64,000 nucleotides of DNA from Nitrosospira sp. Nsp2 (GTDB lineage: Bacteria; Pseudomonadota; Gammaproteobacteria; Burkholderiales; Nitrosomonadaceae): the NCBI RefSeq assembly GCF_003050965.1, contig NZ_QAOU01000001.1, positions 558,001-622,000 of the forward strand, written 5' to 3'. Below, in pieces: positions 1-64,000 of this stretch; position 1 is the stretch's first letter, and the number at the start of each line of letters is the position of its first letter. Both the position numbers and the translations under genes were made by a program. The notes under the pieces are model-generated. The model searched no databases. It saw only the letters and a list, made by a program, of their open reading frames with translations, and was not told the DNA's origin.

Positions 1-69
1 AACATCGACCGCTTGCGCACTGGATGGACCTGGGTCGATCAGCAAGGTCGAGCCCAGCAAGACTATTGA
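1..69 (+). CDS. C-terminal end of a protein cut by the window edge
   Basis: Frame 1 is open from the first base to a TGA at 67-69 and encodes 22 residues ending in WTWVDQQGRAQQDY. The composition (Trp, Asp, Gln, Arg) is protein-like, but the piece is too short to assign to a family. It could also be a chance open frame. The next 200 bases (70-271) contain no gene that I can support. Confidence 0.3.
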   Translation, partial: NIDRLRTGWTWVDQQGRAQQDY

Positions 70-271
70 AGCGTACGGGGCCCGTCTGATCCAGGTGCCT
101 TTCAGTCGCCGAGTTCTGTGTGTAGAGACGTCCCGTCTGCCCGGCTGCAAGATTAAGCAACCCTGACTTGTGCTTGAAACATTTGTTCACCGCTCGTGGG
201 GTACTCCTGTGCGCCTTTCAGCGCCGCCTTTGGCAAGGCGCTACTGTCAGATTAAATTGAAACTGCTACAG

Positions 272-538
272 CTAATACTTGATATCACGACCTTCCTTGC
301 GGGCATCCTGCTTGGTGTCCCGCTTGTCCTGCCGACATTCCGCCCGAGTCTTTTCCTCTCCCGCACGACATTCGGCTTTGGTCTCTCTTGCCCCCTGACG
401 GGCGTCCTGCTTTATGTCTCGCGCTTCGCGACGTTGCTCGCCCTGTTCTGTCGCGTAGCTCGTCAAAGGTGCTATGAACAATGCCGTCGCTATGGCCAAG
501 TGAGATACGACAACTTGAAAACCAGCTTTCCTAGTCAT
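272..538 (-). CDS. Small secreted, highly charged repeat protein
   Basis: An 88-residue protein. I chose the ATG at 538 rather than the upstream ATG at 604 because it is preceded by AGGAGC with good spacing and is followed at once by a signal peptide: MTRK, a hydrophobic core, then cleavage after SYA. The mature part of about 60 residues is almost entirely Arg, Lys, Glu, Asp, Gln and Ala. It is built from near-repeats such as RDIKQDAR, RETKAECR, RAECRQDK and RDTKQDAR, and contains two Cys. It should form a charged amphipathic helix in the periplasm. No family is recognised. It is divergent from the DUF202 gene at 749. Confidence 0.65.
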   Translation of the reverse strand: MTRKAGFQVVVSHLAIATALFIAPLTSYATEQGEQRREARDIKQDARQGARETKAECRAGEEKTRAECRQDKRDTKQDARKEGRDIKY

Positions 539-748
539 GTTCTTGCTCCTTATATATAAGATCTGCTTGATCTTTACTGATCTGTCTGGCGTAGTGAATA
601 GCAAAATAAAGACCCCTTTTCACTAATATTAAACATAGGTGAAGTAGAACGGATAGTCAAAGCGTAAGCTCCCCCGTTTGAGAGATAAGCAGAAAATAGA
701 ACTTTTCGGCAGGATTTTGCTCGAGATTAAATCGAACAGGAGGTCAGG

Positions 749-1150
749 ATGACCATCCCAGATACGAAATCGACCAACATGCTTGCGCAAGACCGGACGG
801 ACCTCGCAGTAAGCCGCACCATGATGGCGGCGGACCGTTCATTGATGGCGTGGATCCGGACAGCGCTCTCCATGATCAGTTTTGGCTTCACCATTTACAA
901 AATTCTTCAAGGGTTCCAGGAGAGCGGGTTAAAGCTGCCCGCCGAACAGACACCACGGAATATCGGTCTGTTTCTGATCGGACTCGGCACCGCTTCAATG
1001 GTAATGGGTACGATTGCGTATTGGCAGACGTTCAAGGAACTCCGTCTGCTTCAGCATTTCCCGCTGTGGCGCCCGTCGTTTGTCGTCGCTCTGATCATGT
1101 CCGGTTTGGGTGTGTTTTTGTTCGTGGGTATTGTCGTCAAGGTGCTCTGA
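749..1150 (+). CDS. DUF202 (YidH-like) inner-membrane protein
   Basis: This 133-residue protein has the DUF202 layout. A polar N-terminus holds the conserved ADRSLMAWIRTALSMISFG segment (residues 28-46), which runs into the first membrane helix. Two further helices lie at about 71-92 and 110-132. AGGAGG stands eight bases before the ATG. DUF202 proteins are small inner-membrane proteins without a settled function. The gene appears to stand alone, since the 470 bases downstream contain no convincing gene. Confidence 0.85.
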   Translation: MTIPDTKSTNMLAQDRTDLAVSRTMMAADRSLMAWIRTALSMISFGFTIYKILQGFQESGLKLPAEQTPRNIGLFLIGLGTASMVMGTIAYWQTFKELRLLQHFPLWRPSFVVALIMSGLGVFLFVGIVVKVL

Positions 1151-1623
1151 ACATGAGCCCGAAATCCGGTATTCATGGAAACGGGTGCAGCGGCGGTGTG
1201 GCTTGCCTTCGCATTCCTCGCTGGCACTTATACAACTTCCCTGCACCCCGCCGATCCCTTGCCGAATCCGTGTCCGAGCCTCTGCGGTATGAAGTCATGC
1301 CGTCTACTCTATTGCATTAACCGGCATTCTGGCGTTTACGGGCGCGTGCCGTTGGCCCTGCCGCATCACGCGCTGACCCTTCGAATGGCTTTCCTCTCGG
1401 GGCAAATCATCATGAACAGCGCCGTAATGGATCGGCGTCAGAAAAAGATGGGCGGATTCTTTCATTCATGACCCGTGGGATCATCTATGCTTTGATTGTG
1501 TTGCCGTCGTGTTAACAAAGCAACAGGGCAACGGGGAAGGGTTTGGAGGGTTACTAATCAGGAAGCAAACCGTGCAATAGGCTTCTTTGGCTTAAAAGGG
1601 ATTTTTACCCTTGGAACCATGAT
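1151..1623. other. Gene-poor stretch, possibly decayed coding sequence
   Basis: No convincing gene. A plus-strand frame from 1175 to 1471 begins with a hydrophobic segment (VWLAFAFLAGTY) and then turns into Cys/His-rich sequence that does not look like a protein. A different frame near 1316-1370 reads LTGILAFTGA. This could be a small membrane-protein gene broken by frameshifts, but I cannot name it. No promoter or terminator stands out. Confidence 0.3.
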
Positions 1624-2001
1624 ATGGACGACATCTGGATGCGCGTTGTGGAGAACATAGGCGATCGGACGAGCGGGCCGATGAAACTGAGATTTATTCT
1701 GGAACCGGTAATGGCTTCGATCTTCGCGATCACCTCGGGCTTGAATGATGCCAAGGCGGGCAAGCCGCCCTATTTCTGGTCCCTCATTGCCGATCCCACG
1801 CAGCGGGCGGATATGGTCCGCGATGGATGGAAGAGCGTCGGCAAGGTTTTTGTAATAGCGCTGGTTCTCGATGTCGTGTACCAGATAATGGTGTTGCGTT
1901 TCGTATATCCGGGGGAGGCGATCATTGTCGCGTTCGGTCTCGCAATCGTGCCATACCTGATCCTGCGCGGACTGGTCAATCGTCTTAGCTCCAAGAAATG
2001 A
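1624..2001 (+). CDS. Conserved-looking small membrane protein of unknown function
   Basis: A 125-residue protein. Residues 1-70 are amphipathic and soluble-like and include FILEPVMASIFAITSGLNDA. Two hydrophobic segments follow at about 74-93 (VFVIALVLDVVYQIMVLRFV) and 97-116 (AIIVAFGLAIVPYLILRGLV), and the tail is basic. The combination suggests a small inner-membrane protein with a cytosolic N-terminus. No ribosome-binding site is obvious before the ATG, so the start is provisional. I recognise the general type from proteobacterial genomes but not a named family. It stands 190 bases before the sulfatase maturase. Confidence 0.6.
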   Translation: MDDIWMRVVENIGDRTSGPMKLRFILEPVMASIFAITSGLNDAKAGKPPYFWSLIADPTQRADMVRDGWKSVGKVFVIALVLDVVYQIMVLRFVYPGEAIIVAFGLAIVPYLILRGLVNRLSSKK

Positions 2002-2193
2002 TCGGGCCCGCATATCATCCGTGTCGCGGTTCATCCCCTTTCTACTGGAAACCAGATAGACAGTGGATAGAACCCTTGCGTCACACCAATAACATGCCGG
2101 CGAGACTCCCGATTGCAGGCGGGCTTCTGCACCACGCGGGGGAGGCCTATCTCCAAAGCGGCGCCCGACTGTTTTTCACCAAGGATAATTCGA

Positions 2194-3435
2194 ATGCAAA
2201 CTCCCCTGCCTGACTTTCATCTGCTGGCGAAACCGGCGGGTGCAGCCTGCAACCTGGGCTGCCAGTACTGCTTTTTCCTGTCCAAGGAAAACCTTTATCC
2301 CCGCGAAAGTCCGCTCATGGACGAGGCGTTGCTGGACACCTACATCCGGCAACTGATGGAATCGTCGCCCGGTCCGCAGGTCGATATCGCCTGGCAAGGC
2401 GGCGAGCCGATGTTGCGGGGGCTGGACTTCTACCGACGCTCCGTGCAGCTCGCCAACCAGTACCGAAAGCCGAATCAGCGCATTCTCCACACCATGCAAA
2501 CGAATGGGACGCTGGTGGATGACGAATGGGCGGTCTTCTTTAAGGAAAACAATTACCTGGTTGGGATCAGCGTAGACGGGCCTCGCGCGCTGCACGATGC
2601 ATACCGGGTCAACAAGCAAAACGAAGGCAGCTTTGACGACGTAATACGTGGCTGGAACTGCCTGCGCAAGCATGACGTCGATGTCAACATCCTTTGCACC
2701 ATTCATGCCGCAAATGCAGACCATCCCCTGGAGGTATACCGCTTTTTTCGTGACGAGTTGCAGGCACAGTACATCCAGTTCATTCCTATTGTCGAGCGTG
2801 CCACACCGGAAACAATCGCCCTCGCCAACCAGGGCTGGGGTGGCCAAAAAGGTACGGACCGGCCACTGTATAAACAGGAGGGCAATCTGGTGACTGAACG
2901 CACGGTGAAGGCCGGGCAGTTCGGACAATTCTTGATCAGCATATTCGATGAGTGGGTGCAGCGCGACGTCGGCAAAGTGTATGTCACGACCTTCGACGTC
3001 GCTCTCGGCAGCTGGCTTGGACAGCACAATGCCTGCATTGTTGCCCCAACCTGTGGCAGCGCCCTGGTGCTGGAGCACAACGGCGATGTGTACTCCTGTG
3101 ACCATTATGTCGAGCCCGATCACAAGCTAGGTAATATCAGGGAAACCCCGCTCAAGACGCTCGTATCATCCGAAAAGCAACGCCGCTTCGGCCAGAGCAA
3201 ATACGACACACTGCCCAAGTATTGCAAGGAGTGCCCGGTCCTGTTCGCCTGTTATGGCGAATGCCCGCGCAATCGTTTCATCAAGACTCCCGACGGGGAA
3301 GATGGTTTGAACTATCTTTGCGCCGGCTACAAGGCGTTCTTCATCCACATCGACAAGCCGATGAAGGCCATGGCCAGCCTGGTGCGGCAGGGCAGATACG
3401 CCGATGAGATCATGCAAATGCCGCGCGGCACCTGA
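2194..3435 (+). CDS. Anaerobic sulfatase-maturating enzyme (radical SAM/SPASM)
   Basis: This 413-residue radical-SAM enzyme converts the active-site Cys (or Ser) of sulfatases to formylglycine in the cytosol using S-adenosylmethionine and Fe-S clusters. The [4Fe-4S] motif is CNLGCQYC (C19, C23, C26). The C-terminal SPASM region carries further Cys, including CGSALVLEHNG, YSCDHYV and CKECPVLFACYGECPRNRF. The start at 2194 is preferred over upstream frames: AAGGAT precedes it and TPLPDFHLLAKPAGAACN is the usual family opening. The length fits the family. It lies 272 bases before an arylsulfatase with a CSPTR motif, its probable substrate; a second Cys-type sulfatase is at 17901. Confidence 0.9.
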   Translation: MQTPLPDFHLLAKPAGAACNLGCQYCFFLSKENLYPRESPLMDEALLDTYIRQLMESSPGPQVDIAWQGGEPMLRGLDFYRRSVQLANQYRKPNQRILHTMQTNGTLVDDEWAVFFKENNYLVGISVDGPRALHDAYRVNKQNEGSFDDVIRGWNCLRKHDVDVNILCTIHAANADHPLEVYRFFRDELQAQYIQFIPIVERATPETIALANQGWGGQKGTDRPLYKQEGNLVTERTVKAGQFGQFLISIFDEWVQRDVGKVYVTTFDVALGSWLGQHNACIVAPTCGSALVLEHNGDVYSCDHYVEPDHKLGNIRETPLKTLVSSEKQRRFGQSKYDTLPKYCKECPVLFACYGECPRNRFIKTPDGEDGLNYLCAGYKAFFIHIDKPMKAMASLVRQGRYADEIMQMPRGT

Positions 3436-3707
3436 GATCGCCTGAGGCGGCGGCCGGCCGCGGCTGTAATTGTAGTAATCGGGACGAATGAAGAATGGTG
3501 GCCAAGACTGTGTATACAGCGGTGGCGCTGGTAATTTTTCGGTAGCGATTTAGAAACCTGCTAGTCTGAAGTATGGCCTGACGTCCCTCATTCTCTTTCC
3601 CGTGGTTCGTCCAGCCATTCTCTTTCGCTAACGGAGCTGGTGCGTACGGTTCGACGCCTGAGCGGACTGGCATAACAAGTTACAAAAAAAATCAGGGAGG
3701 CAGGAAC

Positions 3708-6062
3708 ATGGCACTCAACGAATACACACCCGGAACCGCTTTTCCCGGCACCCTCGGCCGAACGTTCGATGTCTCCAGCCCGGCCTGGCCCCGACCGCTG
3801 CGCGCCAAGGAAGGCGCACCCAACGTTTTGTTCATCGTGCAGGACGACACCGGCTTCGCCCAGATGGGCTGTTATGGCAGTCCCATCGAGACGCCGAACA
3901 TCGACGCGCTGGCGAAAGGGGGCCTGCTCTTCAACAATATGCACACCACGGCGCTGTGTTCGCCCACCCGCTCTTGCATCCTGACGGGACGCAACCATCA
4001 CTCCAACGCCATGTCCTGCATCACCGAGGGATCCACCGGCTATCCGAGCGGAAACGGCAACATCCCGTTCGAGAACGGGTTCCTCTCGGAGATGCTGCTC
4101 CAGCACGGCTACAATACCTATGCGATTGGGAAATGGCACCTGACGCCCGCAGATCAGATATCGGCGGCAGGCCCGTACGATCGCTGGCCACTGGGACGGG
4201 GCTTCGAGCGTTATTATGGTTTTCTCGGCGGGGATACGCATCAGTACTACCCCGAGCTGATATACGACAACCACAGCGTTGAGGCGGAGAAAACGCCGGA
4301 GGAAGGTTACCACCTGACAGAGGATCTGGTCGACAAGGCCATCAGCTTCATTGCCGACTCCAAGCAGGTTGCACCGAACAAGCCCTTCTTCCTCCACTTT
4401 GCCCCCGGCGCGATGCATGCACCGCATCACGTGCCGAAGGAGTGGGCCGACAAATACAAGGGCAAATTCGACGACGGCTGGGACGCGTATCGCGAAAAGA
4501 CGTTTGCGCGGCAGAAGGAACTGGGCATCATTCCGCAGGACGCACAGCTCTCGCGCCACGATCCGGACGTGCCGGACTGGGGCACACTGTCGCCAGAAGA
4601 GAAGCGGCTTTATGCCCGGATGATGGAGGTTTTCGCCGGGTTCCTGACCCACACCGACTACCATTACGGCCGCCTGTTCGATTTCCTGAAGACGATCGGC
4701 GAATGGGAAAATACGATCATCATGTTCATCTCGGACAACGGCGCCAGCGCGGAAGGCGGACCGTCCGGATCGGTCAATGAGATCAAGTTCTTCAATAACG
4801 TGCAAGATTCGCTGAAAGAGAATTTGGAGAAGATCGACGAGCTGGGCGGGCCGTCGACCTTCAATCACTATCCGTGGGGCTGGACCTTCGCGGGGAATAC
4901 CCCGTTCCGGCGCTGGAAGCGCGAGACTTACCGCGGTGGCATCAGCGATCCGTTCATCGTGCACTGGCCGAAGGGAATCAAGGCGAAGGGGGAGGTGCGT
5001 ACGCAGTTTGCCCACGCCATTGATATGGTTCCCACCGTGCTCGAGATGCTCGGTATCGACGCCCCCGCCTCCATCGCGGGGGTGACCCAGTCCCCGATCC
5101 ACGGCCACAGCTTCGCGCACGTGCTGGACAACGCCGACGCTCCCACCCGGCACCTCACCCAATACTTCGAGATGATGGGGCACCGGTCGATCTACCACGA
5201 AGGCTGGCGTGCAGTATGCCCATGGCCGGGGACGTCATTCAAGGAGTCGGGCGCCTTCTTCGGCGCGCCGATCGACAAGGATAAGCTGACCGAACTGGAT
5301 GCCAAGGGCTGGGAGCTGTATCACATCACGGAAGATGTTGCGGAAAATCACGACCTGGCAGCTGAGAACCGGGCGAAACTCATCGAGCTGATCGCCATGT
5401 GGTATGTCGAGGCTGGCAAGTACAATGTCCTGCCGATAGACAGCCGCGGCACGTTGCGCTTTGCTGACGAGCGTCCCCAGATTGCGGTCGGGCGGACCAG
5501 CTATACCTACTATCCGGGCACACAAGCGATTCCAGCGAACGCAGGCCCCAATGTGGTGAACCGACCCCACAGTATCACGGCCGATGTCGAGATTCCCAAG
5601 GGTGGCGCGGAAGGGGCGCTGCTCTCAGCCGGCGATGTCCAGGCCGGATATGCCTTCTATGTGCAGGGCGGCAAGCTCCATTACGTCTACAACTATGTCG
5701 GCAACCAGTTCTTTCACGCTGAATCAAACGTCCCGGTTCCAGAGGGACGCCACGAGCTGCGCTTCGAGTTCGAGGTGACCGGCGCTCCGGACATCAAGCA
5801 CGGCAAGGGTGTGCCGGGAAGCGGGCAGCTCTACATCGATGGCGAGATGGTCGGGCAAGTCGACATTCCTGTGACGATGCCAATCATGCTCGGTATCGGC
5901 GGTGGCATTGTATGCGGTGCCGACACTGGCTCTCCGGTTTGGGACAAGTACGAGCCGCCGTTCAAGTTCACCGGCACGCTTTATAGCGCGACTGTGGACG
6001 TGAGCGGAGAGCTGATCAAGGACGATGAACAGGCCTTGAAAATCATTATGGCGCGGCAGTAA
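3708..6062 (+). CDS. Arylsulfatase (Cys-type, alkaline phosphatase superfamily)
   Basis: A 784-residue sulfatase that hydrolyses sulfate esters. The metal site is visible in NVLFIVQDDTGFAQMGCYG (D46, D47). The formylglycine motif is LCSPTRSCILTGRNHHSN, with C84 as the residue to be modified, followed by GKWHLTP. ISDNGAS near residue 345 completes the metal site. The C-terminal third after about residue 580 is the beta-sandwich extension of this long subgroup and ends FTGTLYSATVDVSGE...ALKIIMARQ. There is no signal peptide, so a cytosolic location is likely unless export is by another route. GGGAGGCAGGAAC precedes the ATG. The maturase is immediately upstream in the same direction. Confidence 0.92.
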   Translation: MALNEYTPGTAFPGTLGRTFDVSSPAWPRPLRAKEGAPNVLFIVQDDTGFAQMGCYGSPIETPNIDALAKGGLLFNNMHTTALCSPTRSCILTGRNHHSNAMSCITEGSTGYPSGNGNIPFENGFLSEMLLQHGYNTYAIGKWHLTPADQISAAGPYDRWPLGRGFERYYGFLGGDTHQYYPELIYDNHSVEAEKTPEEGYHLTEDLVDKAISFIADSKQVAPNKPFFLHFAPGAMHAPHHVPKEWADKYKGKFDDGWDAYREKTFARQKELGIIPQDAQLSRHDPDVPDWGTLSPEEKRLYARMMEVFAGFLTHTDYHYGRLFDFLKTIGEWENTIIMFISDNGASAEGGPSGSVNEIKFFNNVQDSLKENLEKIDELGGPSTFNHYPWGWTFAGNTPFRRWKRETYRGGISDPFIVHWPKGIKAKGEVRTQFAHAIDMVPTVLEMLGIDAPASIAGVTQSPIHGHSFAHVLDNADAPTRHLTQYFEMMGHRSIYHEGWRAVCPWPGTSFKESGAFFGAPIDKDKLTELDAKGWELYHITEDVAENHDLAAENRAKLIELIAMWYVEAGKYNVLPIDSRGTLRFADERPQIAVGRTSYTYYPGTQAIPANAGPNVVNRPHSITADVEIPKGGAEGALLSAGDVQAGYAFYVQGGKLHYVYNYVGNQFFHAESNVPVPEGRHELRFEFEVTGAPDIKHGKGVPGSGQLYIDGEMVGQVDIPVTMPIMLGIGGGIVCGADTGSPVWDKYEPPFKFTGTLYSATVDVSGELIKDDEQALKIIMARQ

Positions 6063-6203
6063 GCACATTGGATCGCCAAACCAGGTCGGGCTGCCGATCC
6101 TCTGCAATCGCCCGACAAAAGGAACGAAACAAGGAGGATTTACGACCCCAATTGCATGGCTTACAAGTGCTGAGGGGCGTGTCTGTTTCTCCATCCGCTT
6201 GTC

Positions 6204-6323
6204 CTGACGGAGAAGCGGACCTTCCATTTTACCGGCGCGATCAAACGGGTCATTGTCGACGGGAGCGGCGGGCACGTCGAGGATTACCAAGCCCGGATGC
6301 ACATCGCCCTCGCCAAACAGTGA
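6204..6323 (+). pseudogene. Relic of a second arylsulfatase C-terminus
   Basis: Forty bases of junk after the arylsulfatase stop are followed by a region whose frame, read from 6204 to the TGA at 6321, ends FTGAIKRVIVDGSGG...ARMHIALAKQ. This aligns residue by residue with the end of the preceding sulfatase (FTGTLYSATVDVSGE...KIIMARQ). Only about 39 codons remain, with a stop close upstream and no start. I read it as the tail of a deleted tandem sulfatase copy. Confidence 0.7.
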
Positions 6324-6333
6324 GATTGTGTCG

Positions 6334-7208
6334 ATGGACTTGTCTCTTGCACAAATCCTCGGGTTGGTGCTGAAAGCATGCATCCTCACGACCATATTCG
6401 CGTTGGCCTCAAGGCAGCCTGGGCGGACGTCGCCTACTTGTTGCGCCGGCCGGGGCTGCTCTCGCGTTCGCTGCTCGCTATGTATGTGCTGACGCCGCTG
6501 GCCGCCATGCTGCTTGTGCTCGTTTTCCCGGCGCCTCGGGTGGTGGGAAGTGCGGTATTGCTGATGGCTATCTCGGCCGGCGCTCCCCTGCTGCCGAAGA
6601 CGTTGTTCAAGCTCGGCGCAAACCCGTCTTATGTCTATAGTCTGTCGGTCATTGCGGCGTTGCTCGCAATCGTCACCGTACCGGTTTCGCTCACCATCCT
6701 CAGCGCCATCTTCCACAGATCCGCCAGCATCGCGGCAAGTGAGGTAGCCTACACGATCTCGACGGCATTTCTCGTGCCCCTGCTCGCCGGCATGGTGGCG
6801 CGCCACCTGTCGCCGACGCTGGCCGAGCGCATCAGCGACCCGATTATCAACACGGGAAACATCATTCTGTTAGGTCTGGTTGTGCTCATTGTGGCGACCA
6901 ATCTCTCCGCTATTCTTGCAGTGGGCCCCTCGGCGTTCGCGATCATTGTGATGATGACATTTGCCGCATTGGGGATCGGCCATGCCCTGGGCGGACCAGA
7001 TCCGAACGACCGTACCGCGCTGGCCATCGCTTGTGCGAGTCGCTTTCCCGCGCTCGTGTTGCTTATAGCCTCGCTGAACTCTCCCGGCATCAAGCCGCTG
7101 CCGGTCGTCGCAGCCTACTTGTTATTTTCCAACTTGGCGGCTATCCCTTATATGCGCTGGCGCGCGTCCCTACGTAAAAGCATAGGCGGCGGCGCGATCA
7201 AATACTGA
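6334..7208 (+). pseudogene. Bile-acid:sodium symporter-like (BASS) transporter with an N-terminal frameshift
   Basis: The frame open from 6378 encodes a multi-helix membrane protein (about eight hydrophobic segments, including SAVLLMAISAGAPLLPKTL). Its predicted start, MHPHDHIRVGLKAAW, is poor. The other frame from an ATG at 6334 gives MDLSLAQILGLVLKACILTT, a good first helix, and would join as IFAL-GLKAAWADV if one G were restored in the TTGGCC near 6409. The intact reading resembles BASS-type transporters, which carry an LGL(K/R)A segment here. The shift is either a real lesion or a sequencing error. The gene follows the sulfatase relic by 10 bases, so a sulfatase/organic-anion-uptake unit may once have existed. 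Confidence 0.6.
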
Positions 7209-7366
7209 TGCAGCGCAACAGTGAGGATAGTGCCCTGCCAGTTATCATTCCTATGCCGTTGGGGATCCTCGACAGCAGCAGGACGTGAACTATACCTGCG
7301 TCTTGTTATGATCTACACTTGGATTGTGGGACGACGAAGATAATTTCTTCCGTAGATTTAGTGGGG

Positions 7367-8221
7367 ATGAATATGAGCAATGCCTTGATCATGCGAACGG
7401 CTTATGTTTGGGTAACACCAGCGTTCGTGTCAGGTGCGCCTGTCGATCACACCTGGGTGACCACTTACGATAATCAAGTTACACCGTTGCCCGATGTCGA
7501 GTCCGTCGACGCGCTCGGGGAGCGTTACTGGTTTTGTTGGGGCAGCTTCCACGCCGATGGAAATCCGGCCACCCCTCTGCGCTCAGGCACGGTGAACGTT
7601 CCATTCGCTGAGTGCCTGGTACGGCCCAACGCCGATTCACGAGTAGATAGCTCCGCACGGGGAACAATATTTACATACGGTGCTGACGGTGTTTGTCATC
7701 AACTTGCCAATCAGGTACTTTGGGCATCAAAAGACAGGACGGGTGTTCCGTTGACAACAGCTGGCTCAAATGGGTACAAGGCAAGTGTATTCTTTTACCG
7801 GATGTACGGTCGGGAGAAAGAAGCCTGGAACGACAAGAAAACGAGTTGTACTGCAAACCCTGTCCGCGGTGGGAGCGGGGGAGGGGGAGGTGGAGGTCGC
7901 GATGAAATGACAAACAATGGTGACGACGATTTCGATAGAGATGCCCGGCGGATTCTTCCACCGACCCGTTTTGCGGAACTGAAAGCGCTACGAGAACGGT
8001 TTGGTGCAGAATTGCAGCTTGAGGCGGAAGCGAAAATCAACCTGACGCCCGGCGAGCAGGCTGCAGCCGAGATAAACGTAGCAATTAATATCTATTTGCA
8101 CGAGGTCGCGAAATTGCTGAGCAGAAGTGAGTTCGAGTCATTGTTTGGCTTTCCGCCGGAGCAACCTATTGAATTGGTAGACCGGAAGATGGTTCGTGCT
8201 GATAAGGAGGTGGACCGTTAA
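7367..8221 (+). CDS. Two-part protein of unknown function with a poly-Gly linker
   Basis: About 284 residues from the ATG at 7367; a TTG at 7319 would add 16 residues. The N-terminal part (about 170 residues) is rich in Trp, Tyr and His: YVWVTPAFVSGAPVDHTWV, YWFCWGSFHADGN, TYGADGVCHQLANQVLW. The spacing of conserved-looking His and Cys is compatible with a catalytic or metal site, but I do not recognise the fold. A glycine linker (GGSGGGGGGGR) leads to a helical C-terminal part rich in Glu and Ala that ends SEFESLFGFPPEQPIELVD. No signal peptide is evident. It stands alone, with the convergent glycosidase downstream. Confidence 0.6.
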   Translation: MNMSNALIMRTAYVWVTPAFVSGAPVDHTWVTTYDNQVTPLPDVESVDALGERYWFCWGSFHADGNPATPLRSGTVNVPFAECLVRPNADSRVDSSARGTIFTYGADGVCHQLANQVLWASKDRTGVPLTTAGSNGYKASVFFYRMYGREKEAWNDKKTSCTANPVRGGSGGGGGGGRDEMTNNGDDDFDRDARRILPPTRFAELKALRERFGAELQLEAEAKINLTPGEQAAAEINVAINIYLHEVAKLLSRSEFESLFGFPPEQPIELVDRKMVRADKEVDR

Positions 8222-8310
8222 TGGGGGGCGCGTCTCGTTCAGTATCTGATCACCCTTGATCTACCGACCTCGCAGATCATCCCGATAGGCCCATGCTTCA
8301 GATCGGTGCG

Positions 8311-11064
8311 TCACTTCGTTGTGTCCCGATGTATGAATGCCGCGGCTTTTCCTTGCTGGAGCGCGCTTTGAGCATCGAGAAATCCAAAGAGCTGGATTAT
8401 TTTTGCTACGCCACCGGTCCAACCCGTCTGGTGGCTTGCACCGAGGCCGGCGCCGTTGTCGCCATGAAAATACTCGTAGAACAGGATGTGGTCGCGCCAG
8501 TTCGGGTCGTTCTGAAACTTCTCTGTTCCTCCATACACCGGGCGGCTGCCCTGTTCATTGCGCAGAAAGATGCCGGTCAACCGGTCCCCGATCTCCTTGC
8601 TAACCTCGAAGAGGTTCATCATGTTGCCTGAACCGGTGGGGCATTCAATCTTGAAGTTGTCACCGTAGTACAGATAAAACTGCAGCAGCGCCCGGATGAT
8701 GAGGGCATTCACGGGCATCCAGATCGGCCCCCTCCAGTTCGAGTTGCCGCCGAACATGCCCGTGTTCGACTCGGCAGGCAGATAGTCCACGCGGTACTCC
8801 TGGCCGCCCACCTCCAAAACGTATGGGTTTTGCGCATGAAATTTGGAGACCGAGCGAATGCCGTAGGGGCTCAGGAACTCGTTCTCATCAAGCATTCTCG
8901 ACAGAATGCGGCGAAGCCGCTCCGGATTGACGAGGGCCATGATCCCCCGGTCGGCCACGCCAAGATGACCCGTGCCGGTGGGATGGATGGACTCGAGGAG
9001 TTCCGGCATCTGGCGCAAGCGTTCCGTAAACAAGGCCATTGTCTGCGGCGTGCGCTCGCGCTGCCACGTTTCGATCACGGTGGTGGCGCAAAGAGGCAGA
9101 AGCCCCACCAGCGAGCGCACCTTGAGCCGGGTGGCGCTGCCATCGGGAAGCCGCAGCAGGTCGTAGTAGAAGCCGTCTTCCTCATCCCACATGCCGTCCG
9201 CTCCAGGCTGGTTCATGGCCGCGGCGATATACAGGAAATGCTCCACGAACTTGAAGGCCATGTCCTCGTAGGTCTGATCGTAGGAAGTCAGCTCAAGGGC
9301 GAGTTCCAGCATGTTCTGCGTGAAGAGGGCCATCCACGCCGTCCCGTCCGCCTGCTCGAGGTAGCCTCCGGTGGGAAGCGGTGCGCTGCGGTCGAAGACG
9401 CCGATGTTATCGAGGCCGAGGAAGCCGCCCTCAAAGACGTTCTTGCCAAAGCGGTCCTTGCGATTCACCCACCAGGTGAAATTCAGCAGGAGCTTGGTGA
9501 ATGCAGACTTGAGGAAATCGACGTCAGTTTCGCCGCGCAGGGCCTGCTCGGTACGGTACAGGAACAGGGTCGCCCAGGCGTGGACGGGCGGATTCACATC
9601 GCTGAAGTTCCACTCATAGGCGGGGAGCTGGCCGCTGGGGTGGAGGTAGTGGCCGCGAAGCATCAATTCCATCTGCTGTTTTGCGAAGTCGGGGTCCACA
9701 ATCGAGATCGGCAATGTGTGGAAGGCGAGATCCCAGGCCGCGTACCATGGGTACTCCCACTTGTCGGGCATGGAGATAATGTCCTCATTGACCATGTGAA
9801 ACCACTGCCGATTTCGGAAATCACGGCTGCCTCGATGAAGGGGGTGAGCGTGGTGCTCTTCCAGCCACTGATTCGCATCCAGGTAGTAGTACTGCTTTGA
9901 CCAGAGCATGCCGGCGATCGCTTGGCGCATCACGTTGGCGGCATCAGGAGAAACTGACCGCGGCGTCACCGAGCGGTAAAACTCATCCGCATCCCGCCGT
10001 CGCGCAGTGAGGGTCTCCTCAAAATCTTTCCCGAAGAGGGATGCGCCGATGGCGTTTGCGTCCTGCGCGGCATTGGTCTCGCTGGCCTTGGTGGTGGTTA
10101 GACGCAGCCGCACTATCGCTGACTGTCCAGGACTTACCTTAAGCTCGTAGTGTGCCGCGACCTTGGTTCCATTCTTGTCGGGGTTCACCGCGGCCTGGCG
10201 GCCATTCACTATGTAGTCGTTGATTCCGTCCTTCACAAAGGGAGTCTGGTTGGGCGTTCCGAAGACGCGCTCATAATTCGTTTCGTTCTCGACAAAGAGC
10301 AGTTGTACATCGCCTTCGCAGTAGAGGTGGTATGAACCCAGAGTCTCATGCGCAGCTTCGACCGCGGTGATACCCTCAGAAAGGGCGTTCTGCTTTATAT
10401 CCGGTCTTTTGGATGGCCTGGCAATCCACTTCGCCCAGTCGTTTCGGAACCATAGGGTCGGCAAAATATGCAACTCGGCCGCATCCGGGCCCCTGTTTAT
10501 GGCGGTGATCTGAACCAGAATATCTTCCGGGCCGCCCTTGGCGTATTCCACAAAGACGTCGAAATAACGGTCATCGTTGAACACGCCCGTATCAATAAGT
10601 TCGTACTCCATTTCATCACGGGTGCACTGCCGGTTTGTCGACAGCAGGTCATTGTAAGGATAGGCTGCCTGCGGATACTTATACAGGTACTTCATGTAAG
10701 AATGGGTCGGCGTGCTGTCGAGATAAAAATAGTATTCCTTCACGTCCTCGCCATGGTTGCCTTCGCTGTTCGTGAGCCCAAAAAGGCGTTCCTTCAGAAT
10801 GGAATCCTTGCCGTTCCACAGTGCGAGCGCAAGGCAGAGGTGCTGCTTGTCATCGGAAATGCCCGCTAACCCGTCCTCCCCCCAGCGGTATGCTCTGGAG
10901 CGCGCCTGATCGTGGGAGAAGTAATTCCACGCATCCCCGTTTTCGCTGAAGTCCTCGCGGACCGTACCCCACTGCCGTTCACTTAGATAGGGCCCCCACT
11001 TCTTCCACGGAACGTTCTCCGTGCGCGCAGCCTCAAGCCGCTTCGCTTCTTCATTCGTGGCCAT
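8311..11064 (-). CDS. GH63/MGH1-like glycoside hydrolase
   Basis: A 917-residue cytosolic protein of the MGH1-like/glucosidase family related to GH63 (alpha/alpha-six-barrel). Recognisable segments are WGPYLSERQWGTVREDFSENGDAW at the start, an acidic-aromatic centre (WYAAWDLAFHTLPISIVDPD), then NSNWRGPIWMPVNALIIRAL and HQTGWTGGVAKIIQLF near the C-terminus. I start it at the ATG at 11064, which has AGAGG upstream and gives the usual MATNEEAKRLEAA opening; the ATG at 11100 is less likely. Family members act on oligosaccharide glucosyl or mannosyl linkages, but the substrate cannot be read from sequence. There is no neighbour in glycogen or trehalose metabolism. Confidence 0.85.
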   Translation of the reverse strand: MATNEEAKRLEAARTENVPWKKWGPYLSERQWGTVREDFSENGDAWNYFSHDQARSRAYRWGEDGLAGISDDKQHLCLALALWNGKDSILKERLFGLTNSEGNHGEDVKEYYFYLDSTPTHSYMKYLYKYPQAAYPYNDLLSTNRQCTRDEMEYELIDTGVFNDDRYFDVFVEYAKGGPEDILVQITAINRGPDAAELHILPTLWFRNDWAKWIARPSKRPDIKQNALSEGITAVEAAHETLGSYHLYCEGDVQLLFVENETNYERVFGTPNQTPFVKDGINDYIVNGRQAAVNPDKNGTKVAAHYELKVSPGQSAIVRLRLTTTKASETNAAQDANAIGASLFGKDFEETLTARRRDADEFYRSVTPRSVSPDAANVMRQAIAGMLWSKQYYYLDANQWLEEHHAHPLHRGSRDFRNRQWFHMVNEDIISMPDKWEYPWYAAWDLAFHTLPISIVDPDFAKQQMELMLRGHYLHPSGQLPAYEWNFSDVNPPVHAWATLFLYRTEQALRGETDVDFLKSAFTKLLLNFTWWVNRKDRFGKNVFEGGFLGLDNIGVFDRSAPLPTGGYLEQADGTAWMALFTQNMLELALELTSYDQTYEDMAFKFVEHFLYIAAAMNQPGADGMWDEEDGFYYDLLRLPDGSATRLKVRSLVGLLPLCATTVIETWQRERTPQTMALFTERLRQMPELLESIHPTGTGHLGVADRGIMALVNPERLRRILSRMLDENEFLSPYGIRSVSKFHAQNPYVLEVGGQEYRVDYLPAESNTGMFGGNSNWRGPIWMPVNALIIRALLQFYLYYGDNFKIECPTGSGNMMNLFEVSKEIGDRLTGIFLRNEQGSRPVYGGTEKFQNDPNWRDHILFYEYFHGDNGAGLGASHQTGWTGGVAKIIQLFGFLDAQSALQQGKAAAFIHRDTTK

Positions 11065-11493
11065 GAACGCCTCTTTTATCCAGTTCTGTTCTGCCGGCAA
11101 TGCCGGACCTGTTTATCTCCAGGAGCGATAGAAGGGATGAATGTTCGTCCCAAAACACACATTATTAGTTTCTATTGTAGATGCAGATTCAAGCTGTCGC
11201 CATAAGCTCAGTCAACCATGTTCGTACATGAGTGTGGAATTTGGACTTGGGTGGATAAAAGGCGCTGCCCATGTAATCATTTCCACAAAGCGCGGAGGCC
11301 CGGGCAATAGGTCTTCGGGTCATTTGGCGATACCAGAAAGGCATCGACAGGCACTGCATAGTGATGGGGCAAAACTTCTTGAGAGTCAGCTTATGGACGA
11401 AAAATCAAGTAAAGACGAACAGCGTTTCTGACCATTGGACGCCGAGGGAAAAATCCGCCGTCAATTCCAATTTCCCCGAAGTCACGCTCATCG
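11065..11493. other. Intergenic stretch without a supported gene
   Basis: The region between the start of the glycosidase and the stop of the outer-membrane protein gene. One plus-strand frame (11141-11431) is open, but it has no ribosome-binding site and an unconvincing composition. No hairpin followed by a T-run is seen for the upstream minus-strand gene. Confidence 0.3.
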
Positions 11494-12534
11494 CTAGAAA
11501 CTCCGGAACATGTAACGGACGCCACCATTGATATTCCACGCGTAAGCACCGGGAAGGTCCTGTCCCCAGACGCCAACCCCGGGACGCACGAACACTCCGA
11601 ATCTTCCCACTACATTCCGTCCGAGTTCAAGTTCAAGGACCATACTGCTCTTGGCGCTCCGCTCCCAATCGACCCTCCAGTTTGCATGCGCGATGCTCCA
11701 CCAGTGCTGGCCCCAAAACGTATTGAGCTGCATTGCTGCCGTCGAAACGTTAACAGAGCTTCGGGCAGGTTCGCCCCCGACAGAGACCTGTTGAGTGAAT
11801 AACCCCACCAGGAAAGAGTCCCATTTGGGGAGAAACCGGGCTGTGGCGATGGTCGGGCCGACGGTATATTTGCCGAGGCTTAACCCGGGCTCGGTCGCGG
11901 TGGGGAAAGTGGATGTCACGCCGACCAGTACAGCATATTCAGGCGTGTTGTAGGCGCGCCACGCGGCCGTGACGGCGAGGTCGCTGAACCCTTGGACGCT
12001 GGAGGTGCCGGCACGGTTCGGATCGCTCCAGGCAAAGACCGGCGCATCTACGCGGAGCAGGTAGTTCCCCCTGAAGGGCAGATCGACACGGGCTATGTTA
12101 TTGACGCCTCGCGCTCCGTGGGAGAGGCCCAGGTATTCGGAAGACAGCTGTATTCGGCCCACGATTGCAGTAGGATCGGTCCCATACTTTGCGGCCAGTT
12201 GTCTGAGACGCTCCGCCTCTTCCCGCTGCTCCGGCGTCATCTCCTGGGGCCCCAGCCTGCGCAGGACGCGCGGCGCCCCGGGCACGGCATCGGGTTCTTT
12301 TGCAGGATCTTCGATGCCATTCTGCGGCGCAAGGGGCACCCCGCTACTTCTCGGTATCTGTGGTGATGGTTCCTGCCCCAGCGCTGCGGAGGGGGTCGCC
12401 GCATACAGTGATACCACCCCTAAAACCCAGGCGCAGGTGCTGGTGATGCCATATCGCGATCTCCTCACGCAGTTCCCCTCGAATGTAGTGCTCTCTGTAC
12501 CTCTGCCTGCCAGGAAGGGCTCGTTGATTTCCAC
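11494..12534 (-). CDS. Probable outer-membrane beta-barrel protein with a proline-rich periplasmic segment
   Basis: A protein of up to 346 residues. The first 25 residues before GITSTCAWVLGVVSLYAATP may be untranslated. The hydrophobic signal segment ends at ALGQ. Residues 55-120 are Pro/Glu-rich and probably helical (TPEQREEAERLRQLAAKYG). From about 125 on, alternating hydrophobic/polar strands are rich in Gly, Trp and Tyr, and the chain ends in GGVRYMFRSF with a terminal Phe, as outer-membrane proteins do. The pattern resembles transporter-like or MetA-type barrels, but the family is not certain. It is transcribed towards the glycosidase with a 430-base gap. Confidence 0.7.
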   Translation of the reverse strand: MEINEPFLAGRGTESTTFEGNCVRRSRYGITSTCAWVLGVVSLYAATPSAALGQEPSPQIPRSSGVPLAPQNGIEDPAKEPDAVPGAPRVLRRLGPQEMTPEQREEAERLRQLAAKYGTDPTAIVGRIQLSSEYLGLSHGARGVNNIARVDLPFRGNYLLRVDAPVFAWSDPNRAGTSSVQGFSDLAVTAAWRAYNTPEYAVLVGVTSTFPTATEPGLSLGKYTVGPTIATARFLPKWDSFLVGLFTQQVSVGGEPARSSVNVSTAAMQLNTFWGQHWWSIAHANWRVDWERSAKSSMVLELELGRNVVGRFGVFVRPGVGVWGQDLPGAYAWNINGGVRYMFRSF

Positions 12535-12985
12535 AGGATTTCCCCGGTTCGTGAGGAAAATCGTAACGATTTTAGTTTAGCGTGCTCATCGCCTCACCGC
12601 TGGAAAATGCGCCAACGAAAAAACATGATACTACGCGGTAGGGGAGCGGGAATGCCGTGCCACGGACGATTGGTATCGGGCGACAGTTTGGCTTGCCGAT
12701 GGTTAACGAGGATGGATGACGTCGCCGAGATTGGCGAGCCAACTGGCGGCATGGAGCAACCGGGCCCTATCCCATCTACAATAGGAGTACGACCTGCCAA
12801 TCCCGCGCCATATCCAAACCGGATGGGGGCGAGTTGCCCCCCTGTCAACAGAGGGAACATCCGCCGGCCATCCTGGATACGGCTCCGGAAGGTATGTATG
12901 TCCGGTGTCGGTGTAAGGTTGAGAAGATATCCAACGCGCGCGCATCCAACTAAATTTCACCTAACTTAATTCCAAAAGGGACTTG
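12535..12985. other. Divergent intergenic region
   Basis: It separates the divergent outer-membrane protein gene and the DUF2252 gene and should hold both promoters. AAAAGGG at 12973-12979 is the ribosome-binding site of the DUF2252 gene. The plus-strand frame at 12607-12969 has no protein-like composition and I do not regard it as a gene. Confidence 0.4.
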
Positions 12986-14398
12986 ATGAGGGCAACCGTC
13001 AAAAAAAGACCTCCAAAATCCGAGACTGAAGTCAGTCAAGCAGAGCCTGCCCCGGTTTTTCACTCCTGGGAAGAACGTATTGCGGCAGGCAAGGCGTTGC
13101 GCGAAAATCTGCCGCGATCGAGTCACGCCAAGTGGAACCCACCGGCGAAGCGCCTCGATCCGATCGATATCCTGGAAGAATCCAATCGGGATCGACTGCC
13201 TGAACTGGTGCCAATACGCTACGGCCGCATGCTTGCCAGCCCCTTCACTTTCCTGCGCGGTTCCGCGGCGCTCATGGCCTACGATCTTGCCAGTACCCCA
13301 AGCACGGGCATTCGGGTACAAGCCTGCGGGGACTGCCATTTGCTGAATTTCGGTTTGTTCGCTACACCGGAGCGCAACCTGGTCTTCGATATCAACGATT
13401 TCGATGAAACCCTTCCCGCCCCCTGGGAATGGGACGTCAAGCGGCTGGCCGTCAGTTTTGCGGTCGCCGGACGGGATAACCGGTTGTCGGATGCAGAAAA
13501 CCGCAAAGTCGTGCTGGAATGCGCGCGAGCCTACCGGGAACGCCTGCACGAGTATTCGCGGATGAGTCCGCTGGAAGTCTGGTATGCGCGCCTGGATGCG
13601 GAAACCCTTATTGCAATGGCGCCGGATGAACAGGCGAAAAAGACGCGCCAACGATACGCGGAAAAAGCCCGCGAACGTATCGTCGAAAACCTCTTTCCCA
13701 AGATCGCAAGCAGGGCGGGCGGGCGCCATCAACTGGTCGATCAACCCCCGCTCCTTTTTCACGTGGCCGAACCAGACTTCGAGGAGCGGGTGCGCGAGGG
13801 CCTGGCTGCCTACCGGGAGTCGCTTTCCGACGAGCGCCGCGTGTTGCTGGATCGCTATCGCCTGGAAGACTTTGCACTTAAGGTGGTAGGCATTGGCAGC
13901 GTCGGAACGCGCTGCTTCATCGGGCTGTTTTTCGACGAAGAAAACCATCCCCTGATGCTTCAATTCAAGGAAGCCTGCCGCTCGGTCCTCGAACCGTATG
14001 CCGGGAAGAGCCGCCATGACAATCAAGGCCAGCGCGTCGTCATGGGACAACGCCTGATGCAGTCGTCCAGCGACATTTTTTTGGGCTGGACGCGAGGACG
14101 GCAGGGCTACCATTATTTTGTACGGCAATTACGGGACATGAAGATGTCGGTCCCCGTCGAGGGAGCATCAGCTGTGCAATTCAAGCGCTACGCCGGGCTC
14201 TGCGGATGGACTCTGGCACGCGCCCATGCCAAGTCCGGGGATGCTGCGACCATCAGCGGTTACCTGGGCAAAGGCGATACGTTCGACCAGGCGCTGGGAG
14301 ATTTTTCCATGGATTATGCGGATCAGACCGAAAAGGATCATGCGGCCCTGGTGAAAGCGATGCGCTCGGGACGAGTGCAAGCTATCGTTGAAGAATAG
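12986..14398 (+). CDS. DUF2252 family protein (kinase-like fold)
   Basis: A 470-residue protein of the DUF2252 family. Diagnostic segments are RMLASPFTFLRGSAALMAYD, ACGDCHLLNFGLFATPERN, VFDINDFDETLPAPWEWDV and KRLAVSFAVAGRD. The C-terminal part has QRLMQSSSDIFLGWTRG and LARAHAKSGDA. The HLLNFG and DINDFDE motifs resemble the catalytic and metal-binding loops of aminoglycoside-phosphotransferase-like folds, but no substrate is established. The ATG at 12986 is used, with AAAAGGG six bases before it. The gene stands alone. Confidence 0.85.
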   Translation: MRATVKKRPPKSETEVSQAEPAPVFHSWEERIAAGKALRENLPRSSHAKWNPPAKRLDPIDILEESNRDRLPELVPIRYGRMLASPFTFLRGSAALMAYDLASTPSTGIRVQACGDCHLLNFGLFATPERNLVFDINDFDETLPAPWEWDVKRLAVSFAVAGRDNRLSDAENRKVVLECARAYRERLHEYSRMSPLEVWYARLDAETLIAMAPDEQAKKTRQRYAEKARERIVENLFPKIASRAGGRHQLVDQPPLLFHVAEPDFEERVREGLAAYRESLSDERRVLLDRYRLEDFALKVVGIGSVGTRCFIGLFFDEENHPLMLQFKEACRSVLEPYAGKSRHDNQGQRVVMGQRLMQSSSDIFLGWTRGRQGYHYFVRQLRDMKMSVPVEGASAVQFKRYAGLCGWTLARAHAKSGDAATISGYLGKGDTFDQALGDFSMDYADQTEKDHAALVKAMRSGRVQAIVEE

Positions 14399-14763
14399 CC
14401 GTCGGGTTTGCTGGGACGTGGAATGGAAAGCGTAAGATGACAGTTAAACTTGATCTGAGTCTTTTGCAGCGGGCATATTCTCTTGTTAGCTTCAAAATGG
14501 ACGCCGCAACCCTTGCTGACCGCCATATGCAGCACGAAAGTCCGTTCTATCCGGCTTTTTTTAACTGATACATGTCGCTTTGTGGCGATAAAGCGGGTAC
14601 TAGCCACCAGCCAGCCACGAGCCCTCGACACATCTCATCCGGTGTGCAGGTGAAGCAGAGGCATTTAGTTGACCCGCTGCTATACTGAATTTTAATGGAT
14701 GCCTGATCGACTACAGGTAAATAAAGCTCAACCTGTTACCCGTTACTTTTGATGGAGGCAAAA
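14399..14763. other. Intergenic stretch without a supported gene
   Basis: No ORF of protein-like composition is present. GGAGG at 14753-14757 is the ribosome-binding site of the next gene. No obvious terminator follows the DUF2252 gene. Confidence 0.35.
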
Positions 14764-15264
14764 ATGATAAGAAATTATTCGTGGGACATGCTGCGGACTA
14801 TTCTTCTGATCCTGGCTGCGACATTGGCCCTGCCGGCGGTTGGCGCTGAGGACACACAGGCAGGTGCCAGTGATATGGAAATATTGCGCGACAAGGTGCG
14901 CGCGGACAAGAAGTTTATTGTTGCGGAGAATATGGACCTGAGCGAGGAGGAGGCAAAGGGTTTCTGGCCGGTATACGAGGCCTATCAGGCGGATCTGCAC
15001 AAGCTCAACGAGCGCATGGCCAAGGTAATCAACGAATACGCCCTGGCCTACAACAAGGGTGCGCTAATGGACAAGACGGCACGCAAACTTATTGATGAAG
15101 CGATTGATATCGATGTGGATGAAGCCAAGTTGAAGAAGTCTTACGTGCCCAAGCTCAGCAAGGTTCTTTCTGGGGTAAAGGTGGCACGTTACCTTCAGAT
15201 CGAGAACAAGCTTCGCGCCATCGTACGCTATGAACTCGCTTCTGCAATTCCGTTGGTGTATTGA
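14764..15264 (+). CDS. Periplasmic helical protein of unknown function
   Basis: A 166-residue protein with an N-terminal signal peptide (hydrophobic core MLRTILLILAATLALPA, likely cut after VGA). The ATG at 14764 is chosen because GGAGG lies directly before it, inside the longer frame. The mature part is almost all helix: MDLSEEEAKGFWPVYEAYQ, YALAYNKGALMDKTARKLID and LSGVKVARYLQIENKLRAIV. The EEAKGFWPVYEAYQ segment and the length resemble small periplasmic stress proteins of the Spy/CpxP kind, but the characteristic LTxxQ motif is not present, so the match is loose. It is followed by another exported small protein in the same direction. Confidence 0.7.
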   Translation: MIRNYSWDMLRTILLILAATLALPAVGAEDTQAGASDMEILRDKVRADKKFIVAENMDLSEEEAKGFWPVYEAYQADLHKLNERMAKVINEYALAYNKGALMDKTARKLIDEAIDIDVDEAKLKKSYVPKLSKVLSGVKVARYLQIENKLRAIVRYELASAIPLVY

Positions 15265-15330
15265 GCCAGGAAGCCGCCGGGCTATCTCAAGGTGGACGGA
15301 ATTTTTTAAATAGACGAGGAGGGCAGGAAA

Positions 15331-15798
15331 ATGATCTTGAAATCGATAATGTCAGTCGCGGTGCTGGCCGCGCTCGCCAGCGCTCCGGCAATTGCGCAGC
15401 AGGTTATCTACCCGAAAAAAGGGCAGTCGGCAGCGCAACAGCAGAAGGATGAAAAGGAGTGCTACGCATGGGCCAAGAAGCAGACGGGCTATGATCCGGC
15501 GCAAGGAACCCAGTACGCGGCGCCGCCACCACCGCAACATGAAGGCGAGCGGGTAAAAGGCGCCGCCCGCGGCGCAGCTGGCGGAGCGATAATTGGTGCC
15601 ATTGCTGGTGGCGCCGGCGCGGGCGCTGCGATTGGCGCCGTGGCGGGGACCATGGCGGGTGGGGCAAGGCAACGGCGTAAACAGGACAATTATGAGCAGG
15701 CCACCAGCCAACAGCAGCACGCTGCAGACCAACAGAAACAGCAATATCAGCGCGCCTATGGCGCGTGCTTTGAAGGCAAGGGTTACACAGTGAAGTAA
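15331..15798 (+). CDS. Glycine-zipper envelope protein
   Basis: A 155-residue protein with a signal peptide (MILKSIMSVAVLAALASAPAIA). The central segment AAGGAIIGAIAGGAGAGAAIGAVAGTMAGG (quoted in parts: GGAIIGAIAGGAGAG, AAIGAVAGTMAGG) is a classical glycine zipper, able to insert into or pack in a membrane. Flanking parts are Gln-rich (QQQKDEKECYAW, TSQQQHAADQQKQQYQ), with one Cys on each side. Glycine-zipper proteins of this kind are usually outer-membrane or periplasmic and of unknown role. GAGGAGGGCAGG precedes the ATG. It lies 66 bases after the previous gene and may be co-transcribed. Confidence 0.8.
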   Translation: MILKSIMSVAVLAALASAPAIAQQVIYPKKGQSAAQQQKDEKECYAWAKKQTGYDPAQGTQYAAPPPPQHEGERVKGAARGAAGGAIIGAIAGGAGAGAAIGAVAGTMAGGARQRRKQDNYEQATSQQQHAADQQKQQYQRAYGACFEGKGYTVK

Positions 15799-15867
15799 AG
15801 ACAATCAACCATGGCGTTGCCGGGTTGAGGGACCTATCGCAACCATATGGCAACGTCGGGCAGAGTG

Positions 15868-16396
15868 AGCCGGGTCATCTGGTCTGCCTCGCGACACGGC
15901 CCAGGCGGGCATCCAGCATGCAAAGCCCATGAGCCAAAGGGTGTCCCATAGGCCGAATTGCACGCGCAGATCTTCCAGATAGACGATCTGAACATTTTCT
16001 AGATTGGCCAGGTCAGGCTTTAACTTTGCTGCCTCAACGAACTCGCGCGATATGAGGATGGTTTGCACCCCCGGCGGTGAGGCATGCATTCTGCATTCCA
16101 GCGCTACCTGCCGTGTAGTTAAGCATGGCAGGTGTGTGCGCCCCATGGCACTCATGCCAAAAATCAGGCAGATGGTTTCAGTGACGTTGGGCATCAGCAA
16201 ACCCACGTTTTCTCCTGGGGAACTGATCTTTCTGGCTAACTGCCCCAAGACCAAGCAACTGGTAGCTGACCGCCTCTTCTTGTTTCTCCTCGTCTTGATC
16301 GCTCAGCACACATGGCCGCTCCCCGAGTTCGACTAACCGGCGTACGAGCCGTTGAGTCAACGGCCGTGTCGCGGGCGAGCTATGGAAGATGGCCAT
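15868..16396 (-). pseudogene. Decayed fragment of an acyl-ACP synthetase / Aas-type AMP-binding enzyme
   Basis: On the minus strand three frames together spell a middle piece of an AMP-dependent acyl synthetase. One frame gives ERPCVLSDQDEEK...VSYQLL. A second, starting near 16254, gives LARKISSPGENVGLLMPNV and IFGMSAMGRT. A third gives TPAMLNYTAGSAGMQNACL. The second frame then resumes with VQTILISREFVEAAKL and ENVQIVYLEDLRVQFG, ending at RPDDPA, where the acyltransferase-synthetase would continue to its AMP-binding loop. At least three frameshifts and truncation at both ends make this a pseudogene. No intact copy is in the window. Confidence 0.75.
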
Positions 16397-16491
16397 GATC
16401 GATGGTTGGGGCTTCGATTTCTCCTCAATAAAATTACGGAGTCGCCGCCGAGCGTCGGGTCGTAAACTGTACTGGGCAGAACTGGCCGCAC

Positions 16492-16541
16492 GGGCATCCT
16501 TCGCATGGGTTACGCATCACTCACCCATGCGAAGGATGCCC
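16492..16541. repeat. Perfect 19-bp inverted repeat with a 12-base loop
   Basis: Left arm 16492-16510 (GGGCATCCTTCGCATGGGT) is the exact reverse complement of 16523-16541, separated by 12 bases. It lies between the decayed synthetase fragment and the stop of the DUF2501 gene. There is no T-run on either side, so it is not a standard terminator, although it could still stall transcription from the minus-strand DUF2501 gene 40 bases away. It may instead be a small mobile hairpin or a repeat family member. Confidence 0.85.
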
Positions 16542-16581
16542 CCGGTGTCCCTCTGACATTAGATCGACAACTGCAGGCTGA

Positions 16582-17025
16582 TCAAAGCATCGACTTAGCC
16601 TGGTCGAGTATCTTTTCGCATGCCTTTTTCACTGCCTTACCCTTCAGCCCAGCCATGCTCAGATCCACACTCTGGCCGCTGCTGCCGGTCACAATACCTC
16701 GAGCGCCACTGATGTAGTCGGGGTTGCTTTCGGCGGGTTGATCTCCAGCACCGGTCGTCTTTTCCATAAGCTGATCCTTGACTGAAGAAGCGCTACCGCC
16801 GCTCAGGTAATTGTTCTTCACGCAGTAGTCGATTATCCCTGCGGCATTACCTGTGCTTCCCGATGTGATGGAGGACAACGATCCCAACGACGAGGCCGCG
16901 CCGCCGAGTCCACTTCCGCGGGTGATATCTTTCAACTGGTCCAAGCCTTGGGCGGCAATGGAACCTGAAAGGATCGCAACTGCAATACCGATGCTCGTTA
17001 ACAGTGGGCGTCTGAAAATATTCAT
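16582..17025 (-). CDS. DUF2501 (YjjA-like) secreted protein
   Basis: A 147-residue protein with a signal peptide (MNIFRRPLLTSIGIAVAILSG, cut near IAA). The mature chain matches DUF2501: a Ser/Gly-rich stretch (GLGGAASSLGSLSSITSGS), IIDYCVKNNYLSG, then VDLSMAGLKGKAVKKACEKILDQAKSML at the end (shown in parts: LSMAGLKGKAVKKACEKIL). The two Cys are probably paired. CGGAGGAAAG stands before the ATG. The family is of unknown function. The gene is divergent from the sulfatase at 17901, with a long spacer containing a relic. Confidence 0.85.
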   Translation of the reverse strand: MNIFRRPLLTSIGIAVAILSGSIAAQGLDQLKDITRGSGLGGAASSLGSLSSITSGSTGNAAGIIDYCVKNNYLSGGSASSVKDQLMEKTTGAGDQPAESNPDYISGARGIVTGSSGQSVDLSMAGLKGKAVKKACEKILDQAKSML

Positions 17026-17900
17026 TAGCTTTCCTCCGGATCGTTGACCGAATTTCCATTTTTATAACAGAGCCTCCGGCTTCATGATTGAAGCCCTCGA
17101 TTACGCAACTGCGGCCTCCCTCATCTCATCGTTTCGATGTATCTGTCATGGGCGGGCGGGCCTAAACGACGGGATATTGTTTTTGTATTCCGCGGTTCCT
17201 TCCAGTCCCCACGTTGCGATTCCCGTATCTACCGGGTGAAGAGGCGGCGTAATCGTCGCGGTTGACCGGAATGCACGCCACCTTGGTCCAAGCACTTTAT
17301 CAATCACCCTAACCGTTTTATAGACCAAGTCTGGTGTTACTGCCTGGACTCAAAACCGGGCGCGCGCCTCGATCACGAAATGCACTAGCCGACATCCGAT
17401 AAGCGTTTCGGGGGGAAACACCAAAAGCAGATTCCCTGCGTTATCTGGCTCTCTATGCCGAAGTCATTCCTGGTAAGGTCGCCACCGGATATAACACCGC
17501 CATCGCGGCCTCGGCCAGGAAGTTTCGGGAAGTATCGTTTTCGACGCGTTCATTCTTTCTGGTGACTATGCTGAGTCACTTCCCAGAATACGGGATACCT
17601 TCGGGTTACGTTTAATTCGGCGCAACCCAGGACGCCGGTGTTTTTTCAGTAATGATTTGAAAAACTGCTATTTTTAGATCATGGGCTCGACGTTCATTAT
17701 TTTTTTTACGCTGCCCAGGGCAGATAAGTTACAGCGGTCCGGGCAGGACAAATTTTGTCAATGGCCTTTGGGTGGAGCGACCGCCATGCAGCATCACGGT
17801 AATGGCGGATAAACAAGGGCCGTGTAAGGTTGAGCAGTCTATCAAGTTATATCCCAGTTCAGCGCTGGTCTGATAACTAACAGACTAAAAGGAGGTATTT
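17026..17900. other. Long intergenic region with one gene relic
   Basis: It contains a decayed partial copy of the DUF4239-like gene (17428-17582, listed separately), AT-rich runs near 17640-17710 and the ribosome-binding site AAGGAGG of the sulfatase at 17889-17895. No intact gene was found. Confidence 0.5.
17428..17582 (+). pseudogene. Relic of the DUF4239-like gene (copy 1)
   Basis: About 155 bases align with 20258-20410 inside the intact gene at 19725. Both contain GCAGATTCCC, TTATCTGGCT, an ACCGCCATC core followed by CTCGGCCAGGA, and TTCATTCT/TCTCTGGTGA blocks in the same order and spacing, with small indels that destroy the frame. It corresponds to the last two membrane helices of that protein. 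Confidence 0.65.
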
Positions 17901-19391
17901 ATGGCAACGTCACGACCAAATATCCTGGTCCTCTTCGGCGATGACATCGGATGGTGGAACATAAGCTACAACAACCGTGGCCAGATGGGTTATCGGACCC
18001 CCAACATCGACCGCGTGGCCAGCGAAGGCGTCGGATTCACTGATTATTATGCGCAACAGAGCTGCACCGCAGGGCGCGCGGCTTTCATTACGGGACAGAA
18101 TCCGGTTCGTACCGGCCTGACCAAGGTCGGCGTTCCGGGCGCAAACGTTGGATTGCAAAAGGAAGATCCCACCATTGCCGATCTGCTCAAGCCCCTGGGA
18201 TACGCAACAGGCCAGTTCGGTAAGAATCACCTCGGGGACAAGGACGAGTTCCTCCCGACCGTGCACGGCTTTGACGAGTTCTTTGGCAATCTCTACCACC
18301 TGAACGCGGAAGAAGAGCCGGAACTTCCGGACTACCCCCGGGACCCGGAGTTCAGGAAGCGTTATGGTCCCCGAGGCGTGCTGCACTCCCAGGCGGACGG
18401 CAAGGGCGGACAGAAGATTGAGGACACGGGTCCCCTGACCAAGAAGCGGATGGAAACCATCGACGAAGAGGTAACGGACGTCGCTCTCAGCTATATTGAC
18501 AAATGCCACAAGGCGAGCAAGCCTTTCTTCGTCTGGTGGAATGCCTCGGCCATGCACTTTCGCACCCATGTAGCCGACAAGCACAAGGGAAAGAGTGGGC
18601 AAGGCGATTATAACGACCGGATGGTTGCCCACGACGAGGATGTGGGCCGGATGCTTTCCAAGCTGGACGAATTGGGCATCGCCGATAACACTATCGTCAT
18701 ATACGCGACGGATAACGGGCCACACTACAACAGCTGGCCCGACGCCGGGATCACGCCGTTTCGATCCGAGAAGAACACCAACTGGGAAGGGGGGTGGCGG
18801 GTGCCCGCATTCGTGCGGTGGCTTGGCAAGATCAAGGCGGGCACAATGCTCAACGATATCGTCACTCACCAGGACTGGTTGCCCACGCTCCTCGCCGCCG
18901 CGGGGGACGCGGACATCAAACAGAAGCTCCTTAATGGCCATACGGCTGGCAGCAGGACCTTCAAGGTTCACATCGATGGCTACAACATGCTGCCCTACCT
19001 TACCGGCGACACGAAGGAAAGCCCGAGGAATTTCTTCTTCTACGTCAGCGATGATGGCGACATTCTTGCGATTCGCATGGGTGACTATAAAGTTGTACTG
19101 ATGGAGCAACGAGCGACGCGAATGATGTGCTGGCTTGAGCCGTTCGTGAAGCTGCGGGGACCCAAGATTTTCCATCTGCGCCGAGATCCTTTCGAGCGGG
19201 CCGACGATAACTCGAATACCTACTGGGACTGGGTCCTGGACCACGCCTTCATCATTTACGAGATGCAGGGATTGGTGGCGCAGCAGATCGAGAACTTCGT
19301 GAAGTACCCGCCGCGCCAGAAGCCGGCGGCGTTCAATCTCGACGAGGTGATGAGAACATTGCAGGACGCAATCGGCGGCGCTAAACATTGA
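17901..19391 (+). CDS. Sulfatase (Cys-type arylsulfatase family)
   Basis: A 496-residue sulfatase. NILVLFGDDIGWWNISYNN holds the metal-binding Asp pair (D14, D15). QQSCTAGRAAFITGQ is the formylglycine motif, with C55 as the residue to be modified. FGKNHLGD and YATDNGPHYNSWPD supply the remaining active-site Lys, His and Asp-Asn. It is shorter than, and clearly distinct from, the 784-residue sulfatase at 3708. It has no signal peptide. AAGGAGGTATTTATG gives a very strong start. The maturase needed for C55 is 14 kb away at 2194. It is framed by pieces of the DUF4239-like gene. Confidence 0.9.
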   Translation: MATSRPNILVLFGDDIGWWNISYNNRGQMGYRTPNIDRVASEGVGFTDYYAQQSCTAGRAAFITGQNPVRTGLTKVGVPGANVGLQKEDPTIADLLKPLGYATGQFGKNHLGDKDEFLPTVHGFDEFFGNLYHLNAEEEPELPDYPRDPEFRKRYGPRGVLHSQADGKGGQKIEDTGPLTKKRMETIDEEVTDVALSYIDKCHKASKPFFVWWNASAMHFRTHVADKHKGKSGQGDYNDRMVAHDEDVGRMLSKLDELGIADNTIVIYATDNGPHYNSWPDAGITPFRSEKNTNWEGGWRVPAFVRWLGKIKAGTMLNDIVTHQDWLPTLLAAAGDADIKQKLLNGHTAGSRTFKVHIDGYNMLPYLTGDTKESPRNFFFYVSDDGDILAIRMGDYKVVLMEQRATRMMCWLEPFVKLRGPKIFHLRRDPFERADDNSNTYWDWVLDHAFIIYEMQGLVAQQIENFVKYPPRQKPAAFNLDEVMRTLQDAIGGAKH

Positions 19392-19724
19392 CGAGTTGCT
19401 TGTATCTCAAGCGATCCAGCTGGGGCTGGCGGTCGCGCCGGACGCTGCTGTATTGCGTAGGGCAGGAGCAAGTTAGTCGCGAGGAGTTTCGGGAACGTAT
19501 GCTCTTCGACGCTGTGGTGGAACGACCAATCGTGGTTGATGGAAGCGGTGTGCTTGGAAACAGTGTGCTGTAACCCGTGATGGAACGCAGTCATTCGTGA
19601 TCTCCTGGCTAAGGTTGTTACAAAACTCGGCGGCGATTTTGAGCCGGGGGTGAATGTTTTTGTATTGCTGCCGGCAATATCGTAACGGCGAAGTGGTTAG
19701 CGGGCGTAGGAGGATTGAATAAAT
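19392..19724. other. Intergenic stretch without a supported gene
   Basis: No protein-like frame with a ribosome-binding site. AGGAGG at 19708-19713 serves the next gene. Plus- and minus-strand frames near 19388-19594 have shadow-type composition. Confidence 0.35.
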
Positions 19725-20522
19725 ATGGTTTGGGTGATTTTCGTCGCAACGATTATCGTGGTGGTGCTCGCTATCGAGGCTGGATTCAGGCTCGGGCGTC
19801 GGGTGCGACAGAGGTCGGAGGACGAGAAGGAAGCAGCGGTATCCGCGATCGCTGGCGCCATCCTGGCCTTGGCGGGGTTCATGCTGGCGTTCACCTTCGG
19901 GATTTCGTCGGATCGGCTGAACGATCGCAAAACGCTGGTGCGGGATGAGGCCAATGCAATTGGCACCGCCTGGCTGCGGGCGGATTTCCTGCCGGAGCCG
20001 GATCGGGCGGAGGCGAAAGGGCTTTTACGGAAATATGTCGCCGATCGCCTGGACGCAGCTCAGGCGCATGACCTCAATCAGGTGCAAAAAGGTGTTGGCG
20101 AGTCCAGCCGAATCCAGCATCAACTATGGGACACGGCGGTCAAGAACGCGCGCAAGGATATGAACTCGGACGTTGCCGCGCTTTATATTGAATCGCTGAA
20201 CGAGCTGATCAATATTCATACTTTGCGTGTAGCTGTAGCACTGCATGCGCAGATTCCCGGCATTATCTGGCTGGTTCTCTACGCCCTGGTCATTCTCGGC
20301 ATGATGGCCACTGGATATCAGACCGCCATCACGGGCTCGGCCAGGAGGTCGCGCGCAGTGTCGCTTCTGGCGCTCTCATTCTCTCTGGTGATTGCGCTGA
20401 TCGCCGTGCTTGACCGCCCGGAAAGCGACTTTATCAGGGTTCCACAGAAGCCGTTGACCGACCTCCAGGCATCAATGGCTGCGGGAGGGGAGGCTCCTCT
20501 AGATGCCGGTCAGGGGCGCTGA
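19725..20522 (+). CDS. DUF4239-like (bestrophin-like) membrane protein
   Basis: A 265-residue protein with an N-terminal helix (VIFVATIIVVVLAIEAGF), a second at about 43-62 (AIAGAILALAGFMLAFTFG), a cytosolic helical middle part (VRDEANAIGTAWLRADFLPE is typical of this family), and two C-terminal helices at about 185-204 and 215-232 (SLLALSFSLVIALIAVLDRP). The layout agrees with the DUF4239/bestrophin-like family, proposed as ion channels but not proven. AGGAGG lies 11 bases before the ATG. Two decayed partial copies lie nearby, at 17428 and 20553, showing a history of local duplication. Confidence 0.75.
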   Translation: MVWVIFVATIIVVVLAIEAGFRLGRRVRQRSEDEKEAAVSAIAGAILALAGFMLAFTFGISSDRLNDRKTLVRDEANAIGTAWLRADFLPEPDRAEAKGLLRKYVADRLDAAQAHDLNQVQKGVGESSRIQHQLWDTAVKNARKDMNSDVAALYIESLNELINIHTLRVAVALHAQIPGIIWLVLYALVILGMMATGYQTAITGSARRSRAVSLLALSFSLVIALIAVLDRPESDFIRVPQKPLTDLQASMAAGGEAPLDAGQGR

Positions 20523-20552
20523 TCAATGATTTTGGGAATATTGTCGGCGAGG

Positions 20553-20823
20553 GGCTGCACCCGTAACCGGCATTGTCTGGCTGATTCTCTACTCATCGTC
20601 ATTCGGGGCATGATTGCAGTCGGACACCGGATCGCGATCTGCACGGATCCTGGCTCTCTCGTTCCCGCTGGTGATCACGCTGATCGCCGCGCTTGATCGC
20701 CCACGAAGCGACTTTCTCATGGTTCTACAGCGGCCGTTGACCGGCCTCAAGGCGTCAATAGCTGCGAACTTGGAAGACGCGTTCAGAGATTCAGCACAGG
20801 TCCTGACAAACCGGTCGGAATAA
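20553..20823 (+). pseudogene. Relic of the DUF4239-like gene (copy 2)
   Basis: The sequence repeats the 3' end of the gene just upstream: CCGGCATTGTCTGGCTGATT against CCGGCATTATCTGGCTGGTT, then an open stretch encoding ILALSFPLVITLIAALDRPR and QRPLTGLKASIAA, against LLALSFSLVIALIAVLDRPE and QKPLTDLQASMAA in the intact protein. An internal deletion of about 50 bases and a stop remove the first half. The open remnant at 20614-20823 has no ribosome-binding site and is probably not expressed. Confidence 0.75.
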
Positions 20824-21046
20824 TTGAAGCATCAGGCTCGAATGACAGCGGAATGCACAGGCGCCCGAAGTTCGGTATTTGGATGGGGCACCGTAAGCAG
20901 GCACCGATGTGATGCTGGTCACGATATGTATCTTAATTGACACAAATGAGCACGCCTCTATAGCAATTTTAAAAACGATGCCAAATCAGGTTAAGATACG
21001 TGAGTCTTTATCCGATACTTTTCGGTGTCGGACCGGGATAAAGGTT

Positions 21047-21076
21047 TTGACACACCTTTCCGCTGTTCATTTTAAA
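21047..21076 (+). promoter_or_regulatory. Possible sigma-70 promoter for the comEA-like gene
   Basis: TTGACA at 21047-21052 matches the -35 consensus. The -10 candidate at the right distance is only TTTTAA/TTTAAA (21070-21076), and the leader would be about 12 bases, so this is tentative. Confidence 0.3.
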
Positions 21077-21092
21077 CCATAAAGGAAAAAAC

Positions 21093-21392
21093 ATGCGCAA
21101 GCTACTCATGATTATGGCCATACCGCTGCTGTTCGCCGGCACGGCATTCGGGGCTGTCAATATCAATACCGCTACACAGGAAGAGCTTCAGACGGTGAGC
21201 GGTATTACGGCGGCCAAAGCGAAGGCAATTATCGACTACCGTTCAAAAGCAGGCAAGTTCAAGACGACCGAAGACCTGGCGAAGGTGGATGGCGTAAATG
21301 AACAGCACCTCGACATGAAGCAGCTCTACAGGGAAGTTACGGTTACCGGGCCCACGGTATTGAAAACGAAAGAAAAATCAGCAGCGAAGTAA
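21093..21392 (+). CDS. ComEA-like helix-hairpin-helix protein
   Basis: A 99-residue exported protein with a signal peptide (MRKLLMIMAIPLLFAGTAFG). One helix-hairpin-helix pair follows: VNINTATQEELQTVSGI, then AAKAKAIIDYR and GKFKTTEDLAKVDGV. This is the DNA-binding module of the competence protein ComEA. The chain continues for about 25 residues with a Lys-rich tail instead of the usual second hairpin end. Periplasmic DNA binding in uptake is the family role, although many proteobacterial single-domain ComEA proteins are untested. AAAGGAAAAAAC precedes the ATG. A strong terminator follows at 21495. Confidence 0.85.
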   Translation: MRKLLMIMAIPLLFAGTAFGAVNINTATQEELQTVSGITAAKAKAIIDYRSKAGKFKTTEDLAKVDGVNEQHLDMKQLYREVTVTGPTVLKTKEKSAAK

Positions 21393-21494
21393 CACCAGCC
21401 CGCCACATTTTGAAACGTCCATGGAGACAGGTGCTTCGACACCGAATGCAAGCCTGATATGAACTAAATCACATCAGCGCACGTCAAACCATGC

Positions 21495-21522
21495 AAAACC
21501 CCCGGCTAGTCCGGGGGTTTTG
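21495..21522 (+). terminator. Rho-independent terminator
   Basis: A seven-base-pair stem, CCCCCGG/CCGGGGG, with the loop CTAGT, flanked by AAAA and TTTT. It lies 103 bases after the comEA-like stop and separates it from typA. Confidence 0.85.
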
Positions 21523-21596
21523 GTTTATTGCTTGTTGAAACACTCCTGACCGGGACTCCATAAACCCTATCAGGTGTGGGCGTACTTCTTCACAAC

Positions 21597-21605
21597 TGGT
21601 ATAAT
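21597..21605 (+). promoter_or_regulatory. Extended -10 promoter of typA
   Basis: TGGTATAAT is a perfect extended -10 element (TGnTATAAT). It lies 35 bases before the typA ATG, giving a leader of about 28 bases with AAGGAA as ribosome-binding site. No good -35 is seen, as is usual for extended -10 promoters. Confidence 0.6.
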
Positions 21606-21640
21606 GCCGCCCTTTTGTCGCTCCGGCGAAGGAATCCTTT

Positions 21641-23455
21641 ATGTCCCGTCCTATACGCAATATCGCCATCATCGCTCATGTCGATCACGGCAAGACGACT
21701 CTGGTGGATAAACTGCTTCATCAGGCAGGCTCTTTCGCTGCGCACCAGCACATTGCGGATCGGGTGATGGATTCCAGTGACATTGAGCGCGAGCGCGGCA
21801 TTACCATACTTGCAAAGAACTGCGCGGTCGATTATGAAGGGGTCCATATCAATATTGTGGATACGCCGGGGCATGCCGATTTTGGCGGCGAAGTCGAACG
21901 CGTCCTGTCAATGGTTGACGGTGTGCTGCTACTAGTGGATGCGGTCGAGGGCCCCATGCCGCAGACCCGTTTTGTCACTAAAAAAGCGCTGGCGCTGGGT
22001 CTGCTTCCCATTGTCGTGGTCAACAAAATAGACCGCCCCGGCGCACGTCCGGACTGGGTCGTGAATCATACATTCGATTTGTTCGATAAGCTGGGCGCCA
22101 ACGAAGACCAGATGGACTTTCCCGTAGTGTACGCCTCCGCGCTCAACGGCTACGCCACCACGGACCTGAAACAGCCCGGTACCGATATGCGCCCCCTGTT
22201 TGACGTCATCCTCAAGCATGTGAGCGCACCCACGGGCAACGCCGACGAACCGTTGCAGCTTCAGATCAGCGCCCTGGATTATTCCAGCTTTGTCGGGCGC
22301 ATCGGTATAGGCCGCATCAGTCGCGGCCGGCTCAGGCCTGCTCAGGACGTGATGGTCATGGCTGGCGCAGCTACGCCGAAGAAGGCCAAGGTAAACCAGG
22401 TGCTGGGTTTTCGCGGGATTGAGCGTGTGCAGCTGGACGAGGCGCAGGCGGGAGACATCGTTTTGATCAATGGGATTGAAGAGCTCTGTATCGGCGCAAC
22501 CCTTGCCGATATCAATCAGCCCGAAGCGTTGCCGATGCCCGCTGTGGATGAACCCACGCTGACGATGAATTTTCAGGTAAATACGTCGCCTTTTGCGGGT
22601 AAGGAAGGCAAGTTTGTTACGAGCCGCCAATTGCGCGAGCGGCTCGAAAAAGAGCTTCTCACCAATGTTGCGATGAAGCTGGAAGAAACGGGCGACACCG
22701 ACTCCTTTCTGGTTTCCGGCCGGGGCGAACTGCATCTCACCATTTTGCTGGAAAGCATGCGTCGCGAAGGCTATGAGCTTGCTGTGTCCCGTCCGCATGT
22801 GGTGCTGCGGGAGATTGACGGGGTTAAATGCGAACCCTTCGAAATGCTTACCGTGGATGTGGAAGAAGCGCATCAAGGCGCAGTAATGGAAGCGCTGGGG
22901 GCGCGCCGCGGCGATTTGCAGGATATGGTCTCGGACGAACGCGGCCGCGTGCGGCTGGATTACCGTATTCCCGCGCGGGGACTGATCGGATTCCAGTCTG
23001 ACTTCATGACCATGACCCGTGGTACCGGCCTCATGAGTCACGTATTCGACGAATATGCCCCGCTACGGCCGGAAATTGCCGCCCGCCGCAATGGCGTGCT
23101 CATCTCCGCAGAGCAGGGGGAAGCGGTCGCCTACGCGCTTTGGAAATTACAGGAGCGTGGGCGCATGTTCGTCAGTCCGGGCGACCGCTTGTACGAGGGA
23201 ATGGTAATTGGCATTCACAGCCGTGACAACGATCTGGTCGTCAACCCGATAAAAGGAAAACAATTGACGAACGTACGTGCGTCCGGAACTGACGAAGCAG
23301 TGACCCTGACGCCGCCAATTCAGCTCACTCTGGAATCCGCGATCGAATTCATTGCTGACGATGAGCTGGTGGAGATTACCCCGAAAACTATCCGCATCCG
23401 CAAGCGTTTCCTGCAGGAACATGAACGCAAGAAAGCTTCACGCGCAGCGGCGTAG
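21641..23455 (+). CDS. typA: Ribosome-associated translational GTPase TypA/BipA
   Basis: A 604-residue protein, the normal length for the family. G1 [17 protein letters not shown] (residues 12-28), switch-[22 protein letters not shown] and [13 protein letters not shown] are all intact. [19 protein letters not shown] and [12 protein letters not shown] mark the EF-G-like domain III/V and the TypA-specific C-terminal domain. TypA binds the 70S ribosome and supports 50S assembly and growth at low temperature or under stress. It is expressed from its own promoter at 21597, alone. Confidence 0.97.
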
Positions 23456-23582
23456 TCCCAACGAAGGGTAGGGGTGGCCTGGTTCGTCATGGGCTACCTC
23501 CATTCATCCGCGCGGGTTGCTGGCTGGGCCTGTTTTCGGTCCGCCCATCGGTCCGGGCAATTGAGCGCAACCCGTACCTGCC

Positions 23583-24206
23583 GTGAACGAAAAAATCCTC
23601 TGGTATGTCGCTGATCCCATGTGCTCATGGTGCTGGGGATTCGCACCTGTAATCGAGCAAGTCCGGAATACGTATGGCCATCGCCTGAAAGTGGAGTTAT
23701 TACTGGGAGGGTTGCGGCCGGGGACCAGCCACCCGCTACCGTCCCCCCAGCGGCAGGAGATCCTCGGTCATTGGCAGGCTGTGCATCGGGTAACGGGACA
23801 GCCCTTCCAATTTGCGGGCGCGATGCCGGAGGGATTCATTTACGACACCGAGCCTGCTTGTCGAGCAGTAGTTGTCGTTTCGATGCTCAACCCAGAAGCG
23901 ATCTTCACTTTTTTTCGTGCAGTGCAATCCGCTTTCTATGTCGAACAGAGAAACGTAACCGATGCCCTGGTCCTGGCCGAACTCGCCGGGGACGTGGGGC
24001 TGGAGACACAGCAGTTTCTGCAGGCGTTTGAATCCGACGCAGCCCGGGACATGACGCAAGGTCATTTTCACAGGGCGAGTCAGCTGGGTGTGCGCGGCTT
24101 CCCAACCCTGATAGGGCAGAAGGCGGCCTTATATTTGCTAATTTCCGGCGGCTACTGCCCGCTCGAAGAATTAAATCCCAAAATCATCCAGTGGCTGGAT
24201 ACATAG
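23583..24206 (+). CDS. DsbA-family (FrnE-like) thioredoxin-fold oxidoreductase
   Basis: A 207-residue protein beginning at a GTG; the family opening WYVADPMCSWCWGFAPVI follows within ten residues. The CSWC pair (C14, C17) is the redox centre. GLRPG, then RAVVVVSMLNPEAIFTFFRA, and RGFPTLIGQ with the cis-Pro complete the thioredoxin fold with a helical insert. There is no signal peptide, so it probably acts in the cytosol on thiols or as an isomerase. The ribosome-binding site is weak. It lies 127 bases after typA and may be its own unit. Confidence 0.8.
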   Translation: MNEKILWYVADPMCSWCWGFAPVIEQVRNTYGHRLKVELLLGGLRPGTSHPLPSPQRQEILGHWQAVHRVTGQPFQFAGAMPEGFIYDTEPACRAVVVVSMLNPEAIFTFFRAVQSAFYVEQRNVTDALVLAELAGDVGLETQQFLQAFESDAARDMTQGHFHRASQLGVRGFPTLIGQKAALYLLISGGYCPLEELNPKIIQWLDT

Positions 24207-24326
24207 CTTGTAAGCCTGCGATCAGGAAAACTGCTGGCAAAATTGAACCACCGATCAAAAAACTACGGTGAAACCTCGCTGATCTTCGGTTGGTGGTCGG
24301 GGCTTCTGGGTGACCTTGGACAGCGG

Positions 24327-24995
24327 CTACAGGCCGGTTCCAGTTGAAAACCCGAGGCGTTCCAGCAACGCGCGGAAGGTATCGCTGGCGATGATGAAGG
24401 CGATCAGATAGGAGGTTAAGCTTAGAAGGATAATGGTACCGACAGACCGCCATGGGCTCAAGGTGGAATAACGCCTCCACGTAGAGAGGAAATCTGCATC
24501 CTGGGGTGCTTCCCGGCTCCCGTACAAGTTCAATTCCGCGAGGATATTTTGCCGGGCCCGGCGTAGTGCATCCCGGACGCCCGTTCGATAAGCGGCGTCG
24601 ATCAATTCAATCCGTTTAGCTTGGGTATCGAAGGAGGCTTCGGGTTTTGATGCGTTCCTGGCTGCTTCCTGGTAAAAATTCTGAAAGCGATCGACGTAAC
24701 GACTGTCAGCCAGCATGGAATCAACCAGGATTTGAATGTCCGCTATCAGCTCCTTGCTGGGCCTGGGATGCGGGGCCGCGGGTTCCGGTTTCAGCACTCT
24801 GCCTATTTCCTGAATAAACTCGCGTTCTTTTCGGGTAATAAGCCTGAGCCAGATTGCCTCCACCGCTTGAGGGGAAGGCAGGCGGGATTTCTGGTCGTGG
24901 CCGGCGTCTTCATAGAGCTTTTCCAGCTCTATGTTCGCAGCGCTTTCGCAATCAGCATCAATTGTCTCCAGCCCGGTTCTGAGAGTATCACTCAT
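24327..24995 (-). CDS. Unknown protein with a C-terminal membrane anchor
   Basis: A 222-residue, largely helical and highly charged protein: ELEKLYEDAGHDQKSRLP, TRKEREFIQEIGRVLKPEP, RTGVRDALRRARQNILAEL. A single hydrophobic segment at about 188-208 (VGTIILLSLTSYLIAFIIAS) is followed by a short tail. This suggests a tail-anchored cytosolic protein. I recognise no family. The gene is convergent with the DsbA-family gene and has no partner upstream. Confidence 0.6.
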   Translation of the reverse strand: MSDTLRTGLETIDADCESAANIELEKLYEDAGHDQKSRLPSPQAVEAIWLRLITRKEREFIQEIGRVLKPEPAAPHPRPSKELIADIQILVDSMLADSRYVDRFQNFYQEAARNASKPEASFDTQAKRIELIDAAYRTGVRDALRRARQNILAELNLYGSREAPQDADFLSTWRRYSTLSPWRSVGTIILLSLTSYLIAFIIASDTFRALLERLGFSTGTGL

Positions 24996-25397
24996 TATGA
25001 TTGCGGAAGCAGTCCCTCTTGGTTGAGATCATGAAATCCATTTCGTGGACCGCTGTACAAGCGCGGGAAGTTAAGTGGCGCCCCCCACCCCAGCCTGCGA
25101 TGCGATGCGCGAGTAATCAAACTGCGGGCCATCCCACCCGCCGCGGGCGGGTGTACGATCAACCTTAACGCTTGCCCTTAGCACTCACCCGTGCCCTCGC
25201 TTGTATTCTCACGCACACCGCGTCAGCAGCGGCCTTTTTACCAATTACCAAGTGTAACGTAATTTAAAAGCCTCGTGCGTTGAGTACCTTCCCCTGGCGG
25301 CGATTGCGCTGTAAGCGACGGGGCGCATCAGCCGCCGCCTGACGTTCAGCTGTCGACCATTTATTGGAACATTCTCGCGATTCAACCTGCCGCGGTG
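24996..25397. other. Intergenic stretch without a supported gene
   Basis: An 8-bp GC-only hairpin at 25135-25153 (CACCCGCC/GGCGGGTG) without a T-run is the only structure I see. The minus-strand frame at 25264-25557 has a shadow-type composition. Confidence 0.35.
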
Positions 25398-26468
25398 TCA
25401 GATCGGTATCGCGGCAAAGGCGTCCAGATCCTCTACGGCAGCGGCTACGCGGCGAATGAGCTCGTGGTTGCTCTCGGGCTCGATCATTCCCCCCACCGCT
25501 AGCGAGACAATCATGGCCTCGAAGGGATAGGCCAGGTGCGCGCGATATCGCTGCCACAGACTGCCGGGATCAATCCCTGTAATTCCATGTTGTGCGAGCA
25601 CTTGCGCATAGGTTGTCAGAAAACGGGCTTCGTGCGCCCGCCGCACCTCGGGTTTGAGTGCCGTAGCAAGAAAATAGGAAATATCCGCGACTCCCTCGCC
25701 GAAGCGCACCAGTTGCCAGTCGAGGAGGCCGGGTTGGGACTGGCGCCAAAATATATTTCCCGGATGACAATCATGATGCACAAGCGTTTGCGGGCCATCT
25801 GAAAGAAAACGCATTGCCTGGCGGCGATGCCGGGCATAACGCACGGCCCATCCTCTAACCGCTGCGGGCACAAGCTTTCCGGCGCGCTTCAGGCCGCGCT
25901 GCATCAGAGGCACAGCCAGAGCTGTGCCCAGGTGATCCTCCAGCCGACGTACCGGGCCGGCAAGCCATCGATAGGTATGTGCGAGCGCCACCTTGTTCCA
26001 AAAGAAAGCATGAAAACGGGCAAGTTGCTCAATGACGAGTGTGGCTTGCGCCGGGGTCAGGGCGTCGCCTGGTCGGCCCGCCGTAGCCCCGGCTTCAGTC
26101 ACATCGCCGAGAACCAGTGTTGCGCCTCTCCCAGGCTTGCTCTGGGCCGCGAGAAATCCCGGGACGGCCAGCGGAACGGCATGCGCCGCTTCTTTGTAGA
26201 AACGTACCTCCGTATGCAGCAGTCCCGGCAAAGCCGTGATGAGCCGCGCGCGCCAGTCGAGCGATGGCAACTTCACAAACCATCGCCGGGGCAGCGCTGC
26301 GGGACCATCATGTTCTATTGCAAGGCGTACTCGGGTGGTCGTGCCGATATCAACAGAGACGGTAGTGACATCCGATACGATTACGTCGGGGTAACCATGT
26401 TTAACCACTCGTTGAGCCCAGTCTATGGTTAAATCGCTGGGGCGCCGTGCAAGGATTTTCTGCTTCAT
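25398..26468 (-). CDS. Aminoglycoside-phosphotransferase-like kinase
   Basis: A 356-residue protein with the APH/choline-kinase fold. The catalytic loop is LVHHDCHPGNIFW (Asp and Asn of HxDxxxxN), and the metal-binding segment is GLLDWQLVRFGEGVADISYF. The N-terminal lobe has RWFVKLPSLDW with the ATP-binding Lys. The substrate is unknown; relatives are often described as ecdysteroid-kinase-like or DUF1679-like proteins and are not drug-resistance enzymes. It starts at the ATG at 26468, about 120 bases past the terminator of the gene upstream. Confidence 0.8.
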   Translation of the reverse strand: MKQKILARRPSDLTIDWAQRVVKHGYPDVIVSDVTTVSVDIGTTTRVRLAIEHDGPAALPRRWFVKLPSLDWRARLITALPGLLHTEVRFYKEAAHAVPLAVPGFLAAQSKPGRGATLVLGDVTEAGATAGRPGDALTPAQATLVIEQLARFHAFFWNKVALAHTYRWLAGPVRRLEDHLGTALAVPLMQRGLKRAGKLVPAAVRGWAVRYARHRRQAMRFLSDGPQTLVHHDCHPGNIFWRQSQPGLLDWQLVRFGEGVADISYFLATALKPEVRRAHEARFLTTYAQVLAQHGITGIDPGSLWQRYRAHLAYPFEAMIVSLAVGGMIEPESNHELIRRVAAAVEDLDAFAAIPI

Positions 26469-26586
26469 TTGTTTTTATTATGGCCGGCTCGTTGTTGAAT
26501 CCGCGGACGATCCCTCGTATCGCTACCGTTCTGCGTGCTCCACAATTAATATTGTCTCGGATGGCCTGATCCCTCAAAACCTCCAT

Positions 26587-26614
26587 AAAAAAGGGAGCCG
26601 AGGCTCCCTTTTTT
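26587..26614 (-). terminator. Rho-independent terminator (symmetrical)
   Basis: AAAAAAGGGAGCC-GA-GGCTCCCTTTTTT: a seven-pair GC-rich stem with A and T runs on the two sides, so it works in both directions. It lies directly after the stop of the minus-strand gene at 26634. Confidence 0.85.
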
Positions 26615-26633
26615 ATAAATGAGTTTCGAAAGA

Positions 26634-27011
26634 TTATTTAGTATCCGTCGATAACTTCCAATCGGGGTTATAGTGGGTTTTCTTATCCCAATTTTTCCAG
26701 ATAAAGTCAGGCTCAATAATGGGTTTGGTGGGGATCACAAATGTCACCAGATCGACAACGCCGGTCAACGTGCGCCCGACTCCGTGTAAAATACCGGTAA
26801 AGAACCCGACGGGGACTCCATAAGCTGGGCCCTTCTCGTTGGTTTCTATGATGATGTTCTTCGGGATTTCCCCAATTCCCGTTACGGTGTTTGCAATACC
26901 ATGAGCCAGCTTATCACCTACGCCTTCCACGTAATCGTGGGCCATAGCAGCTTGTGGCGAAAAGAAAAAAAGCGCAGATAGTATCAGTAGTGATTTAAAC
27001 GTGTTTTTCAT
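26634..27011 (-). CDS. TIGR04073-like exosortase-system-associated small protein
   Basis: A 125-residue exported protein. The signal peptide (FKSLLILSALFFFSPQAAMA) is followed by DKLAHGIANTVTGIGEIPKN, GPAYGVPVGFFTGILHGVGR and LTGVVDLVTFVIPTKPIIEP, the pattern of the TIGR04073 family named for its co-occurrence with exosortase genomes. Its function is unknown. No exosortase or PEP-CTERM gene is in this window. GGGAGGTATCG precedes the ATG, and a strong terminator follows it. Confidence 0.75.
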   Translation of the reverse strand: MKNTFKSLLILSALFFFSPQAAMAHDYVEGVGDKLAHGIANTVTGIGEIPKNIIIETNEKGPAYGVPVGFFTGILHGVGRTLTGVVDLVTFVIPTKPIIEPDFIWKNWDKKTHYNPDWKLSTDTK

Positions 27012-27388
27012 CGATACCTCCCTATTAATTGATAAATTAAAGCCGATCTAATACTAGCACACCGTTGAGGATATGGGTACGGCATTTAAAAAATTGAAGC
27101 GCTCAGCAATAAAACGTCGTCCAGGAGCCGATTTCGGCGTGGTGACGGCTTTAGTCACGTGCGCTGGTGCATTCCAGCCATACTCCTCTTGAATAATTAT
27201 GCTACGCTTCGGCATGCTTGTCACAGCTGCGCTTATTGCAACCAGGAAATGACTGGACACCTCGCAAGAAAATAACAACCCACGTGAGTTCTTTAAGCCA
27301 ATTTCCAGCTGGCGCGGGGTTCCTGTCGCCATGTTCTCTATCAGGGTCACCGGCAGGTTACGCGTCCAGTACAGCGAACCGGAATGCC

Positions 27389-27652
27389 ATACGGTTTTCC
27401 GTCGCAGCTGCGCCGCTCAACGGTGGTGCCGAGATCGCTCCGCTCATGAGTCATTTATCTTCGGCTGACATCCCGTCGGAAAGCTTTGAGATGATCTTTG
27501 TGATCGACCGTTCAGGCGGGGAAGCGGTGGGGCGGGTTCGCGCCAGGGAAAAACGCGCGCATGTGCGCCTGGTGAAATGCGGGGAAAAGCCCGATCACGC
27601 GCATCCTGTTCTGGCAATTTCGCATCAATGGCTCTTCCGCAACGCCCGATGA
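27389..27652 (+). pseudogene. Relic of a dolichol-phosphate-mannosyltransferase-like GT2 gene
   Basis: The frame spells LNGGAEIAPLMSHLSS, then SESFEMIFVIDRSGGEAV and AHVRLVKCGE, which follows the family-2 glycosyltransferase pattern NE...NIxPL, F(E)xIFVDDGSxDxT, VRLV. The DDGS motif is changed to IDRSG, the central 100+ residues are missing, and the frame ends in an unrelated tail. It lies just before, and out of frame with, a GtrA domain; in many bacteria GT2 and GtrA are fused. This is inferred from translated motifs. Confidence 0.55.
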
Positions 27653-29559
27653 ATCGCGCGGGAGATACCGTTATAGCCAGTGCCGGCAGCCGCCGCTTCG
27701 CAGTGGTCGCGTTGTTGGGTGCGGTAGTTGACGTGTTGCTGTTTCTTTTGCTCACCAGTCTGGGGGCAGGGCTGGCGTTGGCTCATATCCTGAGCTTTCT
27801 CCCGGCAGCCGCGATCAATTACTCTCTACTCCCGAAATGGTCGCAGCAGGGCGCCCGCGTTCGCTGGTCGCAATTCGGGCGCTTCACGCTGACCAGCATG
27901 CTTGCCTTATCGATGCGCGGCGGCGTATTGGCATTATTTGTCTATGTCTGGCAAACGCCCGCATTTATAGCCATTGTTCCGGCCGTCGCCGTGACTGCTG
28001 TCATCCTTTATTTTGGCTCCAACTTCTACGTACTCTCCGCGGGTTCGGGTTCCACTTCGGTCGAGTCACGCTGGCGCGTCGCCTCTTTCGGGATTGTCGC
28101 GTTTGCGGTGTTATTACGACTGATCTATATGGGCGTGGCGCAACTGATTCCCGACGAGGCATACTATTGGAACTATGCGCAGCACATGGACCTGAGCTTT
28201 TTCGATCACCCGCCGATGGTTGCGTGGCTGATCTGGCTGGGGACTTCCATATTCGGCGATAATGAGTTTGGCGTTCGAATCGGCGCCTTCGTATGTGGAC
28301 TGGTCGCGATGGCGTACCTGTATGCGCTGGCAAGTAACCTGTACGATAAGTCGACAGGCATTCGAGCCGTTCTGCTGCTCGCTGTGCTGCCGCTGGGTTT
28401 TGTAACGGCGGCGCTCATGACACCAGATCCACCTCTGGTCGCTGCCTGGGCCGCCACACTGTATTACATGGAACGAGCGTTGCTGGCTGATAGACGTTCG
28501 GCCTGGCTGGGCATGGGGATCGCGTTCGGTCTCGGAATTCTCTCTAAATACACCCTGGGTCTCCTCGGGCTCGCGGCGCTTGTATTCGTCATTCTCGACC
28601 CCGGTTCACGCCGCTGGTTCCGCCGCCCTCATCCTTATCTGGCCGCATCCCTCGCATTGCTGCTGTTTTCGCCCGTGATTATATGGAATGTGGAAAATGG
28701 CTGGGCATCGATCCTGTTCCAGTCGCAGCGGGCAACGGGAATAGGCAACCAATTTTCATTGCATTGGTTGTTCATTCATATGTTACTGGTGCTGACGCCG
28801 GTCGCTTTTGTCGCTGCCTGCCTTGCCTTATTGGGACGAGACCATTCCCAAAGCCCGGGTATGCGGCGGCGGCGCCTGTTCATGAGGGTGTTCGCGCTAG
28901 TGCCGCTCGCAACTTTTTTTTCGCTCAGCTTGTTCGGGGCGCCCAAATTTCACTGGACGGCGCCCGTATGGCTTGCGGTCTTACCCGCGATGGCGTGGAT
29001 GATTGGGCAGCCTGGCAATTGGCGGGGTATCGGCCGCTGGGTGTTAGCAGCCTGGAAACCGACCATTGCGGTTTGCCTGCTTTTCTATGCGGTTGCGTTG
29101 CATTATGTTGCCCTCGGGGTCCCAGGGGTTCCCTATATGGGCTTCACGGAACACTACTTCTGGCGTGAAGCAACCCCTGAGGTCGAGAAGCTGGCGGAAG
29201 AGATTCAGCGTCAGACCGGTCAAAAACCCGTCGTGGTGGGCATGAGTAAGTGGTCTGTTTCCGCTGCGTTGTCCTTTTACGGCCAAAAGTCAAACCCAAT
29301 GGAGATACGTGCGCGCAATATGTTTCATCAAAGCGCCGCGATGTACGATTTCTGGTACCCATCCGAACCGGCAACAACCCGGCCTATCCTTCTGGTAGGC
29401 ATGAAACCCCACCAGCTCGAGCATGATGTGCACGGTGTGGACAACATCACACCGTCGCTGGTCCGACCCGGCCCAACACAGGAGCTGGTCATTTACAAGG
29501 ACGATAGGCCACTGCGACGCATCTACTATCGCGTGGCGTACGGCTACAATCCTGTTTGA
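27577..29559 (+). CDS. GtrA domain fused to a GT39 glycosyltransferase
   Basis: A membrane protein of up to 660 residues. Residues about 38-150 form a four-helix GtrA-like domain (RFAVVALLGAVVDVLLFLLL, AINYSLLPKWSQ, ILYFGSNFYVLS). From about 165 on there is a PMT/ArnT-type GT39 enzyme: LIPDEAYYWNYAQHMDLSFF carries the catalytic acidic pair, DHPPMVAWLIWLGTSIFGDNEFGVRIGA and MTPDPPLVAWAATLYYMER follow (quoted in parts), and about ten helices in all. A soluble C-terminal domain follows at about 530. It should transfer a sugar from a polyprenyl phosphate carrier outside the membrane. The true start is unclear: ATGs at 27577, 27628 and 27649 lack good ribosome-binding sites, and the decayed GT2 lies directly upstream. 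Confidence 0.8.
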   Translation: MRGKARSRASCSGNFASMALPQRPMNRAGDTVIASAGSRRFAVVALLGAVVDVLLFLLLTSLGAGLALAHILSFLPAAAINYSLLPKWSQQGARVRWSQFGRFTLTSMLALSMRGGVLALFVYVWQTPAFIAIVPAVAVTAVILYFGSNFYVLSAGSGSTSVESRWRVASFGIVAFAVLLRLIYMGVAQLIPDEAYYWNYAQHMDLSFFDHPPMVAWLIWLGTSIFGDNEFGVRIGAFVCGLVAMAYLYALASNLYDKSTGIRAVLLLAVLPLGFVTAALMTPDPPLVAAWAATLYYMERALLADRRSAWLGMGIAFGLGILSKYTLGLLGLAALVFVILDPGSRRWFRRPHPYLAASLALLLFSPVIIWNVENGWASILFQSQRATGIGNQFSLHWLFIHMLLVLTPVAFVAACLALLGRDHSQSPGMRRRRLFMRVFALVPLATFFSLSLFGAPKFHWTAPVWLAVLPAMAWMIGQPGNWRGIGRWVLAAWKPTIAVCLLFYAVALHYVALGVPGVPYMGFTEHYFWREATPEVEKLAEEIQRQTGQKPVVVGMSKWSVSAALSFYGQKSNPMEIRARNMFHQSAAMYDFWYPSEPATTRPILLVGMKPHQLEHDVHGVDNITPSLVRPGPTQELVIYKDDRPLRRIYYRVAYGYNPV

Positions 29560-29600
29560 ATATAGGGTTTGCCGCTGGGCGATATTCGGATTTCAGCGAC

Positions 29601-29648
29601 AAAAAAGGAAAGGGGCCGTTTTGTGGAACACAATCTTGCCACGGCCCC
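29601..29648 (-). terminator. Probable terminator downstream of the Hsp20 gene
   Basis: GGGGCCGT (29612-29619) pairs with ACGGCCCC (29641-29648). On the minus strand the hairpin is followed by TTTCC and six T. The loop is long (about 20 bases), so confidence is moderate. Confidence 0.45.
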
Positions 29649-29727
29649 CTATGATCCTTATCGAAATCGTTTATGGCCCAGCTTAGGCACGATGCCGGAC
29701 GCTTCCTTAACGTGCTACATTCCTGTC

Positions 29728-30165
29728 TTATTCAGCCGACGTGACATTGATCTTCTTGGGCTGAACCGCTTCCCGTTTGGGAATGACAATTTCAAGCACT
29801 CCATTATTTGATTTCGCTGATATCGCATCAGGATTCGCGGTATCGGGCAAGCTGAAGCGACGGTAAAACGAGCCATAGGTCCGCTCGACCCGCTTATAGC
29901 CTTCCCTTTCGGTTTTGGCTTCAGTTTTCTTTTCCCCCTTGATCGTCAAAACCCCGTCTTCCATGCTGATGTCGATTTCTTCAGGTTTTACGCCGGGAAG
30001 ATCGGCCTGTATTAGGAATTTATCGGGATCTTCCTTGATATCGACAGCAGGCGCCCACTCCGCGGTAGCCGTCGATCCGTCGCCATTGGAGCCTTCGCGG
30101 GCGCGGTCCAGTTCTTTATGCAATTGATGCAATAAGCTCCAGGGTTCATAACGTGTAATAGGCAC
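29728..30165 (-). CDS. Small heat-shock protein Hsp20
   Basis: A 145-residue ATP-independent chaperone. The alpha-crystallin domain runs from about residue 40: WAPAVDIKEDPDKFLIQADL, GVKPEEIDISMEDGVLTIKG, YGSFYRRFSLP, and SNNGVLEIVIPKRE. The frame is open for 48 more codons upstream, but that part is not protein-like. I chose the GTG at 30165 because GGAGGG lies just before it and PITRYEPWSLLHQL is the usual start. It stands alone on the minus strand. Confidence 0.88.
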   Translation of the reverse strand: MPITRYEPWSLLHQLHKELDRAREGSNGDGSTATAEWAPAVDIKEDPDKFLIQADLPGVKPEEIDISMEDGVLTIKGEKKTEAKTEREGYKRVERTYGSFYRRFSLPDTANPDAISAKSNNGVLEIVIPKREAVQPKKINVTSAE

Positions 30166-30418
30166 ATTCCCTCCTGTGTCGGTGGTTGAAATAATTAAAT
30201 TGCATTCATTCCTCAATATAGAGGCATTTGAATTTTTTTCAACCAAACCTCGGCAACGGGAATACAAATGTTCAGGCCGAGGCATCCGAGGCAGAGACGG
30301 TGACGCCATTCCCGGGGTCCGGCAGGGGGAAGTGGCTGATCTGGCAACCGGCAGGTATTATTCGAAGCAACGTCCGAGTCTCACGCGCTCGGCGGAGCAC
30401 TTGTGCACAGGTTTCCTT

Positions 30419-31471
30419 TTAGTTCCCTAAGGGCAACTCCCCGCTGCTCATTCCAATACCCGCGATATCTCGTACTGCTTTAACAAATTTGCTGTTTTCG
30501 TGCAGCTCGACGATGGACTCAGGGTGGGGGTGCCCATGCATGCGGGCCAGGCGAACGAGGCTGATGGCAGGGATATCCCAGCGTAACTCCGCGAGCAAGG
30601 TAGCGGCAGCTTCCGGATTGTTGCATATCAGCACCATGTCACAACCTGCCTGCAGTGCGCTTTCGGCGCGTTGCAAGACATTTCCCGCAATTGCTGCGCC
30701 TTCCATGTTCAGGTCATCGCTGAAAATACATCCTTCAAACCCCAGCTCGTCGCGAAGTATTTTTTTTAACCAAACCCCGGAAAATCCGGCCGGGCGAATA
30801 TCCACTTCCGGGTAAATCACATGCGCGGGCATAATGCCGATCAGCCCGAGCTCGATCATTTTGCGGAATGGAACCATGTCGTTCATTTCAATATCGGTGT
30901 AAGCGCGTCGATCAACCGGCAGTTCAAAATGGGAATCAGCCTGGATGCAGCCGTGCCCTGGAAAATGTTTTCCCACTGCGTTCATGCCGCCCGACTTCAG
31001 CCCTGACATCAGGCTATGCGCGAGCTCGGCTATCACTTCGGGTTGGCGATGAATGGCACGATCACCGATGACGCAACTCGTGCCGTAGTCCATATCCAGA
31101 ACCGGGGTGAAGCTGAAATCCACACCCGCCGCGCGCAATTCGGCCGCCAGCACGTAACCTGTCTGGCGCGCGAGGTGGCGCGCCTGCCCCGGATGTTCAT
31201 CCCAGATTCTTCCCAGTTCCCGCATTGGAGGCAGTCGGGTGAAGTCGGTACGGAAACGCTGTACTCTGCCGCCTTCATGATCGACGGCAATAAGCAGCGG
31301 TGGCGTCCGAAGCGAGTGAATCTCGGCAGTCAGTTGCGTAAGCTGCGCGAGAGACGAGTAATTGCGGGTGAACAGGATCACGCCGCCAACCGCAGGGTGC
31401 AGAAGTTTTCTCTTATCGGCGGCAGTGAGTTTCGTGCCTTCGAGATCGAGCATGATGGGACCGAGCGTCAT
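30419..31471 (-). CDS. nagZ: Beta-N-acetylhexosaminidase NagZ
   Basis: A 350-residue GH3 enzyme that removes GlcNAc from muropeptides in cytosolic cell-wall recycling. GKHFPGHG carries the His-containing catalytic loop, [10 protein letters not shown] the catalytic Asp, and [15 protein letters not shown] the substrate pocket. It follows acpS by four bases and pdxJ further upstream, all on the minus strand, so pdxJ-acpS-nagZ is one operon. Recycled fragments of the wall are known inducers of AmpC in other bacteria; no ampC or ampR is present here. Confidence 0.95.
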
Positions 31472-31475
31472 GATG

Positions 31476-31853
31476 TTATTTTTCTAATATGACAAATGCA
31501 CAGGCAAGGTTCAACTCGTCGCTGATTGAGAGATGATGACTGGTGATGCCCGCATTCCTGACCAGTGAGTTCAATTCCGGGTGGAAGGTGAAATAAGGTT
31601 TCCCCAGAGGATCGTGGCTGATCTGGATTTTATTCAAGCTCACGGGATAGCGCATACCGGTCCCGATGGCCTTGGAGAGGGCTTCCTTGGCGGCAAATCG
31701 CTTGGCGAGAAACATGGCTGGCTGGCCGCTCTTCAAATATTCGGGCCATTCCTCGTCGGAGAGCAGACGTTTGGCGAAGCGCTCCCCGTACTTCTCCAGC
31801 AGCCTTGCGATGCGCGATGGTTCGACCAGGTCCGTTCCGATTCCATAAATCAT
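31476..31853 (-). CDS. acpS: Holo-[acyl-carrier-protein] synthase
   Basis: A 125-residue enzyme that transfers 4'-phosphopantetheine from CoA to acyl carrier protein. [15 protein letters not shown] carries the metal-binding Asp. [17 protein letters not shown] is the conserved helix with the Glu of the active site. [16 protein letters not shown] is the C-terminal strand. Its start overlaps the pdxJ stop by four bases, which indicates translational coupling. Confidence 0.95.
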
Positions 31854-32575
31854 TTGCAGGCTTCCACCATCAGGTTTTTCATTTCCCGTACAGCCTGTTG
31901 GAACCCCACGAACAAAGCATGCGCTACAATGGCATGGCCGATATTGAGCTCGGATATGCCGGGGATGCCTGCAATGGCCTGGACATTCTGGTAATGCAGC
32001 CCATGCCCGGCATGGACCGCCAACCCCCGGGCAAGACCCTCGCGGACGGCGGCCCGGACGCGCGTCAGCTCATTTTGTTGCTCGTCCGCAGTTGGCGCAT
32101 CGGCGTAATGGCCTGTGTGTATTTCGATAGCTGGAGCGCCCGCATGCGCCGCCGCCTCGATCTGTGCCGGATCGGCATCGATAAACAGCGATACGCGAAT
32201 CCCGGCGGCTGCCAGCTTCCGGCACGCCCGCTGCACGGAGTCGAAGTAGCGCAGCACGTCGAGTCCGCCCTCCGTCGTCAGTTCTTCGCGCCGTTCCGGC
32301 ACCAGGCAAACGTCCTGGGGTTTGATACGCAGGGCGAAGTCCGTCATCTCATCGGTTACCGCGCTTTCAAGATTCATGCGGGTTTTTATCAAACCCCGCA
32401 GGGTCTCAACGTCGCTGTCCTGTATGTGGCGGCGGTCTTCGCGCAAGTGCAGCGTAATGGCATCCGCGCCGGCTGATTCGGCGACCAGTGCCGCTTCTAC
32501 CGGGTCCGGGTAACGTGTAAGCCGAGCTTGTCGCAGCGTCGCGACGTGATCAATATTGACACCAAGTCTTATCAT
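31850..32575 (-). CDS. pdxJ: Pyridoxine 5'-phosphate synthase PdxJ
   Basis: A 241-residue TIM-barrel enzyme that closes the pyridine ring of vitamin B6 from 1-deoxyxylulose 5-phosphate and 3-amino-2-oxopropyl phosphate. [15 protein letters not shown] is the family signature. [22 protein letters not shown] [16 protein letters not shown], and GHGLHYQN follow, and the end is [16 protein letters not shown]. It is the first gene of pdxJ-acpS-nagZ. In many relatives recO lies directly upstream; here recO is 7.8 kb away. Confidence 0.96.
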
Positions 32576-33617
32576 GTTTCATTAGTAACTGTAGTTGCGG
32601 CACCTGCCGGAATAGTCTGTGGCGGGCATTTGCGGATGATAACGTATGTCGCGACTCGGCGCTTGCCCTCCGCAGGTGCGGGGGGTTCCATCCAATGTAT
32701 TCAAGTGGGTCCGCGTTACAAATCGACAGGCGCGCCGACCTGCGATGACGGTCAAGGAAGCATCGGCATTGCGTTTTGAACGGGTTAAACCTGGGGGCGG
32801 TCGGTCACTCCGCGCCACGGTATCCGCACTATGGCGAGCCCGACCCGCAAAAACTGACTATACTAGTACAGTTTTGTGTTCGACGATAAGGCCGACCTGC
32901 AGGTATCCACATTTCCCGTAGCCAAGATTTCCGCGTGGAGGGTTCCTACCTCGCGCAATTTGCGCAATTCGCGTGTGCAGGGGGGGGCGTATCATGTTGC
33001 TACAAGCTGGAGTCGTATGAATGCATGCAGGAAGAAGGCAAGCCGGACAAGCGGACCCGCGCGTCTTCTTCACCACTGAACGTACCCTTCCGGCATCGGT
33101 ACGCACCGGGCGTACAATAATCGCCTTGGGTTGTATCATGGCCAGATTTGGTCTGTTTCTGAACCTCACGGCAGCGGCCCCTGACGCTCATGAGGCTGCT
33201 CCGCCCCATTGTGCTTCCAGCGCGCTTGGCGCCATATTTTTGTCTTCGCCGGTTCTGTGGTCGTCCTGGGGGGCTTTTTATAATCATCTGCTTTATGTAC
33301 GCGCTCGTCCACCAGGGGCTATTTCCCGATTGGCCATTCCATGGCTGCCGCATTGCTTTCTTTAACGGTTGCCATGGTGGGGATTCTGCTGGGGGCATAC
33401 CTGATATTCACACAAGTATTATCTATACTTGCGATAGGTGGCAAGCCGTTACGATGCCGGTCGGAGTCGCTTGAGCAAATGCCCCACTGCCACATCATGA
33501 TGGGCCACTGTCGCATGGGAAAGTGCAATAGACTCGCAATCCGGGGCATGAAGACCTAGGCATAATGCGCAATTTCATGTGAGTTGAATAGATAATCATT
33601 TAGACGGGGAAGAACCA
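32576..33617. other. About 1 kb without a supported gene
   Basis: Several short frames exist but none has both a ribosome-binding site and a protein-like composition. A hydrophobic plus-strand frame at 33341-33559 (one possible helix, then a Cys/His/Met-rich tail) is the least bad candidate. A short inverted repeat AAAACTG/CAGTTTT at 32850-32875 encloses TATACTAGT and could be an operator or promoter site. GGGGAAG before 33618 is the ribosome-binding site of the UspA gene. Confidence 0.4.
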
Positions 33618-34526
33618 ATGATATCGCCCATAAAACGAATCGTCGTCGGTACCGATATGTCCGCCATGGCGGCTCGCGCCGAAGCGCGCGCCGCCATGCT
33701 TGCGCATGAGCTGGGTTGCGAATCGCTGGACCTGCTGCATGTCATCGATAGACTGGCGCTTGAATCGCTGCGTCACCTGGCCGAGCCTCTCGTGGATACC
33801 GAGCAGCACTTGATGGATTCCTCTCGCCGCCAGCTGGCCGAGGTTGAACGCAGGCTGTCCGATAGCTACGGGATCAGGGTAATGACGATGACCTTGAATG
33901 TGGGGCGCGCGCATAACGAAATCGCTCACTACGCCAGGTTGCTAAAAGCTGGGCTGGTGGTGCTCGGTGCTCACGGTGGCGGGTTGGTGCGCGAACTTTT
34001 TGTGGGTTCGACCGTCGACAAGGTGTTGCGCACGTTGCCTTGCCCGTTACTAATCGTCCGGCACGAGCCTCAGGCGCCTTATCAACGGATACTAATTGCG
34101 GTGGATTTTTCGGAGTTGTCGCGGCGAGCGTTGGAGATGGCAAGGAATATTGCGCCGCACGCAAGCGCCACCGTCCTGCACGCGTTTGAGGTTCCGCTGG
34201 TAACCAGATTACAACTCGATCCCGAAAAGATACAGGCTTATCGCGCTGAGTTGAGTGCCCGCAAAAGCGATGAGATGCTGGAACTTGTCTCCAGTTCGAG
34301 TAACGACGGCGTTGCGTGGAATCACGTGGTGGAGCCGGGGGCTCCAGCCGATGTTATCCTGAAAAAAGCGCAAGCGCTGGAAGCTGATCTGATCATTATT
34401 GGCAAGCACGGCGAGGCCGGATGGGAAGATATGCTGCCTGGCGGTGTCACAAAGCAGGTCATCCAGTATGCGCCTTGCGACGTACTCGTGGTAGAACCGG
34501 TTGAGCCCGCGGGCGCTTCGCAATAG
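33618..34526 (+). CDS. Tandem universal stress protein (two UspA domains)
   Basis: A 302-residue cytosolic protein with two UspA domains, at about 1-145 and 150-300. Domain 1 has a complete nucleotide-binding motif, VLGAHGGG...FVGSTVDKVL (G-2x-G-9x-G-S/T). Domain 2 has only a degenerate one (IIGKHGE...LPGGVTKQVI), so it probably lost ATP binding. Both start with the RIVVGTDMS / RILIAVDFS strand. It lies 83 bases before a RIO-type kinase in the same direction. Confidence 0.88.
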   Translation: MISPIKRIVVGTDMSAMAARAEARAAMLAHELGCESLDLLHVIDRLALESLRHLAEPLVDTEQHLMDSSRRQLAEVERRLSDSYGIRVMTMTLNVGRAHNEIAHYARLLKAGLVVLGAHGGGLVRELFVGSTVDKVLRTLPCPLLIVRHEPQAPYQRILIAVDFSELSRRALEMARNIAPHASATVLHAFEVPLVTRLQLDPEKIQAYRAELSARKSDEMLELVSSSSNDGVAWNHVVEPGAPADVILKKAQALEADLIIIGKHGEAGWEDMLPGGVTKQVIQYAPCDVLVVEPVEPAGASQ

Positions 34527-34542
34527 CAATAGGAGGTCAAAG

Positions 34543-34593
34543 ATGGAAATGGGGGTAATCGTTTTGCGTGACCCCGGACGCTGTCACCGTTGA
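34543..34593 (+). CDS. Short leader-like ORF before the RIO kinase
   Basis: A 16-codon frame, MEMGVIVLRDPGRCHR, starts nine bases after a perfect-looking AGGAGG (34531-34536) and ends 16 bases before the probable RIO kinase ATG, which itself has no ribosome-binding site. It could be a translated leader that couples ribosomes to the kinase gene. Alternatively the AGGAGG serves an alternative start of the kinase through a frameshift. Tentative. Confidence 0.35.
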   Translation: MEMGVIVLRDPGRCHR

Positions 34594-34609
34594 AAGCCAT
34601 TCAAAACTG

Positions 34610-35455
34610 ATGAAAATCCCAAAGAGAATCGAGCCGCTGGTCCAGGATGGTCTTGTGGATGAGGTCATCCGCCAGTTGATGAGCGGCAAGGAGGCCACCG
34701 TCTACGTTGTGCGCTGCGGGGAAGAGATTCGCTGTGCGAAAGTGTACAAGGAGGCGAATAAGCGCGGTTTCCGCCAAAGCGTGGATTACACCGAAGGCCG
34801 CAAAGTAAAAAACAGCCGACGCGCGCGAGCCATGGAGAAAGGAAGCCGCTATGGTCGCGAAGCGCAGGAAGAGGCCTGGCAAAATGCCGAAGTGGATGCC
34901 TTGTACCGGCTCGCCTCAGCCGGAGTGCGGGTGCCCCAGCCGTATAACTTTCATGCAGGGGTGCTGCTGATGGAACTGGTGGTTGACAGCGAGGGCAACG
35001 CGGCGCCCCGTCTCAATGATCTGGTGCTTACGGCAGAGCTGTCTCGCGAATACCATGACATTTTGATCAGGCAGGTTGTGCGTATGCTCTGCGCCGGAAT
35101 TGTCCACGGCGATCTTTCCCGGTATAACGTTCTGGTCGACGTGGCAGGGCCCGTGATTATCGACCTTCCCCAGGCAGTTGACGCAGCCGCTAATAACCAG
35201 GCCCGTCAAATGCTGCTGCGGGATGTCGAAAACCTGGCTACCTATTTCGGCCAATTTGCGCCTGAGTTGCGGTCCACCAACTACGGCATGGAGATCTGGT
35301 CACTCTACCAGAGCAGTAAGCTGCATCCGGAGACGGCTTTAACTGGATACTTCGAGCGCACCGAGAACCCTGTCGACATGAAAAGCGTCATGCGTGAAAT
35401 TAACGACACGCTCAAGGAAGAAGAAGCGCGGCAACTTTATCGTACGTCGCGTTAG
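34610..35455 (+). CDS. RIO1-like protein kinase
   Basis: A 281-residue atypical protein kinase. GKEATVYVVRCGEEIRCAKV holds the ATP-binding loop and Lys. MELVVD is the hinge. IVHGDLSRYNVLV is the RIO catalytic loop (Asp, Asn), and VIIDLPQAVD carries the metal-binding Asp, as in RIO1 where DxxQ replaces DFG. RQMLLRDVENLATYF follows. RIO kinases act in ribosome maturation in eukaryotes and archaea; the bacterial group is little studied. I use the ATG at 34610 because homologues open with MK.PKR; a GTG at 34568 is in frame. It may be in one transcript with UspA. Confidence 0.85.
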   Translation: MKIPKRIEPLVQDGLVDEVIRQLMSGKEATVYVVRCGEEIRCAKVYKEANKRGFRQSVDYTEGRKVKNSRRARAMEKGSRYGREAQEEAWQNAEVDALYRLASAGVRVPQPYNFHAGVLLMELVVDSEGNAAPRLNDLVLTAELSREYHDILIRQVVRMLCAGIVHGDLSRYNVLVDVAGPVIIDLPQAVDAAANNQARQMLLRDVENLATYFGQFAPELRSTNYGMEIWSLYQSSKLHPETALTGYFERTENPVDMKSVMREINDTLKEEEARQLYRTSR

Positions 35456-36037
35456 CTGCCAAACTCCACCCTGCCCGACCTGCGCACACCCCCGCTAGCA
35501 GTCGAATAGAAAACCATCTATCAGGCTTTCCGCCCCGCTTGTAAGGGAGCACTTACTTGATGCGCGGCAACGCCGGCCCAGCAGTGTCCCGCGAGCTCTG
35601 GCAGAAGCGTTTTCAACGCATATGTCTGCCTACAGGGCGCTAGCTCATTATCGCGCCGTACCCGTCGGTCGTGGATTGCCGTGTGTCCGGAACCCTGAAA
35701 TTCTCACCCTATTTATACCTGTAAGAACTTACAGCTATTCAGAAATCACCCACCGTTATCTAATGGGGTACGAGGAAAAATGATGAATCGGGCGGCCGCG
35801 CACAAGCGGAGCCTCCTGAATGAACTGCCGCCCCGTGGCCGTCGTGTATCTGCCGACCTTCACGGTAGTTCAGTTGTATACCGTATCAAAACTACCGGTT
35901 TTGGACTGATGCACCACGCCAGCAGCAGACAAGAACCGGGCAAACACCAAGCCGAACCGGATCACTCATTTCCTGTCGGAAAAATAAGAAAAAGCGCCGC
36001 TTGCCTTGAAAATTAGCTGCTGCGCGGAAGGAGAGCC
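35456..36037. other. Intergenic region with a doubtful small ORF
   Basis: A 78-codon frame at 35780-36016 begins with two ATGs after AGGAAAA, but its composition (His, Arg, Ser-rich) is not convincing and no family is recognised. AAGGAGAG before 36038 is the ribosome-binding site of the sensor kinase. No terminator is seen after the RIO kinase. Confidence 0.35.
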
Positions 36038-39000
36038 ATGACAATCCGGAAATTGAGTTTTATCTTTTACTTTGTAACAGGCGTGCTGATCTCGCTGCTT
36101 ACGATCTTTATCGTACTCCGCGTCCTTGAGATTCGGAACCTGGATGATGCGCTGAATATTCGTTACGCTTCTTTTCTTGCTGCAGGTGAGTTGCGCCAGT
36201 CCTCCGATGATTTGACGCGCATGGCGCGCACCTATGTGGCGACCGGCGATCCGAAGTTCGAGCAGTTCTACTGGGACGTCCTGGCAATCCGCAACGGCCA
36301 GAAGCCGCGTCCACTGCGCTACGAGCGCGGTTACTGGGATCTGGTTCTGGGGGATCGGGACTTTGAATCCCAGCCAAGCGAAGGCCTGCCGCTAAGAGCG
36401 CAGTTGGAACAGTTCGGATTTACCGCGGCGGAGCTTACAAAATTTGACGAGGCCGAAACCAAATCAAACCAGTTGGTGGAGCTGGAGCGCAAGGCGTTCA
36501 ATGCGATGAAAGGGTTGACGGAGAGTCCTGCCGATTCCGGTTACATCCAGGCCGAGGCCGACCCTGATTTGGCGCGCCGCCTCTTGCACGACGAGCGCTA
36601 CCACATTGCTAAGGCCGGCATCCTGCGCTCGGTAAACGAATTCTACGAGTTGATGGACCGGCGCTTGCTGGAGGCAGTAGTCGTTGCCGAGCGCCGGGCG
36701 GGCCTCTATATTTCAGGCGTTTTCATCACGCTCATTTGCCTCATTGTCTGGTTGGGGCTTTCTTACCGGATCGTGCGCCGAAAGGTGGAGAATCTGGTGC
36801 AGCTTGAAGAAGAAACCCGGCATATCGGGGAGGCGGACTACGACTCGGCGTTGGAGATTGACTCAAATGATGAGATAGGACATCTGTCCCACGCCTTTAT
36901 TGCGGCCCAAACTGAGCGGGACCGCTATTTTAACCAGTCGCTCAACTTTCTGGGTATTTCCGACTTCGAGGGTCGCTTCAAGCGACTAAACCCCGCCTGT
37001 GCCAGGGTTTCCGGCTATTCGCTGGAGGAACTGCTATCCAAGCCATTCATGGATTTCATTTTTCCCAGTTCACGCCCGATGTTCTCGGCAGCGATGGACA
37101 GTGTAATCACGGGCACACCCGTTTCGTTCGAATGCCAAATGTGCTGCAAGGATGGTTCTTCCCGCTGGGTGTTGTGGAATATGGCCGCTACCCGAGACGT
37201 GCGCGAATTGTACTTTTCAGGCCAGGACATTACGGCGAGAAAGAACATCGAGACCGAGCTGCTAAACGCCCGCCAAGCAGCTGAGGCGGCCAACCGGGCG
37301 AAAAGCGAATTTCTGGCAAACATGAGTCACGAGATCCGCACTCCCATGAACGGGGTGCTTGGCACGGTTGGCCTGCTCTTGAATACGCCATTAACCGCGG
37401 CACAGCGCGAGTTGGCCAGCCTGGCGCGAGCAAGCGGCGAGACTTTGCTCACCATTATCAATGACATTCTGGATTTCTCCAAAATCGAGGCAGGCAAGCT
37501 CACCATTTCACCCATCCATTTTGACTTGCTTCAGACTGTTGAAGAAGTGGGGAGCATGATCGCCATGCAGCCGACCAGAAAAAAAGACGTCAACGTTATC
37601 GTGCGCTACCCGCCGGATGTCCCGCGATACGTATTCGGAGACAAAGGACGCATCCGCCAGATACTGACGAACCTGACCAATAATGCCATCAAGTTCACGG
37701 AAAAGGGGCACGTGCTCATCGATGTCGAGACCGACGAATTAAGCGACGACGAGGTCTCGCTTCGTATTAGCGTCGAAGATAGCGGACTGGGAATCGCTGC
37801 TGGCAAACTGGAGACCCTTTTCGACAAATTTACACAGGCGGATTCTTCCACCACGCGCCGTTACGGCGGTACCGGCCTCGGTCTGGCTATCAGCAAGCAA
37901 CTGGTAAAATTGATGGGTGGCACCATTGCCGCGAAGAGCCGCGTCGGCATTGGATCCACGTTCTGGTTTACCCTGCGCCTGCCGTTACAGAAGGAGCCAC
38001 CGGTCCCCGCTGCCCCGCGCGTCGACCTGGCACGTGTTCGCGTGCTGATCGTGGATGATAACTCGGCCAACCGCCTCGTATTGCAAGAGCAGCTTCGCGG
38101 CTGGAAAATGCGCATCGGCAGCTGCGCAACAGCCGGGGAAGCGCTCAGGGCGTTGCGCGACGCTTCCGCTGCGGACAACCCGTACCAGATTGCCATCCTC
38201 GATTTCCAGATGCCGGAGATGGATGGAGAAATGTTGGGCCGGGCCATTAAAGCGGACCCGCGTCTGCGCGACATCCAGTTGGTGATGCTCAGTTCGCTGG
38301 GACAGGAAGGGGACGTCAGGGAGCGGCTCAAGAAAATCGGCTTTGCGGCTTATCTGGTCAAACCCGCGCGCCAATCCGAGTTAATGTCGACCCTCGTGGA
38401 TATTTGGGATGCGCACTGTCGCAAGCAGCCGTTGGATCTGATCAGTGACGCGTCATCTTTGGCTGCCGTTCCCGAGGTCCTGACGGCCCATAGTCCGGAT
38501 TATTCGTTTGCCGGCGCCCGTGTGCTGCTTGCGGAGGACAACGCCGTAAACCAGATCGTATGTGCGACGATGCTGCGGAATCTGGGCTGTGAGGTGGATG
38601 TTGCTGCCAATGGCCGGGAAGCAACGGATCTGGTGAGGCGCTTCCGCTACGATGTTGTCTTCATGGATTGCGAAATGCCCCAGATGGACGGTTATGAGGC
38701 CACTGCCGCGATCCGCCGGCAGCCCGACGGCAAGCATATTCCCATTATAGCCGTTACTGCGCAGGTGATGCAGGGCGATCAGGAACGCTGCCTGAACGCC
38801 GGCATGGACGATTACATCAGCAAGCCGGTCAAACAGGAGGACTTCGCCACTGCATTATATCGTTGGGTGTCAGATAAAACCGCGGAACGGAAGAATGATA
38901 CACAACACCGACCAGAAGTGCATGGAAGCGCAGTCAGCCCTGATGCCACGGAAACTGCCTCATCCTCTGGTGACCCGGCTTCATCGGGCATTTCCGCCGC

Positions 39001-39376
39001 CCTCGATCCCGGAACAATCGCCCGCTTGCGCGCGCTGGCGGAAGCATCCGAACCCTCTCTGATGGATCAGATATTTACGGCGTTTGTGATCGATAGCGTC
39101 GAACGTATTCGCGCTTTGCGGAAGGCGTCAGGCGAGCGCGATTCCGAGTTGATGCGCAAGGCCGCGCACGCGCTCAGAGGCGCGAGCGCGAACGTGGGAG
39201 CATTGCACATGGCCGCTATCACCCAACAGCTGGAGTGCTCCGGAGATGACGCAGACATGAGTTGGACCGCAGCACTGATCGACCAACTTGAAGGCGAATT
39301 TGAAAGGGTACTAGGCGGAATTGCCGAGCTTAAAATTCACCCGGGTGGTTCACCCCCCGGGAAAACCCCACCATAA
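36038..39376 (+). CDS. BarA-like hybrid sensor histidine kinase
   Basis: A 1112-residue membrane sensor. Helix 1 is at about 8-30 and helix 2 at about 224-246, with a periplasmic domain of about 190 residues between them. A HAMP-like linker is followed by PAS (about 300-400; SDFEGRFKRLNPACARVSGY) and HisKA with ANMSHEIRTPMNG (H431). HATPase_c carries DSGLGI and RRYGGTGLGLAIS. Receiver 1 (D722) and receiver 2 (D877, FMDCEMPQMDGYEA) are followed by an Hpt domain (KAAHALRGASANVGA, H1044). This allows a full H-D-H-D phosphorelay. The signal is unknown. The stop is 12 bases from a REC-GGDEF gene, its obvious output partner. Confidence 0.92.
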   Translation: MTIRKLSFIFYFVTGVLISLLTIFIVLRVLEIRNLDDALNIRYASFLAAGELRQSSDDLTRMARTYVATGDPKFEQFYWDVLAIRNGQKPRPLRYERGYWDLVLGDRDFESQPSEGLPLRAQLEQFGFTAAELTKFDEAETKSNQLVELERKAFNAMKGLTESPADSGYIQAEADPDLARRLLHDERYHIAKAGILRSVNEFYELMDRRLLEAVVVAERRAGLYISGVFITLICLIVWLGLSYRIVRRKVENLVQLEEETRHIGEADYDSALEIDSNDEIGHLSHAFIAAQTERDRYFNQSLNFLGISDFEGRFKRLNPACARVSGYSLEELLSKPFMDFIFPSSRPMFSAAMDSVITGTPVSFECQMCCKDGSSRWVLWNMAATRDVRELYFSGQDITARKNIETELLNARQAAEAANRAKSEFLANMSHEIRTPMNGVLGTVGLLLNTPLTAAQRELASLARASGETLLTIINDILDFSKIEAGKLTISPIHFDLLQTVEEVGSMIAMQPTRKKDVNVIVRYPPDVPRYVFGDKGRIRQILTNLTNNAIKFTEKGHVLIDVETDELSDDEVSLRISVEDSGLGIAAGKLETLFDKFTQADSSTTRRYGGTGLGLAISKQLVKLMGGTIAAKSRVGIGSTFWFTLRLPLQKEPPVPAAPRVDLARVRVLIVDDNSANRLVLQEQLRGWKMRIGSCATAGEALRALRDASAADNPYQIAILDFQMPEMDGEMLGRAIKADPRLRDIQLVMLSSLGQEGDVRERLKKIGFAAYLVKPARQSELMSTLVDIWDAHCRKQPLDLISDASSLAAVPEVLTAHSPDYSFAGARVLLAEDNAVNQIVCATMLRNLGCEVDVAANGREATDLVRRFRYDVVFMDCEMPQMDGYEATAAIRRQPDGKHIPIIAVTAQVMQGDQERCLNAGMDDYISKPVKQEDFATALYRWVSDKTAERKNDTQHRPEVHGSAVSPDATETASSSGDPASSGISAALDPGTIARLRALAEASEPSLMDQIFTAFVIDSVERIRALRKASGERDSELMRKAAHALRGASANVGALHMAAITQQLECSGDDADMSWTAALIDQLEGEFERVLGGIAELKIHPGGSPPGKTPP

Positions 39377-39388
39377 AGATACCCTATT

Positions 39389-40279
39389 ATGAAGATTCTT
39401 ATTGCGGAAGACGATACGACCTCGCGGCTTTTATTCAGCGCCACGCTGAAGAGTTTAGGACATCACGTAACGGCGGTTGAGGATGGCCACGAGGCTTGGG
39501 AAGCGTGGCGGCAGGACGATTATCCTCTACTCATCTCTGACTGGATGATGCCCAACGTGGACGGTCTGGAGCTGTGCAGAATGGTCCGGGCGGAGCCCAG
39601 CCTGCAGTATACTTATGTCATACTCCTCACAGCGATGGACAGCAAGGGCAGTTACCTTGAGGGCATGGATGCGGGCGCCGATGATTTCATTACCAAGCCC
39701 TTTGACGAAGAGCTCCTGGCGGCCCGCCTCCGGGTAGCGGAACGAATACTCGGGCTGCATAAAAAGCTGCATATCGAAGCCACGCATGACCGTTTGACCG
39801 GGGTATGGAACCGGGCGGCAATCGTAGACTATCTGCAGCGGGCGCTGCAACGCGCGGCACGGCAAAATTCCTGCATCGGCGTGATAGTGGGTGACCTCGA
39901 TCACTTCAAGAGCATTAACGATACGCTCGGGCATGCTGCCGGCGACAAGGTATTGCAGGAGGCGGCACGGCGCATGGAGCTTGCACTGCGACCCGATGAC
40001 CGTATCGGACGCTATGGCGGCGAGGAATTCCTCATTGCGGTATCCGGCTGTGACTGGAGCCAGACCTTGATGCTGGCCGAAAGAATCCGCCGTACCATCG
40101 GCACGGCGCCCGTTATGAGCGAAACTGGAGAAATTCCAATCACGGTGAGCTTGGGCGTGGCGATGAGCGGCGGCGCGGGTGGAGACGCCGGACGTCTCAT
40201 TGCTGCTGCTGACGAGGCGCTTTATCGGGCAAAAAAAGCGGGTCGTAACCGGGTCGAATATGCCGGCAGGACGTCATGA
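39389..40279 (+). CDS. Response regulator with diguanylate cyclase (REC-GGDEF)
   Basis: A 296-residue protein. The receiver domain has the acidic pocket EDD, phospho-acceptor D51 (ISDWMMPNVDG) and conserved Lys in TKPFD. The GGDEF domain starts near 130, and the active site is GGEEF at 210-214. RPDD at 201-204 is an allosteric I-site at the correct five-residue distance. It should make cyclic di-GMP when phosphorylated, with product feedback. Its gene is 12 bases after the hybrid kinase, whose Hpt domain probably phosphorylates it. Confidence 0.93.
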   Translation: MKILIAEDDTTSRLLFSATLKSLGHHVTAVEDGHEAWEAWRQDDYPLLISDWMMPNVDGLELCRMVRAEPSLQYTYVILLTAMDSKGSYLEGMDAGADDFITKPFDEELLAARLRVAERILGLHKKLHIEATHDRLTGVWNRAAIVDYLQRALQRAARQNSCIGVIVGDLDHFKSINDTLGHAAGDKVLQEAARRMELALRPDDRIGRYGGEEFLIAVSGCDWSQTLMLAERIRRTIGTAPVMSETGEIPITVSLGVAMSGGAGGDAGRLIAAADEALYRAKKAGRNRVEYAGRTS

Positions 40280-40365
40280 CAACCACTATCCCCTCCAACG
40301 GGTAATCGCCTCGCAAGCGGTTGGCCGGCTGTAATTTGCATCAGCCTATCGTGCCTTGGCACGCC

Positions 40366-41088
40366 TTATAATTGATGTAGCTCCTTCAGCAACTGCCGCG
40401 TGTACAGCGGTTGATCCCCGAGATAATAATTGAGGATGTAGCGCATCAGGGTCTTGCTTTGCTGCCGGGTCAGGGCGTCGGAGTAATCGCCTCGCTCCAT
40501 ATCCAGAAGCGTTTTTCCGAGGATCGCGAGACCGTGCGCAGGGTTTCCGTCATGCAGCGGTCCGCGCTCGATTTCATAAGAGTATTCCCGGTTCGGCTCG
40601 ATGGGTTTGCCGGATGCAACATCGTGATTAAGCGTCAACGCATACCCCAGTTCCTGCAACATGCGTTGTTCGAAGCCGCGCAATATGGGAATATAATCAC
40701 CAAGGGTACTCAGCTCAGCCAGCGCCTTCTGGTAATACTCGAACAGATGCTCGTGAGGATCATTGCGATGCAACAACCGCACCAGCAGTTCATTGAGGTA
40801 AAATCCGCAAATCAGCCCCGTACCGTGCAACGGCCGCTGGCCCCCCTGCCATTCGGCTTTATACAAGGTTCTCAGTTCCGACTTTCCCCCCCAGCTGAGC
40901 AGCAATGGCTGGAATGCACGCAGCACACCCCGAAGCGCGGATTTGGGACGCTTGGCACCTTTCGCCACCAGCGGTACCCGCCCGAAATTCCGCGTGAAAG
41001 TTTCGACGAGGAGACTGGTCTCCAGGTAGGGATAGGTGTGCAACACAAATGCAGGCTGGTCGTTTTGGCGCAGCTTATCAACGCTCAC
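40366..41088 (-). CDS. recO: DNA repair protein RecO
   Basis: A 240-residue protein that loads RecA through the RecF pathway and anneals ssDNA. PAFVLHTYPYLETSLLVETFTRNFG is the OB-fold start (quoted in part: LHTYPYLETSLLVE). LICGFYLNELLVRLLHRNDPH lies in the middle helical domain. The length fits. It follows era by 23 bases on the minus strand. The upstream order is rnc-era-recO; pdxJ, often the next gene, is elsewhere here. Confidence 0.94.
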   Translation of the reverse strand: MSVDKLRQNDQPAFVLHTYPYLETSLLVETFTRNFGRVPLVAKGAKRPKSALRGVLRAFQPLLLSWGGKSELRTLYKAEWQGGQRPLHGTGLICGFYLNELLVRLLHRNDPHEHLFEYYQKALAELSTLGDYIPILRGFEQRMLQELGYALTLNHDVASGKPIEPNREYSYEIERGPLHDGNPAHGLAILGKTLLDMERGDYSDALTRQQSKTLMRYILNYYLGDQPLYTRQLLKELHQL

Positions 41089-41111
41089 GCGCTATTCGTC
41101 CGTGACAACTT

Positions 41112-42026
41112 TTACTCATATCCGAGACTTCTGAGCGTTCGGGCGTCGTCAGCCCAGCCGCTTTTTACCTTTACCCAGACCTGGAGATACACTTTGCCGC
41201 CGAAGCTTTCCTCCATATCCTTACGCGCCGCGGTGGCGATCAGTTTGAGTTTTTCTCCACCCTTGCCAATAACGATCGCTTTTTGATTCGGCTTGTCCAC
41301 GAGGATCGATAAGTGAATTTGGCGCAGTCCGCCTTCCATTTGGAATCGGTCAACGACAACGCTGGTGGAGTAGGGGATTTCGTCGCCCAACAGACGAAAC
41401 AGTTTTTCGCGGACCAGTTCCGCGGCCATGAAACGTTCGTCCCGGTCGGTGACGTCATTTTCGGCGAAAAAGGGCGGATTCAGGGGAAGACGGGACCGGA
41501 TCGTGCTGATCAGCTCCGGAAGTTGTGTTCCCTGTTCCGCGCACACCGGAACCATCTCCGCGAAGGGGAACGCCTTTGCCATTTTGTCCAGAAAGGGCAG
41601 CAGCTGGGATTTATCGGTGACGCGATCAATCTTGTTGATGGCGAGAATCACGGGCCGATTTGCTGGCAGAAGCTTTATTACCAGCTTGTCGCGGTTATCG
41701 AAATGCATCGCCTCAATTACAAACACCACCACGTCGACATCGCGGATACTTTGGGTAACCACGCGATTCATCGCGCTGTTCAGGCGATTCGTGTGTTGTG
41801 ACTGGAAGCCGGGTGTATCGACGAAAATGAGTTGGGACTCCGCATCCGTCAGAATGCCGGTGATGCGATGGCGAGTGGTTTGCGGCTTCTTGGATGTAAT
41901 ACTGATTTTCTGCCCGACCATCCGGTTGAGCAGGGTCGATTTGCCGACATTGGGCTGCCCGACAATGGCAACGTAGCCGCAGCGGTAATCGGAATGACGA
42001 GTATGATCCAGAGGGTCGTCCGTCAT
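41112..42026 (-). CDS. era: Ribosome-assembly GTPase Era
   Basis: A 304-residue GTPase that binds 16S rRNA near its 3' end and is needed for 30S maturation. GQPNVGKS (23-30) is G1, FVDTPGFQ is G3 and AINKIDRV is G4. The C-terminal KH domain has [20 protein letters not shown]. It starts four bases before... the coding end of rnc is 139 bases upstream; recO follows 23 bases downstream. Confidence 0.96.
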
Positions 42027-42164
42027 CGCAGCCGGTCATCCATGAAAGCCCCCAACATTATCCCGATGTAAACGGAAGAGGTGCGGCCGTTATTTTCGGG
42101 GCGCCTTTTGGTCATGCCGATTTGGCCAGCACTACGCTCCGCGGAGGACTTGTTCAAGGGTTTT

Positions 42165-42842
42165 TTAATCATCCTGTGGATAAAACTGTTCATAGGCCTG
42201 TTTCGCGGCTTCCTGCTCCGCGCGCCGGCGGGAGGCGCCTTCACCCACCGTGCGCATGCTCGGCTTCGCAATGATGCATTCCACTGTGAAACGCTGCTGG
42301 TGAGCCTCGCCCGAGGTGGCTATAACCGAATATTGGGGCAGCGCCAGCCTGCGGCTCTGGAGATATTCCTGTAAAAGGGTTTTAGGATCTTTTCCCAACG
42401 TGCGCTCGTCCAGGTTTTGCAGCAAGGGGGTAAAGAGGGCCACGACCACTTTCTCGGCTGCTGCAAAACCGCTGTCGAGATAGATGGCGCCAAGCACCGC
42501 CTCCAATGCGTCGGCGAGCGTCGAAGGCCGCCGGTCACCGCCGGTTTTAAGTTCCCCTTCGCCAAATCTGATCAGCTTTCCGAGTTCAAGCATGTGCGCG
42601 ACGTTGGCGAGCGCCTGCTGATTAACCAGATTGGCGCGAACCCGCGAGAGATTGCCTTCTGTAAGATGGGGAAAATGGCGGAATATCAAGCCCGCGACCG
42701 CGCAGTTGAGCACGCTGTCGCCGAGGAACTCCAGCCGCTCGTTGTGAGGAAGACTGTGGCTGCGGTGAGTCAATGCCTGGCGCAGCAACCCGGGATCATC
42801 GAATGTGTACCCGATTCTCCGGCAAAACTCCTCATGGTTCAT
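42165..42842 (-). CDS. rnc: Ribonuclease III
   Basis: A 225-residue dsRNA endonuclease that processes rRNA precursors. [12 protein letters not shown] is the signature (E38, D42), and [13 protein letters not shown] gives the second acidic pair (D111, E114). A dsRNA-binding domain occupies about 155-223 ([13 protein letters not shown], ending [20 protein letters not shown]). It lies between lepB and era. The DUF4845 gene that usually separates lepB and rnc in betaproteobacteria is not present in the 153-base gap. Confidence 0.96.
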
Positions 42843-42995
42843 ATCCTTAAGTTTACCTGCAATTCACCTCTGAACCTATTCTCACCACATCCGGGCTTAT
42901 TCCGGTTTTTCGCCCCTGGCGGGCGACCATGCACGGCGCAGTCGGGCGAGAGACCTATGCTGCCGCTGCATCGAGCGAATTAAGGCTTGCCCTCG

Positions 42996-43805
42996 CTATT
43001 TAATGGACAATCCGATGCGTTTGAGATCGTTGAAATTCCACCAGATCATGAAGGCCTTGCCCACAATGTTGCGTTCGGGAACGAATCCCCAGTAGCGGCT
43101 GTCGCTGCTGCTGTCGCGGTTGTCGCCCATGGTGAAGTAGTTCCCCTCCGGCACTTTGCAGGTGAATCCGCGGTCATCGTAGCTGCAATTCTGGTGGTGC
43201 GGAAATGGATGAACCCCCGCGAGCTGGATATCGGGAGCATCCGGGTTAATAAGGGTGTCGTACTTATGCCCATCAAGCGTTTCCCTGAAGCGGCGGTTGT
43301 AGACGTAATTAAGGCCGGATTCCACGTAAGTATATTCGCCTTGAGGTTCCATCGGCACCGGAACATTATTGATGGTCAACCGCTTGTCGCGGTAGGTAAC
43401 GGTATCGCCGGGCACGCCGATAATACGTTTGATATAGTCCATGGACGGATTCACCGGGTACCGGAACACCATCACTTCCCCTCGTTTCGGCTCGTTGATA
43501 TCCAGGACCTTGACATTCGCCACCGGCAGCCGGATGCCATAAGTGTATTTGTTCACGAGGATGAAATCCCCGACCAGTAACGTGGGTATCATGGATCCCG
43601 AGGGGATCTTGAAAGGCTCCACCAGGAAGGAGCGTAGACAGAAGACGACGAGGATGACGGGGAAAAAGCTTTTCGGATACTCCACCCACCATGGTCCCTG
43701 AGCTTCCGGCGCACGACGACGACTCAGCACGTAGCGGTCCAGCAACGCGATGCCGCCGGTTATCACCAGCAGTATCAGCATGATGAGCGGGAAGTTCATC
43801 GCCAT
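42996..43805 (-). CDS. lepB: Signal peptidase I
   Basis: A 269-residue inner-membrane serine protease that removes signal peptides on the periplasmic face. Two helices lie at about 5-22 and 45-60. The catalytic serine is S71 in PSGSMIPTLLVGDFILV, and the general-base lysine is K126 in DYIKRIIGVPGD. The C-terminal box GDNRDSSSDSRYWGFVP is intact. It follows lepA by 83 bases on the minus strand, as in most gammaproteobacteria and betaproteobacteria. Confidence 0.96.
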   Translation of the reverse strand: MAMNFPLIMLILLVITGGIALLDRYVLSRRRAPEAQGPWWVEYPKSFFPVILVVFCLRSFLVEPFKIPSGSMIPTLLVGDFILVNKYTYGIRLPVANVKVLDINEPKRGEVMVFRYPVNPSMDYIKRIIGVPGDTVTYRDKRLTINNVPVPMEPQGEYTYVESGLNYVYNRRFRETLDGHKYDTLINPDAPDIQLAGVHPFPHHQNCSYDDRGFTCKVPEGNYFTMGDNRDSSSDSRYWGFVPERNIVGKAFMIWWNFNDLKRIGLSIK

Positions 43806-43888
43806 TCCTTATTTTTCGAGTAGAAAGCCGTCCAGCATTAAACAAAACCCAGTCCGGGGCATTACAAGGGTGTGCAGCGGGCTGATGG

Positions 43889-45682
<1,794 letters not shown>

Positions 45683-45730
45683 CGGGGACTGGAGAATGAT
45701 CGAGGAAGGCTATGGGGGCTGACTGGGAAC

Positions 45731-45757
45731 AATTAAAAAGGGCACGTGCCGTGCCCT
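45731..45757 (-). terminator. Rho-independent terminator of the rpoE operon
   Basis: AGGGCACG-TGC-CGTGCCCT stem-loop; on the minus strand it is followed by TTTTTAATT. It lies 76 bases past the DUF836 gene and ahead of lepA, closing the rpoE-rseA-rseB-mucD-DUF836 transcript. Confidence 0.8.
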
Positions 45758-45832
45758 CTTGAATCTCTGGGGCGCAGTCCCGCAGGACCCCGCACAGATT
45801 CGGCAACCTTCTTTATTCGAGAAGTGCGCATT

Positions 45833-46135
45833 CTAGCGAATTTTGGCTAAATAAGCATCTAGCGCATTCCGATCGAGATGATAGTGACAAATCTCCTCCC
45901 CGCCCTTCGCCACCAGCACTGGAACTCGTTCGCCATAACGCAGCCGAAGATCGTCGTCGCTGTCCACGTCCGTCACATCGAGGCGAAACGGGAGCCGCGC
46001 CTGCAATTGCCGCAGCGCGGCAATCATGTTCTCGCAAAGATGGCAGTGTTCCCGGGCATAAACCATCAATTCGATGGGGCTGTCGCCGGGAACAGGGCCT
46101 GGAGCGGGATTTGTTACCGGCTTACTTGTTGTCAC
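45833..46135 (-). CDS. Glutaredoxin-like DUF836 protein
   Basis: A 100-residue thioredoxin-fold protein. MVYAREHCHLCENMIAAL carries the CxxC pair (CHLC), and RYGERVPVLVAKGGEEICHY carries the cis-Pro. The first 20 residues are Pro-rich and disordered. It begins at a GTG inside the last 14 bases of mucD, so it is translated in coupling with it. In many proteobacteria this gene sits between mucD and lepA. The function is not settled. Confidence 0.85.
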   Translation of the reverse strand: MTTSKPVTNPAPGPVPGDSPIELMVYAREHCHLCENMIAALRQLQARLPFRLDVTDVDSDDDLRLRYGERVPVLVAKGGEEICHYHLDRNALDAYLAKIR

Positions 46136-47528
46136 CGTTTACTTTCATGGTAATGAAGGTGGTGGTATCGCCGCGCCGTACCAGGAGCGCGATGTTTCGT
46201 CCTTTCGGAGCCTTGTTAAGCAATTGGTTAAATTCCTCGACAGTTTTTACATCCTGGTTGTTGATGCTGAGAATCACGTCGCCTGGGCGGACGCCGGCGC
46301 GGGCGGCAATGCCCGGCCCCATATCCTCTACCAGCAGGCCGTTGTCCACCTCCAGCTGTTTCTTCTGTTCCGAAGTGAGTTCGCTCAGGCTCAACCCGAT
46401 TCGGTTGGTATCCGGGGCTTTCCCGCGCTTGCCGCCGCGCCCGGCGGCTTTCTCATCAGGCGGAAGCTCGTCCACCGTGACCGCGATGTCTTTGGTGGCG
46501 CCGTTTCGCCATACCTGTACCTGGACCTTCGACCCCGGCTTTGTTGCGCCTACGATACGGGGCAAATCACCTGAGCTGGTTACCGTTTTACCGTCAAATT
46601 TCAGAATGACGTCTCGCGGCTCAATCCCTGCTTTCTCTGCGGGACCGCCTTTCTGCACAGACGCGACCAGTGCTCCGCTTGCCTTGGGTAAGCCAAAGGA
46701 TTCCGCCAGTTCCTTGGTTACTTCCTGAATCAGGACCCCAATTCTGCCGCGGCTTACTTTGCCGCTCGCGATCAACTGGTTGGAAATTTCGGTGGCGACG
46801 TCGATGGGTATGGCGAATGACAAGCCCATGAATCCACCGGTGCGACTATAAATCTGCGAATTGATGCCGACTACTTCCCCCTTCATATTGAATAAAGGAC
46901 CGCCCGAATTGCCGGGATTGATGGCCACATCGGTCTGGATGAAGGGCACGAAGTTTTCCTGCGCCAGAGAGCGACCTTTGGCGCTGACAATACCCGCTGT
47001 AACGCTGTTCTCGAACCCAAAGGGCGCGCCGATAGCCACGACCCACTCGCCAACCTTGAGCTTTTCGGGATCGCCTTGGGTGACCTTGGGCAGACCCGTG
47101 GCATCAATCTTCAGGAGCGCGATATCCGTTCTCCGGTCGGCTCCGATCAGTTTGGCGCGGAATTCGCGCTTGTCCGTCAGTTTCACATTTATTTCGTCGG
47201 CCGTATCCACCAGATGGGTATTGGTCAGAATATAACCGTCCGAACTGATAATGAAGCCCGAACCCAGCGATTTCGACTCGAAATCTTTGGGCATTCCATG
47301 GGGAGGAGCGTAGCGTCGGAAGAACTCGAAGAAGGGATCATCCTCCGGAATATTCGGCATCCCGGGGAAAGTCCGGGTGCCCATGCTGGGAGCCTGGACC
47401 GTGCTGATATTCACCACGGCGGAGCCCTCCCTTTCAACCAGATCGGTAAAATTGGGCAGATCTCCGGGTTGCGCCGAAACGGCAGTAGATAAACCGAACA
47501 ACGCCACAAGAAAAAATTTGAGTATCAT
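46122..47528 (-). CDS. mucD: Periplasmic serine protease MucD (DegQ/Do family)
   Basis: A 468-residue protein with a signal peptide (MILKFFLVALFGLSTAVSAQ). The catalytic triad is H105 (LTNTHLV), D135 (RTDIALLKI) and S208 (PGNSGGPL). PDZ1 covers about 250-340 (GVLIQEV, VILKFDGKTV) and PDZ2 about 370-465 (GVRPGDVILSINNQDV). It degrades misfolded envelope proteins and restrains the sigma-E signal. It is the fourth gene of the rpoE operon, though 286 bases separate it from rseB, so it may have an extra promoter. Confidence 0.94.
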   Translation of the reverse strand: MILKFFLVALFGLSTAVSAQPGDLPNFTDLVEREGSAVVNISTVQAPSMGTRTFPGMPNIPEDDPFFEFFRRYAPPHGMPKDFESKSLGSGFIISSDGYILTNTHLVDTADEINVKLTDKREFRAKLIGADRRTDIALLKIDATGLPKVTQGDPEKLKVGEWVVAIGAPFGFENSVTAGIVSAKGRSLAQENFVPFIQTDVAINPGNSGGPLFNMKGEVVGINSQIYSRTGGFMGLSFAIPIDVATEISNQLIASGKVSRGRIGVLIQEVTKELAESFGLPKASGALVASVQKGGPAEKAGIEPRDVILKFDGKTVTSSGDLPRIVGATKPGSKVQVQVWRNGATKDIAVTVDELPPDEKAAGRGGKRGKAPDTNRIGLSLSELTSEQKKQLEVDNGLLVEDMGPGIAARAGVRPGDVILSINNQDVKTVEEFNQLLNKAPKGRNIALLVRRGDTTTFITMKVNGDNK

Positions 47529-47814
47529 TCTCTACCTTTCATGGGAAATAAAACTGCAAGCCGGGTATTAGGGACTAGAAAAATGTCTATCCCCGCTCAC
47601 TCCGCGCTTTATAGCGCAACTATAGTCTATATGCAGGGTGTATTGCACTGTTCAAGGGTGATACTGATCTGAAACGGGGCCGACTAATCCTCGCATGGAA
47701 CTGAAGTGCCGAGGGTTGTAATGCTCGAGGGTCGAAATATCCAGCGGTTCGTGCACGGGGGCGGGGAAGGTGGCTCAGGCAAGGGGTTTATGCCAATGGG
47801 CTTCGCAGGACTCG

Positions 47815-48804
47815 TCAATCGGTTTTGTGGGTGGCCACAGAGTTTCCAATCTGCATGACTGTAGCCGGGGGCACCTCGCCTACCGTAGTGATGACGTTGT
47901 CTGCCATGGTGCGGGTATAGATATTGATCGCTCCGCGGCTGTGGTAAAGCCCCTCGGCCGGCGGCGTGAATTGCTTCGAAACAGGCTCGATGAATACCGA
48001 CACGGCGGCAAGGCCATCCGAAAGCGCAATATGCGCTACAGGCCTCGATTTTTCAGAAAGATTGCGCTTCATTTCAATGATCTTTTTGAACCCCGGGGGC
48101 GGATCCTTGACTTGCCAGCCGAGTTGTCCGCTTTTGATCGTCGACGATACCAGGTTGGTGTTGTGCCATCCGGCAGCCTTTCCCGCATATCTGGATTTCA
48201 ACAATTCCTTGTCTATCTTGCCGCCGATTTTCAGGTCCGTGAACACGAACTGTTCCACTACCCGGTCCTTGTCCATCACCGCGGCTTTCAGCAGCAAACC
48301 GGTTTCGGTATCCACCCACAGCTTTTGCCCATAGCGCTTGTCGTCCCTGGGTTCCAGCTCGATGACCTGGCAGAGGTAGTCGCTGACGCGTTCCACTCCG
48401 CCCATTTTCACAATGTAGTTGTCATCGAGGTTGCTCAACGGCTGGGGAAGCAGTGCCGGAAAAACCTTTCGCAGCCAGCGCTTTTCGGTGACAACGGTCT
48501 TGGTGTCCGGCAAATAGCATCTCATCTCGTCATTGTTGCGGACAATCTCACGTGGCGAGCCGTCGAGAACCTCGCTTCTTTCCTGCTCCCCTTCCTCGTT
48601 TACCAGATGGACGATCCGAGAGGTTTCAATCTCGCTGCCGGACGAATAGACAAAAGTGCCGACGTAGTTATGCTGGCGAGGCGCTGCAGCGACTTTTTGC
48701 AGCCAGCCTAATGCTTCTTGGGATGAACTGGACGGGTTTTGAGCGAATAAAGGCTGACCGCTGGTGCTTAGCAGCAACAGGGCAGCCAGTGCAACTCGTG
48801 TCAT
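47815..48804 (-). CDS. rseB: Sigma-E regulatory protein RseB (MucB)
   Basis: A 329-residue periplasmic protein with a signal peptide (MTRVALAALLLLSTSGQPLFA). EALGWLQKVAAAPRQHNYVG is the usual opening of the large LolA-like domain. GVERVSDYLCQVIELEPRD and a C-terminal domain (about 210-320) that would contact RseA follow. It binds lipid/LPS signals and shields RseA from cleavage. It overlaps rseA by four bases. Confidence 0.92.
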   Translation of the reverse strand: MTRVALAALLLLSTSGQPLFAQNPSSSSQEALGWLQKVAAAPRQHNYVGTFVYSSGSEIETSRIVHLVNEEGEQERSEVLDGSPREIVRNNDEMRCYLPDTKTVVTEKRWLRKVFPALLPQPLSNLDDNYIVKMGGVERVSDYLCQVIELEPRDDKRYGQKLWVDTETGLLLKAAVMDKDRVVEQFVFTDLKIGGKIDKELLKSRYAGKAAGWHNTNLVSSTIKSGQLGWQVKDPPPGFKKIIEMKRNLSEKSRPVAHIALSDGLAAVSVFIEPVSKQFTPPAEGLYHSRGAINIYTRTMADNVITTVGEVPPATVMQIGNSVATHKTD

Positions 48805-49352
48805 CTGCCGAAATGTTCGCGCGACTGGGCTACCGTACGCGTATAAGGCGCTGCGCCATGCATTGCGGTACTAGGCGAAAACTCTCTGTGCGCCAGGAGG
48901 TAATCATTCATTTGAACTGGAGCGGATGCGGTAACCGGAGTTGCCGCAGCTGGTATGACAGGTATCGCGTTGACGGGAGTGGGCCGGGCGTCAGCAAGAT
49001 TTTGCTGCAATGGATTGGGTGCTTGCGTCGTTTGCAAACTCATCCAGCCCGCGGCAAAAACCGCGGCTATCGAGGCAGCGGCCGCATAAGCGACAGGCTT
49101 GCGCTTTGCCTTCGGACGAAGCACCGTCACGTTCGGCGTCGCAGGGATCAGGGGTTCCGCAGCCAATCTTGCGCTCACACGCCGCGAAACGTCAGTTTGT
49201 CTTGCCTCGGAATGCTCCAGAACATCACTGATCAGATGATACACCGCCCACTGGTCCCGGAGACCGTCTGTAGCCTCGAATTCCCGGATTACGCTTGCCG
49301 CGTCTTCCTCACTTAGCTCACCATCCATTAACGCCGATATTTTTTCCTGCAT
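48801..49352 (-). CDS. rseA: Anti-sigma-E factor RseA (MucA)
   Basis: A 183-residue membrane anti-sigma factor. The N-terminal 70 residues (MQEKISALMDGELSEEDAAS, WAVYHLISDVL) are the sigma-binding domain. A single helix lies at about 92-110 (VAYAAAASIAAVFAAGWMSL). The periplasmic tail is Ala/Pro-rich. The start follows rpoE by one base and the end overlaps rseB by four, giving tight coupling of sigma and anti-sigma levels. Confidence 0.92.
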   Translation of the reverse strand: MQEKISALMDGELSEEDAASVIREFEATDGLRDQWAVYHLISDVLEHSEARQTDVSRRVSARLAAEPLIPATPNVTVLRPKAKRKPVAYAAAASIAAVFAAGWMSLQTTQAPNPLQQNLADARPTPVNAIPVIPAAATPVTASAPVQMNDYLLAHREFSPSTAMHGAAPYTRTVAQSREHFGR

Positions 49353-49353
49353 G

Positions 49354-49956
49354 CTACCACCTCTTGTCTTTGCCGGTCCCCAGCAAGGGCCGTAGTTTTT
49401 CCGCTATCGCTTCCCGAGCGCGAAATATGCGCGACCGGACCGTACCAATGGGGCAATTCATGATTTCCGCAATTTCCTCGTAACTCAGTCCTTCTATTTC
49501 TCTTAGCGTAATTGCCGTCCGCAACTCTTCAGGCAATTCTTCCAGCGTCTGGTTCACTGTTTGAGCGATCTGCTTGCTTGTCAGTTCACTCTCCGGCGTG
49601 TTCATTTCTCGCAACTGGCTCGCTTCCTCAAATCCCTCGGCATCTTCGTTATCGAATCCAGCCGTGGTAGTTGGCGCGCGCCGGCCCTGAGCCACAAGAA
49701 AATTCTTCGCCGTATTAATGCCAATCCTGTACAACCAGGTATAAAAGGCGCTGTCTCCACGGAATGACGGCAGAGCCCGGTACGCCTTGATAAAAGCCTC
49801 CTGGGTAACGTCTTCGACTTCCGTTGAATCCCGGATAAATTGCGAAAGCAATCGTGCAAGCTTGCGCTGGTATTTGACCACCAAAAGATCGAACGCCTGT
49901 TTATCGCCATGCTGCGCGCGCTCCACCAGTTGTTGATCAATTTCCCGGTCACCCAT
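49354..49956 (-). CDS. rpoE: Extracytoplasmic-function sigma factor RpoE (sigma-24)
   Basis: A 200-residue sigma factor. Region 2 is KYQRKLARLLSQFIRDSTEV...VTQEAFIKAYRALPSF (quoted in parts: VTQEAFIKAYRAL, FYTWLYRIGINTAKN), and region 4 is PEELRTAITLREIEGLSYEE with IAEIMNCPIGTVRSRIFRAR. It directs the envelope-stress regulon and heads the operon rpoE-rseA-rseB-mucD. I do not see a convincing sigma-E-type promoter upstream. Confidence 0.97.
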   Translation of the reverse strand: MGDREIDQQLVERAQHGDKQAFDLLVVKYQRKLARLLSQFIRDSTEVEDVTQEAFIKAYRALPSFRGDSAFYTWLYRIGINTAKNFLVAQGRRAPTTTAGFDNEDAEGFEEASQLREMNTPESELTSKQIAQTVNQTLEELPEELRTAITLREIEGLSYEEIAEIMNCPIGTVRSRIFRAREAIAEKLRPLLGTGKDKRW

Positions 49957-50403
49957 GCCGCCTAATCCCTGAATTGATGATTCTTAACTTGCAATTGCTG
50001 CAATATCATGCAGCTCAGCCAAGTATACCCGTTCAAGGGTCCATCGGGGAATGACGCGCTCCAGGCTTAATATCCGTGATCTGTGTACAGAGACAATGCA
50101 TAGTATAAATTAGTTCAGTTGAAAACGTGGTTATTCCACGGATAGAGCAGTCGCATCTTTTTAACGTTTTGCAAGTGAACTCAAGGCCTCTCGCGACCCG
50201 GCGAAATTATAAAATCGGCGCGGGCGAACACGGCCCCCGCAGGTCGTCCAGCCCCCTATCGCCGTGCACGGAAAGCTTCAGCAATTACAGCTGATCCGTG
50301 TGGCCAGTCATGGCGCCGCTGGGAGTATTGAAGAAGGCTTCCTGTACTGATTTTGTGAACGGGAAAAATCGTCCCGATCGGCTTTCTCCGCGGCTTATAG
50401 GGA
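49957..50403. other. Upstream region of rpoE without a supported gene
   Basis: Promoters for rpoE must lie here. On the minus strand TATACT (near 50100) is a possible -10, but a matching -35 is poor. A small CGTGG-TTATT-CCACG hairpin lies at 50126-50140. No gene was found. Confidence 0.35.
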
Positions 50404-50757
50404 TCAGCTAGTTGCATCGCCCCCCATGTTGCGGCAGCTCTCGGCGCAGTCACGGCATGCACTCGCGCATTCTTCCATGTCCCCGATCTTCTCGCAGCTT
50501 TCCGCGCAGGCATCGCATATTTCGGTACAAACTCGGCAAATCTGCTCGCTGAACCTGGAACCGCTCAACATGAAATTTGATGCGGTCTGGCATATTTCAG
50601 CGCAGCTCATCATCAGACGTAAATGCTCGGGCTCGACGTGCTCGCCTCCCGATTCGAGGCAATAAGTCATCGCCGTCTGTAAACAGATCTGGTGACAGCT
50701 ATTACAAACGTCAATGCATGAGTCAATGTTCTGGCTGGTATTCATAGAAAGTGCCAT
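50404..50757 (-). CDS. Four-helix-bundle copper-storage protein (Csp-type, DUF326)
   Basis: A 117-residue protein with 16 Cys in spaced pairs along helices: SCIDVCNSCHQICLQ, SCAEIC, ICRVCTEICDACAESC, ECASACRDCAESC. This is the Csp pattern, in which Cys line the inside of a four-helix bundle and bind many Cu(I). No signal peptide is present, so it should be the cytosolic type. The start at 50757 follows AAGGAG and is preferred over longer frames that begin at 50877. It is not linked to other copper genes here. Confidence 0.88.
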   Translation of the reverse strand: MALSMNTSQNIDSCIDVCNSCHQICLQTAMTYCLESGGEHVEPEHLRLMMSCAEICQTASNFMLSGSRFSEQICRVCTEICDACAESCEKIGDMEECASACRDCAESCRNMGGDATS

Positions 50758-51133
50758 GACAGCTCCTTGGGGGCAGTTAAATGGATTCCGCTGAGTTAGG
50801 AGGTTTCCGCAGCCTCCAGGCAGACTTCGGGCCAGACTTGGGTCTTTTGGCCGGGTGAATACATGGCGGTGACGCAATAATGTGCGCGCATGACTGGGTG
50901 CATTCTGTTCGCTACCCGACGGAACCGCGACGTAATCCGCAAACCTTTATCCTCACTGGGTGCCGGCAGGGCGTGTGCATCAGCTTTCTCGCTGCGGCAG
51001 GCGTCTCTCATCTGCGAACTGCGATCCCCGTCTAGGGGGAAACTTATCGGCGGAGATCCCATCGCCTTATATAAATAAAGGGCAGCGCGAGGTCTGGTAT
51101 CATTCCGCTCCTGAAACAAAACAATAACCTCAA
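50758..51133. other. Divergent region between the copper-storage gene and nadB
   Basis: It holds the promoters of both genes. The only clear element is the extended -10 at 51095. No protein-like frame. Confidence 0.4.
51095..51103 (+). promoter_or_regulatory. Possible extended -10 promoter of nadB
   Basis: TGGTATCAT fits TGnTAnnAT and lies 30 bases before the nadB GTG. No -35 is visible. Confidence 0.35.
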
Positions 51134-52789
51134 GTGCCACGACTTCATTTCGATACTCTGATTATCGGCAGCGGTCTCGCCGGTCTTACCCTCGCCCTCA
51201 ATCTGGCATCCGGCAGGAAGGTTGGGCTGATCACAAAAAAAGCCTTGCTCGATGGAGCCAGCGGTTGGGCGCAGGGGGGCATTGCCGCAACGCTGTCGCA
51301 AGAAGATTCACCCGAATCTCACATCAGGGATACGCTTGTGGCAGGGGCTGGCCTGTGTAACGAAGCAGTTACCCGCTACGTGGTCGAAAACGGTCCGCAG
51401 GCCATCCAGTGGCTGATCAGCCAGGGAGTGCCATTTACCCGCGATCATGACAATGGGACCGGATATCATTTGACACAGGAGGGTGGCCACAGCGTGCGGC
51501 GTGTCATTCATGCGGCGGACGCGACCGGGCAGGCGGTTCAGCTCACCCTGATCGACCAGGCCCGCAACCATCCCAATATCACCGTACTTGAGCATCATGT
51601 CGCGATCGATCTCATTACCAGCGCGAAGTTGAGCCATCTGCCGGCGGCCGGCGATGGAAAGAGCAACCGCTGCTATGGTGCCTATGTGCTGAACAGCGCA
51701 ACTGGCCAGGTGCAAACCATCGGGGCGGGGAGTACCGTGCTGGCGACCGGCGGGGCGGGTAAGGTGTATCTCTACACCACCAATCCGGATACGGCCACCG
51801 GCGACGGCATTGCGATGGGTTGGCGTGCGGGTTGTCGGATTGCGAACATGGAATTCATCCAGTTCCATCCCACCTGCCTTTACCATCCGCATGCCAAATC
51901 GTTTCTAATCAGCGAGGCAGTGCGCGGGGAAGGGGGTCTGCTGAAGCTCCCTGATGGGTCGCGTTTCATGCCCTGGCACGACGCCCGCGCGGAGCTTGCG
52001 CCGCGCGATATCGTCGCCCGCGCAATCGACTTCGAGATGAAGAAGCGTGGGCTCGATTGCGTTTATCTGGATATCTCGCACAAACCCGAGGATTTCCTGA
52101 AGGAACACTTCCCCAACATTTATAAGCGCTGCCTGGAATTCGGCATCGATATTACCAGGCAGCCCATTCCCGTCGTGCCCGCGGCCCACTACACCTGTGG
52201 TGGCATCGTGACAGACCTTAACGGCAAGACCGACCTGGACAATTTATTTGCCGTCGGCGAGACCGCCCATACGGGTCTGCATGGCGCCAATCGGCTGGCA
52301 AGCAACTCATTGCTGGAATGCCTGGTATTCGGGCAGGCCGCCGCGAAGGATATTACCGGGGAGGCGCCCGAGCCTGCCGTGGACCTGCCCGACTGGGACG
52401 AGAGCCGCGTCACCAACGCCGATGAAGAAGTCGTCATCTCGCATAACTGGGATGAACTGCGGCGCTTCATGTGGAGCTATGTGGGGATCGTCCGGACCAC
52501 GAAGCGACTGGAGCGCGCGCGGCGCCGCATCGAGTTGCTGCGGGAGGAAATCAACGAGTATTACGCTACCTTCCATGTGACCAGCGACCTGCTGGAATTG
52601 CGGAATCTCGTCGATACCGCCGACCTGATCGTGCTAAGTGCCATGCTGCGCCATGAAAGCCGTGGCCTGCACTACAGCCGGGATTATCCGGAGTTGTTGC
52701 CGCAGGCAAGGGATACGATATTAAAAAAATCAACAATCAACAATCAACAATCAACAATTAACAATTCACAATTAACCATCAAACCATGA
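51134..52789 (+). CDS. nadB: L-aspartate oxidase NadB
   Basis: A 551-residue flavoenzyme that oxidises L-aspartate to iminoaspartate, the first step of NAD synthesis. [17 protein letters not shown] binds [29 protein letters not shown] and [13 protein letters not shown] carry the substrate- and flavin-site residues. It begins at a GTG. The natural end is near [11 protein letters not shown]. The final 15-20 residues ([19 protein letters not shown]) are encoded by a 7-bp tandem repeat and are not part of the family. Its stop overlaps the ATG of the next gene. Confidence 0.95.
52731..52779 (+). repeat. Seven-copy 7-bp tandem repeat (CAACAAT)
   Basis: Four exact CAACAAT units (52731-52758) are followed by TAACAAT, TCACAAT and TAACCAT. 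The repeat lies inside the last codons of nadB and runs up to the start of the OLD-like gene. Because 7 is not a multiple of 3, a change of copy number would shift the frame of the nadB tail and its overlap with the next gene. Confidence 0.9.
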
Positions 52790-54513
52790 ACCTTGAGTTC
52801 CCATCGAAATCTGCGCCCCGCGTGTCAATTAAAGAAATAGTTTTTAGCGATGGTACAGTCGTAGACGCGTCGGAAAATGACATTTTTGTAATTGTTGGTC
52901 CAAACAACGCGGGAAAAAGCGGTGCGCTTCGCGCTGTTAGGGAAAAGCTCGAAAATCCAATACACACAAGTCAGATCATAAGACAAATTACTGTTAATCG
53001 AACTGGTAGTTCTTCGGAATTTTTGGATTGGATTAAAAATTGGGCTCTGGTGCTAAACCATTTTGGTCCCGAGAACCCGATCTTCCAAGCCCTAGGGCAC
53101 GGAATGGCTAAACGTGATATTGAAAGCGTGTGGCCAAACGCAAATAATTCTCTCGGCGGTATTTCCCGCTGGTTTTGCCATCTTTTAACCACAGAGGAAA
53201 GGCTACAGATTTGTAACCCACCCACTAATATCTCGCTGCTTCATGATAACCCCGTTCATCCGATTCACTTTCTTCAGCGCAATGATGAACTAGAGCTAAT
53301 TCTTAGCGCAAGATTTCGGAAAGCCTTTGGGGTCGATTTGATAGTGCATCGAAATGCTGGTGGCATGGTGCCATTGTATGTTGGCGCAAGACCGGTTCCA
53401 GCAGAAAACGAAGACAGAGTCAGTATTGGCTATATAGCAAAGTTGGAGCAACTTCCAACTTTGCATACTCAAGGTGATGGGATGCGAAGCTTTGCCGGTG
53501 TTCTTTTGGCTACATCGATTGGCAGAGAGACAATAGTTTTAATCGATGAACCGGAAGCGTTTTTGCATCCGCCTCAAGCCCGTTTGCTGGGAACAACTAT
53601 GGTCCAAGACCGGTTGGAAGGCCGGCAGCTTTTTATCGCCACGCACAGCTCTGATGTTGTGCGCGGAATTCTCGATACAGGGAGTAAAAATGTTCGAGTG
53701 ATTCGTATCAAACGTCACGGGAATACCAATTCAGTCCGGCTTCTAGATAACGATAGAATCAAGGAACTGTGGGGGGACCCGCTTCTTCGTCATTCGAACA
53801 TTCTAGACGGGTTATTTCACGAAGCTGTCGTTGTATGCGAAGGTGACGCAGATTGCCGCTTCTATTCGGCCATAATGGATTCTATAATTATCGCTAATAA
53901 CGCCGAGCGGCGCCAAGATATCGTGTTCACCCACTGCGGGGGAAAAGCCCGCCTGCCAGTTGTCATTCATGCACTTCGAGAAGTTGATGTTCCTGTTTGT
54001 GCCATAGCGGATTTTGACATTCTTGCAGACGAGAGCACCCTATCTCGTGTTGTTACTGCCCTTGGCATGAATTGGGACGCTCTTCGGGCGGACTGGGAGA
54101 CCGTAAAGTTTGGAATAGATAGTAAAAAGCCTGAGCTCAAGAGCGACGAGATAAAGGCTGAGATAATCAAAATTTTGGATGGAATCAAGGGAAACCAGTT
54201 TTCTACAAAAGCAAAAAACGATATCCAAGCGATATTAAGACGATCATCGCCTTGGGCACAGGCGAAAAGTGTGGGCGAGGCATTCATACCGGCTGGAGAC
54301 GCATCAAAGGCAGCGAAAAGGCTGCTCGCAGAACTTCGAAAAGGAGGTCTTCATATAGTTGAAGTGGGCGAGCTAGAAGGTTTTGTCAAAACGGAAGCGG
54401 GGCATGGACCTAAATGGGTAAATGCTGTCCTTGCCAGGACGCTTGACACAGACCCTGAACTAGAGGCTGCTCGTAAATTCGTACAGAGATTGATCAAAGC
54501 TGATTCAGATTAA
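52786..54513 (+). CDS. OLD-like ATPase with a TOPRIM nuclease domain
   Basis: A 575-residue protein. The Walker A motif is VGPNNAGKS (residues 37-45). The ABC-type ATPase core continues with [13 protein letters not shown] and [20 protein letters not shown] (Walker B), then [21 protein letters not shown] domain starts near 345: [13 protein letters not shown] (Glu) and ICADFD-like [10 protein letters not shown] (DxD). This is the OLD/RecF-type arrangement found in phage-defence nucleases, but here it is alone. The DNA is visibly AT-richer than the genes around it, and its ATG overlaps the nadB stop. It is probably an acquired gene. Confidence 0.85.
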
Positions 54514-54616
54514 AGCTTATTCCAAGAATGGTACCCTACGGAAGAAAAAGGTTTGTTGACGTTTTTCTCCATCTTTATTCCGTTTTCATCTGCCGGATGA
54601 AGAAGGGACACGACAG

Positions 54617-55057
54617 TTATTTTATTTCGCACACCTCTGCGGTGTCGATCGTAAATTCGCACGGTTCCGGTTTTTCCATCCAAGGGTGGCGATCCATCGG
54701 GCCGGAGCATCCTGCATCCTCCAGCAAGGCGCGGGTACCTGGTGCATCGCATACCAGCACAACGGAATGGCGCGCCTGCCGCAGCACCCGGACCGTGTAG
54801 TCATTGAAATTATCCAGCAGTGCCGGATCATGCCGCGTGGCGAGCGTCAGCAGTTCTCGGTCGTTAAGTTCCGGCGGCGGATTCTTGTAGCGGACCGTCG
54901 ATTCCACCGCAGCAGATAGTTTCGTCAGCGCGGAAGCCTTGATGTACATTTCCTCCCTGTCGGGGCGCTGCGGAACCGGCGCGCAACCCGCCGCCAAGGC
55001 AAGCACGAGCGCTACCGTGACAGTAACCTTAACAGGTGTCCGGATCATCGTGGTCAC
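54617..55057 (-). CDS. Putative small lipoprotein
   Basis: A 146-residue protein. The lipobox LALAAGC follows a hydrophobic segment (VTVTVALVLALAAGC), so it should be anchored in the membrane by Cys 25. The body has KLSAAVESTVRYKNPPPELN and a Cys pair (VLVCDAPG, DAGCSG). The GTG at 55057 overlaps the TGA of the upstream phospholipase-like gene (GTGA), but an ATG at 55048 is possible. No family recognised. Confidence 0.75.
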   Translation of the reverse strand: MTTMIRTPVKVTVTVALVLALAAGCAPVPQRPDREEMYIKASALTKLSAAVESTVRYKNPPPELNDRELLTLATRHDPALLDNFNDYTVRVLRQARHSVVLVCDAPGTRALLEDAGCSGPMDRHPWMEKPEPCEFTIDTAEVCEIK

Positions 55058-55992
55058 CCCTGTCCTTTCTCCTGCCAGTAGACATAACGCCCGGTCTGGT
55101 CGCGCCCGGTATCGAGATTCCAGTTAACCGCCGCAGTCTGGTAGGTATTGCTGTTGTTGAAGATTGCATCGGCAATGTGTGCCCAGGCATTCAGCACGTT
55201 TTCCATCGCCCGGTCGAATATCTGGTCATAATGCATCGCGCCGAGCGGGGTTTCCAGCGCCTCCAGATACTGCGGGTCGAGATCGATGATGGCCGGATAG
55301 GTCAAGCCGATGTTGGCCGCGACATGGCGGGCAAAGGGGGGCAGCGCGTTACCTTCCTCGGCCTTATCGACGATGAACTTGAAGGAACCGTGCCAGTCGT
55401 TGATGACCGGAGGATGGGTTTGACAGGCGGCGGGGTAGCAGGTCTCAAGCATGCGCTGCCAGGTGCTGGCAACAGCCGTGTCGAGTTTTCCGCTGCGAGG
55501 GGGCTCGCAGCAGCCCCAGATCCCGGAATCGAGGTGTTCGGCCAGGCCTATTTCACCGATATTCAGCCGCTGGAAGATATAGGCATCCTGGTGCATTTCG
55601 CAGGTTCGATGCCTTCCCTTGTTCTTCTGGTATTCACCCACCTTCAGTTCGACCACGGGATGGATGGTTACATCGGTCACGACATGGCTGGTATAGCCCA
55701 GCAGCCAGGCAAACGTCTTTTGCTGCGAGGGGCCGTCGAGCTTCCTGATATGGTCAATGCCCGCTTTGACCATATCCCCGGTTTTCTGGTAGTGCATCCG
55801 GTCAGCCCACTCACACGCATCGGGATGGGCAATATCCAGATAAGGATAGTCCGGACTGATCGCGCCGAGTTCGCAAAAGCGGAAGTAGTCGAGTACAGGA
55901 ACAATGGCCTCGGGCTGGAAGCCATGGCTTTCAAGACGGACCGGTTCCCGGATCAGGTTGACCAGGGTGAGGTGTGCATAGGCGCCCGGCAT
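55054..55992 (-). CDS. Zinc-dependent phospholipase C family protein
   Basis: A 312-residue protein of the Zn-dependent phospholipase C/S1-P1 nuclease fold. MPGAYAHLTLVN carries an early metal ligand, MHYQKTGDM and LLGYTSHVVTDVTIHPVVE the clustered His/Asp ligands. No signal peptide is visible, which is usual for this intracellular branch annotated from PF00882. The substrate is unknown. It is coupled to the lipoprotein gene downstream by a 4-base overlap. Confidence 0.75.
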   Translation of the reverse strand: MPGAYAHLTLVNLIREPVRLESHGFQPEAIVPVLDYFRFCELGAISPDYPYLDIAHPDACEWADRMHYQKTGDMVKAGIDHIRKLDGPSQQKTFAWLLGYTSHVVTDVTIHPVVELKVGEYQKNKGRHRTCEMHQDAYIFQRLNIGEIGLAEHLDSGIWGCCEPPRSGKLDTAVASTWQRMLETCYPAACQTHPPVINDWHGSFKFIVDKAEEGNALPPFARHVAANIGLTYPAIIDLDPQYLEALETPLGAMHYDQIFDRAMENVLNAWAHIADAIFNNSNTYQTAAVNWNLDTGRDQTGRYVYWQEKGQG

Positions 55993-56330
55993 TAATGTTC
56001 CGCCGCGATGGATTGATCCGTCATGAGCATGGTCTCCTCCTGGAGAATACGGGCCGCGACATCGCGGCGATATAAAATTGAAGCGGTCATTGTTCGTATT
56101 TTCTCCTAATTTGAGAGAGCTGTAACATCCACAGCAGTATTTTATGGCGTGAAAACACCTTCATTCTCATCCATGGGCCGCGACCCCTCCGGTTCAACTG
56201 TCCGGCAGCAACCTTAACAATGCCTGCGCAAGTGGCCGGGCATGACCCTATTCAAGTCATGAGGCAATCGATATCCGCGTGATTCGCGTAGGGTCTTGCC
56301 ATAAGGTCGCGGATACGTTACTAAGGCTGG
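55993..56330. other. Divergent intergenic region
   Basis: It separates the phospholipase-like gene (minus strand) and the ABC exporter (plus strand). Only short A/T-rich patches near 56090-56120 stand out. No gene. Confidence 0.35.
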
Positions 56331-58160
56331 ATGTTTAATTATTTCGAAAAAAAGCTGTATCCCTATCCCGATATCGTGGACCGGGTTCCGCCGAAGGGAT
56401 TCCTGGCTTTTGTATGGGAAGCCACCAGCGGGGTCCGGCGCTATCTGGTCGGGATGACCTTGCTTACGGCCGCGATAGGCGCATTTGAGGCGTTGTTGTT
56501 CGCCATTCTGGGAAAAGTGGTGGATTGGCTGAGCCGCATACCCCCCGCCCTGTTGTGGGAGCAGGAGCGAACGACGTTGCTTCTGTTCGCCGGATTATTG
56601 GCTGCCAGCCCCATATTGGTGGGATTGCAAAACCTGTTCAAGCACCAGGTGCTGGGCGGCAACTTTCCGATGCGGTTGCGTTGGAACTTCCACCGCCTGA
56701 TGCTTAACCAGAGCATGAATTTTTACCAGGACGAATTTGCCGGCCGCGTGGCGGCCAAGGTGATGCAAACTGCGCTGGCGCTGCGGGATGTCTGCTTCAT
56801 TCTCGGCGATATCCTGGTCTATGTGACGATTTACTTTTTCACCCTCGTTGTGGTGGTAGGTAATTTCAGCGGCTGGCTGTCCCTGCCTTTTATCGGCTGG
56901 TTCATTCTCTATGCGGGCGCATTGCGGTTTTTCGTACCACGGCTGAGCCGGGTTTCTCAATCCCAGGCCGACGCGCGCGCGCTCATGACGGGGCGCATCA
57001 GCGATGCGTACACAAATATCGCTACCGTAAAGCTCTTTTCGCACACAGGCAGGGAAGCGGGTTACGCGAGATCGGCCATGCAGGATTTTCTAAAGACGGT
57101 ATACAAGCAGATGCGATTGGTGACCACCTTTGAAATCGTCAATCAGATCATGGGGGCGCTTCTGATCATCAGCGCGACCGCGGTCGCATTGCTGTTGTGG
57201 GCCGATAACGCGATAGGCGTGGGTGCGGTGGCGGCGGCTTGCGCGATGGCGCTGCGGCTCAACGGCATGTCGCACTGGGTAATGTGGGAAATGGCGACGT
57301 TATTTGAACAGGTCGGCACCGTGCAGGATGGGATCGAAACATTATCCCGTCCGCATGTGGTGACGGATTTTCCCGAAGCGAAACCCCTGCGAATCCGCAA
57401 GGCCGACATTCGGTTCGAGGATGTTTTGTTCTGTTACGGCGGAACGACGCCTGTCATCGATCATCTTTCGCTCCACGCCAGGCCGGGCGAGAAAATCGGA
57501 CTCGTTGGTCGTTCGGGCGCGGGTAAATCGACACTCGTCAATCTGTTGCTGAGGTTTTATGACATCGAGCAGGGGCGTATATCGATCGATGATCAGGATA
57601 TCAAATATGTTACCCAGAATAGCCTGCGCGCCAATATCGGAATGGTCACCCAGGATACTTCGCTCATGCATCGTTCGGTGCGGGAGAATCTCTTATACGG
57701 CAAACCGGGTGCGACGGACGCGGATATGATCGCCGCGGCGAAAAGAGCCGAGGCACATGACTTTATCATGAGCCTTACTGATCCCGTGGGACGCGCGGGC
57801 TACGATGCGCACGTGGGCGAGCGCGGCGTGAAACTTTCCGGCGGGCAGCGCCAACGGATCGCGATCGCCCGGGTCATGCTCAAGGACGCGCCTATTCTCC
57901 TGCTGGACGAAGCCACGAGCGCGTTGGACTCGGAAGTGGAATCGGTCATACAGTCGAGTTTATACCGGTTGATGGAAGGCAAGACCGTCATCGCCATCGC
58001 CCACCGCCTGTCGACGATTGCGGCGATGGACCGGCTGATTGTAATGGATAAGGGCCGGATCGTGGAGGAAGGGACCCATCAGGCGCTCATCGAGAGCGGC
58101 GGTCTCTATGCCCGCCTGTGGAGCCACCAGAGCGGCGGCTTTCTGGGTGAAGATGTCTAG
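56331..58160 (+). CDS. ABC-type exporter, fused membrane and ATPase domains
   Basis: A 609-residue half-transporter. Six membrane helices lie in residues 35-310 (VGMTLLTAAIGAFEALLFAI and others). The nucleotide-binding domain has Walker A GRSGAGKS (about 395), the signature LSGGQRQRIAIARV and Walker B PILLLDEATSALD with the switch His in AHRLSTIAA. It should work as a homodimer and export a hydrophobic compound or lipid; the MsbA/multidrug family is large and the substrate cannot be told. It stands alone, ended by a strong terminator. Confidence 0.9.
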   Translation: MFNYFEKKLYPYPDIVDRVPPKGFLAFVWEATSGVRRYLVGMTLLTAAIGAFEALLFAILGKVVDWLSRIPPALLWEQERTTLLLFAGLLAASPILVGLQNLFKHQVLGGNFPMRLRWNFHRLMLNQSMNFYQDEFAGRVAAKVMQTALALRDVCFILGDILVYVTIYFFTLVVVVGNFSGWLSLPFIGWFILYAGALRFFVPRLSRVSQSQADARALMTGRISDAYTNIATVKLFSHTGREAGYARSAMQDFLKTVYKQMRLVTTFEIVNQIMGALLIISATAVALLLWADNAIGVGAVAAACAMALRLNGMSHWVMWEMATLFEQVGTVQDGIETLSRPHVVTDFPEAKPLRIRKADIRFEDVLFCYGGTTPVIDHLSLHARPGEKIGLVGRSGAGKSTLVNLLLRFYDIEQGRISIDDQDIKYVTQNSLRANIGMVTQDTSLMHRSVRENLLYGKPGATDADMIAAAKRAEAHDFIMSLTDPVGRAGYDAHVGERGVKLSGGQRQRIAIARVMLKDAPILLLDEATSALDSEVESVIQSSLYRLMEGKTVIAIAHRLSTIAAMDRLIVMDKGRIVEEGTHQALIESGGLYARLWSHQSGGFLGEDV

Positions 58161-58187
58161 TAGCGGTGGAGTATGCTTGAACATCGA

Positions 58188-58217
58188 AAGACTACTCGCT
58201 AGTAGTCTTGCTTTTTT
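58188..58217 (+). terminator. Rho-independent terminator of the ABC exporter
   Basis: AAGACTACT-CGCT-AGTAGTCTT, a nine-pair stem, followed by GCTTTTTTAT. It lies 28 bases after the stop and touches the end of the convergent gene. Confidence 0.85.
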
Positions 58218-59625
58218 ATTTCCGGGAGAGTTCGCTCGTCAGGAATTCTGCCAGACGCCGCGCGTGCACCCTCAGTTCAGGAACTGCGATTGCTTCCCAC
58301 AGGCCGGCCTTCAGCATGGGACCGATATAGAAAAGGTTGTCTGCAGGCGCCCCACCGCGATCGACTACCTGGTACTCATCATTCACTTCGAACCCCAGCC
58401 TTGTGGGGTCCTGCTTCAGGTAGCCTTCGTCTCTCAACTGGGCGATCAGCGGTAGCGTTACCTTGCTGATATCGCAGGTTGGGCCGGTGCAGTTCACCAA
58501 GCGGCTGACATCGAGCTCCTTGGGTTGGCCGGTGTGCCTCTCCCGTATTCTGATCGATACGTTGCCGCCCTTTACTTCATAGCCCTGGATCTGGCCGGCT
58601 ACCGCTTCCACTTGCCCCGATTTGAGCATGTTTCTAAGGCGTAAATGCGCGGCCGGTGCGAGCCGATGGCGGTGTATGTCCCAATACGCGACAGCGCGGG
58701 AAAGAAATTTCTTCCGTTCTTCCACTGGAAATCGTTGCCATATGAGGGGCGTGTGGGGACGCAACAGGTTGATCGTGTCACGCCAGTCGCCCCCGTTTGC
58801 AGCATTTTTCCTGATCTCCAGCCGCAGGGCGTGAAAATAGGCGCGCACGGTTACGGGCAAATTCTCGAGAAACGACGGAAAACCGGCCGCGGCGGGCGGT
58901 TTTGGATTGAAACGGTGGGGCTGGGGAAAAAGCCCATGTCTCGAGATCAGGTAGACTTTCCGTGTGCTGCTACTGATGGTGAGGCGGAACAACACGTCGA
59001 ACGCGGTCAGCCCTGTACCCAGGATCGCGACCGGAGCCTCTCCATTCGTGCGTTCAAGCACAACAGAATCCCACGGATTGCCGATATATACGCCGCTTTC
59101 ATGGAGTCCGCTAATGGCAGCGGGGGTGGAAGGGGGAAAATGCCCGAGGGCAAGAACAACCTGATGGGACCGGATGCTTCGTCCATTCGCCAGATCGATC
59201 TGATAGCTATCATCCTCGGGGCGCTTCCGAATCGAGACGGCCTCGCCGCGCACCTGTTCGAACGGCGTTCCGCCACTTTGTTCTGCCGCCTGTTGCAGGG
59301 TGAGCTCCAGATAATCACCATAAAGCCGTCTTGACACAAACGTTGCGGAATTGAATGCAGGATCAATGTTCTGGCAAAACTGCACGAAATGGTTGGGGTC
59401 GTCCGGCAGCGCACTCATATTGCCGGCCGGCACATTCAATAAAAAATTATCGTCCCAGGTCCCATAAGCAAGTCCCCGGCCCGGCCGGGTGCTGCGGTCA
59501 ACAAGAACGATACGTACCGTCGCTCCCGGATTCCGGCGAAGGATATTGACAGCAGTGAGAGCGCCACAGAAACCGGCGCCAATGATCGTAATTATTTTTG
59601 TTGGTGAGGAGACGTTATCGCTCAT
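58216..59625 (-). CDS. FAD/NAD(P)-binding oxidoreductase-like protein
   Basis: A 469-residue protein with an N-terminal dinucleotide fold, IITIIGAGFCGALTAVNILR. It continues with RPGRGLAYGTWDDNFLLNVP, typical of the FAD/NAD(P)-binding family PF13454, and a second nucleotide-binding site at VAILGTGLTAFDVLFRL. LVNCTGPTCDIS is the FAD-contact segment before the C-terminus. The substrate is unknown. It is 150 bases from cysB on the same strand and may be regulated with it, but I see no direct evidence. Confidence 0.85.
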   Translation of the reverse strand: MSDNVSSPTKIITIIGAGFCGALTAVNILRRNPGATVRIVLVDRSTRPGRGLAYGTWDDNFLLNVPAGNMSALPDDPNHFVQFCQNIDPAFNSATFVSRRLYGDYLELTLQQAAEQSGGTPFEQVRGEAVSIRKRPEDDSYQIDLANGRSIRSHQVVLALGHFPPSTPAAISGLHESGVYIGNPWDSVVLERTNGEAPVAILGTGLTAFDVLFRLTISSSTRKVYLISRHGLFPQPHRFNPKPPAAAGFPSFLENLPVTVRAYFHALRLEIRKNAANGGDWRDTINLLRPHTPLIWQRFPVEERKKFLSRAVAYWDIHRHRLAPAAHLRLRNMLKSGQVEAVAGQIQGYEVKGGNVSIRIRERHTGQPKELDVSRLVNCTGPTCDISKVTLPLIAQLRDEGYLKQDPTRLGFEVNDEYQVVDRGGAPADNLFYIGPMLKAGLWEAIAVPELRVHARRLAEFLTSELSRK

Positions 59626-59777
59626 GGGTCGCTGTTTCCCAAAAGTCAGGGCGGCGCGGATCGCCTGAACAGTAATGTTTTGAAAGCAACAACGCGGGAA
59701 AAGGCGGATAGTCGGGGCATGCCGGAACGGTACGGGTGATAAACCGGGGTATAAATTTGCGGCATAACTTGTGCCGC

Positions 59778-60722
59778 TTAATCGGCGAGTTCCACGTCCA
59801 ACTCCGGCCTGACGCCGGATCGAACCGCCGCCTCGGTCAGCGATGGCAGGCAGAACTCGATGAAGCGGTAAGCATAGCCCCGAAGATAATGGCCGCGCCG
59901 GACGGAGATATTGGTTGTATGTTTTTCGAACAAGTGCGAGCTATCGAGCAGATTGAGCCGGGTATCGCGGTCGGGGTTGAAAGCCATTGACGCGACGATG
60001 CCAACCCCAAGCCCGAGTTCGACGTAAGTCTTGATCACGTCCGCATCCAGGGCCGACATGGCGATGTCGAGCACCAATCCTGCCTGCGCGAACGTCCGAT
60101 CGATTCCCGTCCGTCCGGTAAATCCCTCGTGATAGGTGATGATGGGGAACTCGGCAATAGCTTCCAGCGTGAGCGGGCGAACCGATTCAAGTGGATGTCC
60201 GTGTGGCACGATGACCGCATGATGCCAGGAGTAGTATGGAAATAAGGCCAGTTCCGCAGCGCTCTCCAGCGCCTCGGTTGCAATACCGATATCCGCCTGC
60301 CCATCGAGCAGCATCGACACAATTTCTCCCGGGCTGGATTGATGCAGGACAAGATGTACCTGGGGGAAGGCTTTCTTGAACTGGGTGACGACTGACGGCA
60401 GCGCATAGCGGGCCTGCGTATGCGTAGTTGCGATAGTGAGCCTGCCCTGGTCCCGCTTGCTGAACTGTTCGGCCAGTCGTTTGACATTCTTTGCGTCCAG
60501 CAAAATGCGTTCGACGATCTTCACCAACTCCTTGCCGGGGTCGGTTAATCCCAGCAGGCGCTTGCCCTTGCGCACGAACAATTCGATCCCCAGTTCATCT
60601 TCAAGATCCTTGATGTGCTTGCTTACGCCGGATTGGGAAGTAAACAGGGCATTCGCCGCGTCTGTCAGGTTGTAGTTCTGCCGGACCGTTTCGTGGATGA
60701 TGCGCAGCTGTTGAAAATTCAT
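59778..60722 (-). CDS. cysB: LysR-type regulator CysB
   Basis: A 314-residue transcription factor. The DNA-binding helix-turn-helix is LTDAANALFTSQSGVSKHIK, and MNFQQLRIIHETVRQNYNLT is the CysB start. The effector domain includes ATTHTQARYALP, where N-acetylserine and sulfate bind in CysB proteins, and TYHEGFTGRTGID. It normally activates sulfate assimilation genes when cysteine is low. It lies directly after the serine acetyltransferase, whose product chemistry supplies its inducer. Confidence 0.94.
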   Translation of the reverse strand: MNFQQLRIIHETVRQNYNLTDAANALFTSQSGVSKHIKDLEDELGIELFVRKGKRLLGLTDPGKELVKIVERILLDAKNVKRLAEQFSKRDQGRLTIATTHTQARYALPSVVTQFKKAFPQVHLVLHQSSPGEIVSMLLDGQADIGIATEALESAAELALFPYYSWHHAVIVPHGHPLESVRPLTLEAIAEFPIITYHEGFTGRTGIDRTFAQAGLVLDIAMSALDADVIKTYVELGLGVGIVASMAFNPDRDTRLNLLDSSHLFEKHTTNISVRRGHYLRGYAYRFIEFCLPSLTEAAVRSGVRPELDVELAD

Positions 60723-60757
60723 ATTGTTATTTTGACAAGAATAATATCGATAAAGGA

Positions 60758-61666
60758 TTAAATTCCGGCGCCACCCTCAAATGCTTCGTAACGTGCCTGC
60801 GCCTGTGAAATGCTGCTGCCAGGGGGCACACTGCGCGTAAGCCAGATGTTGCCACCGATGGTTGACCCACGTCCAATAGTGATTCGGCCCAGAATGGTGG
60901 CGCCCGCGTAAATGACTACATCATCCTCGACTATGGGGTGGCGCAAATTGCCTTTTATCAGCGCCCCATGCTCATCCACTGGAAAGCGTTTGGCCCCGAG
61001 TGTTACGGCCTGATATAGACGCACATGCTGGCCAATAATGGCTGTTTCGCCAATGACAACCCCAGTGCCATGATCAATGAAAAAACTCCCCCCAATCTGC
61101 GCACCCGGGTGAATCTCGATGCCCGTGATGGAGTGGGCAATCTCCGAAATCATGCGGGCGATGAGAGGAGTGCCAAGGCTATGCAGTTCGTGCCCGAGCC
61201 GGTAATGGGCGACGGCGGTAATGCCAGGATAGCAGACGAGCACCTCGTCCATCGTCCGCGCTGCCGGATCTCCCTCATAAGCCGCGCGGATGTCGCTGTC
61301 CAGCAAGCCGCGAATGTGCGGCAGGCGTTTGGCGAATGCGTGCACAATATCAGTCGCACGCTCGCGATCGGCATCGCCCAGTGTCTCCAGTTGCGAGGCA
61401 AAGTGCAACTCGCGGCTTACCTGTACCAGCAACTCACGCAGCGCCACATCCAGCGTATGGCCGACGTAATAATCAATGCCCGCATCGGTGAGTTCCGGCT
61501 GGCCCAAGCGGTTAGGGAACAACGCGGCGCTTAATCCCTCCACAATACCTGCGAGGGCTTTGCGCGACGGAAGCTTGGGCGGGCGGTCGCGGCGTTGCCT
61601 GTATTCCAGCGACGCAACCCGTACCGCCCGCAACTCGGCGACAATGTCATCAATACTGCGCTGCAT
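60758..61666 (-). CDS. Serine O-acetyltransferase (EpsC/SrpH-like)
   Basis: A 302-residue left-handed beta-helix acetyltransferase that makes O-acetylserine, the cysteine precursor. The long N-terminal helical domain (1-130) marks the EpsC/SrpH branch. The hexapeptide region has IEIHPGAQIGGSFFIDHGTG, VVIGETAIIGQHVRLYQAVT and GAKRFPVDEHGAL. The C-terminal tail does not have the usual Ile end of CysE. In the srp locus of cyanobacteria the homologue is srpH. It stands 35 bases before cysB and 212 bases after the desulfurase, all on the minus strand. Confidence 0.9.
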   Translation of the reverse strand: MQRSIDDIVAELRAVRVASLEYRQRRDRPPKLPSRKALAGIVEGLSAALFPNRLGQPELTDAGIDYYVGHTLDVALRELLVQVSRELHFASQLETLGDADRERATDIVHAFAKRLPHIRGLLDSDIRAAYEGDPAARTMDEVLVCYPGITAVAHYRLGHELHSLGTPLIARMISEIAHSITGIEIHPGAQIGGSFFIDHGTGVVIGETAIIGQHVRLYQAVTLGAKRFPVDEHGALIKGNLRHPIVEDDVVIYAGATILGRITIGRGSTIGGNIWLTRSVPPGSSISQAQARYEAFEGGAGI

Positions 61667-61878
61667 GCCTTTTAACGGAGATCCATCATTTTTCTTTGGA
61701 GAAAATGTCTGTGGCGCGAGGGGAGGGACAGGTCATGCGGACGCCCCGTTGTCGCGCTCGGCACCGGAAGTGCCGGACCCCGAATTAGCCTTCTCCGGGA
61801 TCCGGCGGATTAACGCAGCGGTGGGCCCAGCCTCCCTGTATTTCACCCTTTTTACCTTGCTCTGCGCCCTGTGCCGCG

Positions 61879-64000
61879 TTAAAAAATATTACGTCCGCCG
61901 CGCAGGCGATGCAATGCCGTCACCAGAGCATCGACATCCGCGAACGTGTTGTACATTGCCAATGAAGGACGTACCGTGGTTTCCAGGCCGAAACGGCGCA
62001 GGATCGGTTGGGCGCAGTGATGTCCCGCGCGTACCGCGATTCCCGCCTCGTTCAATCCGCTGCCGACCTCTTCGGTGGTGAATCCTTTGAGTGCGAAGGA
62101 CAGCACGCCTGCCTTGTCCTTAGCCGTGCCAATCAGCCGCAGCCCGGGAACAGTACTGAGGCCGCGTGTCGCGTAAGCCATCAACTCATGCTCGTAGCGG
62201 TTGATGTTGTCGATGCCGATGCGTTCCACGTACTCTAGCGCAGCACCAAGTCCCACCGCATCCGCAATATTTCCCGTCCCCGCCTCAAAACGCGCCGGCG
62301 CCTCGTGGTATTCCGTCTTCTCAAAGGTGACGTTCTGGATCATGTTGCCGCCTCCCTGCCATGGGGGAGTGGAATTGAGCAGGTCCCTTTTACCGTACAG
62401 GGCCCCAATCCCGGTTGGACCGAATACCTTGTGGCCGGAGAAAACAAACCAGTCGCAATCGAGTTGCTGCATGTCTACGCGCATGTGCGAGACGGACTGG
62501 GCCCCATCCACCAGCACCCGGGCCCCGACTCGGTGCGCCATCTCGATCATTTCCCGGGCTGGGGTTACGGTGCCGAGTGCGTTCGAAACCTGGGAGAGCG
62601 ACACGACTTTAGTACGCGAGCCGAGCAGTTTCTGATATTCATCCAGCAATATCTGGCCATCGTCGTCCACTGGCGCCACGCGAAGTTTCGCACCTACCGC
62701 GTTGCACAACTGCTGCCAGGGGACGATATTGGCGTGGTGTTCCAGCCAGGTAATGACGATTTCGTCCCCTTCCCTGACGTTTTGCCGGCCCCAGCTGTGA
62801 GCAACAAGGTTGATCGCCTCGGTCGTTCCCCTGAGAAAAACGATCTCGTCTGCCGACGGCGCGTTGAGGAAGCGGCGCACGGTTTCCCGCGCGCCCTCAT
62901 ACGCATCGGTGGCCCGCGCAGCGAGTTCATGCGCGGCGCGGTGAATGTTGGAGTTTTCGTGCTGGTAGAAATACGTCAGGCGATCAATGACGGATTGAGG
63001 CTTCTGCGTGGTGGCGGCATTGTCCAGCCAGATCAGGGGGCGACCGTTTACCCGTTCAACCAGGATCGGGAAGTCGCGTCGCACGGCATTGGCGTCAAAC
63101 GGGGGATGCGCTCCTGTAAACCCTGGCATCGCCGATGCCCGGGCGCCACTGCCGAACGGGGTGGCACCGTCGAGAAAATAGAACGACGGCTCATCGGTGC
63201 GAGGAATAGGCAGCGCGCCCGTGCCAGCCGAGGTTCCGGAATTGCTGCCAGGAATTTCATAGGATGGAAGAACAGAAGGCACGCCAGGAAACCCTGTAAA
63301 CGGGCCGGTATCGGCAAAGGGAATATCAGTGCCGAACGCCGGAGGTTCGGGAAGGTTCATTGCCTGTGCGGCTGCGCCAGCATAGGGAATAGCGTAATGA
63401 GACCCCCCTGCCTGCGCGGCGAATGGCGCGAAACCAGCAGGGCCTGGCCCGGCCGCGGCGGACGGTGGCACGTCGTATGGTCCCTTTGGGGCGACCGGGG
63501 AGGGTGCAGGCGTTCGCGAAAACGGCGTAGCAGAAGCGGAACGGGGCACATGGTACGGGCCCTCGGGAGCGATCGCCGACGCTGCATGCGTTCCCGGCAC
63601 AGGCGCTGCGGCAGCGGATGGCGGTACGCCGTATGGCCCCTTCGGGGCAACCGGGGAGGGTGCAGGCGCCCGCGAAAACGGCGTGACGGAAGCGGAAGGG
63701 GGTATATGGTATGGGCCCTCGGGAGCGATTGCGGACGCTGCATGCGTTCCCGGCACAGGCGCCGCAGCGGCGGAGGGCGGTACGCCGTATGGCCCCTTCG
63801 GGGCAACCGGGGAGGGTGCAGGCGTCCGCGAAAACGGCGTAGCGGAAGCGGAAGGGGGTACATAATATGGGCCTGCGGGAGCAACCGGGTGGGCCGCGGT
63901 GGCCCTGGGATGAGAGGCAGCCATATCCGAGCCGGGAACCTCGGACAGTATCCCCTCAGGTCGATGATTAACGAAAGACGGCGGAACGTGCGCCGCTGCC
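61879..64000 (-). CDS. SufS-like cysteine desulfurase, probable family 2A encapsulin cargo (start beyond window)
   Basis: The catalytic part (about 275-681, counted from the ATG at 63924) is a class-II cysteine desulfurase: LDNAATTQKP, LEHHANIVPW, LVDGAQSVSHMRVD, PLP lysine K499 in FSGHKVFGPTG and catalytic C637 in RAGHHCAQPI. It makes a persulfide from cysteine. In front is a Pro/Ala/Gly-rich low-complexity segment of at least 240 residues ending in SFYFLDG, with six 26-residue repeats at 63421-63888. This extended N-terminus is what family 2A (SrpI) encapsulin cargo desulfurases carry as targeting domain. The frame stays open without stop to the window edge (64000), so the ATG at 63924 is probably internal. 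Serine acetyltransferase and cysB follow. Confidence 0.88.
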   Translation of the reverse strand, partial: AAAHVPPSFVNHRPEGILSEVPGSDMAASHPRATAAHPVAPAGPYYVPPSASATPFSRTPAPSPVAPKGPYGVPPSAAAAPVPGTHAASAIAPEGPYHIPPSASVTPFSRAPAPSPVAPKGPYGVPPSAAAAPVPGTHAASAIAPEGPYHVPRSASATPFSRTPAPSPVAPKGPYDVPPSAAAGPGPAGFAPFAAQAGGSHYAIPYAGAAAQAMNLPEPPAFGTDIPFADTGPFTGFPGVPSVLPSYEIPGSNSGTSAGTGALPIPRTDEPSFYFLDGATPFGSGARASAMPGFTGAHPPFDANAVRRDFPILVERVNGRPLIWLDNAATTQKPQSVIDRLTYFYQHENSNIHRAAHELAARATDAYEGARETVRRFLNAPSADEIVFLRGTTEAINLVAHSWGRQNVREGDEIVITWLEHHANIVPWQQLCNAVGAKLRVAPVDDDGQILLDEYQKLLGSRTKVVSLSQVSNALGTVTPAREMIEMAHRVGARVLVDGAQSVSHMRVDMQQLDCDWFVFSGHKVFGPTGIGALYGKRDLLNSTPPWQGGGNMIQNVTFEKTEYHEAPARFEAGTGNIADAVGLGAALEYVERIGIDNINRYEHELMAYATRGLSTVPGLRLIGTAKDKAGVLSFALKGFTTEEVGSGLNEAGIAVRAGHHCAQPILRRFGLETTVRPSLAMYNTFADVDALVTALHRLRGGRNIF
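63421..63888 (-). repeat. Six 78-bp repeats encoding the Pro/Ala-rich desulfurase N-terminus
   Basis: Units of 26 codons alternate between two forms: PVAPKGPYGVPPSAAAAPVP... and AIAPEGPYHIPPSASVTPFS.... They form three tandem 156-bp pairs. Copies are close to identical at DNA level and stay in frame, pointing to recent expansion by slippage or unequal recombination. Confidence 0.9.

Follow-up and report, generated by a model that had tools for sequence, protein, structure and literature searches.

The right edge of the 64,000-nucleotide stretch of Nitrosospira sp. Nsp2 DNA analysed here (the window) very probably lies in a family 2A (SrpI-type) encapsulin locus, made up of a shell gene, a cargo cysteine desulfurase, a serine acetyltransferase (SAT) and a CysB-type regulator. 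Loci of this kind encode a protein shell of viral descent in which an enzyme that releases sulfur is enclosed. Sequence evidence establishes the identity of the locus and, with it, a nanocompartment for sulfur handling in soil bacteria that oxidise ammonia: the two genes were observed, as were the order in which they stand, their overlap, the conserved shell and active-site residues and both cargo motifs, and nothing counts against this assignment. The locus is ordinary in kind and represents a known type of compartment, with three extensions: tandem units in the cargo, loss within the genus and a promoter-like block upstream of the shell. In the set of papers searched, none mentions encapsulin together with Nitrosospira.

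The four genes described by the initial annotation were all recovered as minus-strand open reading frames, and the family models concur. They encode an FAD/NAD(P)-binding protein (58216-59625, PF13454 family match), a CysB-family LysR-type regulator (59778-60722; NF009327, 447.9 bits, cutoff 402), a serine acetyltransferase of the EpsC/SrpH (EpsC/CysE) type (60758-61666; NF041874, 163.4 bits, cutoff 150) and the cargo cysteine desulfurase (61879-64000). The ATG at 63924 is internal to the desulfurase because the frame extends to the window end; the likely start is an ATG at 64254 (or 64266) on the window scale, overlapping the stop codon of the shell gene. The genome also contains, elsewhere, a separate SufS, a second serine acetyltransferase and a second CysB-family gene.

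The shell gene, predicted from the window to lie beyond position 64,000, was indeed found directly upstream of the desulfurase on the minus strand (G000:C1:622238-623173, or 64238-65173 on the window scale). Its product passes the family 2A model NF041162 (515.2 bits, cutoff 380) as well as PF19307 (334 bits, cutoff 22.8), and matches the SrpI structure 6x8m with E=2.5e-149. In an alignment to SrpI, it keeps the residues G194 and P196, assigned to the pore, and F262 and Y273, assigned to the cargo site, in PMC8049743. The cNMP-binding domain that marks family 2B was not found in this 311-aa protein, whose single Pfam match is SrpI-like; the 2B model is passed narrowly (408.1 bits, cutoff 400) and over half of the profile only, the best stretch covering positions 212-449 of 450. 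Among 80 related loci, shell and cargo adjoin in 77; in the remaining three (L058, L086, L098) no cargo match was obtained.

The closest known system is SrpI/CyD of Synechococcus elongatus PCC 7942, carried by pANL (PMC8049743; PDB 6x8m and 6x8t). The two systems share the shell (72% identical), the catalytic part of the cargo with its active-site stretches, an EpsC neighbour, and a disordered cargo N-terminus bearing both motifs or their counterparts. They differ in gene order, which is cysK-epsC-srpI-cyd-rhodanese in S. elongatus and shell-cargo-SAT-CysB, plus a divergent sulfate-binding protein (SBP) gene, in the window genome, where the cargo N-terminus is moreover longer and tandemly repeated. 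By homology to 6x8m, the shell protein is predicted to adopt the HK97 fold and to self-assemble into a T=1 icosahedral shell. If the S. elongatus system is taken as a guide, 60 copies would build a capsid measuring about 24.5 nm, the desulfurase would be held on the inner wall by the disordered N-terminus, and cysteine would enter via the fivefold pore, its sulfur being released inside. For S. elongatus, PMC8049743 shows both that the N-terminus loads the cargo and that the desulfurase is active.

The control region before the shell resembles that of the cell's own sulfate-uptake (sulfate-transporter) genes. Upstream of the shell stands a conserved promoter-like block that is met again close to SBP genes: 27 of 30 second sites lie within 5.5 kb of an SBP gene, the three others having none nearby, and it is mostly only the first ~70 positions that match. 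The shell itself is located between SBP and CysT in 11 of the 80 related loci. Family 2A loci of Nitrosomonas (e.g. L031) resemble the window locus in their shell-cargo pair, their same-strand SAT and CysB and a related promoter-like block upstream, but their shell and cargo are inserted in a transporter string, porin-SBP-EAL-[shell-cargo]-CysT-CysW-CysA, whereas the transporter string of the window genome is located elsewhere. We propose that a shortage of sulfur activates the locus along with sulfate import, the switch being a promoter-like block similar to that of the sulfate-transporter operon and one that CysB probably reads; O-acetylserine for the supply of cysteine would come from the acetyltransferase. 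Several results count against such shared control: the search did not find the block at 7 of the 13 sites examined in non-carriers, three of the second sites lack a nearby SBP gene, a sigma-70 consensus was not found in the region upstream of the shell, and the hairpin there is no commoner than in shuffled sequences. Shared control is less certain than the family 2A identity, and the connection with sulfate import points to a reason for the compartment that can be tested.

The same block could be more than a promoter, namely a small-RNA gene in its own right or an attenuator in the leader, a possible but somewhat doubtful reading. Of 14 aligned copies, 13 retain a hairpin followed by T, but the hairpin count is no better than in shuffled sequences (1 found, 1.1 expected) and 1 pair of 17 shows covariation. 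Five genomes devoid of shell and cargo preserve the block before CysB, and Rfam gives a weak, sub-threshold match to suhB/mmgR (27.1 bits, gathering 41); against this stands the match at second sites, limited as described above. In nine carriers, a motif of the leader around TCTCC could pair with 5-12 bases of the shell start region. The longest perfect match ranges from 12 bases in G021, a length that 1 of 672 control starts attains, to 5 bases in G017, attained by 173 of 672; among these controls are internal ATGs as well as the shell starts. The five non-carriers show weak pairing with the CysB start, with a longest perfect match of 6 bases (59-61 of 672 control starts).

Among the genes presented by the initial annotation as a characteristic family 2A set, the acetyltransferase stands as a usual neighbour, with a homologue in 66 of the 80 related loci. 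CysB is a core Nitrosospira gene that is not encapsulin-specific: orthologues sit at the same place in shell-less Nitrosospira, and it is kept in genomes of the genus that have neither shell nor cargo. The acetyltransferase scores 165.5 bits against TIGR01172, below the cutoff of 210.65. According to PMC8346489, family 2A operons are enriched in serine acetyltransferase and/or rhodanese; no rhodanese was found among the neighbouring proteins scanned with family models.

The FAD/NAD(P)-binding protein had also been proposed as a possible partner, and could be imagined as a further functional component of a genuine family 2A locus, for example in sulfur redox chemistry, but this is very improbable. 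In the window genome, G468 and Nitrosospira sp. Nsp14, its gene follows CysB on the same strand, yet it is missing from six of the eight Nitrosospira carrier genomes searched. Moreover, G008, where no more than a remnant of the shell is left, has a full-length copy at another place, two pieces are found on two contigs in G018, without a whole shell gene, and the 80 related loci otherwise contain one 30%-identical protein (L085). The gene is not a credible partner and is considered as a neighbour only. The Nsp14 locus (L027/L155) has the same gene order, including the FAD gene and the divergent SBP gene, with identities of 94% for the shell, 77% for FAD and 71% for SBP.

Shell and cargo were lost within Nitrosospira, with remnants in 4 of the 13 non-carriers read, and these losses within one genus constitute natural knockouts. 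When the cargo model was searched across the class, 368 of 369 genomes gave a match; almost all of these matches fell short of the cutoff and, judging by score, are ordinary desulfurases. The cutoff was passed in 4 of the 369 genomes, the window genome included, and in none of 14 control genomes. S. elongatus is among these controls and does not pass though its plasmid carries the system; the control genome copies may therefore lack plasmids.

The desulfurase passes the curated family 2A cargo model NF041166 (894.7 bits, cutoff 800). Its stretches SGHKVFG (62419-62439, minus strand), which we take to be the PLP-lysine site, and RAGHHCAQP (62005-62031, minus strand), presumably the catalytic cysteine site, are identical in S. 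elongatus CyD. That it would be an ordinary Suf-type enzyme with a low-complexity extension, near cysteine genes by chance and without any compartment, has next to no probability: the catalytic part does match the general SufS model (566.6 bits), but the shell gene overlaps its start, the protein passes the cargo-specific model and bears both cargo motifs, and the separate SufS of the genome is 52% identical over 396 residues.

The long disordered N-terminus noted from the window was borne out, as judged from composition only: Pro, Ala, Ser and Gly make up 60% of its 385 residues, compared with 27% in the catalytic part. Comparison with family 2A cargo N-termini, suggested at the same time, revealed both motifs named in PMC8049743: LTRLANEFYS (64150-64179 on the window scale, outside the window) and EPSFYFLDG (63166-63192, minus strand), the counterpart of AASPYYFLDG. 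A search of solved structures with the N-terminus found nothing related. Second copies of LxRLANEF were considered as a general multivalent loading signal, using a profile built from first motif copies. The 81 N-termini comprised that of the window protein together with those from 75 of the 80 related loci and from five of six plasmid loci; L058, L086 and L098 were left out for the reason given above, L042 because letters are masked, L045 because the frame truncates its N-terminus, and L112 because it has 90 residues. A first copy is present in 57 of them, 18 of which have a second at p<=0.05 (about 3 expected). The value for the window protein is p=0.95, and second copies therefore do not account for its N-terminus.

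This N-terminus is longer than in all 77 related loci with a cargo match. It contains six GPYxxPxSA units at an exact 26-residue spacing (63457-63873, minus strand), visible in the DNA as a 156-bp period repeated 2.7 times with 88% matches and 0% indels (L002:6458-6882, window 63458-63882). Regular-expression motif counts, devised after viewing the sequences, were used only for the GPYxVPPSA tally. Tentatively, the Nitrosomonadaceae nanocompartment might be a built-in branch of the sulfate-uptake response, with one promoter block for import and for shell and cargo, a short, conserved leader closed by a hairpin (attenuator or small RNA) as a second control layer able to outlive the deleted shell and cargo, and a tether growing by 26-residue tandem duplication that could tune packing. 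The Nsp14 cargo has four tandem units where the window cargo has six, and such units provide natural length variants for the study of cargo loading by a disordered tether.

The initial annotation placed a probable family 2A encapsulin locus at the right edge of the window, with its shell gene predicted upstream of the desulfurase, beyond position 64000. This gene is indeed present when the contig is read past the edge (locus L002, G000:C1:615001-635000 of the window genome; window position = L002 position + 57000). It lies on the minus strand at L002:7238-8173, codes for a 311-residue protein and overlaps the beginning of the cargo gene, which encodes the SufS-like desulfurase. The four minus-strand genes were all found where they had been placed, and their families are borne out: SufS-like desulfurase, EpsC/CysE-type serine acetyltransferase (SAT), CysB-family regulator and NAD_binding_9 flavoprotein. 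The shell scores 515.2 bits against the family 2A shell model (cutoff 380) and 334 bits against the Pfam SrpI-like model. Its best relative among solved structures is SrpI 6x8m (E=2.5e-149); it shares 72% identity with SrpI of Synechococcus elongatus, and the nearest named shells, at 94%, come from Nitrosospira sp. Nsp14 and from a Nitrosospira MAG. Aligned to S. elongatus SrpI, it retains two residues of the fivefold pore, G194 and P196, and two close to the cargo density, F262 and Y273 (PMC8049743, section 10). Judged from its sequence, the locus looks intact and belongs to family 2A of the encapsulins, as one more member of an already known type. A literature search combining encapsulin and Nitrosospira found no paper; with ammonia-oxidizing instead, it found one review. 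Elemental-sulfur storage in such a shell was reportedly described in 2024. A Phage_capsid (PF05065) match at G000:C1:139263-140123 (277.5 bits), more than 480 kb away from the locus, is probably a prophage rather than an encapsulin.

The desulfurase frame runs on past the window edge to a likely start 254 bases outside. Read from this start, the protein reaches 894.7 bits with its exception-type model, whose cutoff is 800. Its catalytic part can be aligned with S. elongatus CyD, and the alignment takes in SGHK and RAGHHCAQP, two stretches with catalytic roles. The annotation had pointed to the N-terminus as the place for cargo-family motifs, and both motifs described in PMC8049743 have counterparts there: LTRLANEFYS (residue 26, beyond the window edge) and EPSFYFLDG (residue 355). 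Between them stand six GPYxxPxSA units spaced by exactly 26 residues and a seventh related copy, TPYNVPHSA, at residue 77. The corresponding DNA has a 156-bp period repeated 2.7 times (88% matches, no indels); the Nsp14 cargo gene has a 78-bp period repeated 3.5 times (68% matches) and four units by pattern. Three units occur in G005, and none to three in the five other Nitrosospira outside the window species. The LTR motif and the catalytic NAATTQ stand 386 residues apart in the window protein and in G468, 351 in Nsp14, 344 in G005 and 190-225 in the others. A stricter unit pattern is restricted to 4 of 81 cargo N-termini, all from Nitrosospira. PMC8346489 states that desulfurase systems had so far yielded no specific targeting peptide. 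LPxxxELxxLF-type motifs are repeated in the disordered cargo N-terminus of L063, L081, L085 and other methanotroph loci, and a SLxQLxQxVLQD stretch of S. elongatus CyD (L107) appears duplicated by eye.

The window genome also contains a separate SufS-like gene on contig C9, a second SAT (C1:274310, 171.2 bits against 166.9 for the operon copy, both below cutoff) and a second CysB-family gene, above cutoff, at C2:702557. The FAD gene, suggested initially as a further partner, has a distribution that does not track the shell among 22 genus genomes: full-length copies occur in G000, G001 and G008, G018 has it split into two pieces on two contigs, the first adjoining CysB, G003 and G011 hold fragments, and no match was obtained in the carriers G002, G005, G012, G015, G017 and G021.

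Across 80 related loci, where counts are lower bounds at set identity thresholds and contig ends cut many loci, a SAT homologue was found in at least 66, a sulfate-binding protein (SBP) in 44, CysT or CysW in 43 (on the shell's strand in 23) and CysB in nine. In at least 11, SBP and CysT flank the shell, all on one strand, and nine of these loci are of a Nitrosomonas type with an EAL gene. In one such locus, L031, the order is porin-SBP-EAL-shell-cargo-CysT-CysW-CysA-SAT-CysB, with domains checked for five of these genes and transporter names assigned partly by homology. Unlike L031, the window genome carries a porin-SBP-EAL-CysT-CysW string on contig C3, apart from the shell; a further SBP gene is divergent from the shell at L002:8836-9912. 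An EAL-domain protein stands inside the sulfate-transporter string of both Nitrosomonas (L031:9079-9900) and Nitrosospira (L179:2570-3427). The word "transporter" is absent from the main texts of PMC8049743 and PMC8346489, and that of the former mentions sulfate transport in its references and as part of a general response to starvation; the adjacency to sulfate-transporter genes may already stand in their supplementary neighbourhood tables.

The shell cutoff is passed in 8 of 22 genus genomes, and addition of G468 brings the carriers to 9 of 23. Carriers and non-carriers alike largely keep the gene neighbourhood GH114-YgfZ-(SBP)-[shell-cargo-(SAT)]-CysB-ABC. For 13 of the 14 non-carriers, all except G016, which has no close CysB orthologue, the CysB site was read, and three of these sites (G006, G018, G010) contain cargo fragments. 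Those of G006 and G018 are 80% identical to encapsulin cargo, versus 56% and 43% to housekeeping SufS; the G010 pieces reach 79%, 89% and 56%, the first two versus 57% and 55%. G008 has a broken shell fragment (residues 64-139) beside SBP on a different contig from its CysB site, which shows none; at the other nine sites neither shell nor cargo was matched at E<=0.01. The remnants in genomes without the compartment lie at L154:6439-6664 (shell) and at L162:7755-7955, L164:9356-9610 and L168:414-710 (cargo). A tree of four flanking genes in 21 genomes (column coverage 14% for G018, 41% for G017 and 42% for G015) requires the carrier label to change twice and the remnant label three times, and by itself cannot distinguish gain from loss. 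Taken together, remnants, conserved site and tree fit an ancestral presence followed by several deletions, whose number is not fixed.

Alignment of five genomes revealed one conserved stretch upstream of the shell start, a promoter-like block with leader and hairpin (L002:8525-8665, minus strand, 65525-65665 on the window scale) ending 361 nt before this start in the window genome. On the shell's strand it comprises, in order, TTAT, AAAA, GATAAG, CAAATGAA, TATTGGTTC, CTGATAAC, TTCTCC, a hairpin and a T-run. The block occurs in all nine carrier loci and directly 5' of CysB in five genomes without the shell, and these 14 copies were used to build the model R1. Among the other eight non-carrier sites R1 gave a single weak addition (L167, 53.6 bits), so that the block is kept at 6 of 13 such sites and was not found at 7. 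Matches at E<=0.01 occur in 30 of 101 relatives, training copies matching by construction. Ten matches lie outside the genus. Within it, where neighbours were tallied, 21 genomes give 44 matches, 14 at the shell/CysB site and 30 elsewhere. Of the latter, 27 lie within 5.5 kb of an SBP gene or fragment (chance expectation roughly 1.2%) and 24 are upstream of one on the same strand; the three with no SBP gene nearby are in G008:C9, G005:C18 and G012:C1:1635773. In the nine second-site alignments inspected, it is mainly the first ~70 positions that match, with the hairpin formed as well in one G012 copy. In Nitrosomonas, R1 matches L031 (36.7 bits), L035 (34.7), L043 (48.0) and, with only E=0.06, L040 (26.5), each ~2 kb upstream of an SBP gene. 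The block is most likely a promoter/operator shared within the response to sulfur limitation, and CysB would be its reader. Against this reading, no sigma-70 consensus was found in the region upstream of the shell, the hairpin there is within what shuffles give, covariation affects 1 of its 17 pairs, and Rfam matches of the block are sub-threshold only.

Elsewhere in the window, an OLD-like ATPase with a TOPRIM domain (52786-54513) is a possible defence gene, and the protein encoded at 46122-47528 has a stretch resembling the protease part of the PADLOC RT-Protease_XI model (59.7 bits).
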